A stretch of DNA of 53,208 nucleotides, from contig CALVNG010000007.1 of NCBI GenBank assembly GCA_944349545.1, forward strand, positions 1 through 53,208, given 5' to 3'. This document shows positions 1 to 53,208 of this stretch, piece by piece. The notes beneath the pieces are model-generated. The model was not told where the DNA came from. It was given only the letters and a program-made list of their open reading frames with translations, and searched no databases. Every line of letters begins with the position of its first letter. Positions within the stretch are counted from its first letter, which is position 1. Made by a program: the position numbers and the translations under genes. The stretch comes from an uncultured Eubacteriales bacterium (GTDB lineage Bacteria; Bacillota; Clostridia; Christensenellales; Aristaeellaceae).

Positions 1-2
1 AT

Positions 3-92
3 GTATTCCAGGGCTCGCTGGACCTGCTGCCGGAGAGCCGGGCCGCCTGGGAGGAGATCGGGGCGTTTCTGGCGCGGATCATGGGCGAATAG
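3..92 (+). CDS. C-terminal end of an unidentified protein (partial)
   Basis: The window opens inside a reading frame that runs to a TAG stop and encodes 29 residues ending in AFLARIMGE. The tail (PESRAAWEEIGAFLARIM) is an amphipathic helix like the last helix of many alpha/beta-hydrolases, but that is only a resemblance. The frame is followed within 100 bp by two hairpins, so it is probably the last gene of its transcript. No function can be assigned from this fragment. Confidence 0.5.
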   Translation, partial: VFQGSLDLLPESRAAWEEIGAFLARIMGE

Positions 93-151
93 CAAAACGG
101 CCCGGCATCAAAGCGGGCCGTCAGATTCCTCCGGGCGCTTTTCGGCGCCTT

Positions 152-182
152 AAGCGGGGCGTTTGCAAACGCTCCGCTTTTT
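152..182 (+). terminator. Rho-independent terminator after the leftmost gene
   Basis: A 12-bp stem (153-164 with 167-178, one G-U pair) is followed by a run of five T (178-182). A second GC-rich hairpin without a T-run lies just upstream (97-104 with 114-121). Confidence 0.75.
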
Positions 183-540
183 GCCACCTGCTGGAAGCTG
201 CTGGAAAAACCCGGCGACGGATGCTTTGGGATTCGTTTTTGGCCGGGGAAGAGGCGGATTTGAAAATGCCTGGGAACCGGCACTTTGCGGCAGAGATATG
301 GAAAAATCGGGCCGCTGAATGTGGAAAACAAGAGGAAAACCGTGCGGGCAGCCCTGGGTTTTCCTCGCATCTTCCTCAAAGGTTCCATACGTCTTCCTAT
401 GGGCAAGGAAAAGATAAGGAAAAGTTTTTTTCGGCATGGAAAACCATGTGGAAAATGTTACAAAAGCATGTATTTTCGCGCGATACCGCGTTTTTCGACA
501 GCTTCATCGTCGTCCAAACTGGAAAACATTACATATTTCA
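183..540. other. Non-coding region upstream of nrdD
   Basis: About 360 bp without a credible gene: overlapping short frames lack ribosome-binding sites and family resemblance. It is rich in GGAAAA runs and contains two copies of TGTGGAAAA (320-328 and 447-455), each one mismatch from a DnaA box in reverse orientation. The promoter and NrdR-like boxes of nrdD follow directly. Confidence 0.5.
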
Positions 541-588
541 AATCAATATTTAGTGTTGACTTTATCCGATAAGCACAATATAATGGTG
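541..588 (+). promoter_or_regulatory. Pair of NrdR-like boxes
   Basis: Box 1 (541-556) has the core CAATATTTAG followed by TGT. Box 2 (573-588) has the core CAATATAATG. Each core matches 9 of 10 positions of the NrdR consensus core CwAtATaTwG. The 16-bp boxes are separated by 16 bp, the spacing known for NrdR sites. Box 1 touches the -35 and box 2 covers the -10 of the nrdD promoter, so binding would block transcription when dATP is plentiful (family knowledge). Confidence 0.7.
556..584 (+). promoter_or_regulatory. Sigma-A promoter of nrdD
   Basis: TTGACT (556-561) and TATAAT (579-584) are separated by 17 bp. The start of transcription would be near 591, giving a leader of about 75 nt before the nrdD start codon. 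Confidence 0.85.
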
Positions 589-666
589 GTGCTCGCTCAA
601 AAACCCCCTGTCTTGGGGAGAAGGCGGCCCACACGTTATGTAACAATTTATGGAGGCGTCGGGCAT

Positions 667-2994
667 ATGATTACATCCATTAAAAAGCGCGACGGGCGCG
701 TAGTTCCCTTTGATCAGGAGAAGATCGAGCAGGCGATCGAAAAGAGCTTCATGGCCAGCGGCAGCCAGAAATCGCAGGAGACGGCACAGGAGCTGGCCGG
801 CGTCGTCGTTCAGGAAATCGAGCGGGACGAAAGCCTGCCCGCCGTGCCCTCCGTGGAGCAGGTGCAGGACGTGGTGGAGCGCGTGCTCATTGAGCGCGGC
901 TTTGTGCGCTCGGCCAAGAGCTACATCCTCTACCGCGCGGAGCGCAGCCGCGTGCGCGAGATGAACACCCGCCTGATGAAGATTTTCGAGGACATCGCCT
1001 ACAAGGACGCCATTGACTCGGACATCAAGCGCGAGAACGCCAACATCAACGGCGACACCGCCATGGGCAGCATGCTCAAGTTCGGCTCGGAAGGCTCCAA
1101 GCAGTTCTACGAGATGTACGTGCTCAATCCGCGGCACGCGCAGGCGCACCGCGACGGCGATATCCATATCCATGATCTGGACTTCTACACCCTGACCACC
1201 ACCTGCTGTCAGATCGATCTGCTGGAGCTGTTCAGCGGGGGTTTCTCCACAGGCCATGGCGTGCTGCGCGAGCCCAACGACATCTACAGCTATTCCGCGC
1301 TGGCCTGCATCGCCATCCAGGCCAACCAGAACGACCAGCACGGCGGCCAGAGCGTGGTCAACTTCGACTACGGCATGGCGCCGGGCGTCAAAAAGACCTA
1401 TTTCAAGCGCTTCCGCGACAACCTGGCCCGCGCGCTGGAGCTGCTGGGCGACGTCGAGGACGCGGCAAGCGTAGCCGCCCGCATCCTGGAGGAGCTGGAG
1501 CAGGAAACCGGCAAAAAGCCCGGTCTGGCCGCTGACCCCGACTATGACCGCGCGCTGATGCAGAAGATCGCTCAGGCCATGCCCGCCGCCAGCCAGGAAA
1601 CGGATACCCGCGTTCTGGATTTTGTGCGCGAGCATGCCGAGAAGGAGACCGACAAGGCCACCTACCAGGCCATGGAGGCGCTCATCCACAACCTCAACAC
1701 CATGAACAGCCGCGCGGGCGCGCAGGTGCCCTTTTCCTCCATCAACTACGGCATGGATACCTCGCCCGAGGGCCGCATGGTGATGCGAAACGTCCTTCTG
1801 GCCACCGAGGCGGGCCTCGGCAACGGCGAGACGCCCATTTTCCCCATCCAGATCTTCCGCGTCAAGGAAGGCGTGAGCTTCAATCCCGGCGATCCCAACT
1901 ACGACCTGTACCGCCTGGCCATCCGCACCAGCGCCAAGCGCCTGTTCCCCAACTTCAGCTTCGTGGACGCGCCCTTCAACAAGCAGTACTATAAGGAGGG
2001 CCATCCCGAAACCGAGATCGCCTACATGGGCTGCCGCACCCGCGTCATCGGCAACGTCTACGATCCCACCCGGCAGATCTGCCCCCGCCGTGGCAACCTC
2101 TCCTTCACCTCTATCAACCTGCCTCGCATCGCCATCAAGGCCAAGGGCGACGTGCAGTGGTTCTTCGAGGAGCTGGAGCGCACGCTGGACCTGGTGCATG
2201 AGCAGCTGCTGGAGCGCTTTGAAATCATCGCCAACAAAAAGGTCTACAACTTCCCCTTCCTCATGGGTGAAGGCGTGTGGCTGGATTCCGAAAAGCTGGA
2301 CTGGAACGACAGCGTGCGTGAGGTGCTCAAGCACGGCACCCTCTCCATCGGCTTCATCGGCCTGGCCGAGTGCCTCAAGGCCCTGCGCGGCACCCATCAT
2401 GGCGAGGACCCCAACAGCCAGAACCTGGGCCTGGAGATCGTGGGTTTTATCCGCAAATACTGCGACGACCTCAGTCAGAAGGAAAAGCTCAACTACACCT
2501 GTCTGGCTACGCCCGCCGAGGGCCTCAGCGGTCGCTTCGTGCGCATTGACCGCGAGAAGTACGGCGTCATCCCCGGCATCACGGACCGCGAGTATTATAC
2601 CAACTCCTTCCATGTGCCGGTGTATTTCCCCATCAGCGCGTTTGAGAAGCTGGCCATCGAAGCGCCCTATCACGCGCTGACCAACGCCGGCCATATCAGC
2701 TATATCGAGATGGACGGCGATCCCACCAAGAATCTGGACGCCTTTGAGAAGGTCGTCCGTTATATGCATGACGTGGGCATCGGCTACGGCAGCATCAACC
2801 ATCCCGTGGACCGCGACCCGGATTGCGGCTACAACGGCATCATCGGCGATACCTGCCCCAAGTGCGGACGCAGCGAAAACGGCCATGCCTTTGAACGCAT
2901 CCGCCGCATCACGGGCTATCTGGTGGGCACGCTGGACCGTTTCAACAATGGCAAGCGCGCTGAGGAACGCGACCGCGTGAAGCATTCCGTCTGA
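667..2994 (+). CDS. nrdD: Anaerobic (class III) ribonucleoside-triphosphate reductase
   Basis: Glycyl-radical enzyme of 775 residues that reduces ribonucleoside triphosphates to dNTPs without oxygen. An N-terminal ATP-cone (about residues 1-95, allosteric control by ATP/dATP) precedes the catalytic barrel. Near the C-terminus are the zinc site (CGYNGIIGDTCPKCG) and the glycyl-radical motif RITGYLVG. The chosen ATG has GGAGG at 652-656; an in-frame upstream extension lacks a ribosome site and would cover the promoter. The activating enzyme NrdG, usually next to nrdD, is not adjacent, so it must be encoded elsewhere. Regulation by NrdR is suggested by the paired boxes upstream. Confidence 0.97.
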   Translation: MITSIKKRDGRVVPFDQEKIEQAIEKSFMASGSQKSQETAQELAGVVVQEIERDESLPAVPSVEQVQDVVERVLIERGFVRSAKSYILYRAERSRVREMNTRLMKIFEDIAYKDAIDSDIKRENANINGDTAMGSMLKFGSEGSKQFYEMYVLNPRHAQAHRDGDIHIHDLDFYTLTTTCCQIDLLELFSGGFSTGHGVLREPNDIYSYSALACIAIQANQNDQHGGQSVVNFDYGMAPGVKKTYFKRFRDNLARALELLGDVEDAASVAARILEELEQETGKKPGLAADPDYDRALMQKIAQAMPAASQETDTRVLDFVREHAEKETDKATYQAMEALIHNLNTMNSRAGAQVPFSSINYGMDTSPEGRMVMRNVLLATEAGLGNGETPIFPIQIFRVKEGVSFNPGDPNYDLYRLAIRTSAKRLFPNFSFVDAPFNKQYYKEGHPETEIAYMGCRTRVIGNVYDPTRQICPRRGNLSFTSINLPRIAIKAKGDVQWFFEELERTLDLVHEQLLERFEIIANKKVYNFPFLMGEGVWLDSEKLDWNDSVREVLKHGTLSIGFIGLAECLKALRGTHHGEDPNSQNLGLEIVGFIRKYCDDLSQKEKLNYTCLATPAEGLSGRFVRIDREKYGVIPGITDREYYTNSFHVPVYFPISAFEKLAIEAPYHALTNAGHISYIEMDGDPTKNLDAFEKVVRYMHDVGIGYGSINHPVDRDPDCGYNGIIGDTCPKCGRSENGHAFERIRRITGYLVGTLDRFNNGKRAEERDRVKHSV

Positions 2995-3030
2995 AGCGGC
3001 TTTCAAAAACCACAAACTTTACCACGATGA

Positions 3031-3087
3031 AAAACGCCTCTTTCTGCAAACACTTCCCTGCGAAGCAAGATCAGAAAGAGGCGTTTT
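3031..3087. terminator. 16-bp hairpin between nrdD and spoIVB, overlapping the spoIVB ribosome-binding site
   Basis: AAAACGCCTCTTTCTG (3031-3046) pairs perfectly with 3072-3087, with a 25-nt loop. The right arm ends in only four T, so termination may be partial. The right arm contains the AAAGAGG Shine-Dalgarno sequence (3075-3080 region) of spoIVB, which would be hidden in any read-through transcript. Confidence 0.65.
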
Positions 3088-3088
3088 C

Positions 3089-4282
3089 ATGCGAAAACCA
3101 CCCACCCGGCTCCAAAAAACCATCGGCTGGCTGCTGTCGGCCTTTCTGCTCGTGGTGTACTTTTCCCCGCAGGCGCAGCTGCTCCGCACTTTGCCCGACA
3201 GGCTCAGCGTGGCCGTGGGTCAGCGGGCCGTGCTGGAGGCGCCCTTTCCCCTGACCGTCGAGGCAGGGGAGGATGTGTCCGCCGGCGCATCTCTGGATGA
3301 GACGCTGGAGGAGAGCGCCGGGATCAGCACCGCTACCATCAGCTTTCTGGGCCTTTTGCCCCTGCGCGAGGTGGAAATCGACATCAGCGACGACCTGCGC
3401 CTCTATCCCGGCGGGCAGGCGGTGGGCGTGGCGCTGCATACCCAGGGCGTGCTGGTGGTGGGGACCAGCGACCTCAGCGGCGCCTACAGCCCCGCGCGCC
3501 TGGCGGGGGTGAAGGCGGGCGACCTGATCACCCGGGTGGGCGGCAAACCGTTGGAAAGCGCCGCGCAGCTGACGGAGATGGTGGCCGCCATGGGCGACGC
3601 GCCGCTGCCCCTGACCATCCGCCGGGGCGACAGCACGCTGGAGGTGACGCTCACCCCCCAGCGCGACGGCCAGAGCGGCGATTACCGCATCGGCGCCTGG
3701 GTGCGCGACAGCACCGCGGGCGTGGGAACCCTGTCCTTCTACGGCGCGCTGGAGGAGGGCGGCGACGCGCGCTTCGGGGCGCTGGGGCACGCCATCACCG
3801 ACAGCGACACCCAGCAGGTGCTCACCGTGGGCCGGGGGCAGATCATGCAGGCGGACGTGGTGGACGTCCGAAAGGGCGAGGCCGGCTTTCCGGGCGAGCT
3901 CAAGGGCAGCTTTCTGAGGGAAAACCGGGTGCTTGGCGACATCTTTCTCAACAACCAGTACGGCATCTACGGGGAGCTGGAGGAGATTCCGGAGCATCCG
4001 CTCTATCCCGACGGCGTGCCCATCGGCCGGCGTGACGCGGTGCACACCGGCCCCGCAACCATCCTTTCCACCGTGGGGACCGACGGCATGCGTGAGTACG
4101 ATGTGGAAATCGTCGAGGTCGCGCGCCAGTCCCAGCCCGCGCAGCGCAGCATGGTTCTGCGCGTGACCGACCCGGAGCTTCTGGAGCGCACGGGCGGCAT
4201 CGTGCAGGGCATGAGCGGCAGCCCCATCCTTCAGGATGGCCGCCTCATTGGAGCCGTGACACATGTGTGCGTCAATCCATGA
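3089..4282 (+). CDS. spoIVB: SpoIVB serine peptidase (sporulation sigma-K checkpoint), short C-terminus
   Basis: Family S55 peptidase made in the forespore, which signals across the intermembrane space to trigger pro-sigma-K processing. A membrane-spanning N-terminal segment (about residues 13-27) is followed by a PDZ domain (about 105-190) and the peptidase domain. The catalytic residues line up with those of Bacillus subtilis: H234 (in GHAITD), D361 (in VTDPE) and S376 (in GMSGSP). The protein stops right after VTHVCVNP, so the usual final 20-odd residues (the GYG-containing tail) are missing, and I could not find them in another frame downstream. Whether it is active is therefore uncertain. 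The ATG has AAAGAGG 8 nt upstream, inside a hairpin arm. Confidence 0.93.
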   Translation: MRKPPTRLQKTIGWLLSAFLLVVYFSPQAQLLRTLPDRLSVAVGQRAVLEAPFPLTVEAGEDVSAGASLDETLEESAGISTATISFLGLLPLREVEIDISDDLRLYPGGQAVGVALHTQGVLVVGTSDLSGAYSPARLAGVKAGDLITRVGGKPLESAAQLTEMVAAMGDAPLPLTIRRGDSTLEVTLTPQRDGQSGDYRIGAWVRDSTAGVGTLSFYGALEEGGDARFGALGHAITDSDTQQVLTVGRGQIMQADVVDVRKGEAGFPGELKGSFLRENRVLGDIFLNNQYGIYGELEEIPEHPLYPDGVPIGRRDAVHTGPATILSTVGTDGMREYDVEIVEVARQSQPAQRSMVLRVTDPELLERTGGIVQGMSGSPILQDGRLIGAVTHVCVNP

Positions 4283-4626
4283 TGCCTGCTTCTGCTCTTC
4301 ACGCGCCCACATGCCGTTATTCTCCAATTGTTCCGTTTCTGTTCACAGCGCCGCCATAATCATTTGGTATCCTTACATCGTCGATCAAGACGAAATGCGC
4401 TGCGGAAGCGGTGCGAAGGGAAGCTCTTGCGCAAGAGATACGGTACCTGCTCCGGATGGTTCCGGCTGTGCGGCGGTTGCTTTTTGGGCGGTTTTGCGCC
4501 TCTTTGACCCCGCGCGGCGTTCCCTCCGCTTCCGGGCGCGACAAAAAACTCCGCGGCTCGTCCGCGTTTGCATACCGGCTCCCGTTCCGCGAACGGGGGC
4601 CGTTTTCGGCTGCATCCAATCCAGCC
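4283..4626. other. Gene-free stretch after spoIVB
   Basis: No credible gene on either strand. The first part is less GC-rich than its surroundings. It contains a perfect 14-bp palindrome CTCTTGCGCAAGAG (4424-4437) and a perfect hairpin with a CGC loop (4581-4587 with 4591-4597). The abrupt end of spoIVB followed by this stretch could mark an old deletion or insertion junction. Confidence 0.45.
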
Positions 4627-4656
4627 TTGACAATCCGCCGCACCCCGTACTACAAT
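4627..4656 (+). promoter_or_regulatory. Sigma-A promoter of the gntR-pepF-cca operon
   Basis: TTGACA (4627-4632) and TACAAT (4651-4656) with an 18-bp spacer, about 38 bp before the GntR start codon. Confidence 0.8.
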
Positions 4657-4694
4657 GAAAAAGAAATACAAAGAAAGTACAGGGAGGCGGCCTG

Positions 4695-5393
4695 ATGGTA
4701 CCGATGAGTCTGGCCCCGTCAATGGAAAGCAAGCCGATACGCGAGGTGGCATACGAAACCCTGAAAAACGCGATCGTCACCGGGGAGATCCCCGCGGGCT
4801 CGCGCATTGTGGAAACCGAATATGCCGAGCGCATGCACATCAGCCGCACGCCGCTGCGCGAGGCCCTGCGCAAGCTGGAGCGCGACGGGCTGGTGGAATA
4901 CGTGGTCCGGCGGGGCGTGGTGGTGCGCGCCTTCACCATCGCGGATGTGGAGGAGATCTACACCATCCGAAACGCCCTGGAGATGCTGACGCTGCCTGCC
5001 ATTATCCAGAATGCGACGGCCGAGGACATCCGCTCGCTGCGCGCGCTGCTTCGTGAGATGGACGGCTTTGACGAAGCGGGGGACATTGAGGCGCTCTCGC
5101 CGCGCGCGCGCGCCTTCCATACGCAGCTGACACGGCTGTCCAAAATGAACCGCATCCTGCGCGTCATCGAGGGGCAGGATCAGTATATCACGCGTTTTTC
5201 GGCACTGTCCATCGCGCGGGAAACGCGGCGACACGCGGCGCACCGCGAGCACCATCAGCTGGTGGATTACGTGGAGCAGAAGGACCTGGAATCCTTTGAA
5301 AAGCTGATGCGCAAGCATATCGAGCGCAGCAAGGAAACCTGCCTGCTGGCTCTGGAGGAGAGCAAGCTCAAGCAAAACGAAGCGCAGAAATAA
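4695..5393 (+). CDS. GntR-family transcriptional regulator, FCD (FadR-like) subfamily
   Basis: Predicted DNA-binding repressor of 232 residues. The N-terminal winged helix (about 15-80) has the typical pattern LKNAIVTGEIPAG, HISRTPLREALRKLE and GLVEY. The rest is an all-helical FCD effector-binding domain (about 90-215) that in this family binds small acids or sugars. The ATG follows GGAGG (4683-4687) at 7 nt. It is the first gene of an apparent operon with an oligopeptidase and a tRNA nucleotidyltransferase; there is no nearby metabolic target to suggest its ligand. Confidence 0.92.
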   Translation: MVPMSLAPSMESKPIREVAYETLKNAIVTGEIPAGSRIVETEYAERMHISRTPLREALRKLERDGLVEYVVRRGVVVRAFTIADVEEIYTIRNALEMLTLPAIIQNATAEDIRSLRALLREMDGFDEAGDIEALSPRARAFHTQLTRLSKMNRILRVIEGQDQYITRFSALSIARETRRHAAHREHHQLVDYVEQKDLESFEKLMRKHIERSKETCLLALEESKLKQNEAQK

Positions 5394-5421
5394 CGGCTTT
5401 TTGGGAAGGAAGGCGCAATCC

Positions 5422-7179
5422 GTGAACGACGGAACCTGGGATTTGAGCGTATTTTATCAGGGGTTTGACGATCCGGCCCTGCGGGCTGATGTCGACGCGA
5501 TCCGCGCGGCGGCGGAGGGTATGGAAGCCCTGCTCTCGCAGGACCGTCCGGAGGAGGACCGGCTGGAGGCGATGGTCGCCTGCCTGGAGGACATGACCAA
5601 CCGCCTGAGCCGGGCCTTCGGCTATGCGGAACTGACGCTGGCGGCGGATGCGGAAAACGCGGGAGCGCTCCGTCTGATGGACGAGCTCAGCGCCCTGATG
5701 GTCGAGGTGCAGCTCTGCCAGAGCCGCTGCGTGCGCCACGTGGGCGGCGTGAGCGGCCTGGATCAGCTGGTCGAATGCCGCGAGACGCTGCGGCAAAACG
5801 GCTTCATCCTGCGGGAAATGGCCCGGCAGTCGGCGCACATGCTGCCCGCGGAGATGGAAAAGTGGATGCTTCGCATGTCGCTGGATGGGGGAGACGCGTT
5901 TTCCAAGCTGCGCGACCGGCTCATCGGTATGCATACGGTGGAGCTGGACGGCAAGGCGCAGCCCCTGCCCGCGGTGCGCGGCATGGCTTACGACCCGGAC
6001 CCGGCTGTGCGCAAGGCCGCCTATGAGGCGGAGCTGGCCAGCTACCGGAAAATTGAAACGCCCATGGCCTTTTGCCTGAGCTGCATCAAGGGCGAGGCGC
6101 TTACCATGTGCGAGGCCAGGGGCTACCCCGACGTGCTCACGCAGCAGCTTGACGAAAGCCGCATGGACCGCGAGACGCTGGACGCCATGTGGACCGCCAT
6201 TCGCGAGGCGCTGCCGGATTTCCGCCGCTACCTGCGCAAAAAGGCGGAGCTGCTGGGGCATGCGAACGGCCTGCCCTTCTATGACCTGTTCGCGCCCATG
6301 GGACGGGATACCAAACGGTATACCGCAGAGGAGGCGCGGGAGCTGCTGGTGCGCGTCTTTTCGCAGGTACACCCCGAAATGGGCCGCTTCATCGACCAGG
6401 CGTTTGAGAACCGCTGGATTGATCTCTATCCCCGCGAGGGCAAGGAGGGCGGCGCGTTCTGCGCGGGCTTCCACCAGATGAAGATCAGCCGGGTGCTGAC
6501 CAACTTCGTGGGCAGCTTCAGCGATGTGAGCACCCTGGCGCATGAGCTGGGACACGGCTGGCACAACGTGTGCCTGGAGCGCGTGCCCGTGCTGATGGCC
6601 GACCCGCCCATGCCCCTTGCCGAGACGGCTTCCATCTTCAACGAAACGCTGCTCAGCCATGAGGTGCGCAAGACCGCCGACGACGAGACGCGCTTTGCGC
6701 TTCTGGAAAACAGCCTGATGGAGGCCACGCAGGTCATCGTGGACATCTACAGCCGCTTCCTGTTTGAAAGCGCGGTGTTTGAAGCCCGAAAGACCCATAT
6801 TCCCACCCCCGGCGAGCTCAACCGCATGATGCTGGATGCGCAGCGGGAGAGCTACGGCGACGGCCTGGACCCCGATGCGCTGCACCCCGGCATGTGGATC
6901 AACAAGAGCCACTATTACAGCGTGGGCCTGCACTTCTATAACTTCCCCTATGCCTTCGGCCACCTGTTCGGTCTGGGCGTGTTCAAAAAATATCTGGAGA
7001 AGGGCGCTTCCTTCATGCCCCAGTACGACGCCCTGCTGGCCTCCTGCGGGAGCGGTCTGGTGCGCGACGTGGCGGCGGGCGTGGGCATCGACGTGGCCAG
7101 CGCGGATTACTGGCGCGGCGCGCTGGACGTGTTCCGGGCGGAACTGGACGAGTTTGAGCGCCTGTGCGAGCGGCGATGA
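5422..7179 (+). CDS. pepF: M3-family oligoendopeptidase (PepF-like)
   Basis: Cytoplasmic zinc metallopeptidase of 585 residues predicted to cleave oligopeptides. The zinc motif is HELGH (H374, E375, H378), followed about 25 residues later by an ETASIFNE stretch that supplies the third ligand, as in peptidase family M3. The length fits the PepF group (about 600). The GTG start is preferred because AAGGAAGG (5406-5413) lies 8 nt upstream; a TTG at 5401 is in frame but lacks a ribosome site. The gene starts 28 bp after the GntR gene and overlaps cca by 4 bp. Confidence 0.93.
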   Translation: MNDGTWDLSVFYQGFDDPALRADVDAIRAAAEGMEALLSQDRPEEDRLEAMVACLEDMTNRLSRAFGYAELTLAADAENAGALRLMDELSALMVEVQLCQSRCVRHVGGVSGLDQLVECRETLRQNGFILREMARQSAHMLPAEMEKWMLRMSLDGGDAFSKLRDRLIGMHTVELDGKAQPLPAVRGMAYDPDPAVRKAAYEAELASYRKIETPMAFCLSCIKGEALTMCEARGYPDVLTQQLDESRMDRETLDAMWTAIREALPDFRRYLRKKAELLGHANGLPFYDLFAPMGRDTKRYTAEEARELLVRVFSQVHPEMGRFIDQAFENRWIDLYPREGKEGGAFCAGFHQMKISRVLTNFVGSFSDVSTLAHELGHGWHNVCLERVPVLMADPPMPLAETASIFNETLLSHEVRKTADDETRFALLENSLMEATQVIVDIYSRFLFESAVFEARKTHIPTPGELNRMMLDAQRESYGDGLDPDALHPGMWINKSHYYSVGLHFYNFPYAFGHLFGLGVFKKYLEKGASFMPQYDALLASCGSGLVRDVAAGVGIDVASADYWRGALDVFRAELDEFERLCERR

Positions 7180-8462
7180 AAAACGATGCGTTGACGGGCG
7201 CGCCATGGCTGTTGGCCGTGGCGCGCGTTTTTGAGCGGGCGGGGGAGCCGGTCTACCTGGTGGGCGGCGCGGTGCGCAACCCGCTGATGGGCCTGCCCCT
7301 GTCCGACGTGGACGTGTGCGGCCCGGCGCGGCCGGAGCGGGTGATGGCGCTGTGTGAGGGCACGGAGGTGCGCGCGGTGCTGCGCGCTGCGCATTTCGGA
7401 ACGGTGGAGCTGCATGTGACGGACGTGGACGGCGCGCGGCACATGGCCGAGTACACCACCTTCCGCGAGGACAGCTACCGCTGCGGCCATCGGCCGGACG
7501 CCGTGCGCTTCACCACGGACCTCGGTGTGGATGCGCTTCGGCGCGATTTCAGCGTCAACGCCCTCTATCGCCGTCTGCATGACGGCGCGCTGGGGCCGGT
7601 GATCGACCCCACGGGGGGACAGAGGCATCTGGAGCAGGGCGTTTTGCATACCGTGACCCCCGACCCGGACCGCGTGCTCCGGGACGACGGGCTGCGCATT
7701 TTACGGGCGGCGCGCTTTCAGGCCGAGCTGGACCTTGCGCCCACCCCCGCGCTGCTGGACAGCCTCGCACGGCACGCGCTGCTGCTCAGGGACATCGCCT
7801 GCGAGCGCCTGCGCGACGAATGGCAGAAGATCCTTCTGGCCGACTTGCGCTATCCCATGCTCAGACGCCGCGCTCCGGCTACGGCCAGCGGGCTCAAAAC
7901 CCTGCGGGACTGCGGGGCATGGCCCTGTCTGGTGGACGCGCCCTATGACGGAGAGGCGGCAGCCGCCCTGGCGCCCCTCGACTGGGAGGTCGCGCCGCTG
8001 GCGGGGCGGCTTGCGCTGCTTTTGCGGAGGCTGGAGCCGCCCGCCCTGCAAAGCGCACTCCTGCGCCTGCGCTTTTCTACCCGCGACGCGGCGCTGGCCG
8101 CGCATTATGCGGCGGCGCTACGCTATTTTGCGACGGAGCAGGGCGGCGCCTTTGAAACGGTGAAGCTGGGCCGCGACGCGGCGGCCTACGCGTCTGCCGC
8201 TTTCCAGGCGCTGGGCGACGCGGCGGCTGAGGCGCGCGCGGCGGGAGCCTTGGTTGCGCTTGGGGATGCGCCGTGGTCGCTCAGGGAATTGGCCGTCGGC
8301 GGGGACGCGCTGATGCCGCTGCTGGCCGCGCGGGGCGTGCCTGCGCGGCAGATGGGCCGCCTGTTGGAAGCCCTGTGGCGCATGGCGGCGGAGGGCCGGG
8401 TGAAAAACGAACCCGCCGCGCTGCTTGGCGCGGCGGACGAATGGCTGAACCGCATCGAATAG
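7176..8462 (+). CDS. cca: tRNA nucleotidyltransferase / poly(A) polymerase family (CCA-adding)
   Basis: Predicted to add or repair the 3' CCA of tRNAs. Residues 1-130 carry the class II nucleotidyltransferase signature: GGAVRN, the metal-binding DVDV pair, and RRDFSVNALY. These are followed by the neck region (DPTGGQRHL, DPDRVLRDDGLRILRAAR). The C-terminal half is divergent and rich in Ala and Leu, and I do not see a clear HD domain. The ATG overlaps the pepF stop (ATGA), implying translational coupling. The two tRNA genes in this window already encode CCA, so repair is a likely role. Confidence 0.9.
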   Translation: MKNDALTGAPWLLAVARVFERAGEPVYLVGGAVRNPLMGLPLSDVDVCGPARPERVMALCEGTEVRAVLRAAHFGTVELHVTDVDGARHMAEYTTFREDSYRCGHRPDAVRFTTDLGVDALRRDFSVNALYRRLHDGALGPVIDPTGGQRHLEQGVLHTVTPDPDRVLRDDGLRILRAARFQAELDLAPTPALLDSLARHALLLRDIACERLRDEWQKILLADLRYPMLRRRAPATASGLKTLRDCGAWPCLVDAPYDGEAAAALAPLDWEVAPLAGRLALLLRRLEPPALQSALLRLRFSTRDAALAAHYAAALRYFATEQGGAFETVKLGRDAAAYASAAFQALGDAAAEARAAGALVALGDAPWSLRELAVGGDALMPLLAARGVPARQMGRLLEALWRMAAEGRVKNEPAALLGAADEWLNRIE

Positions 8463-8477
8463 GCAGCGGGAAGAGAA

Positions 8478-8513
8478 GAAGAAGGGCACGGCCTGTCAGC
8501 CGTGCCCTTCTTC
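8478..8513. terminator. Strong bidirectional terminator between cca and the opposing gene
   Basis: A 15-bp perfect stem (8478-8492 with 8499-8513) has a 6-nt loop. It lies just after cca and contains the last codons of the minus-strand gene ending at 8496, so it probably serves both converging transcripts. Confidence 0.8.
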
Positions 8514-9743
8514 AAACCATGCCTGCGGCGCGAAGAACGTTTCCCCCATGCGGGTCAGAAGGATGTACAGGCTATCCCCGGCCGTTCCCACCAGCCACGC
8601 GCCTTCCTCAGGCAGGGAGGTGCTTTGCATGTCGGGGGAAGCGTACAGGGGACGCCCCTGGTATTCCTCGCGGAGGTTTTTCTGGGGAAAGGCGCTTTTG
8701 ACCCGGTCCATATCGTCGCCAAAGGCCAGCTGTTCGCTGGGAACCCAGCCCGACAGATGGTCATCCGTGCCCACTGTCACCTCGCACCATTGCTCCGCTT
8801 CGTTCAGAACGCGCACGGGCGTGCCGCAGAAGAGGGCGCCCGGCGACGGCGCGTCCCGGTCGGAACAGGCGCGGAGCGTCGCCGAGGACGCGCGGACCAC
8901 GGCCCAGCCCTCGCGACGGAGAGAAGCGAGCAGCGCGTCCTCGCTGCGGGGAAGGCCGTCCACGCCATCCTCCAGCAGGCGGGCGCCATCCAGCGTGCCG
9001 ACCGTCAGCCCGGTCGTACTGCCGTCATCCCGTGCGCGGGAGCACCAGATCCCGCAAAAGCCGTTCTCGAAATCAAAGGCAGGCGCGCTGAAAAACTGCG
9101 CCCAGGTCAAAACCCAGCTTCCGTCCGCCGACAGACGGTAGCATGCGAGGCTGTGCGCATCGTCCCATCGCAGGCACAGGCCGCCGTCTCCCGTGTTTGA
9201 CAGGTCCAGCCGCGCGTCGTGAGGCAGGGCAGGCGATCGGGCCACGGCGTACCGCCCGTCGCTTTCCGTTACGATTTGCAGGCGGCGGACGCCCTGCGCA
9301 TCCTGCGTGAGCAAAATCAGCGACCGCGTTTGCAGGCAGCTGTCCAGCACCCGGTCCGTGACGGGAAGGATCGATGTGTCAAAGGCGGCGTCCGTCAGAA
9401 ACAGTTCGCTCTGCGGCGCGGCCTCCAGCAAGGCGTCAAAGCCCTCGCGTTCCAGCCGCCGAAGCAGTTCCCCGGACAGCGGCACGGGCAGACAGTCCTC
9501 AACCTGCGGCTGTCTGCCGTCCGGTGGAAACACTGCGCGCCTTACATGGAGAACGCCATCCTCGATGCGGCTGTAGTCGGCATAGACCTCGCTTTGGGGA
9601 TGGTAGCTTCCGTAGGTCCGCAGCGTGTAGCCGGGAAAGAAGGCCGCCGCCTCGGGCCGGGAGATCTGTTCGCCGAAGGCCGGCGCGGTCCGGAGGCAGC
9701 AGCAGGCCAGCCCCGCGCAAAGGACGCGGAGTGCTTTTTTCAC
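8496..9743 (-). CDS. Secreted SH3-like domain protein (paralog of its upstream neighbour)
   Basis: Exported protein of 415 residues; function unknown. A signal peptide (about residues 1-24) leads to a beta-rich region and then an SH3-like segment (about 275-345, with SATLRACSDRD, GTPVRVLNEAEQWCEVTV and GWVPSEQLAFG), a fold that in secreted proteins often binds cell wall or peptides. The whole mature part is clearly homologous to the C-terminal two thirds of the protein at 9762-11528 (shared GYTL, PVPLS, LTDAAFDT/LTDDALDT, EGWAVVR/DGWAVVR, FAPQAW/YVPQSW), so the pair arose by tandem duplication. It starts with GTG after GGGAG, 18 bp behind its neighbour. Confidence 0.8.
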   Translation of the reverse strand: MKKALRVLCAGLACCCLRTAPAFGEQISRPEAAAFFPGYTLRTYGSYHPQSEVYADYSRIEDGVLHVRRAVFPPDGRQPQVEDCLPVPLSGELLRRLEREGFDALLEAAPQSELFLTDAAFDTSILPVTDRVLDSCLQTRSLILLTQDAQGVRRLQIVTESDGRYAVARSPALPHDARLDLSNTGDGGLCLRWDDAHSLACYRLSADGSWVLTWAQFFSAPAFDFENGFCGIWCSRARDDGSTTGLTVGTLDGARLLEDGVDGLPRSEDALLASLRREGWAVVRASSATLRACSDRDAPSPGALFCGTPVRVLNEAEQWCEVTVGTDDHLSGWVPSEQLAFGDDMDRVKSAFPQKNLREEYQGRPLYASPDMQSTSLPEEGAWLVGTAGDSLYILLTRMGETFFAPQAWFEEGHG

Positions 9744-9761
9744 GCAAATCCGCTCCCTTCG

Positions 9762-11528
9762 TCAGCCGTTGCCTTCCCACAGCCAGCTCTGCGGCACGTA
9801 GCCGGCATCGCCCAGGTCGGTCAGGAGGATGTAAAACTCGTCCTCGACGACGCCTACAACGGAAATGGCCCCCGCCAGCTCCTTTTCCGGCCCTTCGCGC
9901 GGGGCGGAATAGGCGGGCTGGCGATCTTCCAGCTCCAATACATACATCAAGTGCGGGAAAACGGGTTCGACCCCATCCATCTCGCTGCCAAAGGCCAGAT
10001 AGCGCGTCATCATCCATCCCTCCGGCCCGTCCAGCCCCAGCGCGACCCGCGTCCAGTCGCCCTCCTGCCCCAGCACGCTAAGGGGCGTGCCATTGTAGAA
10101 CTTGCCCAGCGATTCGGCGCTTCGGTCCGGCTGCACGCGCAGGTGCAGGCGGTCGGCGGGGTCGGGGTTGCGCACCACCGCCCAGCCGTCGCGGTTCAGG
10201 GCCGCGGCAAGCGCCTCCCTGGTCCCCGGCAGGGTGGTGAGGTCCGCGCCGTCAAGGACCATCTGCGCAAGATCGCCCACAAACATACCGTCGTTCTCCT
10301 CCTTCTGCGGCCATACGGAAAAGCCCCAGAAGCGGCATGAGTACTCAAGGGTTCCCGCTTCGCCAGGAATCCATGCCCATTCGAGCCGCCATTCGCCGTC
10401 GGGGCCGAGCGCATAGCCCGCCTGCGCATGCTGTTCGTCCCAGGAAAAGTTGATCTCGCCGTCCGTTGTGTGGAACAGGTCCAGCGTGGTGTCCGGGGGC
10501 AGCGGGGCGGTCAGGCAGCTCTGGCGGTAGGTCCCGTCGTCGTTCAGGGCGATCACCTGCAGGCGGCGGTCTCCCGCGGCATCCTCCACCAGCAGCACCA
10601 GGCCGCCGGACTGCAAATCGGACACAAGCACCGTGCCCGCGACCGGGAGGCGACCGGTGTCGAGCGCATCGTCCGTCAGAAAAGTATCGCCCCAGCCGCT
10701 GGCGTCGATGAGATCGGAGACCGGCTCCGTCTCCAGCCGGGCCAGCAGCGTTTCCGACAGCGGCACGGGGATGGAATCCACTACGGTTTCGCCCTCCAGC
10801 GTGAACGTGGCGCGGCGGATGGCCAGCATCCCGTCCGAAATGCGCAGGTAGGCCGCATTGACCCCCGTGCCGGAATTGTATGGGTCATAGCTTTGCAGCG
10901 TATAGCCCGCAAAGGCGTCCCGCACGTTTTGCTCCAGCAGCCTCTCCCGCGCCTGCGCCTCCGCGGGCGTGGCGGGGTGCCACCTGAAATCCCCGATCCA
11001 GGAATGCAGCCCGTCTCCCGCGGCCACGCTCGCTACGGGCTGGGCGCCGCCCTCGTAATAGCTCAGCCGCGTGCCCTGTACGATCACCTCGCCGGGATAG
11101 CGCTGGGGATCATACCAGCCGCAGATTGAAAACCACTGCCCGTCGTAGCGGTAGGAAAGCCGCGAGCCGTCCTCGCTGACGATGTCAAAGCCCAGATCGT
11201 CCGGCCATGCGGAGCCGTCCGCGCGGGACTGCCCCTGCCGGTGGCGCTCAAAGCGCAGGTCCGCATGACCTTCCATGGCCGAGCCGGAGGAAAAGTTGCT
11301 CCACGCGCCGTCCTTTCGGAGAAAGCCGTACAGGCTCCAATCGTTCAGCAAAAAGGCGTAGGCACTGCCGTCCGGCAGATCAAACAGCAGAGAATCCCAG
11401 GATTCGTTTTCATAGCCGCGTTCCGCCATCCAGCGGAGGATATCTTCGGGTACCTCCTGCGCGCGGGCGCAGGGAAGCGTGCAGGTCAGGGCGATGACCA
11501 GCGCCAGCGCGGCGAGCGTTCGTTTCAT
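9762..11528 (-). CDS. Secreted SH3-like domain protein, longer paralog
   Basis: Exported protein of 588 residues with a signal peptide (about 1-23). About 170 extra N-terminal residues (SWDSLLFDLPDGSAY, SYRYDGQWFSI) are absent from the downstream paralog and look like a beta-rich domain of their own. The rest aligns with the protein at 8496-9743, including the SH3-like part (LHLRVQPDRSAESLGKFYNG, GWMMTRYLAFG). It is the first gene of a two-gene operon. The ligand is unknown; cell-envelope binding is an inference from secretion and the SH3-like fold. Confidence 0.8.
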   Translation of the reverse strand: MKRTLAALALVIALTCTLPCARAQEVPEDILRWMAERGYENESWDSLLFDLPDGSAYAFLLNDWSLYGFLRKDGAWSNFSSGSAMEGHADLRFERHRQGQSRADGSAWPDDLGFDIVSEDGSRLSYRYDGQWFSICGWYDPQRYPGEVIVQGTRLSYYEGGAQPVASVAAGDGLHSWIGDFRWHPATPAEAQARERLLEQNVRDAFAGYTLQSYDPYNSGTGVNAAYLRISDGMLAIRRATFTLEGETVVDSIPVPLSETLLARLETEPVSDLIDASGWGDTFLTDDALDTGRLPVAGTVLVSDLQSGGLVLLVEDAAGDRRLQVIALNDDGTYRQSCLTAPLPPDTTLDLFHTTDGEINFSWDEQHAQAGYALGPDGEWRLEWAWIPGEAGTLEYSCRFWGFSVWPQKEENDGMFVGDLAQMVLDGADLTTLPGTREALAAALNRDGWAVVRNPDPADRLHLRVQPDRSAESLGKFYNGTPLSVLGQEGDWTRVALGLDGPEGWMMTRYLAFGSEMDGVEPVFPHLMYVLELEDRQPAYSAPREGPEKELAGAISVVGVVEDEFYILLTDLGDAGYVPQSWLWEGNG

Positions 11529-11591
11529 CGGAACAATCCCCCTTTGCCCATATAACGGGCGGAGATGGGAATCCCTTCCGGGACCCGAAAC

Positions 11592-11620
11592 AAAAGCACC
11601 CGGCCCCTTTACAGGCCGGG
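11592..11620 (-). terminator. Terminator after glmM
   Basis: Stem GGCCGGG/CCCGGCC (11614-11620 with 11599-11605), followed on the minus strand by TGC and TTTTG. It lies about 20 bp past the glmM stop. Confidence 0.75.
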
Positions 11621-11640
11621 CAAATCATGTTCGCGGGCGT

Positions 11641-12993
11641 TCAGCCGCGCAGCTCGTGCTCGATGAGTTTGCTCAGGGCGTAAACGTCGCGGTCCATCTC
11701 CCGCTGGTCGGGGCCCTCGATCATCACGCGCACGCGCGGCTCGGTGCCGCTGGCGCGCACCACCAGGCGGCCCTTGTCCTTGTATTTTCGCTCCAGCTCC
11801 GCGATCTTCTGCATGATCTTCTCGTTCTTGTCAAAGTCATATTTCTTTTTGTCATCCACGTTGGCGGCATACTGGCTCTGGGGCATCATCTGCATCACCC
11901 CGGCCAGGCGGCTCAGGGGGCGCTGCGCCTGCACCATCGCGCTGATCACCTGTACGGCGGTGATCAGACCGTCGCCGGTGGTGTTGTAATCCAGCAGAAT
12001 GACGTGGCCGCTCTGCTCGCCGCCCAGCACATAGCCGTCAGCCAGCATCTTTTCCAGCACATAGCGGTCGCCTACGCGGGTCTTTTCAATTTTGACGCCA
12101 TGCTTTTTCATGGCGATGTCCAACCCCATGTTGCTCATGACCGTGGCGACGATGGTGTTTTGCCGAAGCCGTCCCTGCTCCTTGAGATGGAGGGCCAGCA
12201 TGGCCATCACCTGGTCGCCGTTGATGAGCTGGCCGCGTTCATCCACAGCCATCAGGCGGTCGGCGTCGCCATCGAAGGCGAAGCCTACGTCCGCGCCCAG
12301 CTCGCGCACCAGCTCGCACAGACGGCGCGGATGGGTGGAACCGCAGTTGTCGTTGATGTTGGTGCCGTCAGGCTCATGGTAGTAGCAGCTCACCTTCGCG
12401 CCCAGCTCCTTGAACACCATGGGCGCGACCTCGTAGCTGGCGCCCTGGGCGCAGTCCAGCACCACATGCAGACCGTCCAGCCGCACATTGGTGGTTTCCT
12501 TGACAAAGTCCACATAGCGGCGGGTGGCGTTGCGCTGGCGCACGGGACGGCCCACGCGCTCGCCGATGGGCATTTCAAAATCGGTAGGCATGCCGCCGGT
12601 CACGATTTCCTCGATGCGGTCCTCAATGGCGTCGGGCAGCTTATAGCCGTCTTTGTCAAAGAACTTGATGCCGTTGTACTCGACGGTGTTGTGGCTGGCG
12701 CTGATGACCGCGCCCGCATCCGCCTCGTAAAAGCGGGTCAGGTAAGCGATGGCGGGCGTGGGCAGCACCTCCACCAGCACTGCGCGCGCGCCCACGCTGC
12801 AAATGCCGGCGACCAGCGCGCTTTCCAGCATCTCACCGCTCAGGCGCGTATCGCGCCCCACGAGGATGGTGGGACGGTGCACGTCGCTGGCCAGCACATA
12901 GGCGCTGGCCTGCCCCAGGCGAAAGGCAAGGTCGCAGGAGAGTTCCGTGTTGGCGATGCCGCGCACGCCGTCGGTTCCGAACAGTCTGGCCAT
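11641..12993 (-). CDS. glmM: Phosphoglucosamine mutase
   Basis: Converts glucosamine-6-phosphate to glucosamine-1-phosphate on the way to UDP-GlcNAc and peptidoglycan. The 450-residue length is typical. Visible motifs are the N-terminal FGTDGVRG, the phosphoserine loop ISASHN (S100), the metal-binding DGDADR and the C-terminal phosphate-binding RASGTEPRVRVM. The ATG has AAGGAG 7 nt upstream. It lies 21 bp downstream of the isomerase-like gene and is probably cotranscribed with it. Confidence 0.97.
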   Translation of the reverse strand: MARLFGTDGVRGIANTELSCDLAFRLGQASAYVLASDVHRPTILVGRDTRLSGEMLESALVAGICSVGARAVLVEVLPTPAIAYLTRFYEADAGAVISASHNTVEYNGIKFFDKDGYKLPDAIEDRIEEIVTGGMPTDFEMPIGERVGRPVRQRNATRRYVDFVKETTNVRLDGLHVVLDCAQGASYEVAPMVFKELGAKVSCYYHEPDGTNINDNCGSTHPRRLCELVRELGADVGFAFDGDADRLMAVDERGQLINGDQVMAMLALHLKEQGRLRQNTIVATVMSNMGLDIAMKKHGVKIEKTRVGDRYVLEKMLADGYVLGGEQSGHVILLDYNTTGDGLITAVQVISAMVQAQRPLSRLAGVMQMMPQSQYAANVDDKKKYDFDKNEKIMQKIAELERKYKDKGRLVVRASGTEPRVRVMIEGPDQREMDRDVYALSKLIEHELRG

Positions 12994-13014
12994 TGGGTAG
13001 GCTCCTTTCCGGGT

Positions 13015-13983
13015 TTACGCCCAAAAAACGTCGTTGTTTTTGCTTTCGTACATCAATATGCCCTTGAGGAAGGCGATGGCCTTCTCCAGCCCCTCCCGGG
13101 GTGACATCAGGCTGTCCTCGTGCTCGATGGACAATACATCATCATAGCCCACCAGACGCAGGTTGGATACGATGTCCTTCCACACCAGCGCGTCGTGTCC
13201 GTAGCCCACGGTGCGGAACAGCCAGCTGCGCTCCTGCTCGCGGGTGAAGCGCTTGGTGTCAAGCATGCCGTTGACGGGGCCGTTGAGGGGGTCCAGCCGG
13301 GTATCCTTGGCGTGGACGAAGTAGACGGCGTCGCCCAGGCGGCGGATAGCCGCTACGGGATCGATGCCCTGCCAGAACAGATGGCTGGGATCGAAGTTCG
13401 CGCCGATGAGGGGTCCTACGGCCTTGCGCAGCCGAAGCAGCGTTTCGGGGTTATAGACGCAGAAACCGGGGTGCATTTCCAGCGCGATCTTCTCTACCCC
13501 ATGCGCAGCGGCAAAGGCAACAGCCTCCCGCCAGTAGGGAATGAGCACCTGTTCCCATTGATATTCCAGAATCTTCTGATAATCGTCCGGCCAGGCGCAG
13601 GTGACCCAGTTGGGCGTGTGGTCGCCGGGGCCGCCGCCCGGACAGCCGCTGAAGCCGACGATGCGCTTCACGCCCAGCCGCTCAGCCAGAAGCACTGCAT
13701 TTTGAAAGTCCTGCCGAAAACGCTTCGCGATCTCCGGGTCGGGATGGATAGGGTTGCCGTGCGCGCTGAGCGCCGCCAGCTCCAGTCCGTTTTTCTTCAA
13801 GATGCGCTGGAAGTCGGACAGCGCGCCTTCATCCTCCAGGAGGAGAGCGGGGTCGCAGTGCGCCTTGCCGGGATATCCGCCGCAGCCGATTTCCACCGCG
13901 TCCACGCCGCATTGGGCCAGGTACTGCACGGCGCTTTCAAAGGGCATGTCGCCCAGCACAGGGTTGAAAACCGAGAGCTTCAT
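13015..13983 (-). CDS. Sugar phosphate isomerase/epimerase-like TIM-barrel protein
   Basis: Xylose-isomerase-like TIM barrel of 322 residues (AP endonuclease family 2 fold). The N-terminus MKLSVFNPVLGDMPFESAVQ, GVDAVEIGCGGYPG, ALEMHPGFCVYNP, GANFDPSHLFWQGIDP and YFVHAKDTRLD supply the acidic and histidine metal ligands usual in this family, so it probably isomerises or epimerises a sugar or polyol; the substrate is unknown. The ATG at 13983 has GGAG about 11 nt upstream. The frame runs much further upstream, but that part covers the promoter and a terminator. Confidence 0.85.
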   Translation of the reverse strand: MKLSVFNPVLGDMPFESAVQYLAQCGVDAVEIGCGGYPGKAHCDPALLLEDEGALSDFQRILKKNGLELAALSAHGNPIHPDPEIAKRFRQDFQNAVLLAERLGVKRIVGFSGCPGGGPGDHTPNWVTCAWPDDYQKILEYQWEQVLIPYWREAVAFAAAHGVEKIALEMHPGFCVYNPETLLRLRKAVGPLIGANFDPSHLFWQGIDPVAAIRRLGDAVYFVHAKDTRLDPLNGPVNGMLDTKRFTREQERSWLFRTVGYGHDALVWKDIVSNLRLVGYDDVLSIEHEDSLMSPREGLEKAIAFLKGILMYESKNNDVFWA

Positions 13984-14066
13984 GAGGGTTGGCACTCCTT
14001 TTGTCCGGCAGGGGGGGGACGCCCTCCGCCGGTTCAGTTGTAGCATATTGTATCTTGGCCGTGGAT

Positions 14067-14095
14067 AGTATACCCCGATCAGGGGAAAATTGCAA
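14067..14095 (-). promoter_or_regulatory. Promoter of the isomerase-glmM operon
   Basis: On the minus strand TTGCAA (14095-14090) and TATACT (14072-14067) have a 17-bp spacer. The spacer contains the near-palindrome CCCCTGATCGGGG, a possible operator. Confidence 0.75.
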
Positions 14096-14139
14096 GCCTG
14101 CGAAAACGAAGGCGGGTTCTCAAGTCCGCAGCGTATGGA

Positions 14140-14174
14140 AAAACGCAACGGGCCACGCCTGCCCGTTGCGTTTT
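14140..14174. terminator. Terminator after the anti-sigma gene
   Basis: A 14-bp perfect stem (14140-14153 with 14161-14174) with a 7-nt loop and T-runs on both sides. It lies about 170 bp past the minus-strand anti-sigma gene; the stretch between holds no credible gene. Confidence 0.75.
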
Positions 14175-14345
14175 CGGGGAGTCCAATCAAGCGCTGCACG
14201 AGATGAGAAAAACAATGGCATGGGGCCAAGCGCGATGATACTTTGGCTGTCGGATGCATCGGCCCCGGCTCCTTCCCAGAGACAAACGGCGTACAGGGCC
14301 AGAGGGCGGGCAAGGCCCGCACAGCCGCCCGGCGCCGGCATGCCG

Positions 14346-15530
14346 TCAGCGCACGCGCACGGCGGCGGTCATGTCGGCTGCGCCGCCTTCGACGGGGGCC
14401 AGCCACAATTCGTCGGGCAGTGGAGACAGGGCGGGATAGATGAATTCGGCCGTTTCGTTGCCGTGGGCGTCAAGCGCAAACTCCCCCGGGAACAGCTCCA
14501 CGCCCTCACCGTCCACCAGCGACAGGCTGTAGAGCCAGCCTTCAAACACATCCGTGCCGCCGTAGGGCCACATAAGCCGCCCCTCTTCGTCGTAATAGCC
14601 GTCGCCGTTGGCCTCGATGAAGGCGGCCATCGCGTCGGGGTTGACCTCCAGGTCCAGCGTGATGTAGGTCATCAGGGGCGAGAAGCAGGCCTCGGTCACC
14701 TGGGCGGTCACAAGGTCCGTCGCGACGGGGATGCACGGATGCTCGGTCACCACGCGGTCCGCCATGCCGGTCACGTCCAGCGTAAAGGTGATGACACCCT
14801 CGTCGGGCAGGCGCATGCGCATGTTTTCGTCAAAGATTTCCGGGTGCTCGGAAGGCGGATAGAAGCCCTCCGGCGGCGGCCCGATGGGCAAGGCAACTTC
14901 CACCTTGCCCTCCAGGAACACATCGTCCTTATCCAGCCGCAGGTAGAAATATTCCTCGATGACGCCCGGCTCGGCGGTGCCGGTGGTCATCCCGCCGGAA
15001 CCTGCGGTGGTCATGTCCGCCTCCCTGCCGTCAAACCAGATGCGCTCGGTCCACAGCCGCATGTCATACTTTTGCAACAGTTGCGAGATTTCCTCGGTAA
15101 GTCCCGGCAATGGCGTGCCGTCCTCGGCCACGCCCAGCGGCACGTCCACGTCCGGCAGGCGGTAGGTCCACATCAGGTAGAGGGTGCGGCCATCGTAGGC
15201 GGCCTCGTTGACGGCAACCTCCACGCCGTTGATCGTTCCCTCAAACAGATGGGCCTGCCGGGCAACCCCTTCGCTGGCGGGCGGGGTGTTGAAGAACCAA
15301 AGCGCGTCAAACAGCTTCCAGTGATAGGCGGCCACGGCGGCCGAGGCCAGCAGCAGCGTGACGAGGGCGGCGATGAGCAGCGTGCGCCGCAGCTTTCGCG
15401 CCGAGGCCGCGCGGCGCCTGCCATCCTCCCGCACGATGGTTTTCAGCGTATCGGTCATGGCGCGGTGGAAAACCTCCGGCGCGTCCGGCAAAGCCTGGTT
15501 CAGACGGTTGCGAAACTCACGATCGTTCAT
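14346..15530 (-). CDS. Membrane anti-sigma factor-like protein (DUF4179-like)
   Basis: Single-pass membrane protein of 394 residues. An N-terminal cytoplasmic part of about 48 residues (MNDREFRNRLNQALPDAPEVF) would bind the sigma factor, then a transmembrane helix (about 50-68), then a large extracytoplasmic beta-rich domain that resembles the DUF4179 sensor domain. It overlaps the ECF sigma gene by 4 bp (ATGA), the standard arrangement of a sigma/anti-sigma pair. The signal sensed is unknown. I see no protease-cleavage motif that would identify the release mechanism. Confidence 0.82.
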   Translation of the reverse strand: MNDREFRNRLNQALPDAPEVFHRAMTDTLKTIVREDGRRRAASARKLRRTLLIAALVTLLLASAAVAAYHWKLFDALWFFNTPPASEGVARQAHLFEGTINGVEVAVNEAAYDGRTLYLMWTYRLPDVDVPLGVAEDGTPLPGLTEEISQLLQKYDMRLWTERIWFDGREADMTTAGSGGMTTGTAEPGVIEEYFYLRLDKDDVFLEGKVEVALPIGPPPEGFYPPSEHPEIFDENMRMRLPDEGVITFTLDVTGMADRVVTEHPCIPVATDLVTAQVTEACFSPLMTYITLDLEVNPDAMAAFIEANGDGYYDEEGRLMWPYGGTDVFEGWLYSLSLVDGEGVELFPGEFALDAHGNETAEFIYPALSPLPDELWLAPVEGGAADMTAAVRVR

Positions 15531-16012
15531 TGCTCACCCTCCTCCCAGTCCTCGCGGAGCAGGACGCTCAGGCGGGCGCGCGCTTTCATCAGGCGCGTCT
15601 TGACCGTGCCCTGCGGCACGCCCAGCGTATCGGCAATCTCGGCGACGGAGAATCCTTCCAGATAGTACAAAAGCACGGTGATGCGCCATTCGGGCCGGAG
15701 CAGGTCGATGCATTCCCTGAGCGGCAGAGGCTCCTCGGGCGACTCCGTGGGAAGAATCTCCTCCTCCAGCGGAACAAAGCGGATCTTCTGGCGCTGGCGC
15801 AGCATGTCGCGGCAGGTATTGACCAGAATTTTCATCAGCCAGGGGCGGAAACGCGATTGAATTCGCAGGGTGTGTTGCTTCTGCCACGCGCGGGTGAGCG
15901 CTTCCTGCACGGCGTCGGCGCAATCCTGATCGTTGTGCAGGATGGAGTAGCCCACGTGGTACATCAGCCGTTCGCAGCGCATGGCTTCCGCCTGAAACGT
16001 TACGGCATCCAC
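15527..16012 (-). CDS. ECF-type RNA polymerase sigma factor
   Basis: Extracytoplasmic-function sigma factor of 161 residues. Region 2 (YHVGYSILHNDQDCADAVQEAL, with RFRPWLMKILVNTCRDMLR) and region 4 (PEWRITVLLYYLEGFSVAEI and VPQGTVKTRLMKAR) are both present, separated by the usual short linker. The start is GTG, with AAAGGAG about 8 nt upstream; an ATG two bases earlier is out of frame. Its partner anti-sigma gene overlaps its stop. A possible autoregulated ECF promoter lies upstream. Confidence 0.92.
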   Translation of the reverse strand: MDAVTFQAEAMRCERLMYHVGYSILHNDQDCADAVQEALTRAWQKQHTLRIQSRFRPWLMKILVNTCRDMLRQRQKIRFVPLEEEILPTESPEEPLPLRECIDLLRPEWRITVLLYYLEGFSVAEIADTLGVPQGTVKTRLMKARARLSVLLREDWEEGEQ

Positions 16013-16097
16013 ATGATCGCTCCTTTCGCAGGATCAAGGGGGAACGGGTCGCGCGCTCCCCGGCGCGGGAGCCGGCGGATTTTCCCCTCATCTACTA

Positions 16098-16126
16098 AGA
16101 CGGAAAAAAGAGGGGATCGGTTTTCC
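16098..16126 (-). promoter_or_regulatory. Possible autoregulatory ECF promoter
   Basis: On the minus strand GGAAAAC (16126-16120) and CGTCT (16102-16098) are 17 bp apart, close to the GAAC/CGTC type recognised by many ECF sigma factors. It lies about 85 bp before the sigma gene, as expected if the sigma factor drives its own operon. Confidence 0.4.
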
Positions 16127-16140
16127 CTGCTGATCAAAAA

Positions 16141-16164
16141 TGCAAAAAAGAACGGACGCGCCGT
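16141..16164 (-). terminator. Weak terminator after the H-domain gene
   Basis: On the minus strand a short ACGG/CCGT stem (16164-16161 with 16155-16152) is followed by TTCTTTTTTGC. The stem is only 4 bp, so efficiency is doubtful. Confidence 0.35.
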
Positions 16165-16166
16165 GA

Positions 16167-16922
16167 CTAACCACGATCGCATCCGCCGGCGCACACGAGC
16201 ACCTCAATGACCTGCCAGGGCAGCATGTGAGGGCCGAAGGCCCGCAGCAGGCGTTCCATCTGGACGGCTCCGCGCACACGCGCGGCGCGTATTTCGCGCC
16301 CCGCCAGGGAGAAACAAGCCGTCTCCACGCCCGCGAAGCCGCGTTCCGGCACAAAGGGCGGGAGGGAGGAGCAGCCCGCGCGCAGAAAGACACGCTCCAG
16401 CCATCCGGGGCCGCCGGGAGCGCACGGGGCGCCGCGCACAGGGCGCACGCCGCCCCGCATCAGTCGCAGGGCGGCCTCGCGCACGGTCAGCGCTTCCGTC
16501 CGGCCCTCGCGGGCCAGAAAAGCCTTTTGCGCTTCGCAGCCGACCACGGCCACGCGCGCCGCGTACGGCGCGGGGGGAGCGGGAGAGAAATAGCCCGCAA
16601 GCTGCGGAAAACGGCGCAACACGTCGCGCCGCCAGCGCGGGCAGGCATGGAGGAACCAGGGCAGACGCCCTTCGTCCAGGCGGGCGAGCAGCTCGGCAGC
16701 GTCCGCTTCGATGGGGCCGTCCGGTGCGTCCGGACCCTCCACGCGCGATGCGCCCAGCAGACCCAGCGCGCGGTCCAGCTGGCCATCCTCCAGCCCGAAG
16801 CGCTCGCACAGCGCGCTTCGCGCCTGACGGGTCAGCACAAAAACAGCCGTCCCCGACGGCCTGCGCTGGGCCGGGCGCGACTTGCAGGCGCGCAAAACGG
16901 GAGACGGCTGAATCCGCGTCAT
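16167..16922 (-). CDS. Minimal stand-alone [FeFe]-hydrogenase H-domain-like protein
   Basis: A 251-residue protein that looks like the large-subunit C-terminal domain of iron-only hydrogenases, without ferredoxin-like N-terminal modules. The order matches: VFVLTRQARSALCERFG; the L1 region LHACPRW (C94); the L2 region VVGCEAQK (C129) followed by ALTVREAALRLM; and the L3 region IEVLVCAGGC (C244, C248). All four Cys positions that ligate the H-cluster in CpI are kept, but the neighbouring proton-transfer Cys is Ala, the Lys of PCTAK is Gln, and the protein ends right after GGCDRG. Catalytic hydrogenase activity is therefore doubtful; a sensory or degenerate role is an inference. The ATG has GGAGG 9 nt upstream. 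Confidence 0.75.
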   Translation of the reverse strand: MTRIQPSPVLRACKSRPAQRRPSGTAVFVLTRQARSALCERFGLEDGQLDRALGLLGASRVEGPDAPDGPIEADAAELLARLDEGRLPWFLHACPRWRRDVLRRFPQLAGYFSPAPPAPYAARVAVVGCEAQKAFLAREGRTEALTVREAALRLMRGGVRPVRGAPCAPGGPGWLERVFLRAGCSSLPPFVPERGFAGVETACFSLAGREIRAARVRGAVQMERLLRAFGPHMLPWQVIEVLVCAGGCDRG

Positions 16923-16999
16923 CAGGAAAAACCTCCTTCGCCACAGCGGGGGATATTCCTGTGATACCCGATTGCGGACGGTTTGAAACCGCCTGAGGA

Positions 17000-17449
17000 T
17001 TATTCGAGGGATTCGCCGCGGTCCAGGCGGTCGATCATGCCCACGCGGCGCGCGTGGCGCTCGCCCTCAAAGGCGGTCATCAGCCAGATGCGCACGATGT
17101 CCTTGGCAAGCTCGCTGCCCAGCACCCTTGCGCCCAGCGCCAGCATGTTGGCGTTGTTGTGCAGGCGGCTCATCTTGGCGGAATAGGTATCCGAGCAGGT
17201 AACGCAGCGGATGCCGTGCACCTTGCTCGCCGCCATGCCGATGCCCACGCCCGTGCCGCACATGACGATGCCCATGCTGCATTCGCCGCTGGCGACGGCG
17301 TTGGCGGCGCGCGCGCCGTAGATGGGGTAATCCACGCTTTCGTGGCTGTTGGTGCCAAAGTCCTTGTAGGGGATGCCCAGCTCGTCCAGAACGGCGATAA
17401 CGTGCGGCTTGAGGTCGATGCCGGCGTGGTCACAGGCGATGGCGATCAT
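17000..17449 (-). CDS. rpiB: Ribose-5-phosphate isomerase B
   Basis: Interconverts ribose-5-phosphate and ribulose-5-phosphate in the pentose phosphate pathway. The 149-residue length is the family norm. The start IAIACDHAG, the catalytic-cysteine segment MCGTGVGIGMAASK, RCVTCSDTYSAKMSRLHNNANMLALG and the C-terminal FEGERHARRVGMID are all diagnostic. The ATG has AAGGAGG about 10 nt upstream. It has its own promoter and is divergent from the solute-binding-like gene. Confidence 0.97.
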   Translation of the reverse strand: MIAIACDHAGIDLKPHVIAVLDELGIPYKDFGTNSHESVDYPIYGARAANAVASGECSMGIVMCGTGVGIGMAASKVHGIRCVTCSDTYSAKMSRLHNNANMLALGARVLGSELAKDIVRIWLMTAFEGERHARRVGMIDRLDRGESLE

Positions 17450-17485
17450 GAATCGGGTGCCTCCTTGTGTAAGCTTGTTGCATTC

Positions 17486-17514
17486 AGTATAGCATGTTTG
17501 AGGCCCAAGGTCCA
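17486..17514 (-). promoter_or_regulatory. Promoter of rpiB
   Basis: On the minus strand TGGACC (17514-17509) and TATACT (17491-17486) with a 17-bp spacer; the -35 matches only 4 of 6. Confidence 0.55.
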
Positions 17515-17586
17515 GCGCTGCGGCGGGCATGTTGGCCTTGGTCGCGGCATATCCTTGGGCGATCTTGCGCAAAAGGGGGGAGGGGC

Positions 17587-18660
17587 GTGCGGGGACGGCG
17601 GGCCAGCCTGATTCTGTCGCTGCTGATGACGGCGGCGCTGATCTATCTGCTGCCGGGGCTGCTGGGCAGTCTGGGCGGCGGGGACGGCAACCGCATGGAC
17701 GAGCGGCTGCGTCCGCCCCGGATGCGCACGCTCACCGTATGGCTTATGCCCGGAGCGGTGAACGACCGCAAGCTGCTCAACGAGGCCTGCGCTGCCTTTG
17801 AAAAGGAGTATCCGGGCGTGCGGGTGTTCCTGCGCACGGTGACGGCGGAGGAATGGACCGCTCCGGACGCGGTGCTTCCGGATGTGGCGCTGCTGGCGAC
17901 AGGAAGCCTGAACATTCCAGAAAAGGTCCTCCTTCCCCTGGCGGGCATGGGGGAGGCGGGCGCGTCGGGCAGAAGCGGCGGCATTGACTATGCCCTGCCG
18001 CTATGGCTGGAAGCCAACGTGCTCAGCCTTCCTACGGAATGGGTGGAACCGGCGGCCACCGCACAGCCTGCTCCCGGTTCGCTCCTGGCCAGTCCGCCGC
18101 CGGAGGCGGAGGCAAGCGGCATGGCCGCCGCGGAGAACCTGCCCTGGCGAAAGCTGCTGGAACCGGGCGCGCTGGCCCTGCCGCAGGGCGTGGCGTTGCA
18201 GCAGCTGATGTTTGTCTGTCCCGCACAGATCCGGGGCGAGCTGGCGGCGCTCGGAGCGCACGCGGAGACTGGCGCGTCGCAGGCGCGCGTGTGCACGCTG
18301 GGAGAGCACCTTGCGGCCTTGCGCGGAGGAGAAGCGCGGGTCGCCTGCCTGCTTGCCCCGGCCGTGAGCGATCGTGTGCGCTACGCGGCCCTGGCGCGCG
18401 ACGGCGAGGACGCGCGGGCGTTCATCGGCATGCTGGCGTCGGACAGCTGGCAGGCTCGGGCTGCGGCGGCGGACATGATACCGGCGCTTGTGCAGGACGG
18501 AGCTGGAAACGAGATAACCCGGACGGCGCTGGAACGGTTTTCACAGGGCATGACGCTGCCCAATGCCTTTGCCCACACGGTACAGGAGCTGCAGAGCCTG
18601 TGCCTGGACGCGTTCGTGCGCGCGGCCGACCCGGTGGAAACGCTGCTGCGCCTGCGCTGA
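17587..18660 (+). CDS. Membrane-anchored protein resembling a family 1 solute-binding protein
   Basis: Predicted 357-residue protein with a short basic N-terminus and one hydrophobic anchor (about residues 7-28). The next part, MRTLTVWLMPGAVNDRKLLN with ACAAFEKEYPGVRVFL, resembles the first lobe of extracellular sugar-type solute-binding proteins, but there is no lipobox and no transporter gene nearby. The middle is Ala-rich and low complexity. The GTG start lies just after a GGGGGGAGGGG tract. Its role is unknown. It may be a surface sensor, and its position 68 bp before the sporulation-type regulator raises the possibility of a sporulation link (inference). Confidence 0.65.
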   Translation: MRGRRASLILSLLMTAALIYLLPGLLGSLGGGDGNRMDERLRPPRMRTLTVWLMPGAVNDRKLLNEACAAFEKEYPGVRVFLRTVTAEEWTAPDAVLPDVALLATGSLNIPEKVLLPLAGMGEAGASGRSGGIDYALPLWLEANVLSLPTEWVEPAATAQPAPGSLLASPPPEAEASGMAAAENLPWRKLLEPGALALPQGVALQQLMFVCPAQIRGELAALGAHAETGASQARVCTLGEHLAALRGGEARVACLLAPAVSDRVRYAALARDGEDARAFIGMLASDSWQARAAAADMIPALVQDGAGNEITRTALERFSQGMTLPNAFAHTVQELQSLCLDAFVRAADPVETLLRLR

Positions 18661-18662
18661 GC

Positions 18663-18692
18663 GTATAAATCTTCCACAGCCTTTTCATACTA
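18663..18692 (+). promoter_or_regulatory. Sigma-G/sigma-F type promoter of the RsfA-like gene
   Basis: GTATA (18663-18667) and CATACTA (18686-18692), 18 bp apart, match the sigma-G consensus GHATR / CATNHTA at every defined position. Transcription would start near 18699, ahead of GGAGG at 18715-18719. It begins right after the stop codon of the upstream gene. Confidence 0.7.
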
Positions 18693-18728
18693 TGCCGTGT
18701 ACCCAATATCCGTCGGAGGCGATGAAAC

Positions 18729-19427
18729 ATGACTCAGACCACCCATCCCAGAGGCGGCTGGCAACAGGAGGAAATTGACCTGCTGTTTTCCGCCGTGAAG
18801 GAGGCCGCCGAGAACGGGCGTCCCCTGCGCGACGTTTTTAGTGAAGTGGGCGGACAGCTGTCGCGCAAGCCCAACAGCATACGTAACTTCTACTATGCCA
18901 GGGTGCGCGAGGCGCCTCAGCTGGCGGCCCGGCAGGCGCCGCTGCGCACCTTCACCGCCGAGGAACTGCATGCATTGCTGCGCGACGTGCTGGTGGGACG
19001 CGGACGCGGCGAAAGCGTGCGCGCCTGTGTGAACCGCCTGGCCGGAGGCGACCGGGCGGGGATGCTGCGCTACCAGAACAAATATCGCTCCGTGCTCAAG
19101 AACAGGCCCGAAATGCTCATGGAGGTGGCCAACGAGCTGCGCGCCGAGGGCCTGCCATGTCCTGACGACGTGCTGGCATGCCGCCGCTACAATCTGGCGG
19201 GCAGGCAGCAGGCCAGCCTTGCGGCGCTGGAAAAGCACATGGCGGACCCGTGCGTGCGGCGGATGGTGGAGGGGCTGACCATGCTGCTGGAGCGCGCCGC
19301 GGAGACGCCCCCGCAGGGAGAAAACACCGTGCCCTACCACAAGTGGGCGGAGGCCCGCCGCGAGGCGGACCGGCTGAAGGTAGAGGTCGATCTGCTCAAA
19401 ATGGCGCTGGAGGATGCCCAGCACTGA
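18729..19427 (+). CDS. Myb/SANT-domain DNA-binding protein, RsfA-like sporulation regulator
   Basis: A 232-residue protein with an N-terminal Myb-like helix-turn-helix (about 9-62: GGWQQEEIDLLFSAVKEA, VGGQLSRKPNSIRNFYYARV) like that of the prespore regulator RsfA. The rest is helical, ending in a likely coiled coil (ARREADRLKVEVDLLKMALE) that could mediate oligomerisation. A forespore-type promoter lies directly upstream, which supports a sporulation role independently of homology. The ATG has GGAGG 9 nt upstream. It ends at a terminator shared with brnQ. Confidence 0.75.
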   Translation: MTQTTHPRGGWQQEEIDLLFSAVKEAAENGRPLRDVFSEVGGQLSRKPNSIRNFYYARVREAPQLAARQAPLRTFTAEELHALLRDVLVGRGRGESVRACVNRLAGGDRAGMLRYQNKYRSVLKNRPEMLMEVANELRAEGLPCPDDVLACRRYNLAGRQQASLAALEKHMADPCVRRMVEGLTMLLERAAETPPQGENTVPYHKWAEARREADRLKVEVDLLKMALEDAQH

Positions 19428-19449
19428 AAAGCCCTTATATGAAAAGAAA

Positions 19450-19477
19450 AAAGGCCGCCGGTTAGCGGGCGGCCTTT
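19450..19477. terminator. Bidirectional terminator between the RsfA-like gene and brnQ
   Basis: AAAGGCCGCC (19450-19459) pairs with 19468-19477, with an 8-nt loop. There is a T-run on the minus side and TTTCT on the plus side. The brnQ stop codon lies in the loop. Confidence 0.8.
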
Positions 19478-20811
19478 CTGCTGCGCGCCCATCGAAGCGT
19501 CAGTCCCAACGCCAGCCCCACGGCCGCCGGGCACACCCAGCCCAGCCCCAGTCCATAAAGGGGCAAATAAGCCTTGGCAAAGCCGATCGCGCCTTCCAGA
19601 CGCAAGGAGGCGGCGGCTCCGGCAGGCAGGGCGCCGAAAAAGTCAAAGAGCGCGACTGCCAGCGTCAGTCCCGTGACCAGCCGGTAGACCAGCGGATCGT
19701 GCCCGAACCATCTGCCCGTGTGCCCCAACAGAATCAGCGTGATCGCCAGGGGATAGAGCAGCATCAGCACCGGCAAGGACCAGTTCAGAATGGCCGTCAG
19801 TCCCAAGTTGGCGATCAGGAAGGAAAGCCCGCTGAAAAGCAACGCCCACACCTTGTAGCCGGGCCCCTTGGGGAACATCGCCACAAAGGTTTCCGCGCAG
19901 CTGGTCACCAGCCCCACAGAGGTTTTCAGGCAGGCCAGCGTGACGGTGACGGCCAGGATCAGCGTGCCGGCCGTCCCGTAATGATGATTGGCCAGGAGCG
20001 ACAGCACCTCGCCGCCGTTGGCCGCTTCCGCGGAGATGGCGCGGCTCTGCACGCCCATGAACGTGACGACGATATAGATGCCCGCCATGATGAGGCAGCT
20101 GAACAGGCCGGAGAGAACCGTGTTTGCGGCCACAGCCTCCGGTCGCGTCACGCCTGAGCCGCGGATGACGTTGATCACCACGATCCCGAAGGCCAGCCCG
20201 GCCAGCGCGTCCATGGTGTTGTAGCCCTCCAGAAAGCCGGAAAAAAACGGATTGGAACGGTAGCTGCCCAGGGGTTCCGGAGCCATGGCGGCGGGTCTGA
20301 GCAGTACCGTCACGGCCAGCACGCCAAAGGACAGCAGAAAAAGCGGCGTCAGCGTGCGGCCGATCGAAGTGAGGATGCTGGCCGGACGCAGCGAGAGCGC
20401 CGCGACAATGGCAAAGAACGCCAGCGAAAACAGGGCCAGCGCCAGGGAACTGCCCTCTGCCCCGACCAGCGGCTCCACCCCCAGGGTGAAGGGCACGGTT
20501 GCGCAGCGGGGAATGGCGAAGAAAGGGCCGATGGTCAGATACAGCGCGCATGTAAAGCACACGCCATAGGGGCGGCTCACCTTTTGGCTGAGGGAAAGCA
20601 GCCCGTCGCTGCGGGTGATGCCGATGGCGGCGACGCCCAGCAGCGGGAGCCCAACGCCCGTGACCAGCAGGCCCGCAATGGCGGGCCATACGGATGTCCC
20701 GGCCTGCCGGCCCAGGTAGGCGGGGAAAATCAGATTGCCCGCGCCAAAGAACATGCCAAAGAGCATCGTGGCAACCAGAACCATTTCCTTGGGGGTCAGC
20801 TTGCTTTTCAT
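19462..20811 (-). CDS. brnQ: Branched-chain amino acid transporter (LIVCS family)
   Basis: Inner-membrane cation-coupled importer of leucine, isoleucine and valine, 449 residues with about 12 hydrophobic segments. The N-terminus FGMFFGAGNLIFPAYLG is the family signature, and VTRSDGLLSL-like and ETFVAMFPKG segments also fit. The ATG at 20811 follows AGGAAGG. The frame extends 52 codons further upstream, but that stretch has no ribosome site and contains the promoter. I saw no T-box or similar leader, so control of transport is not evident from the sequence. Confidence 0.93.
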   Translation of the reverse strand: MKSKLTPKEMVLVATMLFGMFFGAGNLIFPAYLGRQAGTSVWPAIAGLLVTGVGLPLLGVAAIGITRSDGLLSLSQKVSRPYGVCFTCALYLTIGPFFAIPRCATVPFTLGVEPLVGAEGSSLALALFSLAFFAIVAALSLRPASILTSIGRTLTPLFLLSFGVLAVTVLLRPAAMAPEPLGSYRSNPFFSGFLEGYNTMDALAGLAFGIVVINVIRGSGVTRPEAVAANTVLSGLFSCLIMAGIYIVVTFMGVQSRAISAEAANGGEVLSLLANHHYGTAGTLILAVTVTLACLKTSVGLVTSCAETFVAMFPKGPGYKVWALLFSGLSFLIANLGLTAILNWSLPVLMLLYPLAITLILLGHTGRWFGHDPLVYRLVTGLTLAVALFDFFGALPAGAAASLRLEGAIGFAKAYLPLYGLGLGWVCPAAVGLALGLTLRWARSRKAAR

Positions 20812-20863
20812 GAGGTCAGCCCTTCCTGTACATATCGAACCAAATGCGGCCTGCATTTGTATC

Positions 20864-20872
20864 AGTATATCA
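20864..20872 (-). promoter_or_regulatory. Extended -10 promoter of brnQ
   Basis: On the minus strand TGATATACT fits an extended -10. A TTGACA at 20882-20877 is too close to serve this -10 but could pair with TACAAA (20861-20856, 15 bp). Confidence 0.5.
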
Positions 20873-20959
20873 TGCGTGTCAAGGCGGGACACATGCTTTT
20901 GTCTGCGGAGACATTGGCAAGGCAGAGCCCTGCTGCGCCGGATTTTTCGGCATGCCGAA

Positions 20960-20983
20960 GGGCGCATCCAACCGGATGCGCCC
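20960..20983. terminator. Hairpin after the ABC exporter operon
   Basis: GGGCGCATCC (20960-20969) pairs perfectly with 20974-20983 around an AACC loop. A second palindrome TTCGGCATGCCGAA adjoins it (20947-20960). The minus-strand ABC gene ends at 21006. The T-run is poor in that direction. Confidence 0.55.
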
Positions 20984-21005
20984 CATTATTATTGAAAGAA
21001 CAAAC

Positions 21006-22919
21006 TCACTCCAGCTCAAACGCTCCGGTATACAGCCGGTAGTATGCGCCCTTCTGGGCGATCAGATCCTCGTGGCTGCCGCGCTCGATGATGCGGCCAT
21101 GATCGAGCACCATGATGGCGTCGGAGTTGCGGACCGTAGACAGGCGGTGCGCGATGACGAACACCGTGCGGCCCTGCATGAGCGCATCCATGCCCTTTTG
21201 CACGATGCTCTCGGTTCGGGTATCAATGGAGGAGGTGGCTTCGTCCAGGATCATTACGGGAGGGTCGGCTACGGCGGCGCGCGCAATGGAAATCAGCTGG
21301 CGCTGGCCCTGGCTCAGACCGCTGCCGTCGCCGGTGAGGATGGTCTGGTAGCCGTTGGGCAGCATGCGGATGAAGGCGTCGGCGTTGACCAGCCTGGCGG
21401 CGCGGATGCAGTCCTCATCGGTGGCATCGAGCTTGCCGTAGCGCAGGTTCTCCATCACCGTGCCGGTAAAGAGGTTGACGTCCTGCAGCACCATGCCCAG
21501 CGAGCGGCGCAGGTCGCTCTTGCGGATCTTGTTGATGTTGATGCCGTCGTAGCGGATCTTGCCGTCGGCGATGTCGTAGAAGCGGTTGAGCAAATTGGTG
21601 ATGGTGGTTTTGCCCGCGCCCGTGGCGCCCACGAAGGCGATCTTCTGGCCGGGCTTTGCGTAGAGCGAGATGTTGTGCAGCACCGTCTTGTCCGGCACGT
21701 AGCCGAAATCCACGTCGTCCAGCACGATGTCGCCCCTGAGCTCGGTATAGGTCAAAGTGCCGTCGTGATGCGGATGTTTCCAGGCCCACAGGCCGGTGCG
21801 CTCCTCGCTTTCCACGATCTGCCCGTTTTCGCGCCGCACGTTGACCAGCGTCACATAGCCGTCGTCGTGTTCGCTGGGTTCATCCATCAGGCGGAAGATG
21901 CGCTCCGCGCCCGCCAACGCCATGATGACGGCGCTGAGCTGCTGGCTGACCTGGCTCAGGGGCATCACAAAGCTGCGCGACAGCGTCATGAACGAGGCGA
22001 TCATGCCCAGCGTGACCACGTCGGCGCCAGCCAGGCCCACGTTGGGCAGTCCGGCCAGACCCATGGCCGCGCCCACCACGGCCAGCAGCACATAGAGCAG
22101 ATGGCCCAGGTTGTTGTTCACGGGACCCAGAATGTTGGCGAACTTGTTGGCCGCGGTGGCGTTGCGGCACAGCTCGTCGTTGCGGCGGTCAAATTCCTCG
22201 ATGGCCTTCTGCTCGTGACAGAATACCTTGACCACCTTCTGGCCGTTGATCATCTCTTCGATGTAGCCGTTGACGTCGGCCAGGGACTGCTGCTGCTTGA
22301 CGAAATACTTGCCGCTCTGCCCGCTCACCCGCTTGGTGATGTAGAGCATCAAAAGCGCGAAGGCCAGCACAAACAGCGTAAGCCACAGGCTCAGGGACAG
22401 CATGGCGCAGACCACCGCCACCAGCGAGACCACCGAGGAGAGCACCTGTGGCAGCGCTTGGGCGATCATCTGACGAAGCGTGTCGGTGTCGTTGGTAAAA
22501 TGGCTCATGACCTCGCCGTGACTGTGCGTGTCAAAGTAGCGGATGGGCAGCGTCTGCATGTGGGCGAACATCTCGTCGCGCACGTTCTTGAGCACGCCCT
22601 GCGCCACGGTGACCATCAGCCGGTTGTAGAAGTAGCCGGAAACCATGCCCACGATATAGACGCAGACCATCACGCCCAGGGCCCTGGCCAGGCCGGTAAA
22701 GACGGGCTCAGCCTGCAAAAGCAGCGGGGAGATATAGTCGTCGATCAATACGCCGATAAACGTGGAACTGAGCACGCTGGCCACGGCGCTGAGGATGATG
22801 CACAGTACCACCAACAGCAGCCTGAGGCGGTAACGCGCCACATAGCTCATCAGCCTGCGGACGGTCTGGCCCACATCCTGGGGCTTTACGCCTCCGCGCA
22901 TTCTCATGCCGCGCATCAT
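21006..22919 (-). CDS. ABC exporter subunit, permease fused to ATPase (canonical catalytic site)
   Basis: Half of a predicted heterodimeric multidrug-type exporter, 637 residues. Six transmembrane helices (about 25-320) precede the nucleotide-binding domain with Walker A GATGAGKTT, signature LSQGQRQ, Walker B VMILDEATSS with its catalytic Glu, and the switch His in VIAHRLSTV. A 20-odd residue insert before the ATPase (EERTGLWAWKHPHHDG) is unusual. It overlaps the preceding ABC gene by 4 bp. The substrate is unknown; the MarR gene at the head of the operon suggests a toxic compound or drug. Confidence 0.93.
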   Translation of the reverse strand: MMRGMRMRGGVKPQDVGQTVRRLMSYVARYRLRLLLVVLCIILSAVASVLSSTFIGVLIDDYISPLLLQAEPVFTGLARALGVMVCVYIVGMVSGYFYNRLMVTVAQGVLKNVRDEMFAHMQTLPIRYFDTHSHGEVMSHFTNDTDTLRQMIAQALPQVLSSVVSLVAVVCAMLSLSLWLTLFVLAFALLMLYITKRVSGQSGKYFVKQQQSLADVNGYIEEMINGQKVVKVFCHEQKAIEEFDRRNDELCRNATAANKFANILGPVNNNLGHLLYVLLAVVGAAMGLAGLPNVGLAGADVVTLGMIASFMTLSRSFVMPLSQVSQQLSAVIMALAGAERIFRLMDEPSEHDDGYVTLVNVRRENGQIVESEERTGLWAWKHPHHDGTLTYTELRGDIVLDDVDFGYVPDKTVLHNISLYAKPGQKIAFVGATGAGKTTITNLLNRFYDIADGKIRYDGININKIRKSDLRRSLGMVLQDVNLFTGTVMENLRYGKLDATDEDCIRAARLVNADAFIRMLPNGYQTILTGDGSGLSQGQRQLISIARAAVADPPVMILDEATSSIDTRTESIVQKGMDALMQGRTVFVIAHRLSTVRNSDAIMVLDHGRIIERGSHEDLIAQKGAYYRLYTGAFELE

Positions 22920-24664
22920 TCCTCATCGCCTCCCTTCATCTGGGATTCATAGACCTCGCGGTAAATGGGGCTTCGGCTCATCAGCTCGCTGTGCGTGCCC
23001 ACGTCCAGCACGCGGCCCTCGTCCAGCACTACGATCTGATCCGCGTCCATCACGCTGGCCACGCGCTGGGCGATGATGATTTTGGTCACGTTGGGAATCT
23101 CCTCGCGGAACGCCTGACGGATCAGCGCGTCGGTGGCGGTGTCCACGGCGCTGGTGGAGTCGTCCAGAATCAGCACCTTGGGGTTTTTCAAAAGCGCGCG
23201 GGCGATGCACAGGCGCTGCTTCTGGCCGCCGGAGACGTTGGTGCCGCCCTGTTCGATGTAGGTGTCGTATCCGTCGGGGAAGGACTGGATGAAGCCGTCC
23301 GCCTGCGCCAGCTTGCAGGCATGGATCATTTCCTCGTCGGTGGCGTGCTCGTTGCCCCAGCGCAGGTTGTCCTTGATGGTACCGGAGAACAGCTCGTTCT
23401 TCTGCAAGACGAAGGCCACGGCGTCACGCAGGGTTTCCAGGTCGTAGCGGCGCACATCCACGCCGCCCACCGATACGCTGCCCTCGCTCACATCATACAG
23501 GCGCGGAATCAGCTGCACCAGGCTTGACTTGGAGGAACCTGTGCCGCCCAGGATGCCTACGGTCTGCCCGGAGGCGATGCTCAGATTCACATGGTCCAGC
23601 ACGGGCTTTTCGGCCCTGGCGTTGTAGCGGAAGGTCACGTCGTCAAAGACGATGGAGCCGTCCGTCACTGCCGTTACCGCATTTTCGGGCGATACGATGG
23701 CGCTTTTCTCCTGCAGCACCTCGTCGATGCGCTCCATGGAGGCGCGGGAAATCACGATCATGACAAACACCATGCTCAGCATCATCAGGCTGGAAAGGAT
23801 CTGCATGGTGTAGGTAAACAGGCTGGTCAGTTCGCCTGTGGACAGGCCCAGCGCCGCGTCGCCGCCGCACGCCACCACAGCCTTGGCGCCGAACCAGCTG
23901 ATGAGCAGCATGCAGCCGTACACGGAAAACTGCATCAGCGGCATGTTGAAGGCGAGGAGGCGCTCGGCGTGCGAGAAATCCTCATAGATATCGCGCGAGA
24001 TGACACCGAACTTCTTCTCCTCGTGAGCTTCACGCACAAAGGACTTGACCACGCGGATGCCGCGCAGGTTTTCGCCCACCACGCCGTTGAGGCGGTCATA
24101 GAGCCTGAACACGCGCTCAAAAATCGGATGCGCGTGGCTGGCCACCAGGTACAGGCCCGCGCCCAGCACCGGGATGAAGGCCAGGAAGATCACCGACAGC
24201 TGCCAGTCGATGCAGATGGAGGCGGCCAGCGAAAAGACCAGCATGAACGGCGCGCGCACCGCGATGCGGATGATCATTTGGTAAGCGTTCTGCACGTTGG
24301 TAATATCCGTGGTCATGCGCGTGACCAGGCCGCCGGTGGAAAACTTGTCGATGTTGGAAAAGGAATACTCCTGCACATGGCTGTACATGTCCTTGCGCAG
24401 GTTCTTGGCAAAGCCCGCCGAGGCCATGGCCGCATACTTGCCCGCCAGCGCGCCGAAGCACAGCGACATCAGCGCCGCCAGAATCAGAATCAGCCCTGTT
24501 TTGAGAATGTAGGGCATGTTGCCGCCGTTGATTCCCCGGTCGATCAGATCGGCCATGATCAGCGGGATCACAACCTCCATCACCACCTCCAGGGACACGA
24601 AAATCGGTGCCTTGATGGATACGCCCCTGAATTCCCGAATGCTTTTCATCAGGCGTTTGACCAT
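22916..24664 (-). CDS. ABC exporter subunit, permease fused to ATPase (degenerate Walker B)
   Basis: Partner half-transporter of 582 residues. Six transmembrane helices (about 18-310) precede Walker A GGTGSSKSS, signature NVSGGQKQR, Walker B VLILDDSTSAVD and the switch segment IIAQRVASV. The catalytic Glu is Asp and the switch His is Gln. Asymmetric sites like this are typical of heterodimeric exporters of the TM287/288 type, so the change is expected rather than a sign of decay. It starts 38 bp downstream of the MarR gene and overlaps the next gene by 4 bp. Confidence 0.93.
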   Translation of the reverse strand: MVKRLMKSIREFRGVSIKAPIFVSLEVVMEVVIPLIMADLIDRGINGGNMPYILKTGLILILAALMSLCFGALAGKYAAMASAGFAKNLRKDMYSHVQEYSFSNIDKFSTGGLVTRMTTDITNVQNAYQMIIRIAVRAPFMLVFSLAASICIDWQLSVIFLAFIPVLGAGLYLVASHAHPIFERVFRLYDRLNGVVGENLRGIRVVKSFVREAHEEKKFGVISRDIYEDFSHAERLLAFNMPLMQFSVYGCMLLISWFGAKAVVACGGDAALGLSTGELTSLFTYTMQILSSLMMLSMVFVMIVISRASMERIDEVLQEKSAIVSPENAVTAVTDGSIVFDDVTFRYNARAEKPVLDHVNLSIASGQTVGILGGTGSSKSSLVQLIPRLYDVSEGSVSVGGVDVRRYDLETLRDAVAFVLQKNELFSGTIKDNLRWGNEHATDEEMIHACKLAQADGFIQSFPDGYDTYIEQGGTNVSGGQKQRLCIARALLKNPKVLILDDSTSAVDTATDALIRQAFREEIPNVTKIIIAQRVASVMDADQIVVLDEGRVLDVGTHSELMSRSPIYREVYESQMKGGDEE

Positions 24665-24702
24665 TTATTACCCTCCTTGCTTGAAATGATCCGGAAGCGC
24701 CG

Positions 24703-25131
24703 TTACTCCAGGTTTTGGAACATGCGGTCCAGAAAGCCGTAGAGCGTCTGGACCTCCTGAGGGGAAAACCCGCTGAGCAGCCTGGTGTCCACGGTTGTGC
24801 CGGTCTGGCACATCTGCTGCACCAGCCTGCGGGAACGCTCCGTCAGCATCACCTTTTTCAGCCGGGCGTCGTGAGGCACGCTTTGCCGCTCCACCAGCCC
24901 CTTCTGTTCCATCAGCCGCAGCACCCGCGACGCGGTGGAGCGGGTGATGCCGAACTCGCTTTCCAGGTCCTTCTGATAAACGTCACGGTCCGCATGCTCG
25001 CTCAAAAAACGGACGATGCGGCCGTTGGTGCCGCTGACAGCCTCCATCTCATACTGCGTGACAGACCGCTGCACATATCGGCGGATGCGGTTGTCCAGAC
25101 GGTGGATGTCAATCCCGATTTTCCGTTGCAT
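24703..25131 (-). CDS. MarR-family transcriptional regulator
   Basis: Winged-helix regulator of 142 residues. The recognition region is DVYQKDLESEFGITRSTASR followed by VLRLMEQKGLVERQSVPHDARLKKVMLTE, the wing and DxRxK motif of the family. The ATG at 25131 is preceded by GGAGG; an upstream in-frame ATG at 25185 would lie in the promoter. It heads the operon with the two ABC exporter subunits and probably represses it, acting at the palindrome between promoter and start codon. Confidence 0.93.
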   Translation of the reverse strand: MQRKIGIDIHRLDNRIRRYVQRSVTQYEMEAVSGTNGRIVRFLSEHADRDVYQKDLESEFGITRSTASRVLRLMEQKGLVERQSVPHDARLKKVMLTERSRRLVQQMCQTGTTVDTRLLSGFSPQEVQTLYGFLDRMFQNLE

Positions 25132-25162
25132 TAGCACCTCCAGCCTTCCCGAATGTTTTATA

Positions 25163-25175
25163 TGCAACAGTTGCA
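25163..25175. promoter_or_regulatory. Probable MarR operator
   Basis: Perfect 13-bp palindrome TGCAACAGTTGCA, located about 10-20 bp downstream of the -10 of the MarR-ABC promoter, where binding would block transcription. MarR proteins typically bind TTGC/GCAA-type palindromes in their own promoters. Confidence 0.6.
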
Positions 25176-25183
25176 CATCGAAC

Positions 25184-25211
25184 ATTATATTCGGAAAAAG
25201 TTTTTTGTCAA
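25184..25211 (-). promoter_or_regulatory. Promoter of the marR-ABC exporter operon
   Basis: On the minus strand TTGACA (25211-25206) and TATAAT (25189-25184) are separated by 16 bp: both hexamers are perfect. Confidence 0.85.
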
Positions 25212-25325
25212 CCGAACAGCAAAAATTTTTGACGGTGTGTGTCTGTCGTGTTGTTACAAACAGGACTGGAAAAGATGGGAGTATTTACGCGCAGGATTCC
25301 GTTACATTATAAAGAGGAGGAAACC

Positions 25326-25367
25326 CCGGTCACAGATCGTTTACAAGTGTAAACCATCTGTGACCGG
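25326..25367. repeat. 42-bp near-perfect inverted repeat
   Basis: Two 20-bp arms (25326-25345 and 25348-25367) are complementary at 19 of 20 positions around a 2-bp centre. The inner part reads GTTTACAAGTGTAAAC and the outer arms carry GGTCACAGAT and its complement. No T-run follows. It lies in the 285-bp gap between the divergent MarR and metallophosphoesterase promoters, next to a TATAAA/AGGAGG stretch (25304-25319) that leads into no gene. Its function is unknown; a protein-binding site is the simplest reading. Confidence 0.8.
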
Positions 25368-25438
25368 ATGTATCGGATTTGTGCCGAAAATGCGCGCTTC
25401 CTCATCAAAAGCGTAATGCTTTTCTTAGAAAGAGGCCG

Positions 25439-25467
25439 TTGACTTGCCCCGGCGGCCCCCTTATGAT
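25439..25467 (+). promoter_or_regulatory. Promoter of the metallophosphoesterase gene
   Basis: TTGACT (25439-25444) and TATGAT (25462-25467) with a 17-bp spacer. A small AAAAGC/GCTTTT hairpin lies just upstream (25407-25423). Confidence 0.75.
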
Positions 25468-25496
25468 GATACTACAATATGTTGGGGGTGAACGAA

Positions 25497-26579
25497 ATGG
25501 GAAAACGTAAAAGCGACTATATCTTTGCCCCCGAAAAGCAGAAAAGCAACCGAGGGGGCTGCCTGCTCACGGCGCTTGGCATGCTGGTGGCGCTGGTGCT
25601 GGCCGCGCTATTGCTCAATCAGGCGGTCAACAGCCGTGTGGCGCTGCTGGAGGAGCGCGTGTCCGTCATGGGCATGGACAAAACCTTTGAGGGATTTACG
25701 GTCCTTCATGTCAGCGACCTGCATGCCAGGCCCCTTGGCAGCGACATGGAGCTATGGCAATCCCTGCTGAAGGGCAAGAACTTTCAGGCCGTGGTGATGA
25801 CGGGCGACATGGTGGGCAGCGATGGCAACTACGAGCCCATGCTCACGCTGATTCATACCCTGAAGCAGATCAAGCCCGAAGCGCCGGTGTATTTTGTGGC
25901 GGGCGACGACGATCCGGAACCGGTGATCTCCACCCCCAGGGGCACGCCGGAGGTGCTGGCCGACTGGGTGCTTGCTGCGCAGCAGGAGGGGGCCGTCTAT
26001 CTGGACGCGCCCGTACGGCAGGAGGTGGGCAAATACGGTATCTGGTTCGTGCCGGAGTACCTCTACGATTTGGACGCCGCGGGCATGGTCAAGAGCCTGA
26101 CCAAGCAAAAAGAGGATATGGAAGCGCTGGGCCAGCAGTACGAGGCGGAGGGCGGCGCCAGCTACCGCGCGCTGTGCTATCGCCTGGACGCCATGGAGCG
26201 TACTGTGGCCGCGCAGCAGGAGATGCTTTCCACCGATCTGCAGATCGCCGTCACGCATGTGCCGCTGATTCAGGACTACATCCGCACCAGCCTGGAATGG
26301 GCGGACGAAAAGCAGGTGTTCAGCTTCCGCACGATCAGCCTGCTTCTGACGGGGCATTACTGCGGCGGCCAGTGGCGCGTGCCGGGCGTGGGCGCGCTCT
26401 ATGAGCCGGAGCTGGGCTGGTTTCCCCCGGACGACGGGCTGATGGGCATGCAGCGCATCAACAGCATCAATCAGTATATTTCAGGCGGCCTGGGCCCCAG
26501 CGAGGCGCATCCGCTCAAAGGGCGGCTGTTCAACAGCCCCAGCGTTACGCTGCTCAAGTTTACCGCTACCATTCAGTAG
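25497..26579 (+). CDS. Membrane-anchored calcineurin-like metallophosphoesterase with degenerate metal site
   Basis: A 360-residue protein with one N-terminal membrane helix (about 22-42) and an extracytoplasmic phosphoesterase fold. Retained motifs are HVSDLH (D74, H76), GDM (D104) and THVPL (H254). Two metal-binding motifs are altered: GNHE/D reads GDDDP (residues 136-140), and GHxH reads GHYCGG (H287, C289). Activity is therefore uncertain. A coiled-coil-like insert (about 195-245) separates the motifs. The ATG lies after GGGGG; an in-frame ATG 6 codons earlier is less likely. It is followed 10 bp later by an alpha/beta hydrolase gene, probably in one operon. Confidence 0.85.
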   Translation: MGKRKSDYIFAPEKQKSNRGGCLLTALGMLVALVLAALLLNQAVNSRVALLEERVSVMGMDKTFEGFTVLHVSDLHARPLGSDMELWQSLLKGKNFQAVVMTGDMVGSDGNYEPMLTLIHTLKQIKPEAPVYFVAGDDDPEPVISTPRGTPEVLADWVLAAQQEGAVYLDAPVRQEVGKYGIWFVPEYLYDLDAAGMVKSLTKQKEDMEALGQQYEAEGGASYRALCYRLDAMERTVAAQQEMLSTDLQIAVTHVPLIQDYIRTSLEWADEKQVFSFRTISLLLTGHYCGGQWRVPGVGALYEPELGWFPPDDGLMGMQRINSINQYISGGLGPSEAHPLKGRLFNSPSVTLLKFTATIQ

Positions 26580-26589
26580 GGAGGCCGCC

Positions 26590-27270
26590 ATGGAAATCAA
26601 GCTTTCCTTCACCGAGGCGGGCAGCGGCGCCCCGCTGATTTTACTGCATGGCAACGGCGAGGACGGAACCTATTTTGACCCGCATATTCCCGCGCTGGCC
26701 AGGCATTTTCGGGTGATCGCGCTGGATACGCGGGGACATGGCAAATCGCCGCGGGGAAGCGCGCCGTTCACCATCGGCCAGTTTGCGCGGGATCTTGGGG
26801 ACTTCATGGATGCGCAGGGCATCGAAAGGGCCAGCCTGCTGGGCTTTTCGGACGGCGGGAACATCGCCCTCACCTTCGCGCTTGAACATCCCAAGCGGGT
26901 GGACCGTCTGATTCTCAACGGCGCCAACCTGGACCCTTCGGGCGTGAAGCGCTCCGTGCAGATACCCATCGTGTTGGGTTACGGTCTGACCGCGGTGCTG
27001 GCGCGGTTCAGCCCCGAAGCCGCGCGCAGGGCGGAGCTGCTGCGCCTGATGGTGCGCGAGCCGCACATCCGGCCCTCGGAGCTGGGTCGAATTACCGCGC
27101 CCACGCTGGTGATCGCCGGAACCCATGACATGATCCGGGAGAAACACACCCGCCTGATCGCGAGGAGCCTTCCCAACGCGCTGCTTGAGATCATTCCCGG
27201 AGATCACTTTGTCGCCCGGACCCATCCGGAGGACTTCCGCCGGGCGGTGGAGGCGTTCTTGCTGTCATAA
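26590..27270 (+). CDS. Alpha/beta-fold hydrolase
   Basis: A 226-residue alpha/beta hydrolase. The oxyanion segment LLHGNGEDG, the turn ALDTRGHGKSP, the nucleophile elbow GFSDGG (S87), an acid in VIAGTHDMI and a histidine in IPGDHF give a full catalytic triad. The small size and lack of a signal peptide point to a cytoplasmic esterase or C-C hydrolase; the substrate is unknown. GGGAGG lies 7 nt before the ATG. Cotranscribed with the metallophosphoesterase and ended by a terminator. Confidence 0.88.
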   Translation: MEIKLSFTEAGSGAPLILLHGNGEDGTYFDPHIPALARHFRVIALDTRGHGKSPRGSAPFTIGQFARDLGDFMDAQGIERASLLGFSDGGNIALTFALEHPKRVDRLILNGANLDPSGVKRSVQIPIVLGYGLTAVLARFSPEAARRAELLRLMVREPHIRPSELGRITAPTLVIAGTHDMIREKHTRLIARSLPNALLEIIPGDHFVARTHPEDFRRAVEAFLLS

Positions 27271-27290
27271 TCGAAATGATTGCTCCTGCG

Positions 27291-27318
27291 GCGCGGGCGA
27301 TATTCGTCCGCGCTTTTT
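27291..27318 (+). terminator. Terminator between the hydrolase gene and the spoIIA operon
   Basis: GCGCGGGCGA (27291-27300) pairs with TCGTCCGCGC (27304-27313, one G-U pair) around a 3-nt loop, followed by TTTTT. Confidence 0.85.
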
Positions 27319-27354
27319 GTGTTGCCGGTAAAAATGCGCCGGTCTGCATAAGTA

Positions 27355-27368
27355 GACGAAATTCGTCA
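27355..27368. promoter_or_regulatory. Spo0A box(es) upstream of spoIIA
   Basis: TTCGTCA (27362-27368) is a perfect reverse-strand Spo0A box (TGNCGAA). An opposed AGACGAA abuts it, together forming the palindrome GACGAAATTCGTC (27355-27367). The site touches the -35 of the sigma-H type promoter, as expected for activation by phosphorylated Spo0A. Confidence 0.65.
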
Positions 27369-27394
27369 AAGGATATCTGTGACAATACACGAAT
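27368..27394 (+). promoter_or_regulatory. Sigma-H type promoter of the spoIIA operon
   Basis: AAAGGATAT (27368-27376) fits the sigma-H -35 (RnAGGAwWW), and GAAT (27391-27394) fits the -10 core at the correct spacing (14 bp between them, including the three flanking -10 positions). Confidence 0.7.
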
Positions 27395-27429
27395 CCTACA
27401 CGCGAAACGACCGGAACGGAGGATGAGCC

Positions 27430-27756
27430 ATGCTTGGAGCAAAATCGCTCGGAAACGCCGTCACGGTGGTCATCGCGGGCGAGCTGGATCATTTTGCAGC
27501 CCCGCAGATTCGCCGCAGGCTGGATGAGCTTTTGGAGGACCAGACGGTCACGCATCTGGTGCTGGACCTGGAAAATCTGACCTTTATGGATTCCTCGGGA
27601 ATCGGGATGCTGCTGGGGCGGCTGCGCGCGCTGCAATCGCGCGGCGGAAGCCTGAGCGTAAAGCACATGCAGCCGCCGGTGGAAAAGCTGTTCCGCCTTT
27701 CGGGGCTGGACCGCGTGATCGGCGTGGAGGATGACATCAGGGGAGGTCGGCTGTGA
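27430..27756 (+). CDS. spoIIAA: Anti-sigma-F factor antagonist SpoIIAA
   Basis: STAS-domain protein of 108 residues. When unphosphorylated it displaces SpoIIAB from sigma-F in the forespore. The phospho-acceptor serine lies in FMDSSGIGMLLGR, and the N-terminal GELDHFAAPQIRRRLD and C-terminal FRLSGLDRVI are typical. GGAGG (27418-27422) is 7 nt upstream of the ATG. First gene of the classical spoIIA operon. Confidence 0.96.
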   Translation: MLGAKSLGNAVTVVIAGELDHFAAPQIRRRLDELLEDQTVTHLVLDLENLTFMDSSGIGMLLGRLRALQSRGGSLSVKHMQPPVEKLFRLSGLDRVIGVEDDIRGGRL

Positions 27757-28223
27757 TGCAGAATCAAATGGAACTCACCTTTTCCGCGCTGCCGCAGAAC
27801 GAGGCGTTCGCGCGCGTGGCCATCGCGGCCTTCGCCGTGCAGCTCAATCCCACGCTGCCGGAGATGGCCGATATCAAAACCGCCGTGAGCGAGGCTGTGA
27901 CCAACGCCATCGTGCACGGCTACCGCGGCCGGGAGGACGGGCTGGTGCGCATGAGCGCGGAATACGGCGACCGGCGGCTTTTGACCGTGGTCATCCGCGA
28001 CGAGGGGTGTGGCATTGCGGATGTGGAAAAGGCCATGCAGCCGTTTTACTCCACCGGCGACGGCGCGGAGCGCAGCGGTATGGGCTTTTGCGTGATGCAG
28101 ACCTTCATGGACGCGGTGGAGGTGGACAGCGCCGTGGACAGGGGCACGACCGTCACCATGCGCAAATACATCACCGGCGAGGTAGGGTTGCACCGTGAGC
28201 GAATGCTTGACGAAATCGGCTGA
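27756..28223 (+). CDS. spoIIAB: Anti-sigma-F factor and serine kinase SpoIIAB
   Basis: GHKL-type kinase of 155 residues that binds sigma-F and phosphorylates SpoIIAA. The N-box (EAVTNAIVHGY), G1 box (DEGCGI) and G2 box (ERSGMGFCVMQTFMD) are all present. The ATG at 27756 overlaps the spoIIAA stop (TGATG), with GGGAGG 9 nt upstream; GTG at 27753 is an equally placed alternative. The end overlaps sigF by 29 bp, tighter than usual, suggesting translational coupling. Confidence 0.95.
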   Translation: MQNQMELTFSALPQNEAFARVAIAAFAVQLNPTLPEMADIKTAVSEAVTNAIVHGYRGREDGLVRMSAEYGDRRLLTVVIRDEGCGIADVEKAMQPFYSTGDGAERSGMGFCVMQTFMDAVEVDSAVDRGTTVTMRKYITGEVGLHRERMLDEIG

Positions 28224-28908
28224 CCGGCAGGAGCGCGCGCATTACGGCCTGGCGGTGTACTGCGCCAGGCGCTTCTTCGGAAGGGGCGTGTCTCGCGAGG
28301 AGCTCATCGGTGAGGCCGAGGCGGCGCTGCTGTGGGCGGCTGCCCGCTTTGACCCCCGCCGGGGCGTGCGCTTTTCGACCTATGCCATCCCCTTTGTGCT
28401 GGGCGCGCTGCGCGAGCTGTGCCGCCGGGCGGGACCCATGCATGTGCCACGCGCCGAGGCGCGCATCCTCACGGCGGTGGAAACCGCCCGCGGCAAGCTG
28501 AACGCCCGCGAGGGGCGCGAGCCCACCGTGGGCGAGCTGGCGCGGGCCGTGGGTGTGGAGCCAAGCCTACTGGGCGAGATGCTGGCTGCGCGCGACCGCA
28601 TGCGCCGTGCGGACGGCGCACTGGATCTGCAGACGGCCTCCCCGGCCGAGGAGGGCTTTGAGGACTGGGTGCTGCTGAAGGATGCGCTGACCCGCCTGCC
28701 CAGCCCTTACGCGCAGGTGCTCTGGCTGCGCTTCGGGCAGGGCTGGTCCCAGGCCCGACTGGCTGAGCGCTTCGGCGTGGGCCAGCCGCAGATTTCACGC
28801 TGGGAACGCAGGGGCAAGGAGCTGCTCAGGCAGGCGCTGAAATACCCGGACAAGAGCGAAACAAGGGCAACGGCAAAACCCCTACAGGCCGGAGGACAAG
28901 TTGATTAG
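28195..28908 (+). CDS. sigF: Forespore sigma factor sigma-F (SpoIIAC)
   Basis: First compartment-specific sigma factor of sporulation, 237 residues. Region 2 (LIGEAEAALLWAAARFDPRR, GVRFSTYAIPFVLGALRE), region 3 (GREPTVGELARAVGVEPS) and region 4 (LWLRFGQGWSQARLAERFGV, GQPQISRWERRG) are in order. The GTG start lies inside spoIIAB after GAGGTAGGG. The last 20 or so residues (SETRATAKPLQAGGQVD) extend beyond the usual end of the family and are encoded opposite the end of the LysR gene, overlapping it by 27 bp, which suggests the native 3' end was altered. Confidence 0.95.
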   Translation: MSECLTKSADRQERAHYGLAVYCARRFFGRGVSREELIGEAEAALLWAAARFDPRRGVRFSTYAIPFVLGALRELCRRAGPMHVPRAEARILTAVETARGKLNAREGREPTVGELARAVGVEPSLLGEMLAARDRMRRADGALDLQTASPAEEGFEDWVLLKDALTRLPSPYAQVLWLRFGQGWSQARLAERFGVGQPQISRWERRGKELLRQALKYPDKSETRATAKPLQAGGQVD

Positions 28909-29748
28909 CATTTTTACAAAGTGCTCGGATGCTTTGCTGTGGGGCAAACGGGGGTTGTGGTACAGATAGGTTTGCCTTTGAAGGGACAACCCTGCTACAG
29001 GAAGCAGCTTTACCCCCGGACTGAGGCGGTTTTTCCATGTCTTTGACGGGATATATGCAATGCCCAGGCCTACCTCCACGTATTTTATAATGTAGTAGGG
29101 GTCTTCGGAGACGATCATGATGGCAGGGGTGAAATCCAGCTGCTCGCCCAGACGCTGCAAAGCCGAGTTGAAGCTGATGCTTTTGGCCAACGTAATGAAC
29201 TCTTCCTGTTGCAGCTGCTCCTTCGTCATGGCGTGCTGGTGGGCGTATTCGCTCTTTGAAGATACTACGACCATGAACGTATCGTCCAGCAAAAGCGTTT
29301 TTTGGTAGTCGTTGAGACGTTGATCCTCACCCGAAACGATCAGATCAAACGAGTGGAATCCCTTTTTTTCCAAGCTGGTTTCGAGCGTCAGCTCTACATG
29401 CGGATAGAGCTTGTGAAAGAGCGTCAGACACTGGGAAACCATATCGCGGTTGGCCAGGGCAAGAATGCTGATTTTTCCGGATATGTCCCCCGTGCGTTCC
29501 TTTAGGACAAGCCGGGCTTCTTCAATGGAAGCAACGGCTTTGGAAATGTAGGAGTAGAACAGGGCGCCGTTTTGGTTCAGCGTTACACTGTTGCCGTGGC
29601 GGTCAAAAAGCTTGATCCCCAGTTCGGTTTCCAGTTTGCGAATGGTCTGGGAGATGTTTGAAACAGGAACGAGAAACTCGGAAGCGGTTTTCGTAAAATT
29701 CTGAGTTTCGGCAGCGCGGCAAAAATAACGCAACTGTAGCAGCTCCAT
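28882..29748 (-). CDS. LysR-family transcriptional regulator
   Basis: A 288-residue regulator with the N-terminal winged helix (LQLRYFCRAAETQNFTKTAS, SNISQTIRKLETELGIKLFD) and a periplasmic-binding-protein-like effector domain. ATG 29748 has AGGAGGG upstream. The coding sequence is visibly less GC-rich than that of sigF, suggesting a different origin. Its start is only 22 bp from the start of the truncated permease frame, which leaves no room for a divergent promoter. The ligand is unknown. Confidence 0.93.
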   Translation of the reverse strand: MELLQLRYFCRAAETQNFTKTASEFLVPVSNISQTIRKLETELGIKLFDRHGNSVTLNQNGALFYSYISKAVASIEEARLVLKERTGDISGKISILALANRDMVSQCLTLFHKLYPHVELTLETSLEKKGFHSFDLIVSGEDQRLNDYQKTLLLDDTFMVVVSSKSEYAHQHAMTKEQLQQEEFITLAKSISFNSALQRLGEQLDFTPAIMIVSEDPYYIIKYVEVGLGIAYIPSKTWKNRLSPGVKLLPVAGLSLQRQTYLYHNPRLPHSKASEHFVKMLINLSSGL

Positions 29749-29769
29749 CAAAATCCCTCCTATTATTTT

Positions 29770-30513
29770 GTGATCGGTTCCTTCAAAGCCCGCGAGGATA
29801 TCGTCATGTTTCCGCTGTCCATTCAGTCGGACATGTTTAGCTTTGGAAACTATGTCTATGTATGGGAAAACATGAAAATTGGCAACGCCATTCTCAATAC
29901 CGGAATCATAACGGTAGGCGCGCTGCTCCTGACAGTGGTGATCAGCTCGCTGGCGGGCTATGCGCTGGCGCGGATCAAGGGACGTTTTTTCAATATCAGC
30001 TATCAGTATGTGGTTACGCTGATGGTGGTTCCCTTTATCAGCTGCCTGCTCATGCTGGTTCGCCTGTCCACCAGGCTGAGCCTGTACAACACCATATGGG
30101 GCTGCATCCTCATCCATACGGCGTGGCATGTGCCTTTTTGCACTTTTCTGTACACCGGTTTCATGAAATCCATTCCGGTGGAGCTGGAAGAAGCGGCGTA
30201 CATTGACGGATGTTCAACCTTCAAAACATACAAGGTGGTATTCCTTCCGCTGCTGGCGCCGGTCACGGCCACCTGCTGCATTCGCTCCGGCATTACCATC
30301 TGGAACGATTACCTTGTCAGCAAGGCCCTTCTCAACAGCGTGCGCACCCCGACGCTGATGGTCAGTATCAGTTCGTTTTTCGGTGAATACGTCAGCGAAT
30401 ATGGCTATGCTTTTGCCGGCATTGTGATTGCTTCGCTGCCCATTACGCTGATTTTTGTCTTTCTGCAAAAGTACTTTATTAAAGGACTGACCGCTGGCGC
30501 GGTGAAAGGATGA
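29770..30513 (+). CDS. Carbohydrate ABC transporter permease (MalG type), 5'-truncated
   Basis: The 247 residues match a CUT1-type sugar permease from just after the first transmembrane helix: IGSFKAREDIVM, then five hydrophobic segments and the ATPase-contacting loop EEAAYIDGCSTFKTYKVVFLPLL. The usual cytoplasmic start and first helix (about 30-40 residues) are missing. The frame opens only a few codons before GTG 29770, with no ribosome site, against the LysR start. No partner permease, ATPase or binding protein is nearby. Most likely a remnant of a sugar uptake operon (inference). Confidence 0.75.
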   Translation: MIGSFKAREDIVMFPLSIQSDMFSFGNYVYVWENMKIGNAILNTGIITVGALLLTVVISSLAGYALARIKGRFFNISYQYVVTLMVVPFISCLLMLVRLSTRLSLYNTIWGCILIHTAWHVPFCTFLYTGFMKSIPVELEEAAYIDGCSTFKTYKVVFLPLLAPVTATCCIRSGITIWNDYLVSKALLNSVRTPTLMVSISSFFGEYVSEYGYAFAGIVIASLPITLIFVFLQKYFIKGLTAGAVKG

Positions 30514-30522
30514 TGAAAACGC

Positions 30523-31386
30523 ATGAAAAAGGATCTGCAGGTACAGCTGACAAGAGACGCCATTTCCCTGATCTGCAACGTGGCGTATAAAAATGAATCC
30601 GTCTGGTATGGCGAAACGGAACGTCCGCTTCGAATGAGCCTGTTTGTTCCCAAGCACAAGGAGCGTTGTGCGAAGCCAAAACCGCTGCTTGTATGGCTGT
30701 GCGGCGGCGCGTTGCATGTGATGGACCATAATGTCTGGATGCCGCAGCTTCTTTCCTTTGCCGAACGAGGATTCATCGTTGCCAGCGTGGAGTACCGCAC
30801 CGTGAACGAGTCGCCTCTGCCTGCGCCTCTGATCGATGTCAAGGCGGCAATACGCTATCTGCGGGCCCATGCGGACCGCTATTGCATTGATCCCGGCAAT
30901 GTGTTCATCATGGGCGAATCCGCAGGCGGCATGCTGGCCAGCCTGGTGGGGGTAACGCAAGGGAAAAAGGAATTTGAGCAAGGGGATTGTCTTGAACAGA
31001 GCAGCGGCGTAAATGCCGTTGTTGATATCTATGGCATTGCCGATCTGCGCGCAGCCTATGAAAGCAGCGCGCAGGATCGTATGCGCAGCGTAGCGGCACT
31101 GGAGAAGGTTGGAAGCACTGAGGCGGAGGCGCTGAACAACCTGGACCGCTTCAGCGCAATTCGCTACGTCAACAAGGATACCGTTCCGTTTCTGATTCTG
31201 CATGGGACGGCGGATACGACCGTGGATCTTTCCCAGAGCGAAAGCTTTTATGACAAGCTGGCAGAATGTGGCGTTCCCTGCGATTACTACCGGTTGCAGG
31301 GCTGCGGGCACGGCGTTGACGAATTCTATCAGCCGGAAATCATGGAGTTGGCGGCGGATTTTATGAGCAGGTATATCAAGGGTTAA
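30523..31386 (+). CDS. Alpha/beta hydrolase, acetyl-esterase/BD-FAE-like
   Basis: A 287-residue cytoplasmic esterase-type hydrolase. The oxyanion segment LLVWLCGGAL, nucleophile elbow GESAGG (S133), acid in LHGTADTTV and His in GCGHGVDEF make a complete triad. The family (COG0657-like) removes acetyl or feruloyl groups from sugars or xylan fragments, which would suit a former sugar-uptake operon with the truncated permease 9 bp upstream. The ATG follows GAAAGGATG. The original promoter was probably upstream of the lost permease sequence, so expression is uncertain. Confidence 0.88.
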   Translation: MKKDLQVQLTRDAISLICNVAYKNESVWYGETERPLRMSLFVPKHKERCAKPKPLLVWLCGGALHVMDHNVWMPQLLSFAERGFIVASVEYRTVNESPLPAPLIDVKAAIRYLRAHADRYCIDPGNVFIMGESAGGMLASLVGVTQGKKEFEQGDCLEQSSGVNAVVDIYGIADLRAAYESSAQDRMRSVAALEKVGSTEAEALNNLDRFSAIRYVNKDTVPFLILHGTADTTVDLSQSESFYDKLAECGVPCDYYRLQGCGHGVDEFYQPEIMELAADFMSRYIKG

Positions 31387-31429
31387 TGGGTTTTGTGAAA
31401 GCGGCCTGCTCAACCAACAGGCTTGAGGC

Positions 31430-31860
31430 TGTCAGAAAACCTTACGGAAGGCCCGAAAGACCTGCGCGCCCTCCGAGAAAGAATCCATATCGCCCGGCTT
31501 TGCCGGGCGCAGACCGTTGAAAAACCCCTGATGATGGGGAGAGCTGCGTTTCTTGCGTCCTTCGGACGCTCGCAAAAAATGCTGCGGCATAAGGCTTTGG
31601 TGCACCGAAGGGAAGCGCGTGCTCGGTGGAGTGTTGCGCGAAGCGCAAAGCGACCCGAAGCGGGGCAGTGAAACCATGAGCGCAACCGTCAGGGAAGCGC
31701 GAATGATTGAGCAACCGGGGAGGCCCCTGCACCCACACTTTGTCGGCAGCCTGCGCCCGGCAAAGCCGGGCGGGGAGTTTGCGCCCCGGGCGCAAACATT
31801 TCTTGAGCATCTGTCGGAAAGGGCCGCCGAAGGCGAGCTTTTCCGGCATGCTGAGGTTTA
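31430..31860. repeat. Hairpin-rich non-coding stretch with an inverted pair of 22-bp copies
   Basis: The stretch is packed with perfect short hairpins with 3-nt loops: GCCCGGC/GCCGGGC around TTT (31492-31508), GCGTCC/GGACGC around TTC (31555-31569), TTGCGC/GCGCAA around GAA (31634-31648) and a GCCCGGC/GCCGGGC pair around AAA (31755-31771). A 19-bp palindrome lies at 31779-31797. The 22 bp at 31491-31512 recur exactly in inverted orientation at 31751-31772. Frames are open on both strands but lack ribosome sites and protein features. It looks like a REP-like or MITE-like element, or a structured RNA. Confidence 0.6.
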
Positions 31861-31884
31861 TTATTGCTTATAAGGATGCGCAAT

Positions 31885-32805
31885 ATGAATAAGGGCGTTT
31901 TGTATGCCATAATTACAGCCGTGCTGTTTTCCATGCTGGAACCCGTCAGCAAGTTGATTGCCGACGAAATCAGTCCGTTCACACTAACGGCCTTCCGCTT
32001 TTTGATCGGCGCGGTATTTTTGGCCCCTTTTGCCTTCGCGGAGAGCAGGCGGAGGATGCCTCAAAAAAAGGAACTGGCGGCGGCGGCGCTCACCGGCGTA
32101 CTGATGGTGTGCGTCAGCATGCCCCTGTTGCAGATCAGCGTTCAACGTTCTGATTCGCCGGCGCTGATAGCCATTGTGTTTTCCGGCAACTCGCTTTTTA
32201 CGATCATCCTGTCCGCGCTGGTGCTCAAAGAAAAGCTTCGTCTGCCTCACATGCTGGCGATTTTGCTGTGCGTTGCAGGCATCGTGGTCTGCGCGCTTCC
32301 TATCGAAGGGAAACGTTTTCTGCCGGTTGGAATGGCCGTGCTCTCGGCGCTGGCCTTCAGTCTGTATACCATTTTGTCCAAGAGATTTCTTTCAAGGCTC
32401 AATAATGCGGTGAGCATTACCCTGTCTTTCCTGATAGGAGGGGCGGCGCTGCTGATTATCCTGATTGCCGCCGGGCAACCCTTTCCGAGCGCTTTAACGT
32501 CCCGCCAGCTGCTGTGCGTTTTGTTCCTGGGCATTGCGGTTACGGGCGTGGGCTATCTGTCGTATTTCCAGGCCATGAAGCTTGGCGGAGCACATACGGC
32601 GGCTTTTGCGTTTTTTATCAAGCCCGTGCTTGCGCCCTTGATGGCTTATCTGATCGGAGGAAGCGCCGTCACGCTGAATGCGCTTTTGGCCATTCCGCTG
32701 ATTGTGGCGGGGTCCGCCATCAATGCGGCAAGGGGCGGCAAGCAGCCGCCTGTTTCCGGCACGCCGAAAGGAGCGCCGGGAATAAACGGACCGGATGCTT
32801 TATAA
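31885..32805 (+). CDS. EamA/DMT-family transporter
   Basis: A 306-residue inner-membrane protein with ten predicted helices in two EamA repeats (VLYAIITAVLFSMLEPVSKL and VGMAVLSALAFSLYTILSKR). The family exports metabolites or drugs; the substrate cannot be predicted. ATG 31885 is chosen because AAGGA (31872-31876) lies 9 nt upstream; two earlier in-frame starts lack such a site. Its last codons overlap the end of the oppositely oriented lipase gene by 6 bp. It is less GC-rich than the lipase gene. Confidence 0.9.
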   Translation: MNKGVLYAIITAVLFSMLEPVSKLIADEISPFTLTAFRFLIGAVFLAPFAFAESRRRMPQKKELAAAALTGVLMVCVSMPLLQISVQRSDSPALIAIVFSGNSLFTIILSALVLKEKLRLPHMLAILLCVAGIVVCALPIEGKRFLPVGMAVLSALAFSLYTILSKRFLSRLNNAVSITLSFLIGGAALLIILIAAGQPFPSALTSRQLLCVLFLGIAVTGVGYLSYFQAMKLGGAHTAAFAFFIKPVLAPLMAYLIGGSAVTLNALLAIPLIVAGSAINAARGGKQPPVSGTPKGAPGINGPDAL

Positions 32806-34491
32806 CGGCTTCCTGGCCCTGGCGCGCCGGGCTGCAAGACCTGTCCGCCGCACGCCCATACCGCACGCGCGGTATGCCCGCGGACCGCGGACCGCACGGC
32901 GGCCGGATGATGCGGCCGCCTGTGCGCGCAGGACGGCCAGGCACCCGCTTGGGCGGGCATACCGCTTCACGGGCATGCCCCGGTCCGGATTGACCCACAC
33001 GAACGGCCTCAGCCGCGCCAGCCCATCCTTGACGATGACCGCATACGCGCCGTCCTGCCCACGGCGCACCAGATGATGCGGGGGCATGCAGTAGGCAAGC
33101 ACGGCCCCCATCAGACGCCGGAAGGGAAAGGCATGCACGATGGGCCGCATGCGGTCCCTGAGGGCGGCCAGGGCCTGTTCATCCATGGGCTGGCCGGTGA
33201 GGGCGGCATGGCCGTTCTGCGCATTTTCAATCAGGCGGTCGAGCAGGCCCATGGCCTTGCCGCCGGCTGCCTGCAGCATGCGGTCCACGGCTGGCACCGC
33301 CCACTTGCGGTCCAGAAGGCTGCTGAGGCCCTCCTCGCCCTTTTCCTCGGCCATGCATTGGCAAAAAGCCGTCCCGTACATCAGGATGGTGGGCGTATCC
33401 ACCATGGCCCGCTGATAGGGGGCCAGCGCCAGGCGCGCCGCCACGTCGGCGGGCAGGGAGCTGAGGTCGTAGCAGCGATCCCGGAAATCGTCGTCTGCCG
33501 GAAATTCCAGGCACAGGCCCAGATGCAGTAGCGCTCCCATGCGGGGCACCATGTCGTCGCTGTTGAGAATGTGACAGAGCGGATAGGCGGCCGGGTCATG
33601 CACCAGCCGGCCGGTGGCGACCGTGGGCGAAGCGAAGCCGTAGCCCGTCATGTTCTGCGCAAGCACGCCCCAGTCGGTCATCAGCCGGTGGCAGAACACC
33701 TGCATCACCGCCCCGCCCTGGCTGTGACCGGCCATCCACAGGCGGAAGCGGCTGCTCAGGCTCTTCATTTCGGAAAGCACTTCGCCCAGCGTGAGCTTTT
33801 CCAGGCCCAGGGCCTGCGCCGTGGCGGGAAATACGATGCTTTCCGCACCCTGCTCAAAATAGGTGCAAAGCTGGTAGAAGCCCTTGTGGAACCCTTCCTC
33901 CGTGGTGAAGCGGAAGTTGGAGATCCAGTCGTAAAAGCGCTTGCCCGTGCCCATGAAGCCGATGGCCAGCAAAAACCGGCCCTCCGGCAGGGGGTGCATC
34001 ATGCATACCGCCTTGATGGTATCGCTGCGCTCCCGCTGGCGCAGGGCGCTCATCACCTGCGACACGGGGTTACGTTCGCGCAGGGCGGCCTTGGCGCGCC
34101 GTACCTTGAGGGCGTTGATCAGGGCGCGCATGCGTTCGCCGTCTGCGCTGGTCCCGTGGGTCAGGCCGCTTTGCAGCGCATCGTCGATCTGGATGGAAAA
34201 ATCATTCCAGCCGGCCTCGGCCCATGGCTCCAGATCAAGCGTGTAGGCCATGCTGGCCAGCTCCAGCGACAGCTCGGCCGCCTCGCGCGAAAAGGGCGGG
34301 CGCAGGCGGTTGAACGGGTCGCGGACAAAGGGCTGAGCCAGGCTGGTCAGCTCGCTCAGGTCCCGGCCGGTGATGGGGCCCAGGCCCAAGGGGCGCGGGG
34401 AGGCTTCCGGCGCGTTCTGCGCGCCGGAAGCCTCGGCCTGCGCCTTGGGCGCGATGGGAAACCAGGCGGGAAGATTCAGGGAGAAATTCAT
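32800..34491 (-). CDS. Lipase class 3-like protein
   Basis: A 563-residue protein with the alpha/beta-hydrolase elbow GHSQGG (S257) in the context FRLWMAGHSQGG, followed by GYGFASPTVATG and an HILNSDDMVPRMG segment that supplies the acid, as in lipase class 3. There is no signal peptide, so it is probably cytoplasmic or membrane-associated. The C-terminal 70 or so residues are rich in Arg and Ala and look unstructured. The ATG has GGAGG 7 nt upstream. The gene lies downstream of the tRNA-Gln/tRNA-Glu pair on the same strand and may be read from their promoter. Confidence 0.8.
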   Translation of the reverse strand: MNFSLNLPAWFPIAPKAQAEASGAQNAPEASPRPLGLGPITGRDLSELTSLAQPFVRDPFNRLRPPFSREAAELSLELASMAYTLDLEPWAEAGWNDFSIQIDDALQSGLTHGTSADGERMRALINALKVRRAKAALRERNPVSQVMSALRQRERSDTIKAVCMMHPLPEGRFLLAIGFMGTGKRFYDWISNFRFTTEEGFHKGFYQLCTYFEQGAESIVFPATAQALGLEKLTLGEVLSEMKSLSSRFRLWMAGHSQGGAVMQVFCHRLMTDWGVLAQNMTGYGFASPTVATGRLVHDPAAYPLCHILNSDDMVPRMGALLHLGLCLEFPADDDFRDRCYDLSSLPADVAARLALAPYQRAMVDTPTILMYGTAFCQCMAEEKGEEGLSSLLDRKWAVPAVDRMLQAAGGKAMGLLDRLIENAQNGHAALTGQPMDEQALAALRDRMRPIVHAFPFRRLMGAVLAYCMPPHHLVRRGQDGAYAVIVKDGLARLRPFVWVNPDRGMPVKRYARPSGCLAVLRAQAAASSGRRAVRGPRAYRACGMGVRRTGLAARRARARKPL

Positions 34492-34554
34492 TGCTTTGCC
34501 TCCGGCAAAAAACGCTGGACCTGCCCGCGGCGGCGCGGGCACGCGGAAATAGAG

Positions 34555-34590
34555 AAGCGGACCCATCGGCTCGACGCGACAGGTCCGCTT
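34555..34590 (-). terminator. Weak hairpin after tRNA-Glu
   Basis: AAGCGGACC (34555-34563) pairs with GGTCCGCTT (34582-34590), with an 18-nt loop and a poor T-run on the minus strand. It may partly terminate the tRNA transcript before the lipase gene. Confidence 0.4.
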
Positions 34591-34596
34591 TCGCTC

Positions 34597-34671
34597 TGGT
34601 AGCTCCAAGGGGAATCGAACCCCTGATTTCGCCTTGAGAGGGCGACGTCTTAACCGCTTGACCATGGAGCC
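34597..34671 (-). tRNA. tRNA-Glu (anticodon CTC)
   Basis: The 75-nt sequence folds into a standard cloverleaf: acceptor GGCTCCA with TGGAGCT, anticodon loop CTCTCAA (anticodon at 34636-34638), and T-loop TTCGATT on a GGGG/CCCC stem. The 3' CCA is encoded (34599-34597). It starts at the base immediately after the 3' A of tRNA-Gln. The C34 anticodon reads GAG, a favoured codon in this GC-rich genome. Confidence 0.95.
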
Positions 34672-34745
34672 TGGCTGGGGAACTAGGATTCGAACCTAGA
34701 CAATACGAGTCAGAGTCGTAGGTGCTGCCATTACACAATTCCCCA
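34672..34745 (-). tRNA. tRNA-Gln (anticodon CTG)
   Basis: The 74-nt sequence has the U1-A72 pair characteristic of tRNA-Gln, acceptor TGGGGAA with TTCCCCA, anticodon stem TACGA/TCGTA with loop CTCTGAC (anticodon at 34711-34713), T-loop TTCGAAT, discriminator G73 and encoded CCA (34674-34672). Transcribed first from a consensus promoter. Confidence 0.95.
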
Positions 34746-34765
34746 CTGCAATCAGTGCGAAAGTT

Positions 34766-34794
34766 ATTATAGGGGATGACGAGGAAAATGTCAA
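34766..34794 (-). promoter_or_regulatory. Consensus promoter of the tRNA pair
   Basis: On the minus strand TTGACA (34794-34789), a 17-bp spacer and TATAAT (34771-34766): a perfect sigma-A promoter, as expected for stable RNA genes. Confidence 0.92.
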
Positions 34795-34881
34795 GCCCTT
34801 TTTTTCCTTGTTCTGCATCCAAGTCAAAAAAGGCGGGGAAGGTCCCGGATTTTGCGCCTTCCTATATTTTACGAAAATCCT

Positions 34882-34911
34882 TTGTACAATGGGGCCATCC
34901 TATGCTATAAT
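34882..34911 (+). promoter_or_regulatory. Promoter of the ftsH operon
   Basis: TTGTAC (34882-34887) and TATAAT (34906-34911) with an 18-bp spacer, about 80 bp before the ftsH start. Confidence 0.8.
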
Positions 34912-34991
34912 GGTTTCGGCGTGTCCCGACGCTGGTTTGCCATCCCCAAAAACGCGGGGGAAACGCCCTGAACGCAAGGAGGACTTTCATT

Positions 34992-37022
<2,031 letters not shown>

Positions 37023-37035
37023 AACGGAAAGCCGG

Positions 37036-37938
37036 GTGGACCTGCATGTGCACAGCGTCTACTCCGACGGGCTGAAAACGCCGGAGCAGCTCTGCGCCCT
37101 TGCGGGCCGCCTGGGCATAGCGTATCTGGCGCTGTGCGACCATGATACGGTGAATGGACTGGACCCCATGGCGCAGGCCGTCCGAGAGGAAAACCGGGCG
37201 CGCGAAACGCGCGGGCAGCCGCCGCTTACGCTGATTCCCTGCGTGGAGATCAGCACCGGCCCCGGCGGACGCACGCATCTGCTGGCCTATGGCGCCAGTC
37301 CGCGAAACGCGCGGCTGACGGCGTTTCTCTCGGGCATATCGGCGGAGCGGCGCATACGCGCCGGACGCATGCTGGAGCGGCTGGAGGACGCGGGCCTGAC
37401 CGTGACGCCCGAGATGCACGCGCTTGCGGACATCCCCAGCGTGGGACGGGCGCATGTTGCGCGCGCACTGGTGCAAAGCGGCCAGGCACGCGACGTCAAG
37501 CAGGCCTTCGAGCGCTATCTGGGAGAGGGACGGCCGGGATATGTGCCGCGCTCGCGCCTTGCTACCGGCGATACGGTGGAGGCGCTTGTGGACATGGGCC
37601 TGGTCGTGGTGCTGGCGCATCCCATGCGCCTGGGGCTGGAGCCGGCGGCGCTGCATGGGTTGATCCAGGACTGGAAGGCTCGCGGCCTGAAGGGCCTGGA
37701 GGTTTACCATCCCTCTGCCGGGAGGCGCGGAGCGCATCTGCTGGATGCCCTTGCGAGGAAGGAAGGGCTGCTGGTAACCGGCGGAAGCGATTATCACGGC
37801 GACGAGGGAACGCGGGCCCGTATGGGCCGTTTGCCCTGCGGCTGGCATGCGCTGGAGCACGACATAGCCGCGCTGACGGCGGCAATGGCTCTTGCTACGC
37901 CGTCAGACCACTTGCAAAAGGAGCAGCAGGATGTATAA
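37036..37938 (+). CDS. PHP-domain phosphoesterase (nucleoside bisphosphate phosphatase / RNase AM-like)
   Basis: A 300-residue PHP metallo-phosphoesterase. The metal motifs are DLHVHSVYSDG at the N-terminus, ALCDHDTVNG, PCVEIS, VLAHPMRLG and TGGSDYHGDE. Relatives hydrolyse 3',5'-nucleoside bisphosphates or trim RNA 5' ends one nucleotide at a time. The start is uncertain: GTG 37036 gives the normal N-terminus directly before DLHVHS but has only a weak ribosome site; TTG 36997 inside ftsH is an alternative. It is probably coupled to ftsH, and its stop lies inside the next gene. Confidence 0.88.
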   Translation: MDLHVHSVYSDGLKTPEQLCALAGRLGIAYLALCDHDTVNGLDPMAQAVREENRARETRGQPPLTLIPCVEISTGPGGRTHLLAYGASPRNARLTAFLSGISAERRIRAGRMLERLEDAGLTVTPEMHALADIPSVGRAHVARALVQSGQARDVKQAFERYLGEGRPGYVPRSRLATGDTVEALVDMGLVVVLAHPMRLGLEPAALHGLIQDWKARGLKGLEVYHPSAGRRGAHLLDALARKEGLLVTGGSDYHGDEGTRARMGRLPCGWHALEHDIAALTAAMALATPSDHLQKEQQDV

Positions 37939-39580
37939 CCAGGGATACCGTCCCCAGCCGGGGCAGACAAAGAGCGGCTACTATGATTCGCAGGGCAACT
38001 GGTATGTGCCTGCGCCGGGCCAGGCCAGGCCCGCCCAGCCGCAGAAGCGGCGCGCCTCGCGGCCGCCGCGCGGCACCCAGCCGCCCAGGCCGCCGCGGGA
38101 TTCCGGCGGGAAGCCCCGGAAGCCGCGCAAGAAGCGCAGCCTCAAGTGGCAGCTCATCAAGGTGCTGCTGGTACTGATCCTGCTGGCCGGTGCGGGCGTG
38201 TACGGCTATATCTGGAAGATTCAGAGCGACGTGCGCCCCTATCTCGACGTGTTTTTGGACAATGTGAGCGTGGACGGCATCGACCTCTCCGGCATGACCT
38301 GGGCGGAGGGCAGTCAGCTGGTGTGGGACCATGTGAACCAGAAGCAAAACGGCTGGTATGTGCGCCTGCGCAACACAAACGGACAGTACAAGGACATCAC
38401 CGCCCAGACGCTGGGCATCTCGTTTGACCCCACGGCTGCGCTGAACGCCGCGTGGGCCATCGGTCATGACGTGGACGGCGAGGAGCGCAAGGATATCTTC
38501 CAGCTTCAGGAGGAGATCGAGGCGGCCCAGAACACCCAGAATGCCTTTTACAGCGCTCAGCAGAGCGCGAATACCGCCCCGATCGACGAGATTTTGCAGA
38601 CGCTGGAGGCGGCGGCCTACCGCGAGCCCAGCGATGCGTATATCGTCAGCTTCAATCCCGACGACAGAGAAAATCCCTTCACCTTTCAGCAGGAGGTCTA
38701 TGGCCAGAGGCTGGACACCACCGCCGTGCGCGAGCGCATTTTGCAGATGGTGCAGAACCTGGAAAGCGGCGATGTGATGCTTGAGCCCGAAACCATCGCG
38801 CCCAACGTGACCGTGGCGGACCTGCAAAAAACCGTGGAGCTGCGCTATCGCGCCACCACGCCCATTTCCAGCGCCTCGAGCGAGGACCGCACCGAAAACA
38901 TCCGCATCGCCTTTTCCAAGATCAACGGGATGAGCATTCCCAACGGCAGCAAGTTCAGCTTCAACGACACCGTGGGCCCCCGCAACTACAGCACCGGCTT
39001 TTTGCCCGCCATCGAATACGCCTACGGAACCGAGCAGTGGGGCTGGGGCGGCGGCGTGTGCCAGGCCAGCACCACGGTGTACCTGGCGGCCATCCAGAGC
39101 GGCATGACCATCCTCAGCCGAGAACCGCATTCCATGGCCGTCAGCTATACGGAATACGGCAAGGACGCCACCGTGAGCGATACCCGCGGCCGCGAGATCG
39201 ACTTCTCCTTCCGCAACGAATCCGGGGGTACGGTGTACCTGGCGGCGCATGTCATCGGTTCGGGCAGAAAGAACCTTGAGTGCGAGGTCCGCATCTATGG
39301 GCCCTCCCTCAACGGCACCTCCTATGAGCTTGTGACGGAGACCGTCGAGGTCATCCCCAAGCCGGAGGAAGCCATCATGAAGGAGGACGAGGACGCCACC
39401 TATGTGACCTATGTGGACGAAACCAAGACCATCAACGGTCGCGAGGGCTACAAGGTGGACGCCTATCTGGTCACCTATGTGGACGGCGTGGAAACCGGAC
39501 GCGAAAAGGTGAGCACCGACACCTATCCCGCCAAGGCGGATACCGTATACGTGGGCGTGACCCCGCGGGAGGTAATGTGA
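37931..39580 (+). CDS. VanW-family membrane protein with G5-like C-terminus
   Basis: A 549-residue protein. A cytoplasmic Pro/Arg/Lys-rich stretch (about 1-73) is followed by a membrane helix (76-95). The extracytoplasmic part has a peptidoglycan-binding-like region (about 110-300), then a VanW domain (NGMSIPNGSKFSFNDTVGPR, GGGVCQASTTVYLAAIQSG, REPHSMAV). The C-terminal 70 residues (YVTYVDETKTINGREGYKV) resemble a G5 domain. The family is linked to cell-wall modification and was named from glycopeptide-resistance clusters, but its activity is unproven. ATG 37931 overlaps the PHP stop by 8 bp and has AAGGAG upstream. Confidence 0.9.
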   Translation: MYNQGYRPQPGQTKSGYYDSQGNWYVPAPGQARPAQPQKRRASRPPRGTQPPRPPRDSGGKPRKPRKKRSLKWQLIKVLLVLILLAGAGVYGYIWKIQSDVRPYLDVFLDNVSVDGIDLSGMTWAEGSQLVWDHVNQKQNGWYVRLRNTNGQYKDITAQTLGISFDPTAALNAAWAIGHDVDGEERKDIFQLQEEIEAAQNTQNAFYSAQQSANTAPIDEILQTLEAAAYREPSDAYIVSFNPDDRENPFTFQQEVYGQRLDTTAVRERILQMVQNLESGDVMLEPETIAPNVTVADLQKTVELRYRATTPISSASSEDRTENIRIAFSKINGMSIPNGSKFSFNDTVGPRNYSTGFLPAIEYAYGTEQWGWGGGVCQASTTVYLAAIQSGMTILSREPHSMAVSYTEYGKDATVSDTRGREIDFSFRNESGGTVYLAAHVIGSGRKNLECEVRIYGPSLNGTSYELVTETVEVIPKPEEAIMKEDEDATYVTYVDETKTINGREGYKVDAYLVTYVDGVETGREKVSTDTYPAKADTVYVGVTPREVM

Positions 39581-40323
39581 AAACAACGCTGGGATGCATC
39601 CGCCGCGCGGATGAGGACTTTCATATGATTCAGCCGGGCGACCGCATCGGCGTGGGCGTAAGCGGAGGGAAGGACAGCCTGCTGCTTTTGCGCGCGCTGG
39701 CGCTGTACCGCTACGTGCGCCATCACGACTTCACCATGACGGCCCTGATGCTCACCATGGGCCGGGAAAAGCCGGATACCTCCGCCATTGAGGATCTCTG
39801 CCGCGAGCTGGATGTGCCCATCGTCATCCGCCATACCGAGATTTACGAGATCCTCTTTGAATGGCGCAAGGACCCCAATCCCTGCGCGCTGTGCGCCAAG
39901 ATGCGCCGCGGCATGCTGTGCGACATGTGCACGGACAGGGGCCTGAACAAGCTGGCGCTGGGCCACCACCGGGAGGATGCGCTGGAGACGCTCATGATGA
40001 GCGTGATCTTCGAGGGGCGGCTGCATACCTTCCATCCATGCTCCTACATGAGCCGCAGCAATCTGACGGTGATCCGCCCGCTGATCTACGTGCCGGAAAA
40101 ACATGTCATTCATATGCGGCGCGAGCTGAACCTGCCCGTGCTCAAAAATCCCTGCCCGGCCAACGGCCACACCAAGCGCGAGGAGATGAAGGAGCTGCTG
40201 GCGTTCCTTTGCAAGCGGTATCCCAACCTCAAGGAGAGCATGCTCAGCGCTCTCAAAAACGAAGCGCAGTACGGCCTGTGGAACCGGTCGGGCCCGGGCG
40301 TTGACGCACCGGCGGAAAGGTGA
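39577..40323 (+). CDS. ttcA: tRNA 2-thiocytidine synthetase-like PP-loop ATPase (TtcA family)
   Basis: Adenylates and thiolates a tRNA base; the founding member makes 2-thiocytidine at position 32. The PP-loop is SGGKDS (29-34). Cysteine pairs CALC and CDMC (about 105-122) and NPCPAN (about 194) could hold an iron-sulfur cluster as in TtcA. LALGHHREDALETLMM is the second family signature. GTG 39577 overlaps the VanW stop (GTGA), with GGGAGG upstream. The exact target base is inferred from family only. Confidence 0.87.
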   Translation: MKTTLGCIRRADEDFHMIQPGDRIGVGVSGGKDSLLLLRALALYRYVRHHDFTMTALMLTMGREKPDTSAIEDLCRELDVPIVIRHTEIYEILFEWRKDPNPCALCAKMRRGMLCDMCTDRGLNKLALGHHREDALETLMMSVIFEGRLHTFHPCSYMSRSNLTVIRPLIYVPEKHVIHMRRELNLPVLKNPCPANGHTKREEMKELLAFLCKRYPNLKESMLSALKNEAQYGLWNRSGPGVDAPAER

Positions 40324-40329
40324 TACACT
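40301..40329 (+). promoter_or_regulatory. Promoter of the DUF368 gene
   Basis: TTGACG (40301-40306) and TACACT (40324-40329) with a 17-bp spacer, lying over the end of ttcA. Confidence 0.6.
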
Positions 40330-40368
40330 GGAACGCGTCCCATTTTTTTGAAAGGAAGCTCACAGCGA

Positions 40369-41247
40369 ATGAAACTGCTCAATCAGATTCTGCGCGGCGT
40401 GGTCATCGGCGTGGCCAACATCATCCCCGGCGTGTCCGGCGGTACGATGATGGTGTCCATGGGGGTTTACGACACGCTGATCCACTGCATCACGCACCTT
40501 TTCAGCGAGTTCAGGCAGAGCGTAAAAACCCTCCTGCCCTATGCCGTCGGCATGCTCATCGGCATCGTGGCGCTGGCCAGCCTGCTGAAATTTCTCTTTG
40601 CCAACTATCCCCTGCCCACCTCCACGACCTTCATTGGCCTCATCCTGGGCGGGCTGAATCCGCTGCTGGACAAGATTCGGCACAAGAAGCTGGGCGGCGT
40701 TTCCATCGGGGTGTTCGTTCTGTTCTTTGTGGGCATCATCGCCATGGCGCTCACCGGGGATGTTTCCAATCCCGACACCCTTACGGTGGATGTGGGCCAG
40801 ATGGTCATTTTGCTGGTGATGGGCGCGGTCGCGGCCGCCACCATGATCATTCCCGGCGTGTCGGGCAGCATGGTGCTGATGCTGCTGGGCTACTACAACC
40901 CCGTGCTCAACGCCGTGGACGCCTTGAAAACCGCCGTATTCAGCATGGACTTTGCCGCCATGGGCGGCCCGGTTCTGATGCTGGCGCCCTTCTGCGTGGG
41001 CGTGGCGCTGGGCATTTTCGGCGTGGCAAAGCTAATCGAGTGGCTGCTGGCCCGTTTCCCCACGCAGACCTATTGTGCGGTGCTGGGGCTGGTGGTAGCG
41101 TCGCCCGTGGCGATCCTGCTGCGCACGGATATGACCGGCGTCAGCTGGGTGATGATCGTCATCAGCCTGGTCACCTTTGCCCTGGGCTTTGCGGCAGCCA
41201 TGGCGCTGGCCCGCGGCAGCGCCGCTACGGAGGAACCCAAGGCCTGA
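40369..41247 (+). CDS. DUF368 membrane protein, likely undecaprenyl-phosphate translocase (PopT family)
   Basis: A 292-residue polytopic membrane protein with two repeat halves, each starting with the family signature: ANIIPGVSGGTMMVSMG near residue 20 and ATMIIPGVSGSMVLMLLGYY near residue 160. Proteins of this family have been identified as recyclers of the cell-wall lipid carrier undecaprenyl phosphate across the membrane. ATG 40369 follows AAGGAAG; an in-frame upstream start is less well placed. Its own promoter and terminator suggest a single-gene unit. Confidence 0.88.
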   Translation: MKLLNQILRGVVIGVANIIPGVSGGTMMVSMGVYDTLIHCITHLFSEFRQSVKTLLPYAVGMLIGIVALASLLKFLFANYPLPTSTTFIGLILGGLNPLLDKIRHKKLGGVSIGVFVLFFVGIIAMALTGDVSNPDTLTVDVGQMVILLVMGAVAAATMIIPGVSGSMVLMLLGYYNPVLNAVDALKTAVFSMDFAAMGGPVLMLAPFCVGVALGIFGVAKLIEWLLARFPTQTYCAVLGLVVASPVAILLRTDMTGVSWVMIVISLVTFALGFAAAMALARGSAATEEPKA

Positions 41248-41261
41248 CAATCGCAATACGC

Positions 41262-41310
41262 AAAGCCGTCTCCGGCGCGGGCGCAGGCCCGGCTGCCGGG
41301 GACGGCTTTT
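41262..41310 (+). terminator. Strong terminator after the DUF368 gene
   Basis: AAAGCCGTC plus CCGGC (41262-41276) pair with GCCGG plus GACGGCTTT (41295-41309) with one bulge on each side, followed by TTTT overlapping the stem end. Confidence 0.82.
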
Positions 41311-41336
41311 GGCAAATGCGCACCTGCCCCGCCCCC

Positions 41337-41365
41337 TTGAAAGGGCTGCCATTTTCGGGTATACT
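41337..41365 (+). promoter_or_regulatory. Promoter of fhs
   Basis: TTGAAA (41337-41342) and TATACT (41360-41365) with a 17-bp spacer, about 80 bp before the fhs start. Confidence 0.78.
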
Positions 41366-41443
41366 GATGATATTCGCTTGCGTTGGCAAGCCTGTTTCTT
41401 CTTCTTTTTTCCCCATCGGGCTGCAGAAAGGTGTGTGCACAAT

Positions 41444-43114
41444 ATGGCGACGGATTTGGAAATCGCACGGGAAGCAAAGCTGGAACCTATTGAAAACATC
41501 GCCCGGACCGCGGGCTTTCTGCCGGAAACCGTTTCTCCCTATGGGCGGTATGTGGCCAAGATTGACCAGCGCGCCTATGCGGACCTGCCGCAGCGCGCAA
41601 AGTTGGTGCTGGTGACGGCCATCAACCCCACCCCTGCGGGCGAGGGCAAGACCACCGTATCCGTCGCTTTGGCCGACGGCATGCGCTGCATCGGCAAAAA
41701 CGCCATGCTGGCCCTGCGCGAACCGTCGCTTGGGCCGGTGTTTGGCATGAAGGGCGGCGCGACAGGCGGCGGCTGGGCCCAGGTGGTGCCCATGGAGAGC
41801 ATCAACCTGCACTTTACCGGCGACCTGCACGCCATCACAGCCGCCAACAACCTGCTGTGCGCCATGGTGGACAACCACATCCAGCAGGGCAACGCCCTGG
41901 GCATCGACCCCCGGCGGGTGTGCTTCCGCCATTGCCTGGACGTCAACGACCGGCAGCTGCGCCATATCGTGCAGGGCCTGGGCGGCACGCAGAACGGCAC
42001 GCCGCGCGAGGACGGCTTTGACATCACCGCCGCCAGCGAGGTGATGGCCACCTTCTGCCTGGCCTCCGACCTCAGGGACCTCAAGGCCCGGCTGGGGCGC
42101 ATCGTGGTCGCGCGCACGTATCAGGGCGCGCCGGTCACGGCGGGCGAAGTGGGCGCGGCGGGCGCGATGACCGCGCTGCTGCGCGACGCGTTCAGTCCCA
42201 ACCTCATCCAGACCATCGGCCATACCCCCTGCCTGATGCACGGCGGGCCGTTTGCCAACATCGCGCACGGCTGCAACAGCGTGGCCGCGACCCGGCTGGC
42301 GTTGCGCATGTCCGACTATACGGTGACGGAGGCGGGTTTCGGCGCGGACCTGGGCGCGGAGAAGTTCCTGGACATCAAGTGCCGCATGAACGGCCTGTGG
42401 CCCAACGTGATCGTGCTGGTGGCCACGGTGCGCGCGCTCAAGCATCACGGCGGAGCCGCCAAGGGCACCTACGCCGAGCCCAACCCCGAGGCGCTCAGGG
42501 CCGGCATGGCCAACCTGCTCAGCCATGTGAAAAACATCCGTGAGGTGTGGCAAAGCCCCGTGGTGGTGGCGCTGAACCGCTTCGCCACCGATACGGCGGA
42601 GGAGCTGGAGACGGTGGCTTCGCTGCTGGCGGAGCAGGGTGTGGCCTGCGCGCCCTGCAACGGCTGGGCCGAGGGCGGCAAGGGGACCACGGAGCTGGCA
42701 AAGCTGGTCTGCGAGGCCGCCGACGCCAACCCTGCGCCGGTTCCCAGCTACACCTATCCTGACGAGGCACCGCTCAAGGACAAGATCCGCGCGGTGGCCA
42801 CGCGCATCTATCACGCGGGGGATGTGAGCTTCGCTCCCCAGGCCCTCAAGGACCTGGCGCAGCTGGAGGCCGACGGATACGCCGGTTGCCCCGTATGCAT
42901 CGCCAAGACCCAGTATTCCATGAGCGACGACGCCTCCCGCCTGGGCGCGCCGGAGGGATACACCCTCACCATCCGCTCGGCACGGCTCAGCGCCGGTGCG
43001 GGATTCGTGGTGGCGTTTGCGGGCAGCATCATCGCCATGCCCGGCCTGCCCAAGGTTCCCGCCGCCCTTGGCATCGATGTGGACGAGCAGGGCGAAATCA
43101 CCGGCCTGTTCTGA
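41444..43114 (+). CDS. fhs: Formate-tetrahydrofolate ligase
   Basis: ATP-dependent synthesis of 10-formyl-tetrahydrofolate from formate, feeding purine synthesis and, in acetogens, the methyl branch of the Wood-Ljungdahl pathway. The 556-residue length is standard. Motifs: nucleotide loop NPTPAGEGKTT, EPSLGPVFGMKGGATGGG, NLHFTGDLHAI, FGADLGAEKFLDIKCR and the C-terminal IIAMPGLPKVPAA. ATG 41444 follows AAAGGTG; an upstream in-frame extension would cover the terminator and promoter. No other C1-pathway gene is adjacent. Confidence 0.97.
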   Translation: MATDLEIAREAKLEPIENIARTAGFLPETVSPYGRYVAKIDQRAYADLPQRAKLVLVTAINPTPAGEGKTTVSVALADGMRCIGKNAMLALREPSLGPVFGMKGGATGGGWAQVVPMESINLHFTGDLHAITAANNLLCAMVDNHIQQGNALGIDPRRVCFRHCLDVNDRQLRHIVQGLGGTQNGTPREDGFDITAASEVMATFCLASDLRDLKARLGRIVVARTYQGAPVTAGEVGAAGAMTALLRDAFSPNLIQTIGHTPCLMHGGPFANIAHGCNSVAATRLALRMSDYTVTEAGFGADLGAEKFLDIKCRMNGLWPNVIVLVATVRALKHHGGAAKGTYAEPNPEALRAGMANLLSHVKNIREVWQSPVVVALNRFATDTAEELETVASLLAEQGVACAPCNGWAEGGKGTTELAKLVCEAADANPAPVPSYTYPDEAPLKDKIRAVATRIYHAGDVSFAPQALKDLAQLEADGYAGCPVCIAKTQYSMSDDASRLGAPEGYTLTIRSARLSAGAGFVVAFAGSIIAMPGLPKVPAALGIDVDEQGEITGLF

Positions 43115-43172
43115 TTCTGATGATTCTGCGCAACACACCGCCAGGCGCTGTGCGCTGATAAGGAGGTTTCCC

Positions 43173-43664
43173 ATGGAAAGCCTGCAAATGCAACTGTTAC
43201 ATCTGCTTCAGGAGGATTGCCGCCTGCCCTTGGAGAAATTGGCAGTGATGACGAACGCCACCGTGGAGACCGTCGCAACCGTGATTGACGACATGGAGCG
43301 CAACGGCATCATCCTGCGCTACGCGCCCGTCATCAACTGGGACAAGACGGACCGCGAACGCGTGGAGGCCATGATCGAGGTGCGCGTTACGCCGCAGCGC
43401 GATCAGGGCTTTGACGCCATCGCCGAGCGGATCTACCGCTTCGACGAGGTCAAATCGGTCTATCTCATGAGCGGGGCCTATGACCTTCTGCTGCTGGTGG
43501 AGGCGCATACCCTCAAGGAGCTGGCCTTCTTCGTCAGCACCAAGCTGAGCACGCTGGAAACCGTCACGGGCACGGCCACGCATTTCGTGCTCAAGCGCTA
43601 CAAAAGCGACGGCGTCATCTTTGAGGGCAACGATGGCGACAAGAGGCTGGTGGTGACGGCGTGA
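43173..43664 (+). CDS. Lrp/AsnC-family transcriptional regulator
   Basis: A 163-residue feast/famine-type regulator: N-terminal helix-turn-helix (LLHLLQEDCRLPLEKLAVMT, TVETVATVIDDMERNGII) and a C-terminal RAM domain (VEAMIEVRVTPQRDQGFDAI, YDLLLLVEA) that binds amino acids and forms octamers. AAGGAGG precedes the ATG. It overlaps the aminotransferase gene by 4 bp, so it probably controls or senses the amino acid handled by that enzyme. Confidence 0.93.
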   Translation: MESLQMQLLHLLQEDCRLPLEKLAVMTNATVETVATVIDDMERNGIILRYAPVINWDKTDRERVEAMIEVRVTPQRDQGFDAIAERIYRFDEVKSVYLMSGAYDLLLLVEAHTLKELAFFVSTKLSTLETVTGTATHFVLKRYKSDGVIFEGNDGDKRLVVTA

Positions 43665-44845
43665 GCTTCGAACCTTCGCGTTACCTGAACCAGACCATTC
43701 TGGAGGTGCCCAAAAGCGGCATCCGCAAGTTCTTTGACGTGGCCGCCACCATGCCCGGCGCGATTTCGCTGGGCGTGGGCGAGCCGGACTTCGTCACGCC
43801 CTATCATATCCGCAACGCGGCCATCAACAGCCTTCTGGACGGCGAAACCGCCTACACCAGCAACTGGGGCATGCTCAGCCTGCGTGAGGAAATCGCCCGC
43901 TATATGCAGGACCGCTACCACCTGACCTATGACCCCAAGAAGGAAATTCTGGTGACGGTCGGAGCCAGCGAGGGCATTGACCTGAGCCTGCGCGTGCTGA
44001 TGAACCCCGGCGACGAGGTGCTCATCCCCGAACCCAGCTATGTCAGCTATGCGCCGGGTGTGATTTTTGCGGGCGGCGTGCCCGTGCCCGTGCCCACCAG
44101 CGAGCAAAACGGCTTTGCTCTGATGCCCGAAGCGCTGGCCGCCGCCGTGACGCCCCGCACCAAGGCCGTGATTCTACCCTATCCCAACAACCCCACCGGC
44201 GCGGTGCTGGACCGCCCGCTGCTGGAGCGCCTGCGCGACGTGTTCGTGGAAAACGACCTCATCGTGATCAGCGACGAAATCTATTCCGAGCTGACCTACA
44301 CCGAGGAAGGCCATACGAGCATTGCCAGCCTGCCCGGCATGCATGAGCGCACCATCGTCCTCAACGGCTTCAGCAAGGCCTTTGCCATGACCGGCTGGCG
44401 CATGGGTTACCTGTGCGCGCCCGCCGCCTTTGCCGATGTGATGTGCAAGATCCATCAGTACACCATCCTCTGCGCGCCCCGGCAGGGTCAGGTGGCGGCG
44501 GAGGAGGCGCTCAGGCAGGGCCGGGAGGACGGCTATGCGGATGTGCTTTCCATGCGGGAAAGCTACAACCAGCGCCGCCGTTTGATGGTGCAGTCCTTCC
44601 GCGACATGGGGCTGAGCTGCTTTGAGCCGCTGGGGGCGTTCTATGTGTTCCCTGGCATTCAAAAGACCGGCCTGAGCAGCGAGGATTTCTGCCAGCGGCT
44701 CCTGCGCGAAAAGAAGGTCGTTACCGTACCCGGCACGGCCTTTGGCGCCAGCGGCGAAGGCTACATTCGCTGCAGCTATGCCACCGGCATTGCCAAGCTC
44801 ACCGAGGCGCTCGACCGCATGGCGGACTTTGTGGCGTCCCTGTAA
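43661..44845 (+). CDS. Class I/II pyridoxal-phosphate aminotransferase
   Basis: A 394-residue fold-type I aminotransferase. Visible are SLGVGEPDFVTP, the Tyr/Asn substrate-cofactor residues in PYPNNPTGAVL, the Asp in VISDEIYSELTY, the Schiff-base lysine in FSKAFAMTGWRMGY (about K239) and the Arg in YIRCSYA. It resembles aspartate/aromatic aminotransferases that partner with Lrp-type regulators in Firmicutes; exact substrates cannot be read from sequence. The GTG start overlaps the regulator stop (GTGA), implying coupling. Confidence 0.93.
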   Translation: MSFEPSRYLNQTILEVPKSGIRKFFDVAATMPGAISLGVGEPDFVTPYHIRNAAINSLLDGETAYTSNWGMLSLREEIARYMQDRYHLTYDPKKEILVTVGASEGIDLSLRVLMNPGDEVLIPEPSYVSYAPGVIFAGGVPVPVPTSEQNGFALMPEALAAAVTPRTKAVILPYPNNPTGAVLDRPLLERLRDVFVENDLIVISDEIYSELTYTEEGHTSIASLPGMHERTIVLNGFSKAFAMTGWRMGYLCAPAAFADVMCKIHQYTILCAPRQGQVAAEEALRQGREDGYADVLSMRESYNQRRRLMVQSFRDMGLSCFEPLGAFYVFPGIQKTGLSSEDFCQRLLREKKVVTVPGTAFGASGEGYIRCSYATGIAKLTEALDRMADFVASL

Positions 44846-44877
44846 TTCCTTTCTGACCAGAACCCGGAGGTGGCCGA

Positions 44878-46059
44878 ATGATCCCCAAGAACAAGCGCTT
44901 TTCTCTCGTTCTCGTGCTGCTGATGTGCCTGACCCTGTGCCTGACCGCCCTTTCGGAGGGGGACACGGAGGAGGTATCCATCACCATCTTTGACGAAAAC
45001 GGCGAGGTTATCCTGGGCGAGACGCCCGAACCGGAGGTGACGCCGGAGCCGACGGTGGACCCCAGCCAGCCCGTGTATGAGGCGGACGGTTCCATACTGC
45101 TCACCATGACCTTTGCCGGCGACATGACCATCGGTTCCAATGTGCAGTCCAGCGGCACCTCCATCTTTGACAAGGAGCTGGACAAGCAGAAGGGCGACAT
45201 CAATTTCCCCTTCCGCAACGTGCGGGATATTCTGCTGGCGGACGACCTGACCATGGTCAACTTCGAGGGTACGCTCACCACCGAGGGACGAAACCCCGAC
45301 AAGAAGGAGAATGAGTTCCTCTTCCGGGCCGACCCCAGCTATGTGGAGATGCTGCCTGCGGGCGGCGTGGACACGGTGTCGCTGGAAAACAACCACGTGC
45401 TGGACATGGGCGAAAGCGGCCTTGAGGAAACCAAGGAAACCCTGCTGGATGCCGGGATTCCCTATGCCAGCGAGGACGAGCCCGCCATCCTGACCGTCAA
45501 GGGCGTGAAGATCGGCAGCCTGGCCTACCAGACCTTCGGCGGACGGCATGACGAGTTGATCGAGAAGGTGCCGGGCGACATCCAGGCCCTGCGCGATCAG
45601 GGCTGCGACATCGTGATCGTCAGCTACCACTGGGGAGCGGAGAAGGACTACTACCCCAACGACAACCAGGTCCGGCTGGGCCGCGCCACCATTGACGCGG
45701 GCGCCGACCTGGTCGTGGGCCATCACAGCCACCGCATCAATCCCATCGAGTGCTATAACGGCAAGTATATCTGCTATTCGCTGGGCAATTTCTCCTTTGC
45801 GGGCAACAACAAGCCCAGCGATATGACCACGTTCCTCTTCCAGATCCGCATGCGCCTGCGCGACGGCGAGGTGAGCAGCGAGGCCATCAAGATCATTCCC
45901 TGCCGCATTTCCAGCCGCACGGATTACAATGACTTCGCGCCCACGCCCTACACTGACGACAGCAGCATCGAGGTCGTCCTGCGCACGCTGCGCGAGAACG
46001 GCAAGCGCCTGGACTACGCCCTGGAGGAATACCCGCTCAAGTGGCCGGACGAGGAATGA
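44878..46059 (+). CDS. Secreted CapA-family metallophosphoesterase-like protein
   Basis: A 393-residue exported protein with a signal peptide (about 1-26), an acidic Pro/Glu linker (about 45-62) and a CapA domain. CapA motifs: FAGDMTIG, VNFEGTLT, SLENNHVLDMGE, VSYHWGAEKDYYP and VVGHHSHRINPIE. The family contains the poly-gamma-glutamate synthesis protein CapA/PgsA, but many members lie outside such clusters, and no capB/capC is here. A surface polymer-processing role is inferred. GGAGG precedes the ATG; the stop lies 31 bp before a strong hairpin. Confidence 0.9.
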   Translation: MIPKNKRFSLVLVLLMCLTLCLTALSEGDTEEVSITIFDENGEVILGETPEPEVTPEPTVDPSQPVYEADGSILLTMTFAGDMTIGSNVQSSGTSIFDKELDKQKGDINFPFRNVRDILLADDLTMVNFEGTLTTEGRNPDKKENEFLFRADPSYVEMLPAGGVDTVSLENNHVLDMGESGLEETKETLLDAGIPYASEDEPAILTVKGVKIGSLAYQTFGGRHDELIEKVPGDIQALRDQGCDIVIVSYHWGAEKDYYPNDNQVRLGRATIDAGADLVVGHHSHRINPIECYNGKYICYSLGNFSFAGNNKPSDMTTFLFQIRMRLRDGEVSSEAIKIIPCRISSRTDYNDFAPTPYTDDSSIEVVLRTLRENGKRLDYALEEYPLKWPDEE

Positions 46060-46090
46060 GCCGCGTCCGGAGTCTGACAAGCGGAATCAA

Positions 46091-46128
46091 GCAAGGAAGC
46101 GGCCGCTATTGTGCGGCCGCTTCCTTGC
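46091..46128. terminator. 16-bp perfect hairpin between converging genes
   Basis: GCAAGGAAGCGGCCGC (46091-46106) pairs with 46113-46128 around TATTGT. It includes the stop and last codons of the minus-strand LysR gene and follows the CapA-like gene. T-runs are short, so it may act more as a transcript-end stabiliser than a classical terminator. Confidence 0.65.
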
Positions 46129-46996
46129 ACAGACCCATAAACAGCTCGATCAGCGGGCTGACCCATTTGTTTTTATGGTGCGCGCACACGGCGGAAAGGT
46201 GCGGCCGGGGCATTTCCGTGGGAATTTCCACCAGCTCGCCGCTGCTCAGCTCCTTCTCCACCACAAATTGCGGCAAAAAGGACACCCCCGCATCGCTCTT
46301 GACCAGGTTGACGATGGTGGGGACGCTCCACAGCTCGATGGTATGGTCCAGCAGAATGGACCGGTTGCGCAGATAGCCCTCGAACATCTGCCGGAAGATG
46401 CAGTTGGGCTCGTTGATGATGAAGGGCACGGGAATGGACCTGTCCGGTGTGATGAAGTCCGGACAGCGCCGCGCGATCTCCGGCGAGGCCACCAAGAGCG
46501 CCGGATACTGTCCGAACGGAACGGTCGTCAGGCTGGAGCCAAAGCCGCCGACGTTTTCGTAGAATACGCCCACGTCCAGCTCGCCCGCAATCAGCGCGTC
46601 CCGGATCTCGTAGCAGTTCATGGAGCGCAGAAAGAGCCGGGCCTTCGGAGCGCGCCTGTGAAACGCCTTCACGATGGCGGGAAAGCGGTAGCACAGCAGC
46701 GTTTCGCCCACGCCGATGCGCAGATCGCCCTGGCACAGCGCCAGCTCTTTTTCAAAGCAGCGCAGCCGGTCCATGGAGGCGAACACGTCCCGCACATAGG
46801 GCAGCAGCTGCGCGCCCGCCTGGGTCAGCGCCATCTTGCGGCCCACCTTTTCAAACAGCTTTGCGCCCAGCTCGTTTTCCAGCTGCCCCATTTGAAAGGT
46901 GATGGCGGATTGGGTGTAATTCAGCTTTTCGGCGGCCCTGGCAAAGCTGCCCGCGTCCACGATGGTCTGAAAGGTATGAAGATATTTAAGCTCCAT
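46106..46996 (-). CDS. LysR-family transcriptional regulator
   Basis: A 296-residue regulator: N-terminal helix-turn-helix (MELKYLHTFQTIVDAGSFAR, LNYTQSAITFQMGQLENELG) and an effector-binding domain of the LysR type. ATG 46996 follows GGTGGG. It is divergent from a GNAT acetyltransferase gene with a perfect TTCAAAT-T-ATTTGAA operator-like palindrome between them, so the acetyltransferase is the likely target. The ligand is unknown. Confidence 0.93.
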   Translation of the reverse strand: MELKYLHTFQTIVDAGSFARAAEKLNYTQSAITFQMGQLENELGAKLFEKVGRKMALTQAGAQLLPYVRDVFASMDRLRCFEKELALCQGDLRIGVGETLLCYRFPAIVKAFHRRAPKARLFLRSMNCYEIRDALIAGELDVGVFYENVGGFGSSLTTVPFGQYPALLVASPEIARRCPDFITPDRSIPVPFIINEPNCIFRQMFEGYLRNRSILLDHTIELWSVPTIVNLVKSDAGVSFLPQFVVEKELSSGELVEIPTEMPRPHLSAVCAHHKNKWVSPLIELFMGLCKEAAAQ

Positions 46997-47012
46997 AACA
47001 GCCCACCAACAA

Positions 47013-47027
47013 TTCAAATTATTTGAA
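47013..47027. promoter_or_regulatory. Probable LysR operator
   Basis: Perfect 15-bp palindrome TTCAAATTATTTGAA containing the T-N11-A pattern of LysR sites, in the 117-bp gap between the divergent lysR and GNAT genes. Confidence 0.7.
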
Positions 47028-47049
47028 GAAAAACTTGAAAAAACTGAAA

Positions 47050-47078
47050 TTGTTTTGAAGCCTTTCCGATGCTATGAT
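47050..47078 (+). promoter_or_regulatory. Promoter of the GNAT gene
   Basis: TTGTTT (47050-47055) and TATGAT (47073-47078) with a 17-bp spacer. The weak -35 would suit activation by the LysR protein bound about 25-35 bp upstream. Confidence 0.6.
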
Positions 47079-47113
47079 ACACGAGAAGGAGCCGAAAAGA
47101 AAGGGGCAAAGTG

Positions 47114-47617
47114 ATGAATACACTGCAAGCGGCCCGGCCCGACGAGCTTGACGCATGCTGGGAGATCATCCGGGAGGGCAGGGCATTTCAAAACGAGCAG
47201 GGCTTTGTTCAGTGGACAGAGGTCTATCCCAACCGGGAAACCCTTCGCCAGGACATTGAGGAAGGGAAGGGATTCGTCCTCAAGGTGGATGGGACGATTG
47301 CCGCATACATGTGCGTGGATTTTGACGGCGAACCGGCTTACGCGGCCATCGAGGGCCGGTGGGAAACGGAAGAGCCGTACGCGGTGGTGCACCGCATGGC
47401 CTTCGCCGCGGCGTTTCGCGGGCGGGGACTGGCGGCGGATACATTCGCGCGGATCGAGCGGCTGTGCCTGTCGCGGGGCGTCAGGAGCCTCCGCGCCGAT
47501 ACGGATTTCCCCAATTTACGCATGCAGCATGTGCTGGAGAAATGCGGCTTTATCCGGCGCGGCGTGGTCATTTTCCAGGGCAGCGGCAAGCTGGCCTACG
47601 ACAAGTCCCTCGCGTAA
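47114..47617 (+). CDS. GNAT-family N-acetyltransferase
   Basis: A 167-residue acetyltransferase. The acetyl-CoA binding motif is HRMAFAAAFRGRGLAADTFA, followed by GVRSLRADTDFPNLRMQHVL and EKCGFIRRGVV, the usual GNAT ending. The N-terminus (ARPDELDACWEIIREGRAFQ) matches a Firmicute GNAT subgroup of unknown substrate. ATG 47114 is one codon after an in-frame GTG; the ribosome site (GGGG at 47101-47104) fits either. Probably regulated by the divergent LysR. Confidence 0.9.
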   Translation: MNTLQAARPDELDACWEIIREGRAFQNEQGFVQWTEVYPNRETLRQDIEEGKGFVLKVDGTIAAYMCVDFDGEPAYAAIEGRWETEEPYAVVHRMAFAAAFRGRGLAADTFARIERLCLSRGVRSLRADTDFPNLRMQHVLEKCGFIRRGVVIFQGSGKLAYDKSLA

Positions 47618-47624
47618 ACGTCGG

Positions 47625-48509
47625 TCAGTCCCGGTCCATCAGGGCCGAAAGCTCGGGGGGCAGCAGGCTTTCCCGCTCGATCCATTCGCCGGTTACGGGG
47701 TGGCGCAGCCGCACCAGCGCGCTGTGCAGGGCAAAGCGGCCGGGCAGCTCGTCCAGCTCGGTTCCATAGAGAAAATCGCCCGCTACGGGGCAGCCCAGCG
47801 CGGAGAGATGCACCCGGATCTGATGGGTGCGTCCCGTGTCCAATCGGAGGCGCAGGAGGCTGCGGCCCCCGCGGGTTTCCAGCAGGCGGTAATGCGTGCG
47901 CGCGGGCTTTCCGTCTGCGCGCACCTCGCGGCGGATGGTCGCGCCGTCCGCCTTGCCGATCGGCAGGTCAATCACGCCCTGATCCCGGGGCGGCGCGCCT
48001 TCGACCACGGCCAGGTATTCCCGGATGAATTCCGACCCGTGCAAAAGGCGCTGCAAAAGGTGCTGCGCATGCGCCGTGCGCGCGGCCAGCATCAGCCCGC
48101 TGGTGCCTTTGTCCAGGCGGTTTACGGGCCGGTAGACAAAGCCTTCGGGACAACCCGCGTAGGCGTAGAGGGCATTTTCCAGCGTGGGGCCCTCTTTTTT
48201 TTGCGAGCTGGAGGAGGGAAGCGGCGCGGGCTTGTCGATCATCCAGAAATGCGCGTCCTCATAGGGGACGCGCAAGGGAAGAGAAAAGGGTTCGGGCGGA
48301 GGCGCGGCGGCTTCGGGCACGTCCACGGACAGGCGCTCACCGGCATGCACGCGCCGGTCCGCCAGCACGGGCGAGCCGTCCACCATCAGCGCGCCGTGAA
48401 ACTTGGCGCGCTTGAACTGCCCGCCGCTCAGACGCAGGCCGCCCATGGCCGCCTGGCGCACCGTGCGCCCATCCAGCGCCGGAGGGATGATCAGCTCGTA
48501 GCGCGGCAT
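47625..48509 (-). CDS. RluA-family RNA pseudouridine synthase
   Basis: A 294-residue enzyme that isomerises uridine to pseudouridine in rRNA or tRNA. An S4-like N-terminal part (about 12-66, GGLRLSGGQFKRAKF and VHAGERLSVD) precedes the catalytic domain. The catalytic motif is VNRLDKGTSGLML, with D133; Asn stands where most RluA proteins have His before RLD. RTHQIRVHLS and GCPVAGDFLYG complete the signature. GGAGG precedes the ATG. Last gene of the leftward operon, 19 bp after the flippase gene. Confidence 0.93.
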   Translation of the reverse strand: MPRYELIIPPALDGRTVRQAAMGGLRLSGGQFKRAKFHGALMVDGSPVLADRRVHAGERLSVDVPEAAAPPPEPFSLPLRVPYEDAHFWMIDKPAPLPSSSSQKKEGPTLENALYAYAGCPEGFVYRPVNRLDKGTSGLMLAARTAHAQHLLQRLLHGSEFIREYLAVVEGAPPRDQGVIDLPIGKADGATIRREVRADGKPARTHYRLLETRGGRSLLRLRLDTGRTHQIRVHLSALGCPVAGDFLYGTELDELPGRFALHSALVRLRHPVTGEWIERESLLPPELSALMDRD

Positions 48510-48528
48510 ACCAGCGCCTCCTTTTTCA

Positions 48529-50094
48529 TCAGTGGCCGATATGCCGAAGCATGAAGGTCAGCCGTTCCAGCAGCGAGCGCAGGGCCTTGCGGTCAAACAG
48601 CCAGGTGACGGCCAGTGTGACCGCCGAGGCGTAGAGCACCAGCATCACGCCGTACATGGCCCAGGAGAAAAACCGCTGCGGCGGGTCCACCAGCAACAGG
48701 CATGGGGCGGCGATGAGGACCGTCGTCACGAACATGCGCACGATGCGCAGGGCCGTCTTTTGCCAGGGGATTCCCGTGACCTCTTTGGGGATGAAGCGAA
48801 GCTGAAGCACCGTGCGCGCCAGGTTGCCCACGCATACGCCCGCCACGATGCCGCACAGCGCGCGCATGGTGCCATAGGGCATCAGAAGCAGACCCAGCGC
48901 CGTTCCGCACGCTACGGTCAGCCCGATCTGCCAGAAGCAGTGGGACCGCACCTCGCGGAACTTGCCGCTGGTGGTGATCATCAGATCCATGGGCATTTTC
49001 GCGTGGTTGGTCACCGCCTCGGCGATGATGAGCATGCCCAACAGCGGCGCGTCGTAGTTGGCCGCATCCGTTACGCCATGGGTATAGAGCGTCACGAAGG
49101 GTACGATCAGCACGGCCGCCGCGCCGAAGAGAATGCTTACCAGCATGTAATACAGGCATTCAAAATCGCGGTATGCCCGCTGGAAGGCGCTTTTGCGGCC
49201 GCTGACCAGCAGGTTTCCGAAGATGGAGTTGATGCCCGTGGTGCCCATCTTGAGAATGCCCCACAGCCCTACCGTGACCATGTGGTACACCCCATATACG
49301 CTCAGAAGGGCCGCATCGCGCGTGACCACCGTGCCCAGAATGGCGCCCGCGCCCTGCTGGAACACGTTGGTCAGCTCCACGGACAGCGCGTCCCAGCGGG
49401 TGGAGAGGGCGGCGCGGTTGGGCTCCGCGTGCGGGTCCACATAGGGATAGTGCTTCTTGGCGTAGCGGGACAGGAGCACCGACCGCACCAGAATGGTCAG
49501 CGAGGCCGCCAGCCGCACCACGATCACGTCCATGCCCAGATAGGGCAGCACCACGATCAGCGCGGTGGACAGCATCAGCGAGCTCATCGAGGCCAGCGAT
49601 ACCACATACGTGCGCTGGTCGGCGGCGATGAGCACGCGGAAGCGCGCCATGGTGAAAAACTCCAGCATGCCCGACAGGCCCATCGCCAGAATGAGCACCA
49701 TCACGCTCAGATGGCTCACGGGCAGGCCGTTTAAGTCCCGCACCGGCACAAAGAAGGGGTAGGCGATGGTGAACGCCACCGTCAGCCCTGTAAACATCCA
49801 GCCCGCCGCGTTGTAAAACAGACGCGCCGCCGAGGCGATGCCGCTGACGGCATCATGGTCGTGGCGGGCCAGCGGCTCGTAGAGGGCGACGTTGACGGAG
49901 GCGGCCAGTCCGGCTTCCAGCATCTTAAAATAGGTCAGAAACTCCGTGACCGATACGATCAGCCCGTTGATTTCCGAGCCGTAGTAGAGAATCATCAGCC
50001 GGGGCGTGATAAAGCCCATCACCATGGCCGTGAGCTGGTAGAGCGCGGTAGACAGCGTATTTTGAACGAAACGGGCGGTACGCGTGGTACTCAA
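48529..50094 (-). CDS. Polysaccharide flippase-like (MOP superfamily) membrane protein
   Basis: A 521-residue protein with about 12-14 hydrophobic segments and an N-terminus (LSTALYQLTAMVMGFITPRL) typical of Wzx-type lipid-linked oligosaccharide flippases. No glycosyltransferase or polymerase genes are near, so its substrate is unknown; a teichoic acid or capsule precursor is possible. The start is TTG, supported by AAAGGGAG 9-10 nt upstream, and there is no better codon nearby. Second to last gene of the leftward operon. Confidence 0.85.
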   Translation of the reverse strand: MSTTRTARFVQNTLSTALYQLTAMVMGFITPRLMILYYGSEINGLIVSVTEFLTYFKMLEAGLAASVNVALYEPLARHDHDAVSGIASAARLFYNAAGWMFTGLTVAFTIAYPFFVPVRDLNGLPVSHLSVMVLILAMGLSGMLEFFTMARFRVLIAADQRTYVVSLASMSSLMLSTALIVVLPYLGMDVIVVRLAASLTILVRSVLLSRYAKKHYPYVDPHAEPNRAALSTRWDALSVELTNVFQQGAGAILGTVVTRDAALLSVYGVYHMVTVGLWGILKMGTTGINSIFGNLLVSGRKSAFQRAYRDFECLYYMLVSILFGAAAVLIVPFVTLYTHGVTDAANYDAPLLGMLIIAEAVTNHAKMPMDLMITTSGKFREVRSHCFWQIGLTVACGTALGLLLMPYGTMRALCGIVAGVCVGNLARTVLQLRFIPKEVTGIPWQKTALRIVRMFVTTVLIAAPCLLLVDPPQRFFSWAMYGVMLVLYASAVTLAVTWLFDRKALRSLLERLTFMLRHIGH

Positions 50095-50130
50095 GGCAGG
50101 GTTCTCCCTTTCGTATGTCGGGTGAAGCGG

Positions 50131-52023
50131 TTAAAAATCCAGCCACATGCCGGCTTGCATATCGCTGGGCATGCGCCAGTCGCCGCGCGGGCTGAGGCTG
50201 ACCGACCCCACCTTGGGGCCGTCGGGCACGCAGTTGCGCTTGAACTGCTGGGCAAAGAAGCGCCTGAGGAAGGTCTTGAGCTGGGCGTCCACGCGCGCTT
50301 CGCCATATACGCCGTGAAACGCCTGCTTGGCCAGCATTTTCAGCTTCCCGGCCGACGCGCCGCTGTCCATCAGGTGGTAGAGGAAAAAGTCGTGCAGGGC
50401 GTAGTCGCCCAGAATATCCTCGGTGCGCTGCTCAAGCTCTCCCTGGGAGGCTGGCAGCAGCTCCGGGCTGATGGGTGTGTCGATCACGTCCTGGCAGATG
50501 ACGGCCACCGCCTGGTCAAAGCAGGTGCCCAGATAGCCCACCAGGCTTTTGACCAGCGTTTTGGGCACCGAGCAGTTGACGTTGTACATGCTCATGTGAT
50601 CGCCGTTGTAGGTGCAAAAGCCGAGCGCCGCCTCGCTCAGATCGCCGGTGCCCAGCACAATGCCGCCCACCCTGTTGGCATAGTCCATCAGGATCTGCGT
50701 GCGTTCGCGCGCCTGGCTGTTTTCATAGGTCACGTCATGCACGCTCTCGTCCTGCCCGATGTCGCGGAAATGCTGCCGCACCGCGTCTCCGATGGGGATT
50801 TCCAGCGCCGTCACCCCCAGCGCTTCCATGAGCTTCTGCGCGTTGGAATGGGTGCGCCCGCCCGTGCCCATGCCCGGCATGGTGATGGCGTGAATGCCGC
50901 TGCGGTCCAGGCCCAGCGCGTCGAACGCGCGCACGGCCACCAGCAGCGCCAGGGTGGAATCAAGCCCGCCGGACACGCCGACTACCGCCGTGCGGCCATG
51001 GACGGCATGCAGCCGCGTCTCAAGGCCCATGCACTGAATTGCGACGATCTCCTCCAGCCGCTCCTCTGCCTCTGCGCCAAAGGGCACAAAGGGCAGGGGT
51101 TCCAACGGTCGCATCAGCGGCAGGGGCGCGTCATGCGTCTGCCCAAGGCTCACGCGCTGAATGCTGTGCGCAGGGCGCGGCATCTGATGAAAGCTGCCGT
51201 TGCGCTGGCGCTGATAGCGCAGCCGCCCAATGTCCACATCCGCGACGGCCAGGCTTCCCGCCATGGAGAAGCGCTCGCCCTCGCTCAGCGCGCGCCCGTT
51301 TTCAAAGATGCCGGTATAGCCGTCAAACACCATGTCGCTGGTGCTTTCGCCAAAGCCCGCGCCCGCATAGGCATAACCCGCGTAGAGGCGGCCGCTCTGC
51401 TGGGAGAGCAGCCCGCGGCGATAGGCGTGCTTGGCCGCCAGCGCGTTGGAGGCGCTGGGGTTGAGAATCAGGTCCGCGCCCTCCACCGCCAGGTGGGAAC
51501 TGGGCGGCAGGGGAACCCACAGGTCCTCGCACAGCTCCACCCCAAAGACGAAGCCGTCCGTCTCAAACAGAATGTCCGCGCCCAGCGGGAAAGTCAGGCC
51601 GTCGCGCGCCACGGTTTCATGCACGCCTGCTCCGCTGACGAACCAGCGGGTTTCATAGAATTCGTTGCCGTTGGGCAGGTAGGTTTTGGGCACGAGCGCA
51701 CGGATGGCGCCATTCCCAAGCACCGCGGCGCAGTTGTACAGACGGCTCTGGTGGCAGAAGGGCAGACCCACCACAGCCACGAGCCCGTCCGTATGGCACT
51801 GGAGCCGCCTGAGCGCCGCCCAGGCACGATCCTGAACCAGATCATGCACAAGCAGGTCGCCCAGTGTATAGCCGGTCAGGCACAATTCCGGGAATACTGC
51901 CGCCTGTACCCCCTGAGCCCGGAGGCGTTCCAGCGCGAGCGCGATTTCCCGTTCGTTGGCCTCCACGTCGCCCAGCTGAACGGGCAGGCTGACGGCGGCA
52001 ATGCGCGCGAATCCTTCAGGCAT
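50131..52023 (-). CDS. nadE: Glutamine-hydrolysing NAD+ synthetase
   Basis: Last step of NAD+ synthesis, amidating deamido-NAD+ with ammonia from glutamine. The 630-residue protein has an N-terminal nitrilase-type glutaminase domain (E in FPELCLTGY, K in VPKTYLPNG, C in GVELCEDLW) and a C-terminal synthetase domain with PP-loop SGGLDS, followed by MPGMGTGGRTHSNA and GTGDLSEAALGFCTYNGDHM. GGAGG precedes the ATG. It lies 16 bp downstream of the NYN-LOTUS gene. Confidence 0.96.
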   Translation of the reverse strand: MPEGFARIAAVSLPVQLGDVEANEREIALALERLRAQGVQAAVFPELCLTGYTLGDLLVHDLVQDRAWAALRRLQCHTDGLVAVVGLPFCHQSRLYNCAAVLGNGAIRALVPKTYLPNGNEFYETRWFVSGAGVHETVARDGLTFPLGADILFETDGFVFGVELCEDLWVPLPPSSHLAVEGADLILNPSASNALAAKHAYRRGLLSQQSGRLYAGYAYAGAGFGESTSDMVFDGYTGIFENGRALSEGERFSMAGSLAVADVDIGRLRYQRQRNGSFHQMPRPAHSIQRVSLGQTHDAPLPLMRPLEPLPFVPFGAEAEERLEEIVAIQCMGLETRLHAVHGRTAVVGVSGGLDSTLALLVAVRAFDALGLDRSGIHAITMPGMGTGGRTHSNAQKLMEALGVTALEIPIGDAVRQHFRDIGQDESVHDVTYENSQARERTQILMDYANRVGGIVLGTGDLSEAALGFCTYNGDHMSMYNVNCSVPKTLVKSLVGYLGTCFDQAVAVICQDVIDTPISPELLPASQGELEQRTEDILGDYALHDFFLYHLMDSGASAGKLKMLAKQAFHGVYGEARVDAQLKTFLRRFFAQQFKRNCVPDGPKVGSVSLSPRGDWRMPSDMQAGMWLDF

Positions 52024-52039
52024 AACGGCTCCCTCCCTG

Positions 52040-53029
52040 TCAGCTCACCTTGATGAGCATGTTCTTCTGATCATCCAGCTCCACGGTGATCAGGCCTTCC
52101 TTTTCCATGGCCTTGAGCATGTCGCTGAAGCGCTTGAAGCCCAGCGCCTTTTCGGAAAAGCCGGGGAAGCTGGCCTGAATGTCGGCCTTGAGGATGCTGG
52201 GGTTGATGCGCTCAAAGCCGTCCTCCTTGTAGCGGGCCAGCTGCTCGCGGATGAGGGCGCGCCAGTTTTCCTTGTTCATCTCCTGGGTGCTTTCCTTGCT
52301 GCTCTGCGCAAGGGAAACCATGACGTTGAAGTTGTCGCTGCGGATATGCAGGGCGCCAAACTGCTTGCTCAGCTTGTCCAGGAGCTTGAGAAACGTGGTG
52401 CAGCCGTAGGACTTTTCGTTGAAATCGGGCCGCAGGCGCAATAGGATACCCTTGAGCTCGCTGGCGTAGAGCTCGTCCTTGTCGGTCTGCTCCTCCAGGA
52501 TGCCGCACAGCGCCTTGTTAAGCTCCTGCTCGTCCAGCGGCTCCTTGTCGGCAGCGGCCTTTTTCTTGCCCGTGGGCTTGCGGGTACGCCCGCCGACGTT
52601 CTCCAGGAACTGAAACTCGTTGCAGGCGTTGATGAAGATGTTGCTGGCCGCCGCCGACCGGCTGATGCCCAGCACGAACTTGCCCATGCTCTTGAGCCGG
52701 CCCACCAGCGGCGTGTAGTCGCTGTCGCCGGATACGATGCAGAAGCTGTCGATCAGCGGGTTGGTGAAGGCCACCTCCAGCGCGTCGATGACCAGCAGGA
52801 TATCGGCGTTGTTCTTCTGGCTGATGCCGTAGCGCAGGCTGGGCACTACCGTAAAGGTGTTGGAAAGCAGGACTTCCTTGAGATCGCTGTACTGGTCGGT
52901 GTAGCCGTATACCTTGCCCAGCAGGATGTCCCCGCGGATCTTGACCTTCTCCAGCACCGAAAGCAGCGTATCCACCTTGGCGCCGCAGTTTTCCAGGTCC
53001 ACGAAGAGGGCGAATTTGGAGCTGCTCAT
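52040..53029 (-). CDS. NYN-domain nuclease-like protein with two OST-HTH/LOTUS domains
   Basis: A 329-residue predicted RNA-processing protein. The N-terminal NYN (PIN-like) domain has the acidic metal-binding residues in FALFVDLENCG, ADILLVIDALE and VSGDSDYTPLV. A Lys-rich linker (about 152-165) leads to two OST-HTH/LOTUS modules (about 180-225 and 275-325), which bind RNA in known proteins. Bacterial NYN-LOTUS proteins are mostly uncharacterised; their eukaryotic counterparts include MARF1. ATG 53029 is chosen because MSSSKFALFVDLE is the normal domain start and GGGG lies about 11 nt upstream. Confidence 0.9.
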   Translation of the reverse strand: MSSSKFALFVDLENCGAKVDTLLSVLEKVKIRGDILLGKVYGYTDQYSDLKEVLLSNTFTVVPSLRYGISQKNNADILLVIDALEVAFTNPLIDSFCIVSGDSDYTPLVGRLKSMGKFVLGISRSAAASNIFINACNEFQFLENVGGRTRKPTGKKKAAADKEPLDEQELNKALCGILEEQTDKDELYASELKGILLRLRPDFNEKSYGCTTFLKLLDKLSKQFGALHIRSDNFNVMVSLAQSSKESTQEMNKENWRALIREQLARYKEDGFERINPSILKADIQASFPGFSEKALGFKRFSDMLKAMEKEGLITVELDDQKNMLIKVS

Positions 53030-53046
53030 CGGAATCGTTTCCCCTT

Positions 53047-53208
53047 TCAGATGCGGAAGGTGTACTTGTCGCCGCGAATCCACTGGCGGCTGGAATGCAG
53101 GGGCTGGCCATGCTGATCCAGGACCATCTCGTTGAGCAGCAGCAGCGCGTCGCCCTGCGCGGTGCCCAGATGACGGCTGACCATCGGCGTGGCATGTCCC
53201 AGCGAGAT
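53047..53208 (-). CDS. GntR/HutC-type regulator, C-terminal end of UTRA domain (partial)
   Basis: The window ends inside this gene; 53 residues to a TGA stop are visible. GDALLLLNEMVLDQHGQPLH and SSRQWIRGDKYTFRI are the last strands of a UTRA ligand-binding domain, which in HutC-family regulators follows a winged helix and ends with this Y-F-x-F/I pattern. It lies 17 bp upstream of the NYN-LOTUS gene and probably heads or belongs to that operon. Confidence 0.85.
   Translation of the reverse strand: MSLGHATPMVSRHLGTAQGDALLLLNEMVLDQHGQPLHSSRQWIRGDKYTFRI

Follow-up and report, generated by a model that had tools for sequence, protein, structure and literature searches.

A reduced [FeFe]-hydrogenase H-domain of 251 aa is encoded on the minus strand at 16167-16922 of the window, by which we mean the whole stretch of 53,208 nucleotides that was analyzed. 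We refer to its product as the mini protein. The reading that we favor, with a probability of roughly 0.6, is that this protein is a cubane-only H-domain that serves as a redox- or oxygen-labile switch or as a cluster-handling protein, and that it most likely does not act as a hydrogenase or as a sensor of H2 or CO. The evidence that carries this reading comes from the ligand cysteines, the diiron pocket, the maturases of the H-cluster and the pattern of constraint on the gene.

The mini gene, its neighborhood and its relatives

The gene begins with an ATG at 16922 and its stop codon ends at 16167; a ribosome-binding site, AAGGAGG, can be read in the sequence on the same strand at 16932-16938, 9 bases before the ATG. 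A Pfam search, which had been named as a check in a preliminary description of this DNA, matched the protein to PF02906 with 38.9 bits (E 9.6e-10), above the cut-off of 22.1. No other domain passed its Pfam cut-off (a QCR10 match fell below its own), and neither a PAS domain nor extra Fe-S modules were found in this search. The score against TIGR02512, the NCBIfam model for group A hydrogenases, was 51.6 bits, far under the cut-off of 405.95. With phmmer, 34 distinct sequences in the PDB were matched at E <= 1 and all 34 are named hydrogenase subunits, the top match being HydA1 of 8a6t (6.8e-11). A profile of the four homologs described below aligned to HydA1 over profile positions 5-254 (E 1.4e-27), and its comparison with nine HydA H-domains using hhalign gave a probability of 99.6 over 250 columns. 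These results confirm that the mini gene is a real gene for a reduced H-domain, one that has the four ligand cysteines and is without ferredoxin modules, as the preliminary description had proposed. Its statement that the protein follows the H-domain from end to end was too strong. Ligand 2 follows ligand 1 at a spacing of 35 residues, compared with 55 in a HydA of the family (L019), with about 20 residues missing; the spacing from ligand 2 to ligand 3 is 115, compared with 122 in the Candidatus Limiplasma pullicola homolog and 139 in the same HydA (about 24 missing); and the chain stops 3 residues past C248, ending in DRG. The plus-strand reading of 16167-16922 gave zero Pfam family matches and was rejected.

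The gene had also been said to stand alone between an ECF sigma factor pair and rpiB. It lies instead 77 bases downstream of rpiB and in the same direction. The rpiB gene (ribose-5-phosphate isomerase B; PF02502, 191.8 bits) occupies 17000-17449 of the minus strand, no terminator-like site was found between the two genes, and a promoter-like site precedes rpiB at 17486-17514 on the minus strand, where a consensus match is the sole basis for the assignment (1 found, against a mean of 0.1 in shuffles). The order rpiB then mini gene occurs in all three close members, and two divergent genes before rpiB are common to their loci. A gene for rpiB is present in 16 of the 17 genomes of the genus (E <= 1e-30) and is followed by the mini gene in 3. 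Among the 13 rpiB loci without a mini gene, the 11 that have 1.5 kb of downstream sequence contain no related ORF of at least 70 aa there; the other two have short downstream sequence (454 bases in G008 and 59 bases in G005).

On the other side of the mini gene, genes for an ECF sigma factor and a DUF4179-like protein (14346-16012, minus strand; the latter scores 20.6 bits against DUF4179, short of the Pfam cut-off of 30.1) are neighbors that were judged to lie outside the feature. The sigma factor adjoins the mini gene in two genomes, and neither of the pair has a match in the corresponding contig of G003 (L080). Positions 14027-15976 are 98-100% identical to L. pullicola in 150-base steps, compared with 74-97% in the adjoining stretches, and dS is 0.01-0.02 in this segment versus 0.25-0.56 elsewhere. 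The segment was exchanged recently between the two species, so that the position of the sigma factor says little about the function of the mini protein, and on this ground the idea that the ECF sigma pair is functionally tied to it was rejected. The survey of neighboring genes that had been suggested thus bore out the linkage to rpiB, but not that to the sigma factor, which is not a conserved neighbor. A second tract, 11027-12676, is also 98-100% identical to L. pullicola; it covers most of a phosphoglucosamine mutase-like ORF (named by eye) and is separated from the first by diverged sequence.

The source genome (G000) is 2.57 Mb in size and 93.1% complete, and 17 genomes of its genus were compared. 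The nearest named record is Candidatus Limiplasma pullicola (L023, counted once with G006). Its mini gene (80% identity), that of genome G003 (L010; 41% identity) and the source gene form a close clade of three. A fourth homolog, L025 of genome G012, has 286 aa and 32% identity; it is not linked to rpiB and adjoins a glutamyl-tRNA synthetase-type gene. Trees group the four minis with support of 99-100, but their branches are long and the grouping was flagged as a possible artifact of long-branch attraction; once the other minis are removed, L025 is just a very long branch. Searching the 17 genus genomes with the mini profile, with all candidates scored, found the three close members and L025. 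In 300 genomes of the family (at most eight candidates scored per genome) the profile placed only the same three above regular HydA among the matches listed and missed L025. With L025 as the query against 308 family genomes, itself and regular HydA were found among the matches listed, and the source protein found only itself at 1e-8 in 396 genomes of the order (at most six candidates scored per genome; G003 and G006 presumably not sampled). Because the wider searches scored part of the candidates and missed L025 once, further members may be overlooked; the known close members are three, all from one Clostridia genus.

Eight rows with short frames were also inspected. None has mini-type features, 6 run off the end of a contig, and all 8 have PCxAKK or CPGGC then GGGQ, like regular HydA. 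One of the eight, an internal frame of 232 aa on contig G010:C43 (L014, L145), encodes no more than the C-terminal half of the H-domain of a HydA (PCKAKK, CPGGC) and follows a NuoE-like frame (named by eye). Viral contigs scanned for a deeper alignment yielded one partial HydA (L137), which was excluded from the alignment. No report of the mini protein was found in the open-access PMC literature, as judged from listings and abstract openings, and no paper there was found to contain both 'Limiplasma' and 'hydrogenase'.

Ligand cysteines and the diiron pocket

By alignment, C94, C129, C244 and C248 of the mini protein are the equivalents of C300, C355, C499 and C503 of CpI, the last being the bridging cysteine of true H-clusters; their codons lie on the minus strand at 16641-16643, 16536-16538, 16191-16193 and 16179-16181, respectively. 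CpI numbers other than C299, M353, M497, E279, E282 and S319 are those that we take to apply. These six follow PMC10055695. Each of the three close-clade members retains all four ligand cysteines, and the ligand columns are the only cysteine columns that the three have in common. When L025 is included, 27 alignment columns have a cysteine in at least one member and 4 are invariant, again the ligand columns, with the fourth cysteine of L025 paired only through a two-residue gap. Of the nine cysteines of the source protein, L010 keeps all 4 ligands and none of the 5 others, which by our own arithmetic is a 1-in-126 outcome under random cysteine retention. Only two cysteines, C12 and C39, are N-terminal to C94; C39, not a ligand, is also found in L023 and L025. 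L025 has three cysteines in register, while its chain end, CACCG, has CxCC replacing CxxxC and the fourth cysteine shifted. Conservation of the four cysteines among homologs, a check raised in the preliminary description, therefore held throughout the close clade but not in the last motif of the distant homolog.

AlphaFold models were made from shallow alignments with the source protein and L023 as sole sequences. The model of the source protein has a mean pLDDT of 39.0 and a pTM of 0.29, and that of L023 has values of 46.1 and 0.38. Foldseek found no matches at E <= 0.001 for the former; for the latter, all 12 matches at this threshold are [FeFe]-hydrogenases (best 1.4e-5), with TM at most 0.27 and an rmsd of about 22 A, so that these matches reflect sequence more than shared geometry. 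Because the models are of low confidence, it is from homology by itself that the four cysteines would be expected to converge on one site.

For the diiron pocket, the four minis were aligned with eight other H-domains, three of which are sensor types of the source genome. Taking the minis in the order source, L023, L010 and L025, the K358 position has Q, Q, Q and H; the M497 position L, L, L and Y; the C299 position A, A, L and S; the S323 position P, P, a gap and P; and the P231 position R, R, P and P. The P354 position is G and the M353 position V in all four, the Q325 position is D in L025 and missing from the other three, and GGGQP is found in none of the four in this alignment. Every position of the catalytic pocket test (C299, M353, P354, K358, M497 and GGGQP) is thus changed or deleted in the source protein, and the replacement of the proton-donor Cys by Ala and of the Lys of PCTAK by Gln, noted earlier, is borne out by the C299 and K358 columns. 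Both K358 and P354 are retained in all eight other H-domains, the three sensor types included. Variation at C299, M353, M497 and GGGQP occurs also in one or more of these sensor types, so what sets the minis apart is only the loss of the Lys and of the Pro, together with the deletions. As described in PMC10055695, a catalytic enzyme with the M497L change is without a properly integrated [2Fe] cluster, and a sensory enzyme with Ser at this position takes up [2Fe]. The E279/E282 positions are D/E in the source protein and L023, E/K in L010 and E/E in L025; with these partly kept, the minis seem to retain part of the proton path. The earlier suggestion of selection for cluster binding without hydrogen turnover is supported by the shared cysteine columns being those of the ligands, together with the loss of the Lys and the Pro in all four minis.

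Maturases, constraint and probable function

The HydE and HydG models each matched in 3 of the 17 genus genomes, the same three in both cases (G004, G005 and G013), and neither was found in the four genomes that carry a mini gene (the source genome, G003, G006 and G012; 93-95% complete). The chance that all four carriers would miss such a locus via incompleteness is about 1e-5, taking rounded completeness values and assuming independence. HydF was searched for in the source genome only, where none of 11 matches was above the cut-off and the best covers model positions 8-166 of 392. Among 308 genomes of the family, 44 have HydG at E <= 1e-50, 43 of them above the cut-off. According to a review, the three maturases are found in all microorganisms with [FeFe]-hydrogenase (PMC6212873). 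The genome check for hydE, hydF and hydG thus came out negative, and the failure to find HydE and HydG in the carriers makes a complete H-cluster in the mini protein very unlikely. Clusters of HydE, HydG and a HydF-like GTPase (by eye) are present in three genus genomes (L134, L135 and L136), and a motif scan of 9-13 kb found no H-domain genes beside them.

Between the source gene and L. pullicola L023, substitutions by codon position number 38/22/81, with dS 0.556, dN 0.118 and a dN/dS of 0.213; this and the other ratios for the two genomes were obtained by simple counting on a single close pair. By residues, dN/dS is 0.109 (27-90), 0.107 (90-135), 0.258 (136-190) and 0.12 (190-251), and it is 1.12 in the tail (1-26). 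The same genome pair gives 0.048 for rpiB, 0.108 for the TIM-barrel gene, 0.077 for the Myb-like gene and 0.242 for the divergent gene at 17.6-18.7 kb, while the values of 0.156 for the sigma factor and 0.437 for the DUF4179 gene derive from too few differences for a useful ratio. Against L010 the ratio is 0.61 for the source gene and 0.558 for L023, at dS values above 1, a range that the method does not handle reliably. The mini gene is constrained, but less so than rpiB, the TIM-barrel gene and the Myb-like gene.

In the reading that we favor, the housekeeping Fe-S machinery would load one [4Fe-4S] cluster on C94, C129, C244 and C248. The diiron unit could probably not be made by the host, given that HydE and HydG were not found, and at the level of sequence its pocket has lost key positions in this protein. 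The product, probably made from the rpiB transcript, would be a cubane-only protein akin to the site-1 part of eukaryotic Nar1; with no relay cluster, it could pass electrons or clusters only by contact with a partner. Its most likely job would be that of a redox- or oxygen-labile switch or of cluster handling, exerted through such direct contact. More tentatively, it may be a bacterial counterpart of Nar1, namely the H-domain of a maturation-less lineage that was pared down to the cubane site and co-opted as a switch or Fe-S handler tied to rpiB, which we regard as possible if somewhat unlikely. Nar1 (CIAO3/IOP1), the nearest model for how the mini protein may work and compared here by its published description, has an H-domain and four site-1 cysteines; this site is a homolog of the cubane site, and the maturases are absent from yeast and human (PMC12621388). 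The second site of Nar1 (four ferredoxin-like cysteines at the N-terminus) and its C-terminal Trp are absent in the mini protein, which is therefore not a Nar1; it is bacterial, and its reduction is likely independent of that of eukaryotic Nar1.

Nar1 has also been found with [2Fe-2S] besides [4Fe-4S] (PMC12621388). This, and the CxCC end of L025, would suit a protein whose four cysteines hold another metal or cluster, such as zinc or [2Fe-2S], or merely stabilize the fold, but we think this unlikely given that each of the four lies in sequence surroundings that match the H-domain cubane site. If the gene were instead a decaying, functionless remnant of a HydA gene, its fast evolution (41% identity within the genus), loss of segments and narrow distribution would be readily explained, as would a dN/dS above that of rpiB, the elevated ratio of the middle region and the ratio of 0.61 against L010, though the last is affected by the high dS. 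Decay is nevertheless distinctly unlikely when the frame is open in three genomes, in the same place after rpiB, with a bias by codon position, a dN/dS of about 0.11 in the cysteine regions and selective retention of the four cysteines. Least probable by far is that the protein senses H2 or CO as a group C/D-like sensory [FeFe]-hydrogenase whose H-cluster is complete. Ala at the C299 position is found in about 43% of sensory enzymes (PMC10055695), the M353 and M497 positions vary in sensor types too, and an ECF sigma factor adjoins the gene in two genomes; yet the sigma segment reflects a recent exchange and is without a match beside the mini gene in G003, the protein has no PAS or extra Fe-S module, and neither HydE nor HydG was found. 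Moreover, in the source genome all three sensor-type H-domains keep the Lys and the Pro that the mini protein has lost. Gas sensing with an H-cluster, which the preliminary description had offered as an example of a function, is disfavored by this evidence, with positions of the diiron pocket lost or deleted and the two maturases not found in any of the four carriers.

H-domain proteins of known systems and of this group

Minimal archaeal [FeFe]-hydrogenases consist of an H-domain only and have a functional H-cluster. Group A (A6-type) HydA, such as T. kivui HydA1 (8a6t), and likewise CpI share H-domain homology and the four cubane cysteines with the mini protein. In contrast to group A HydA, the mini protein has no F-clusters, no NuoG-like N-terminus, no C299 and no tail past the last cysteine; its domain is shortened, and the Lys and Pro at ligand 2 are lost. 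HydS (group C/D) resembles it in having Ala at the proton-donor position, but the mini protein lacks the PAS domain, the extra clusters and the Lys of PCxAK, and its genome yielded no HydE or HydG. The HydA of the bifurcating NiFe-HydABCSL is described as a HydA homolog that lost the H-cluster (PMC9304861); it has five Fe-S clusters and belongs to a large complex, whereas the mini protein is a reduced H-domain only. If our favored reading is true, the mini protein shows what remains of the hydrogenase fold once the catalytic iron pair is unavailable, in bacteria rather than in eukaryotes, and would offer a minimal system in which to study what the cubane half of an H-domain is capable of by itself. 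In this group, hydrogen metabolism would then not necessarily follow from an H-domain match, even where a long HydA exceeds a hydrogenase cut-off.

The source genome, in which HydE and HydG were not found, encodes a HydA (L001; contig G000:C22, L081:4770-6512, minus strand) with NuoF-like (HydB) and NuoE-like (HydC) genes. This HydA passes the cut-off of the NCBI model 'NADH-dependent [FeFe] hydrogenase, group A6' (915.5 vs 765) and has the motif TSCSPGW, with Ser replacing the cubane ligand C300. The Ser-for-C300 motif is found in 59 of 68 HydA locus rows, which are top matches to mini queries with two genes counted twice, 7 of the 68 coming from genomes outside the HydG search. A motif of the TSCSPGW type was noted in Melainabacteria in 2013 (PMC3787301). 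Since the Ser motif occurs in 7 of the 8 rows of HydG-positive genomes, and CC-type rows occur without HydG, the presence of the motif is not closely tied to the loss of the maturases. The source genome also encodes three sensor-type H-domain proteins, on contigs G000:C58 (L003 and L004) and G000:C30 (L005), in which K358 is kept; these have Fer4 modules, with FeS in two and PAS in one.
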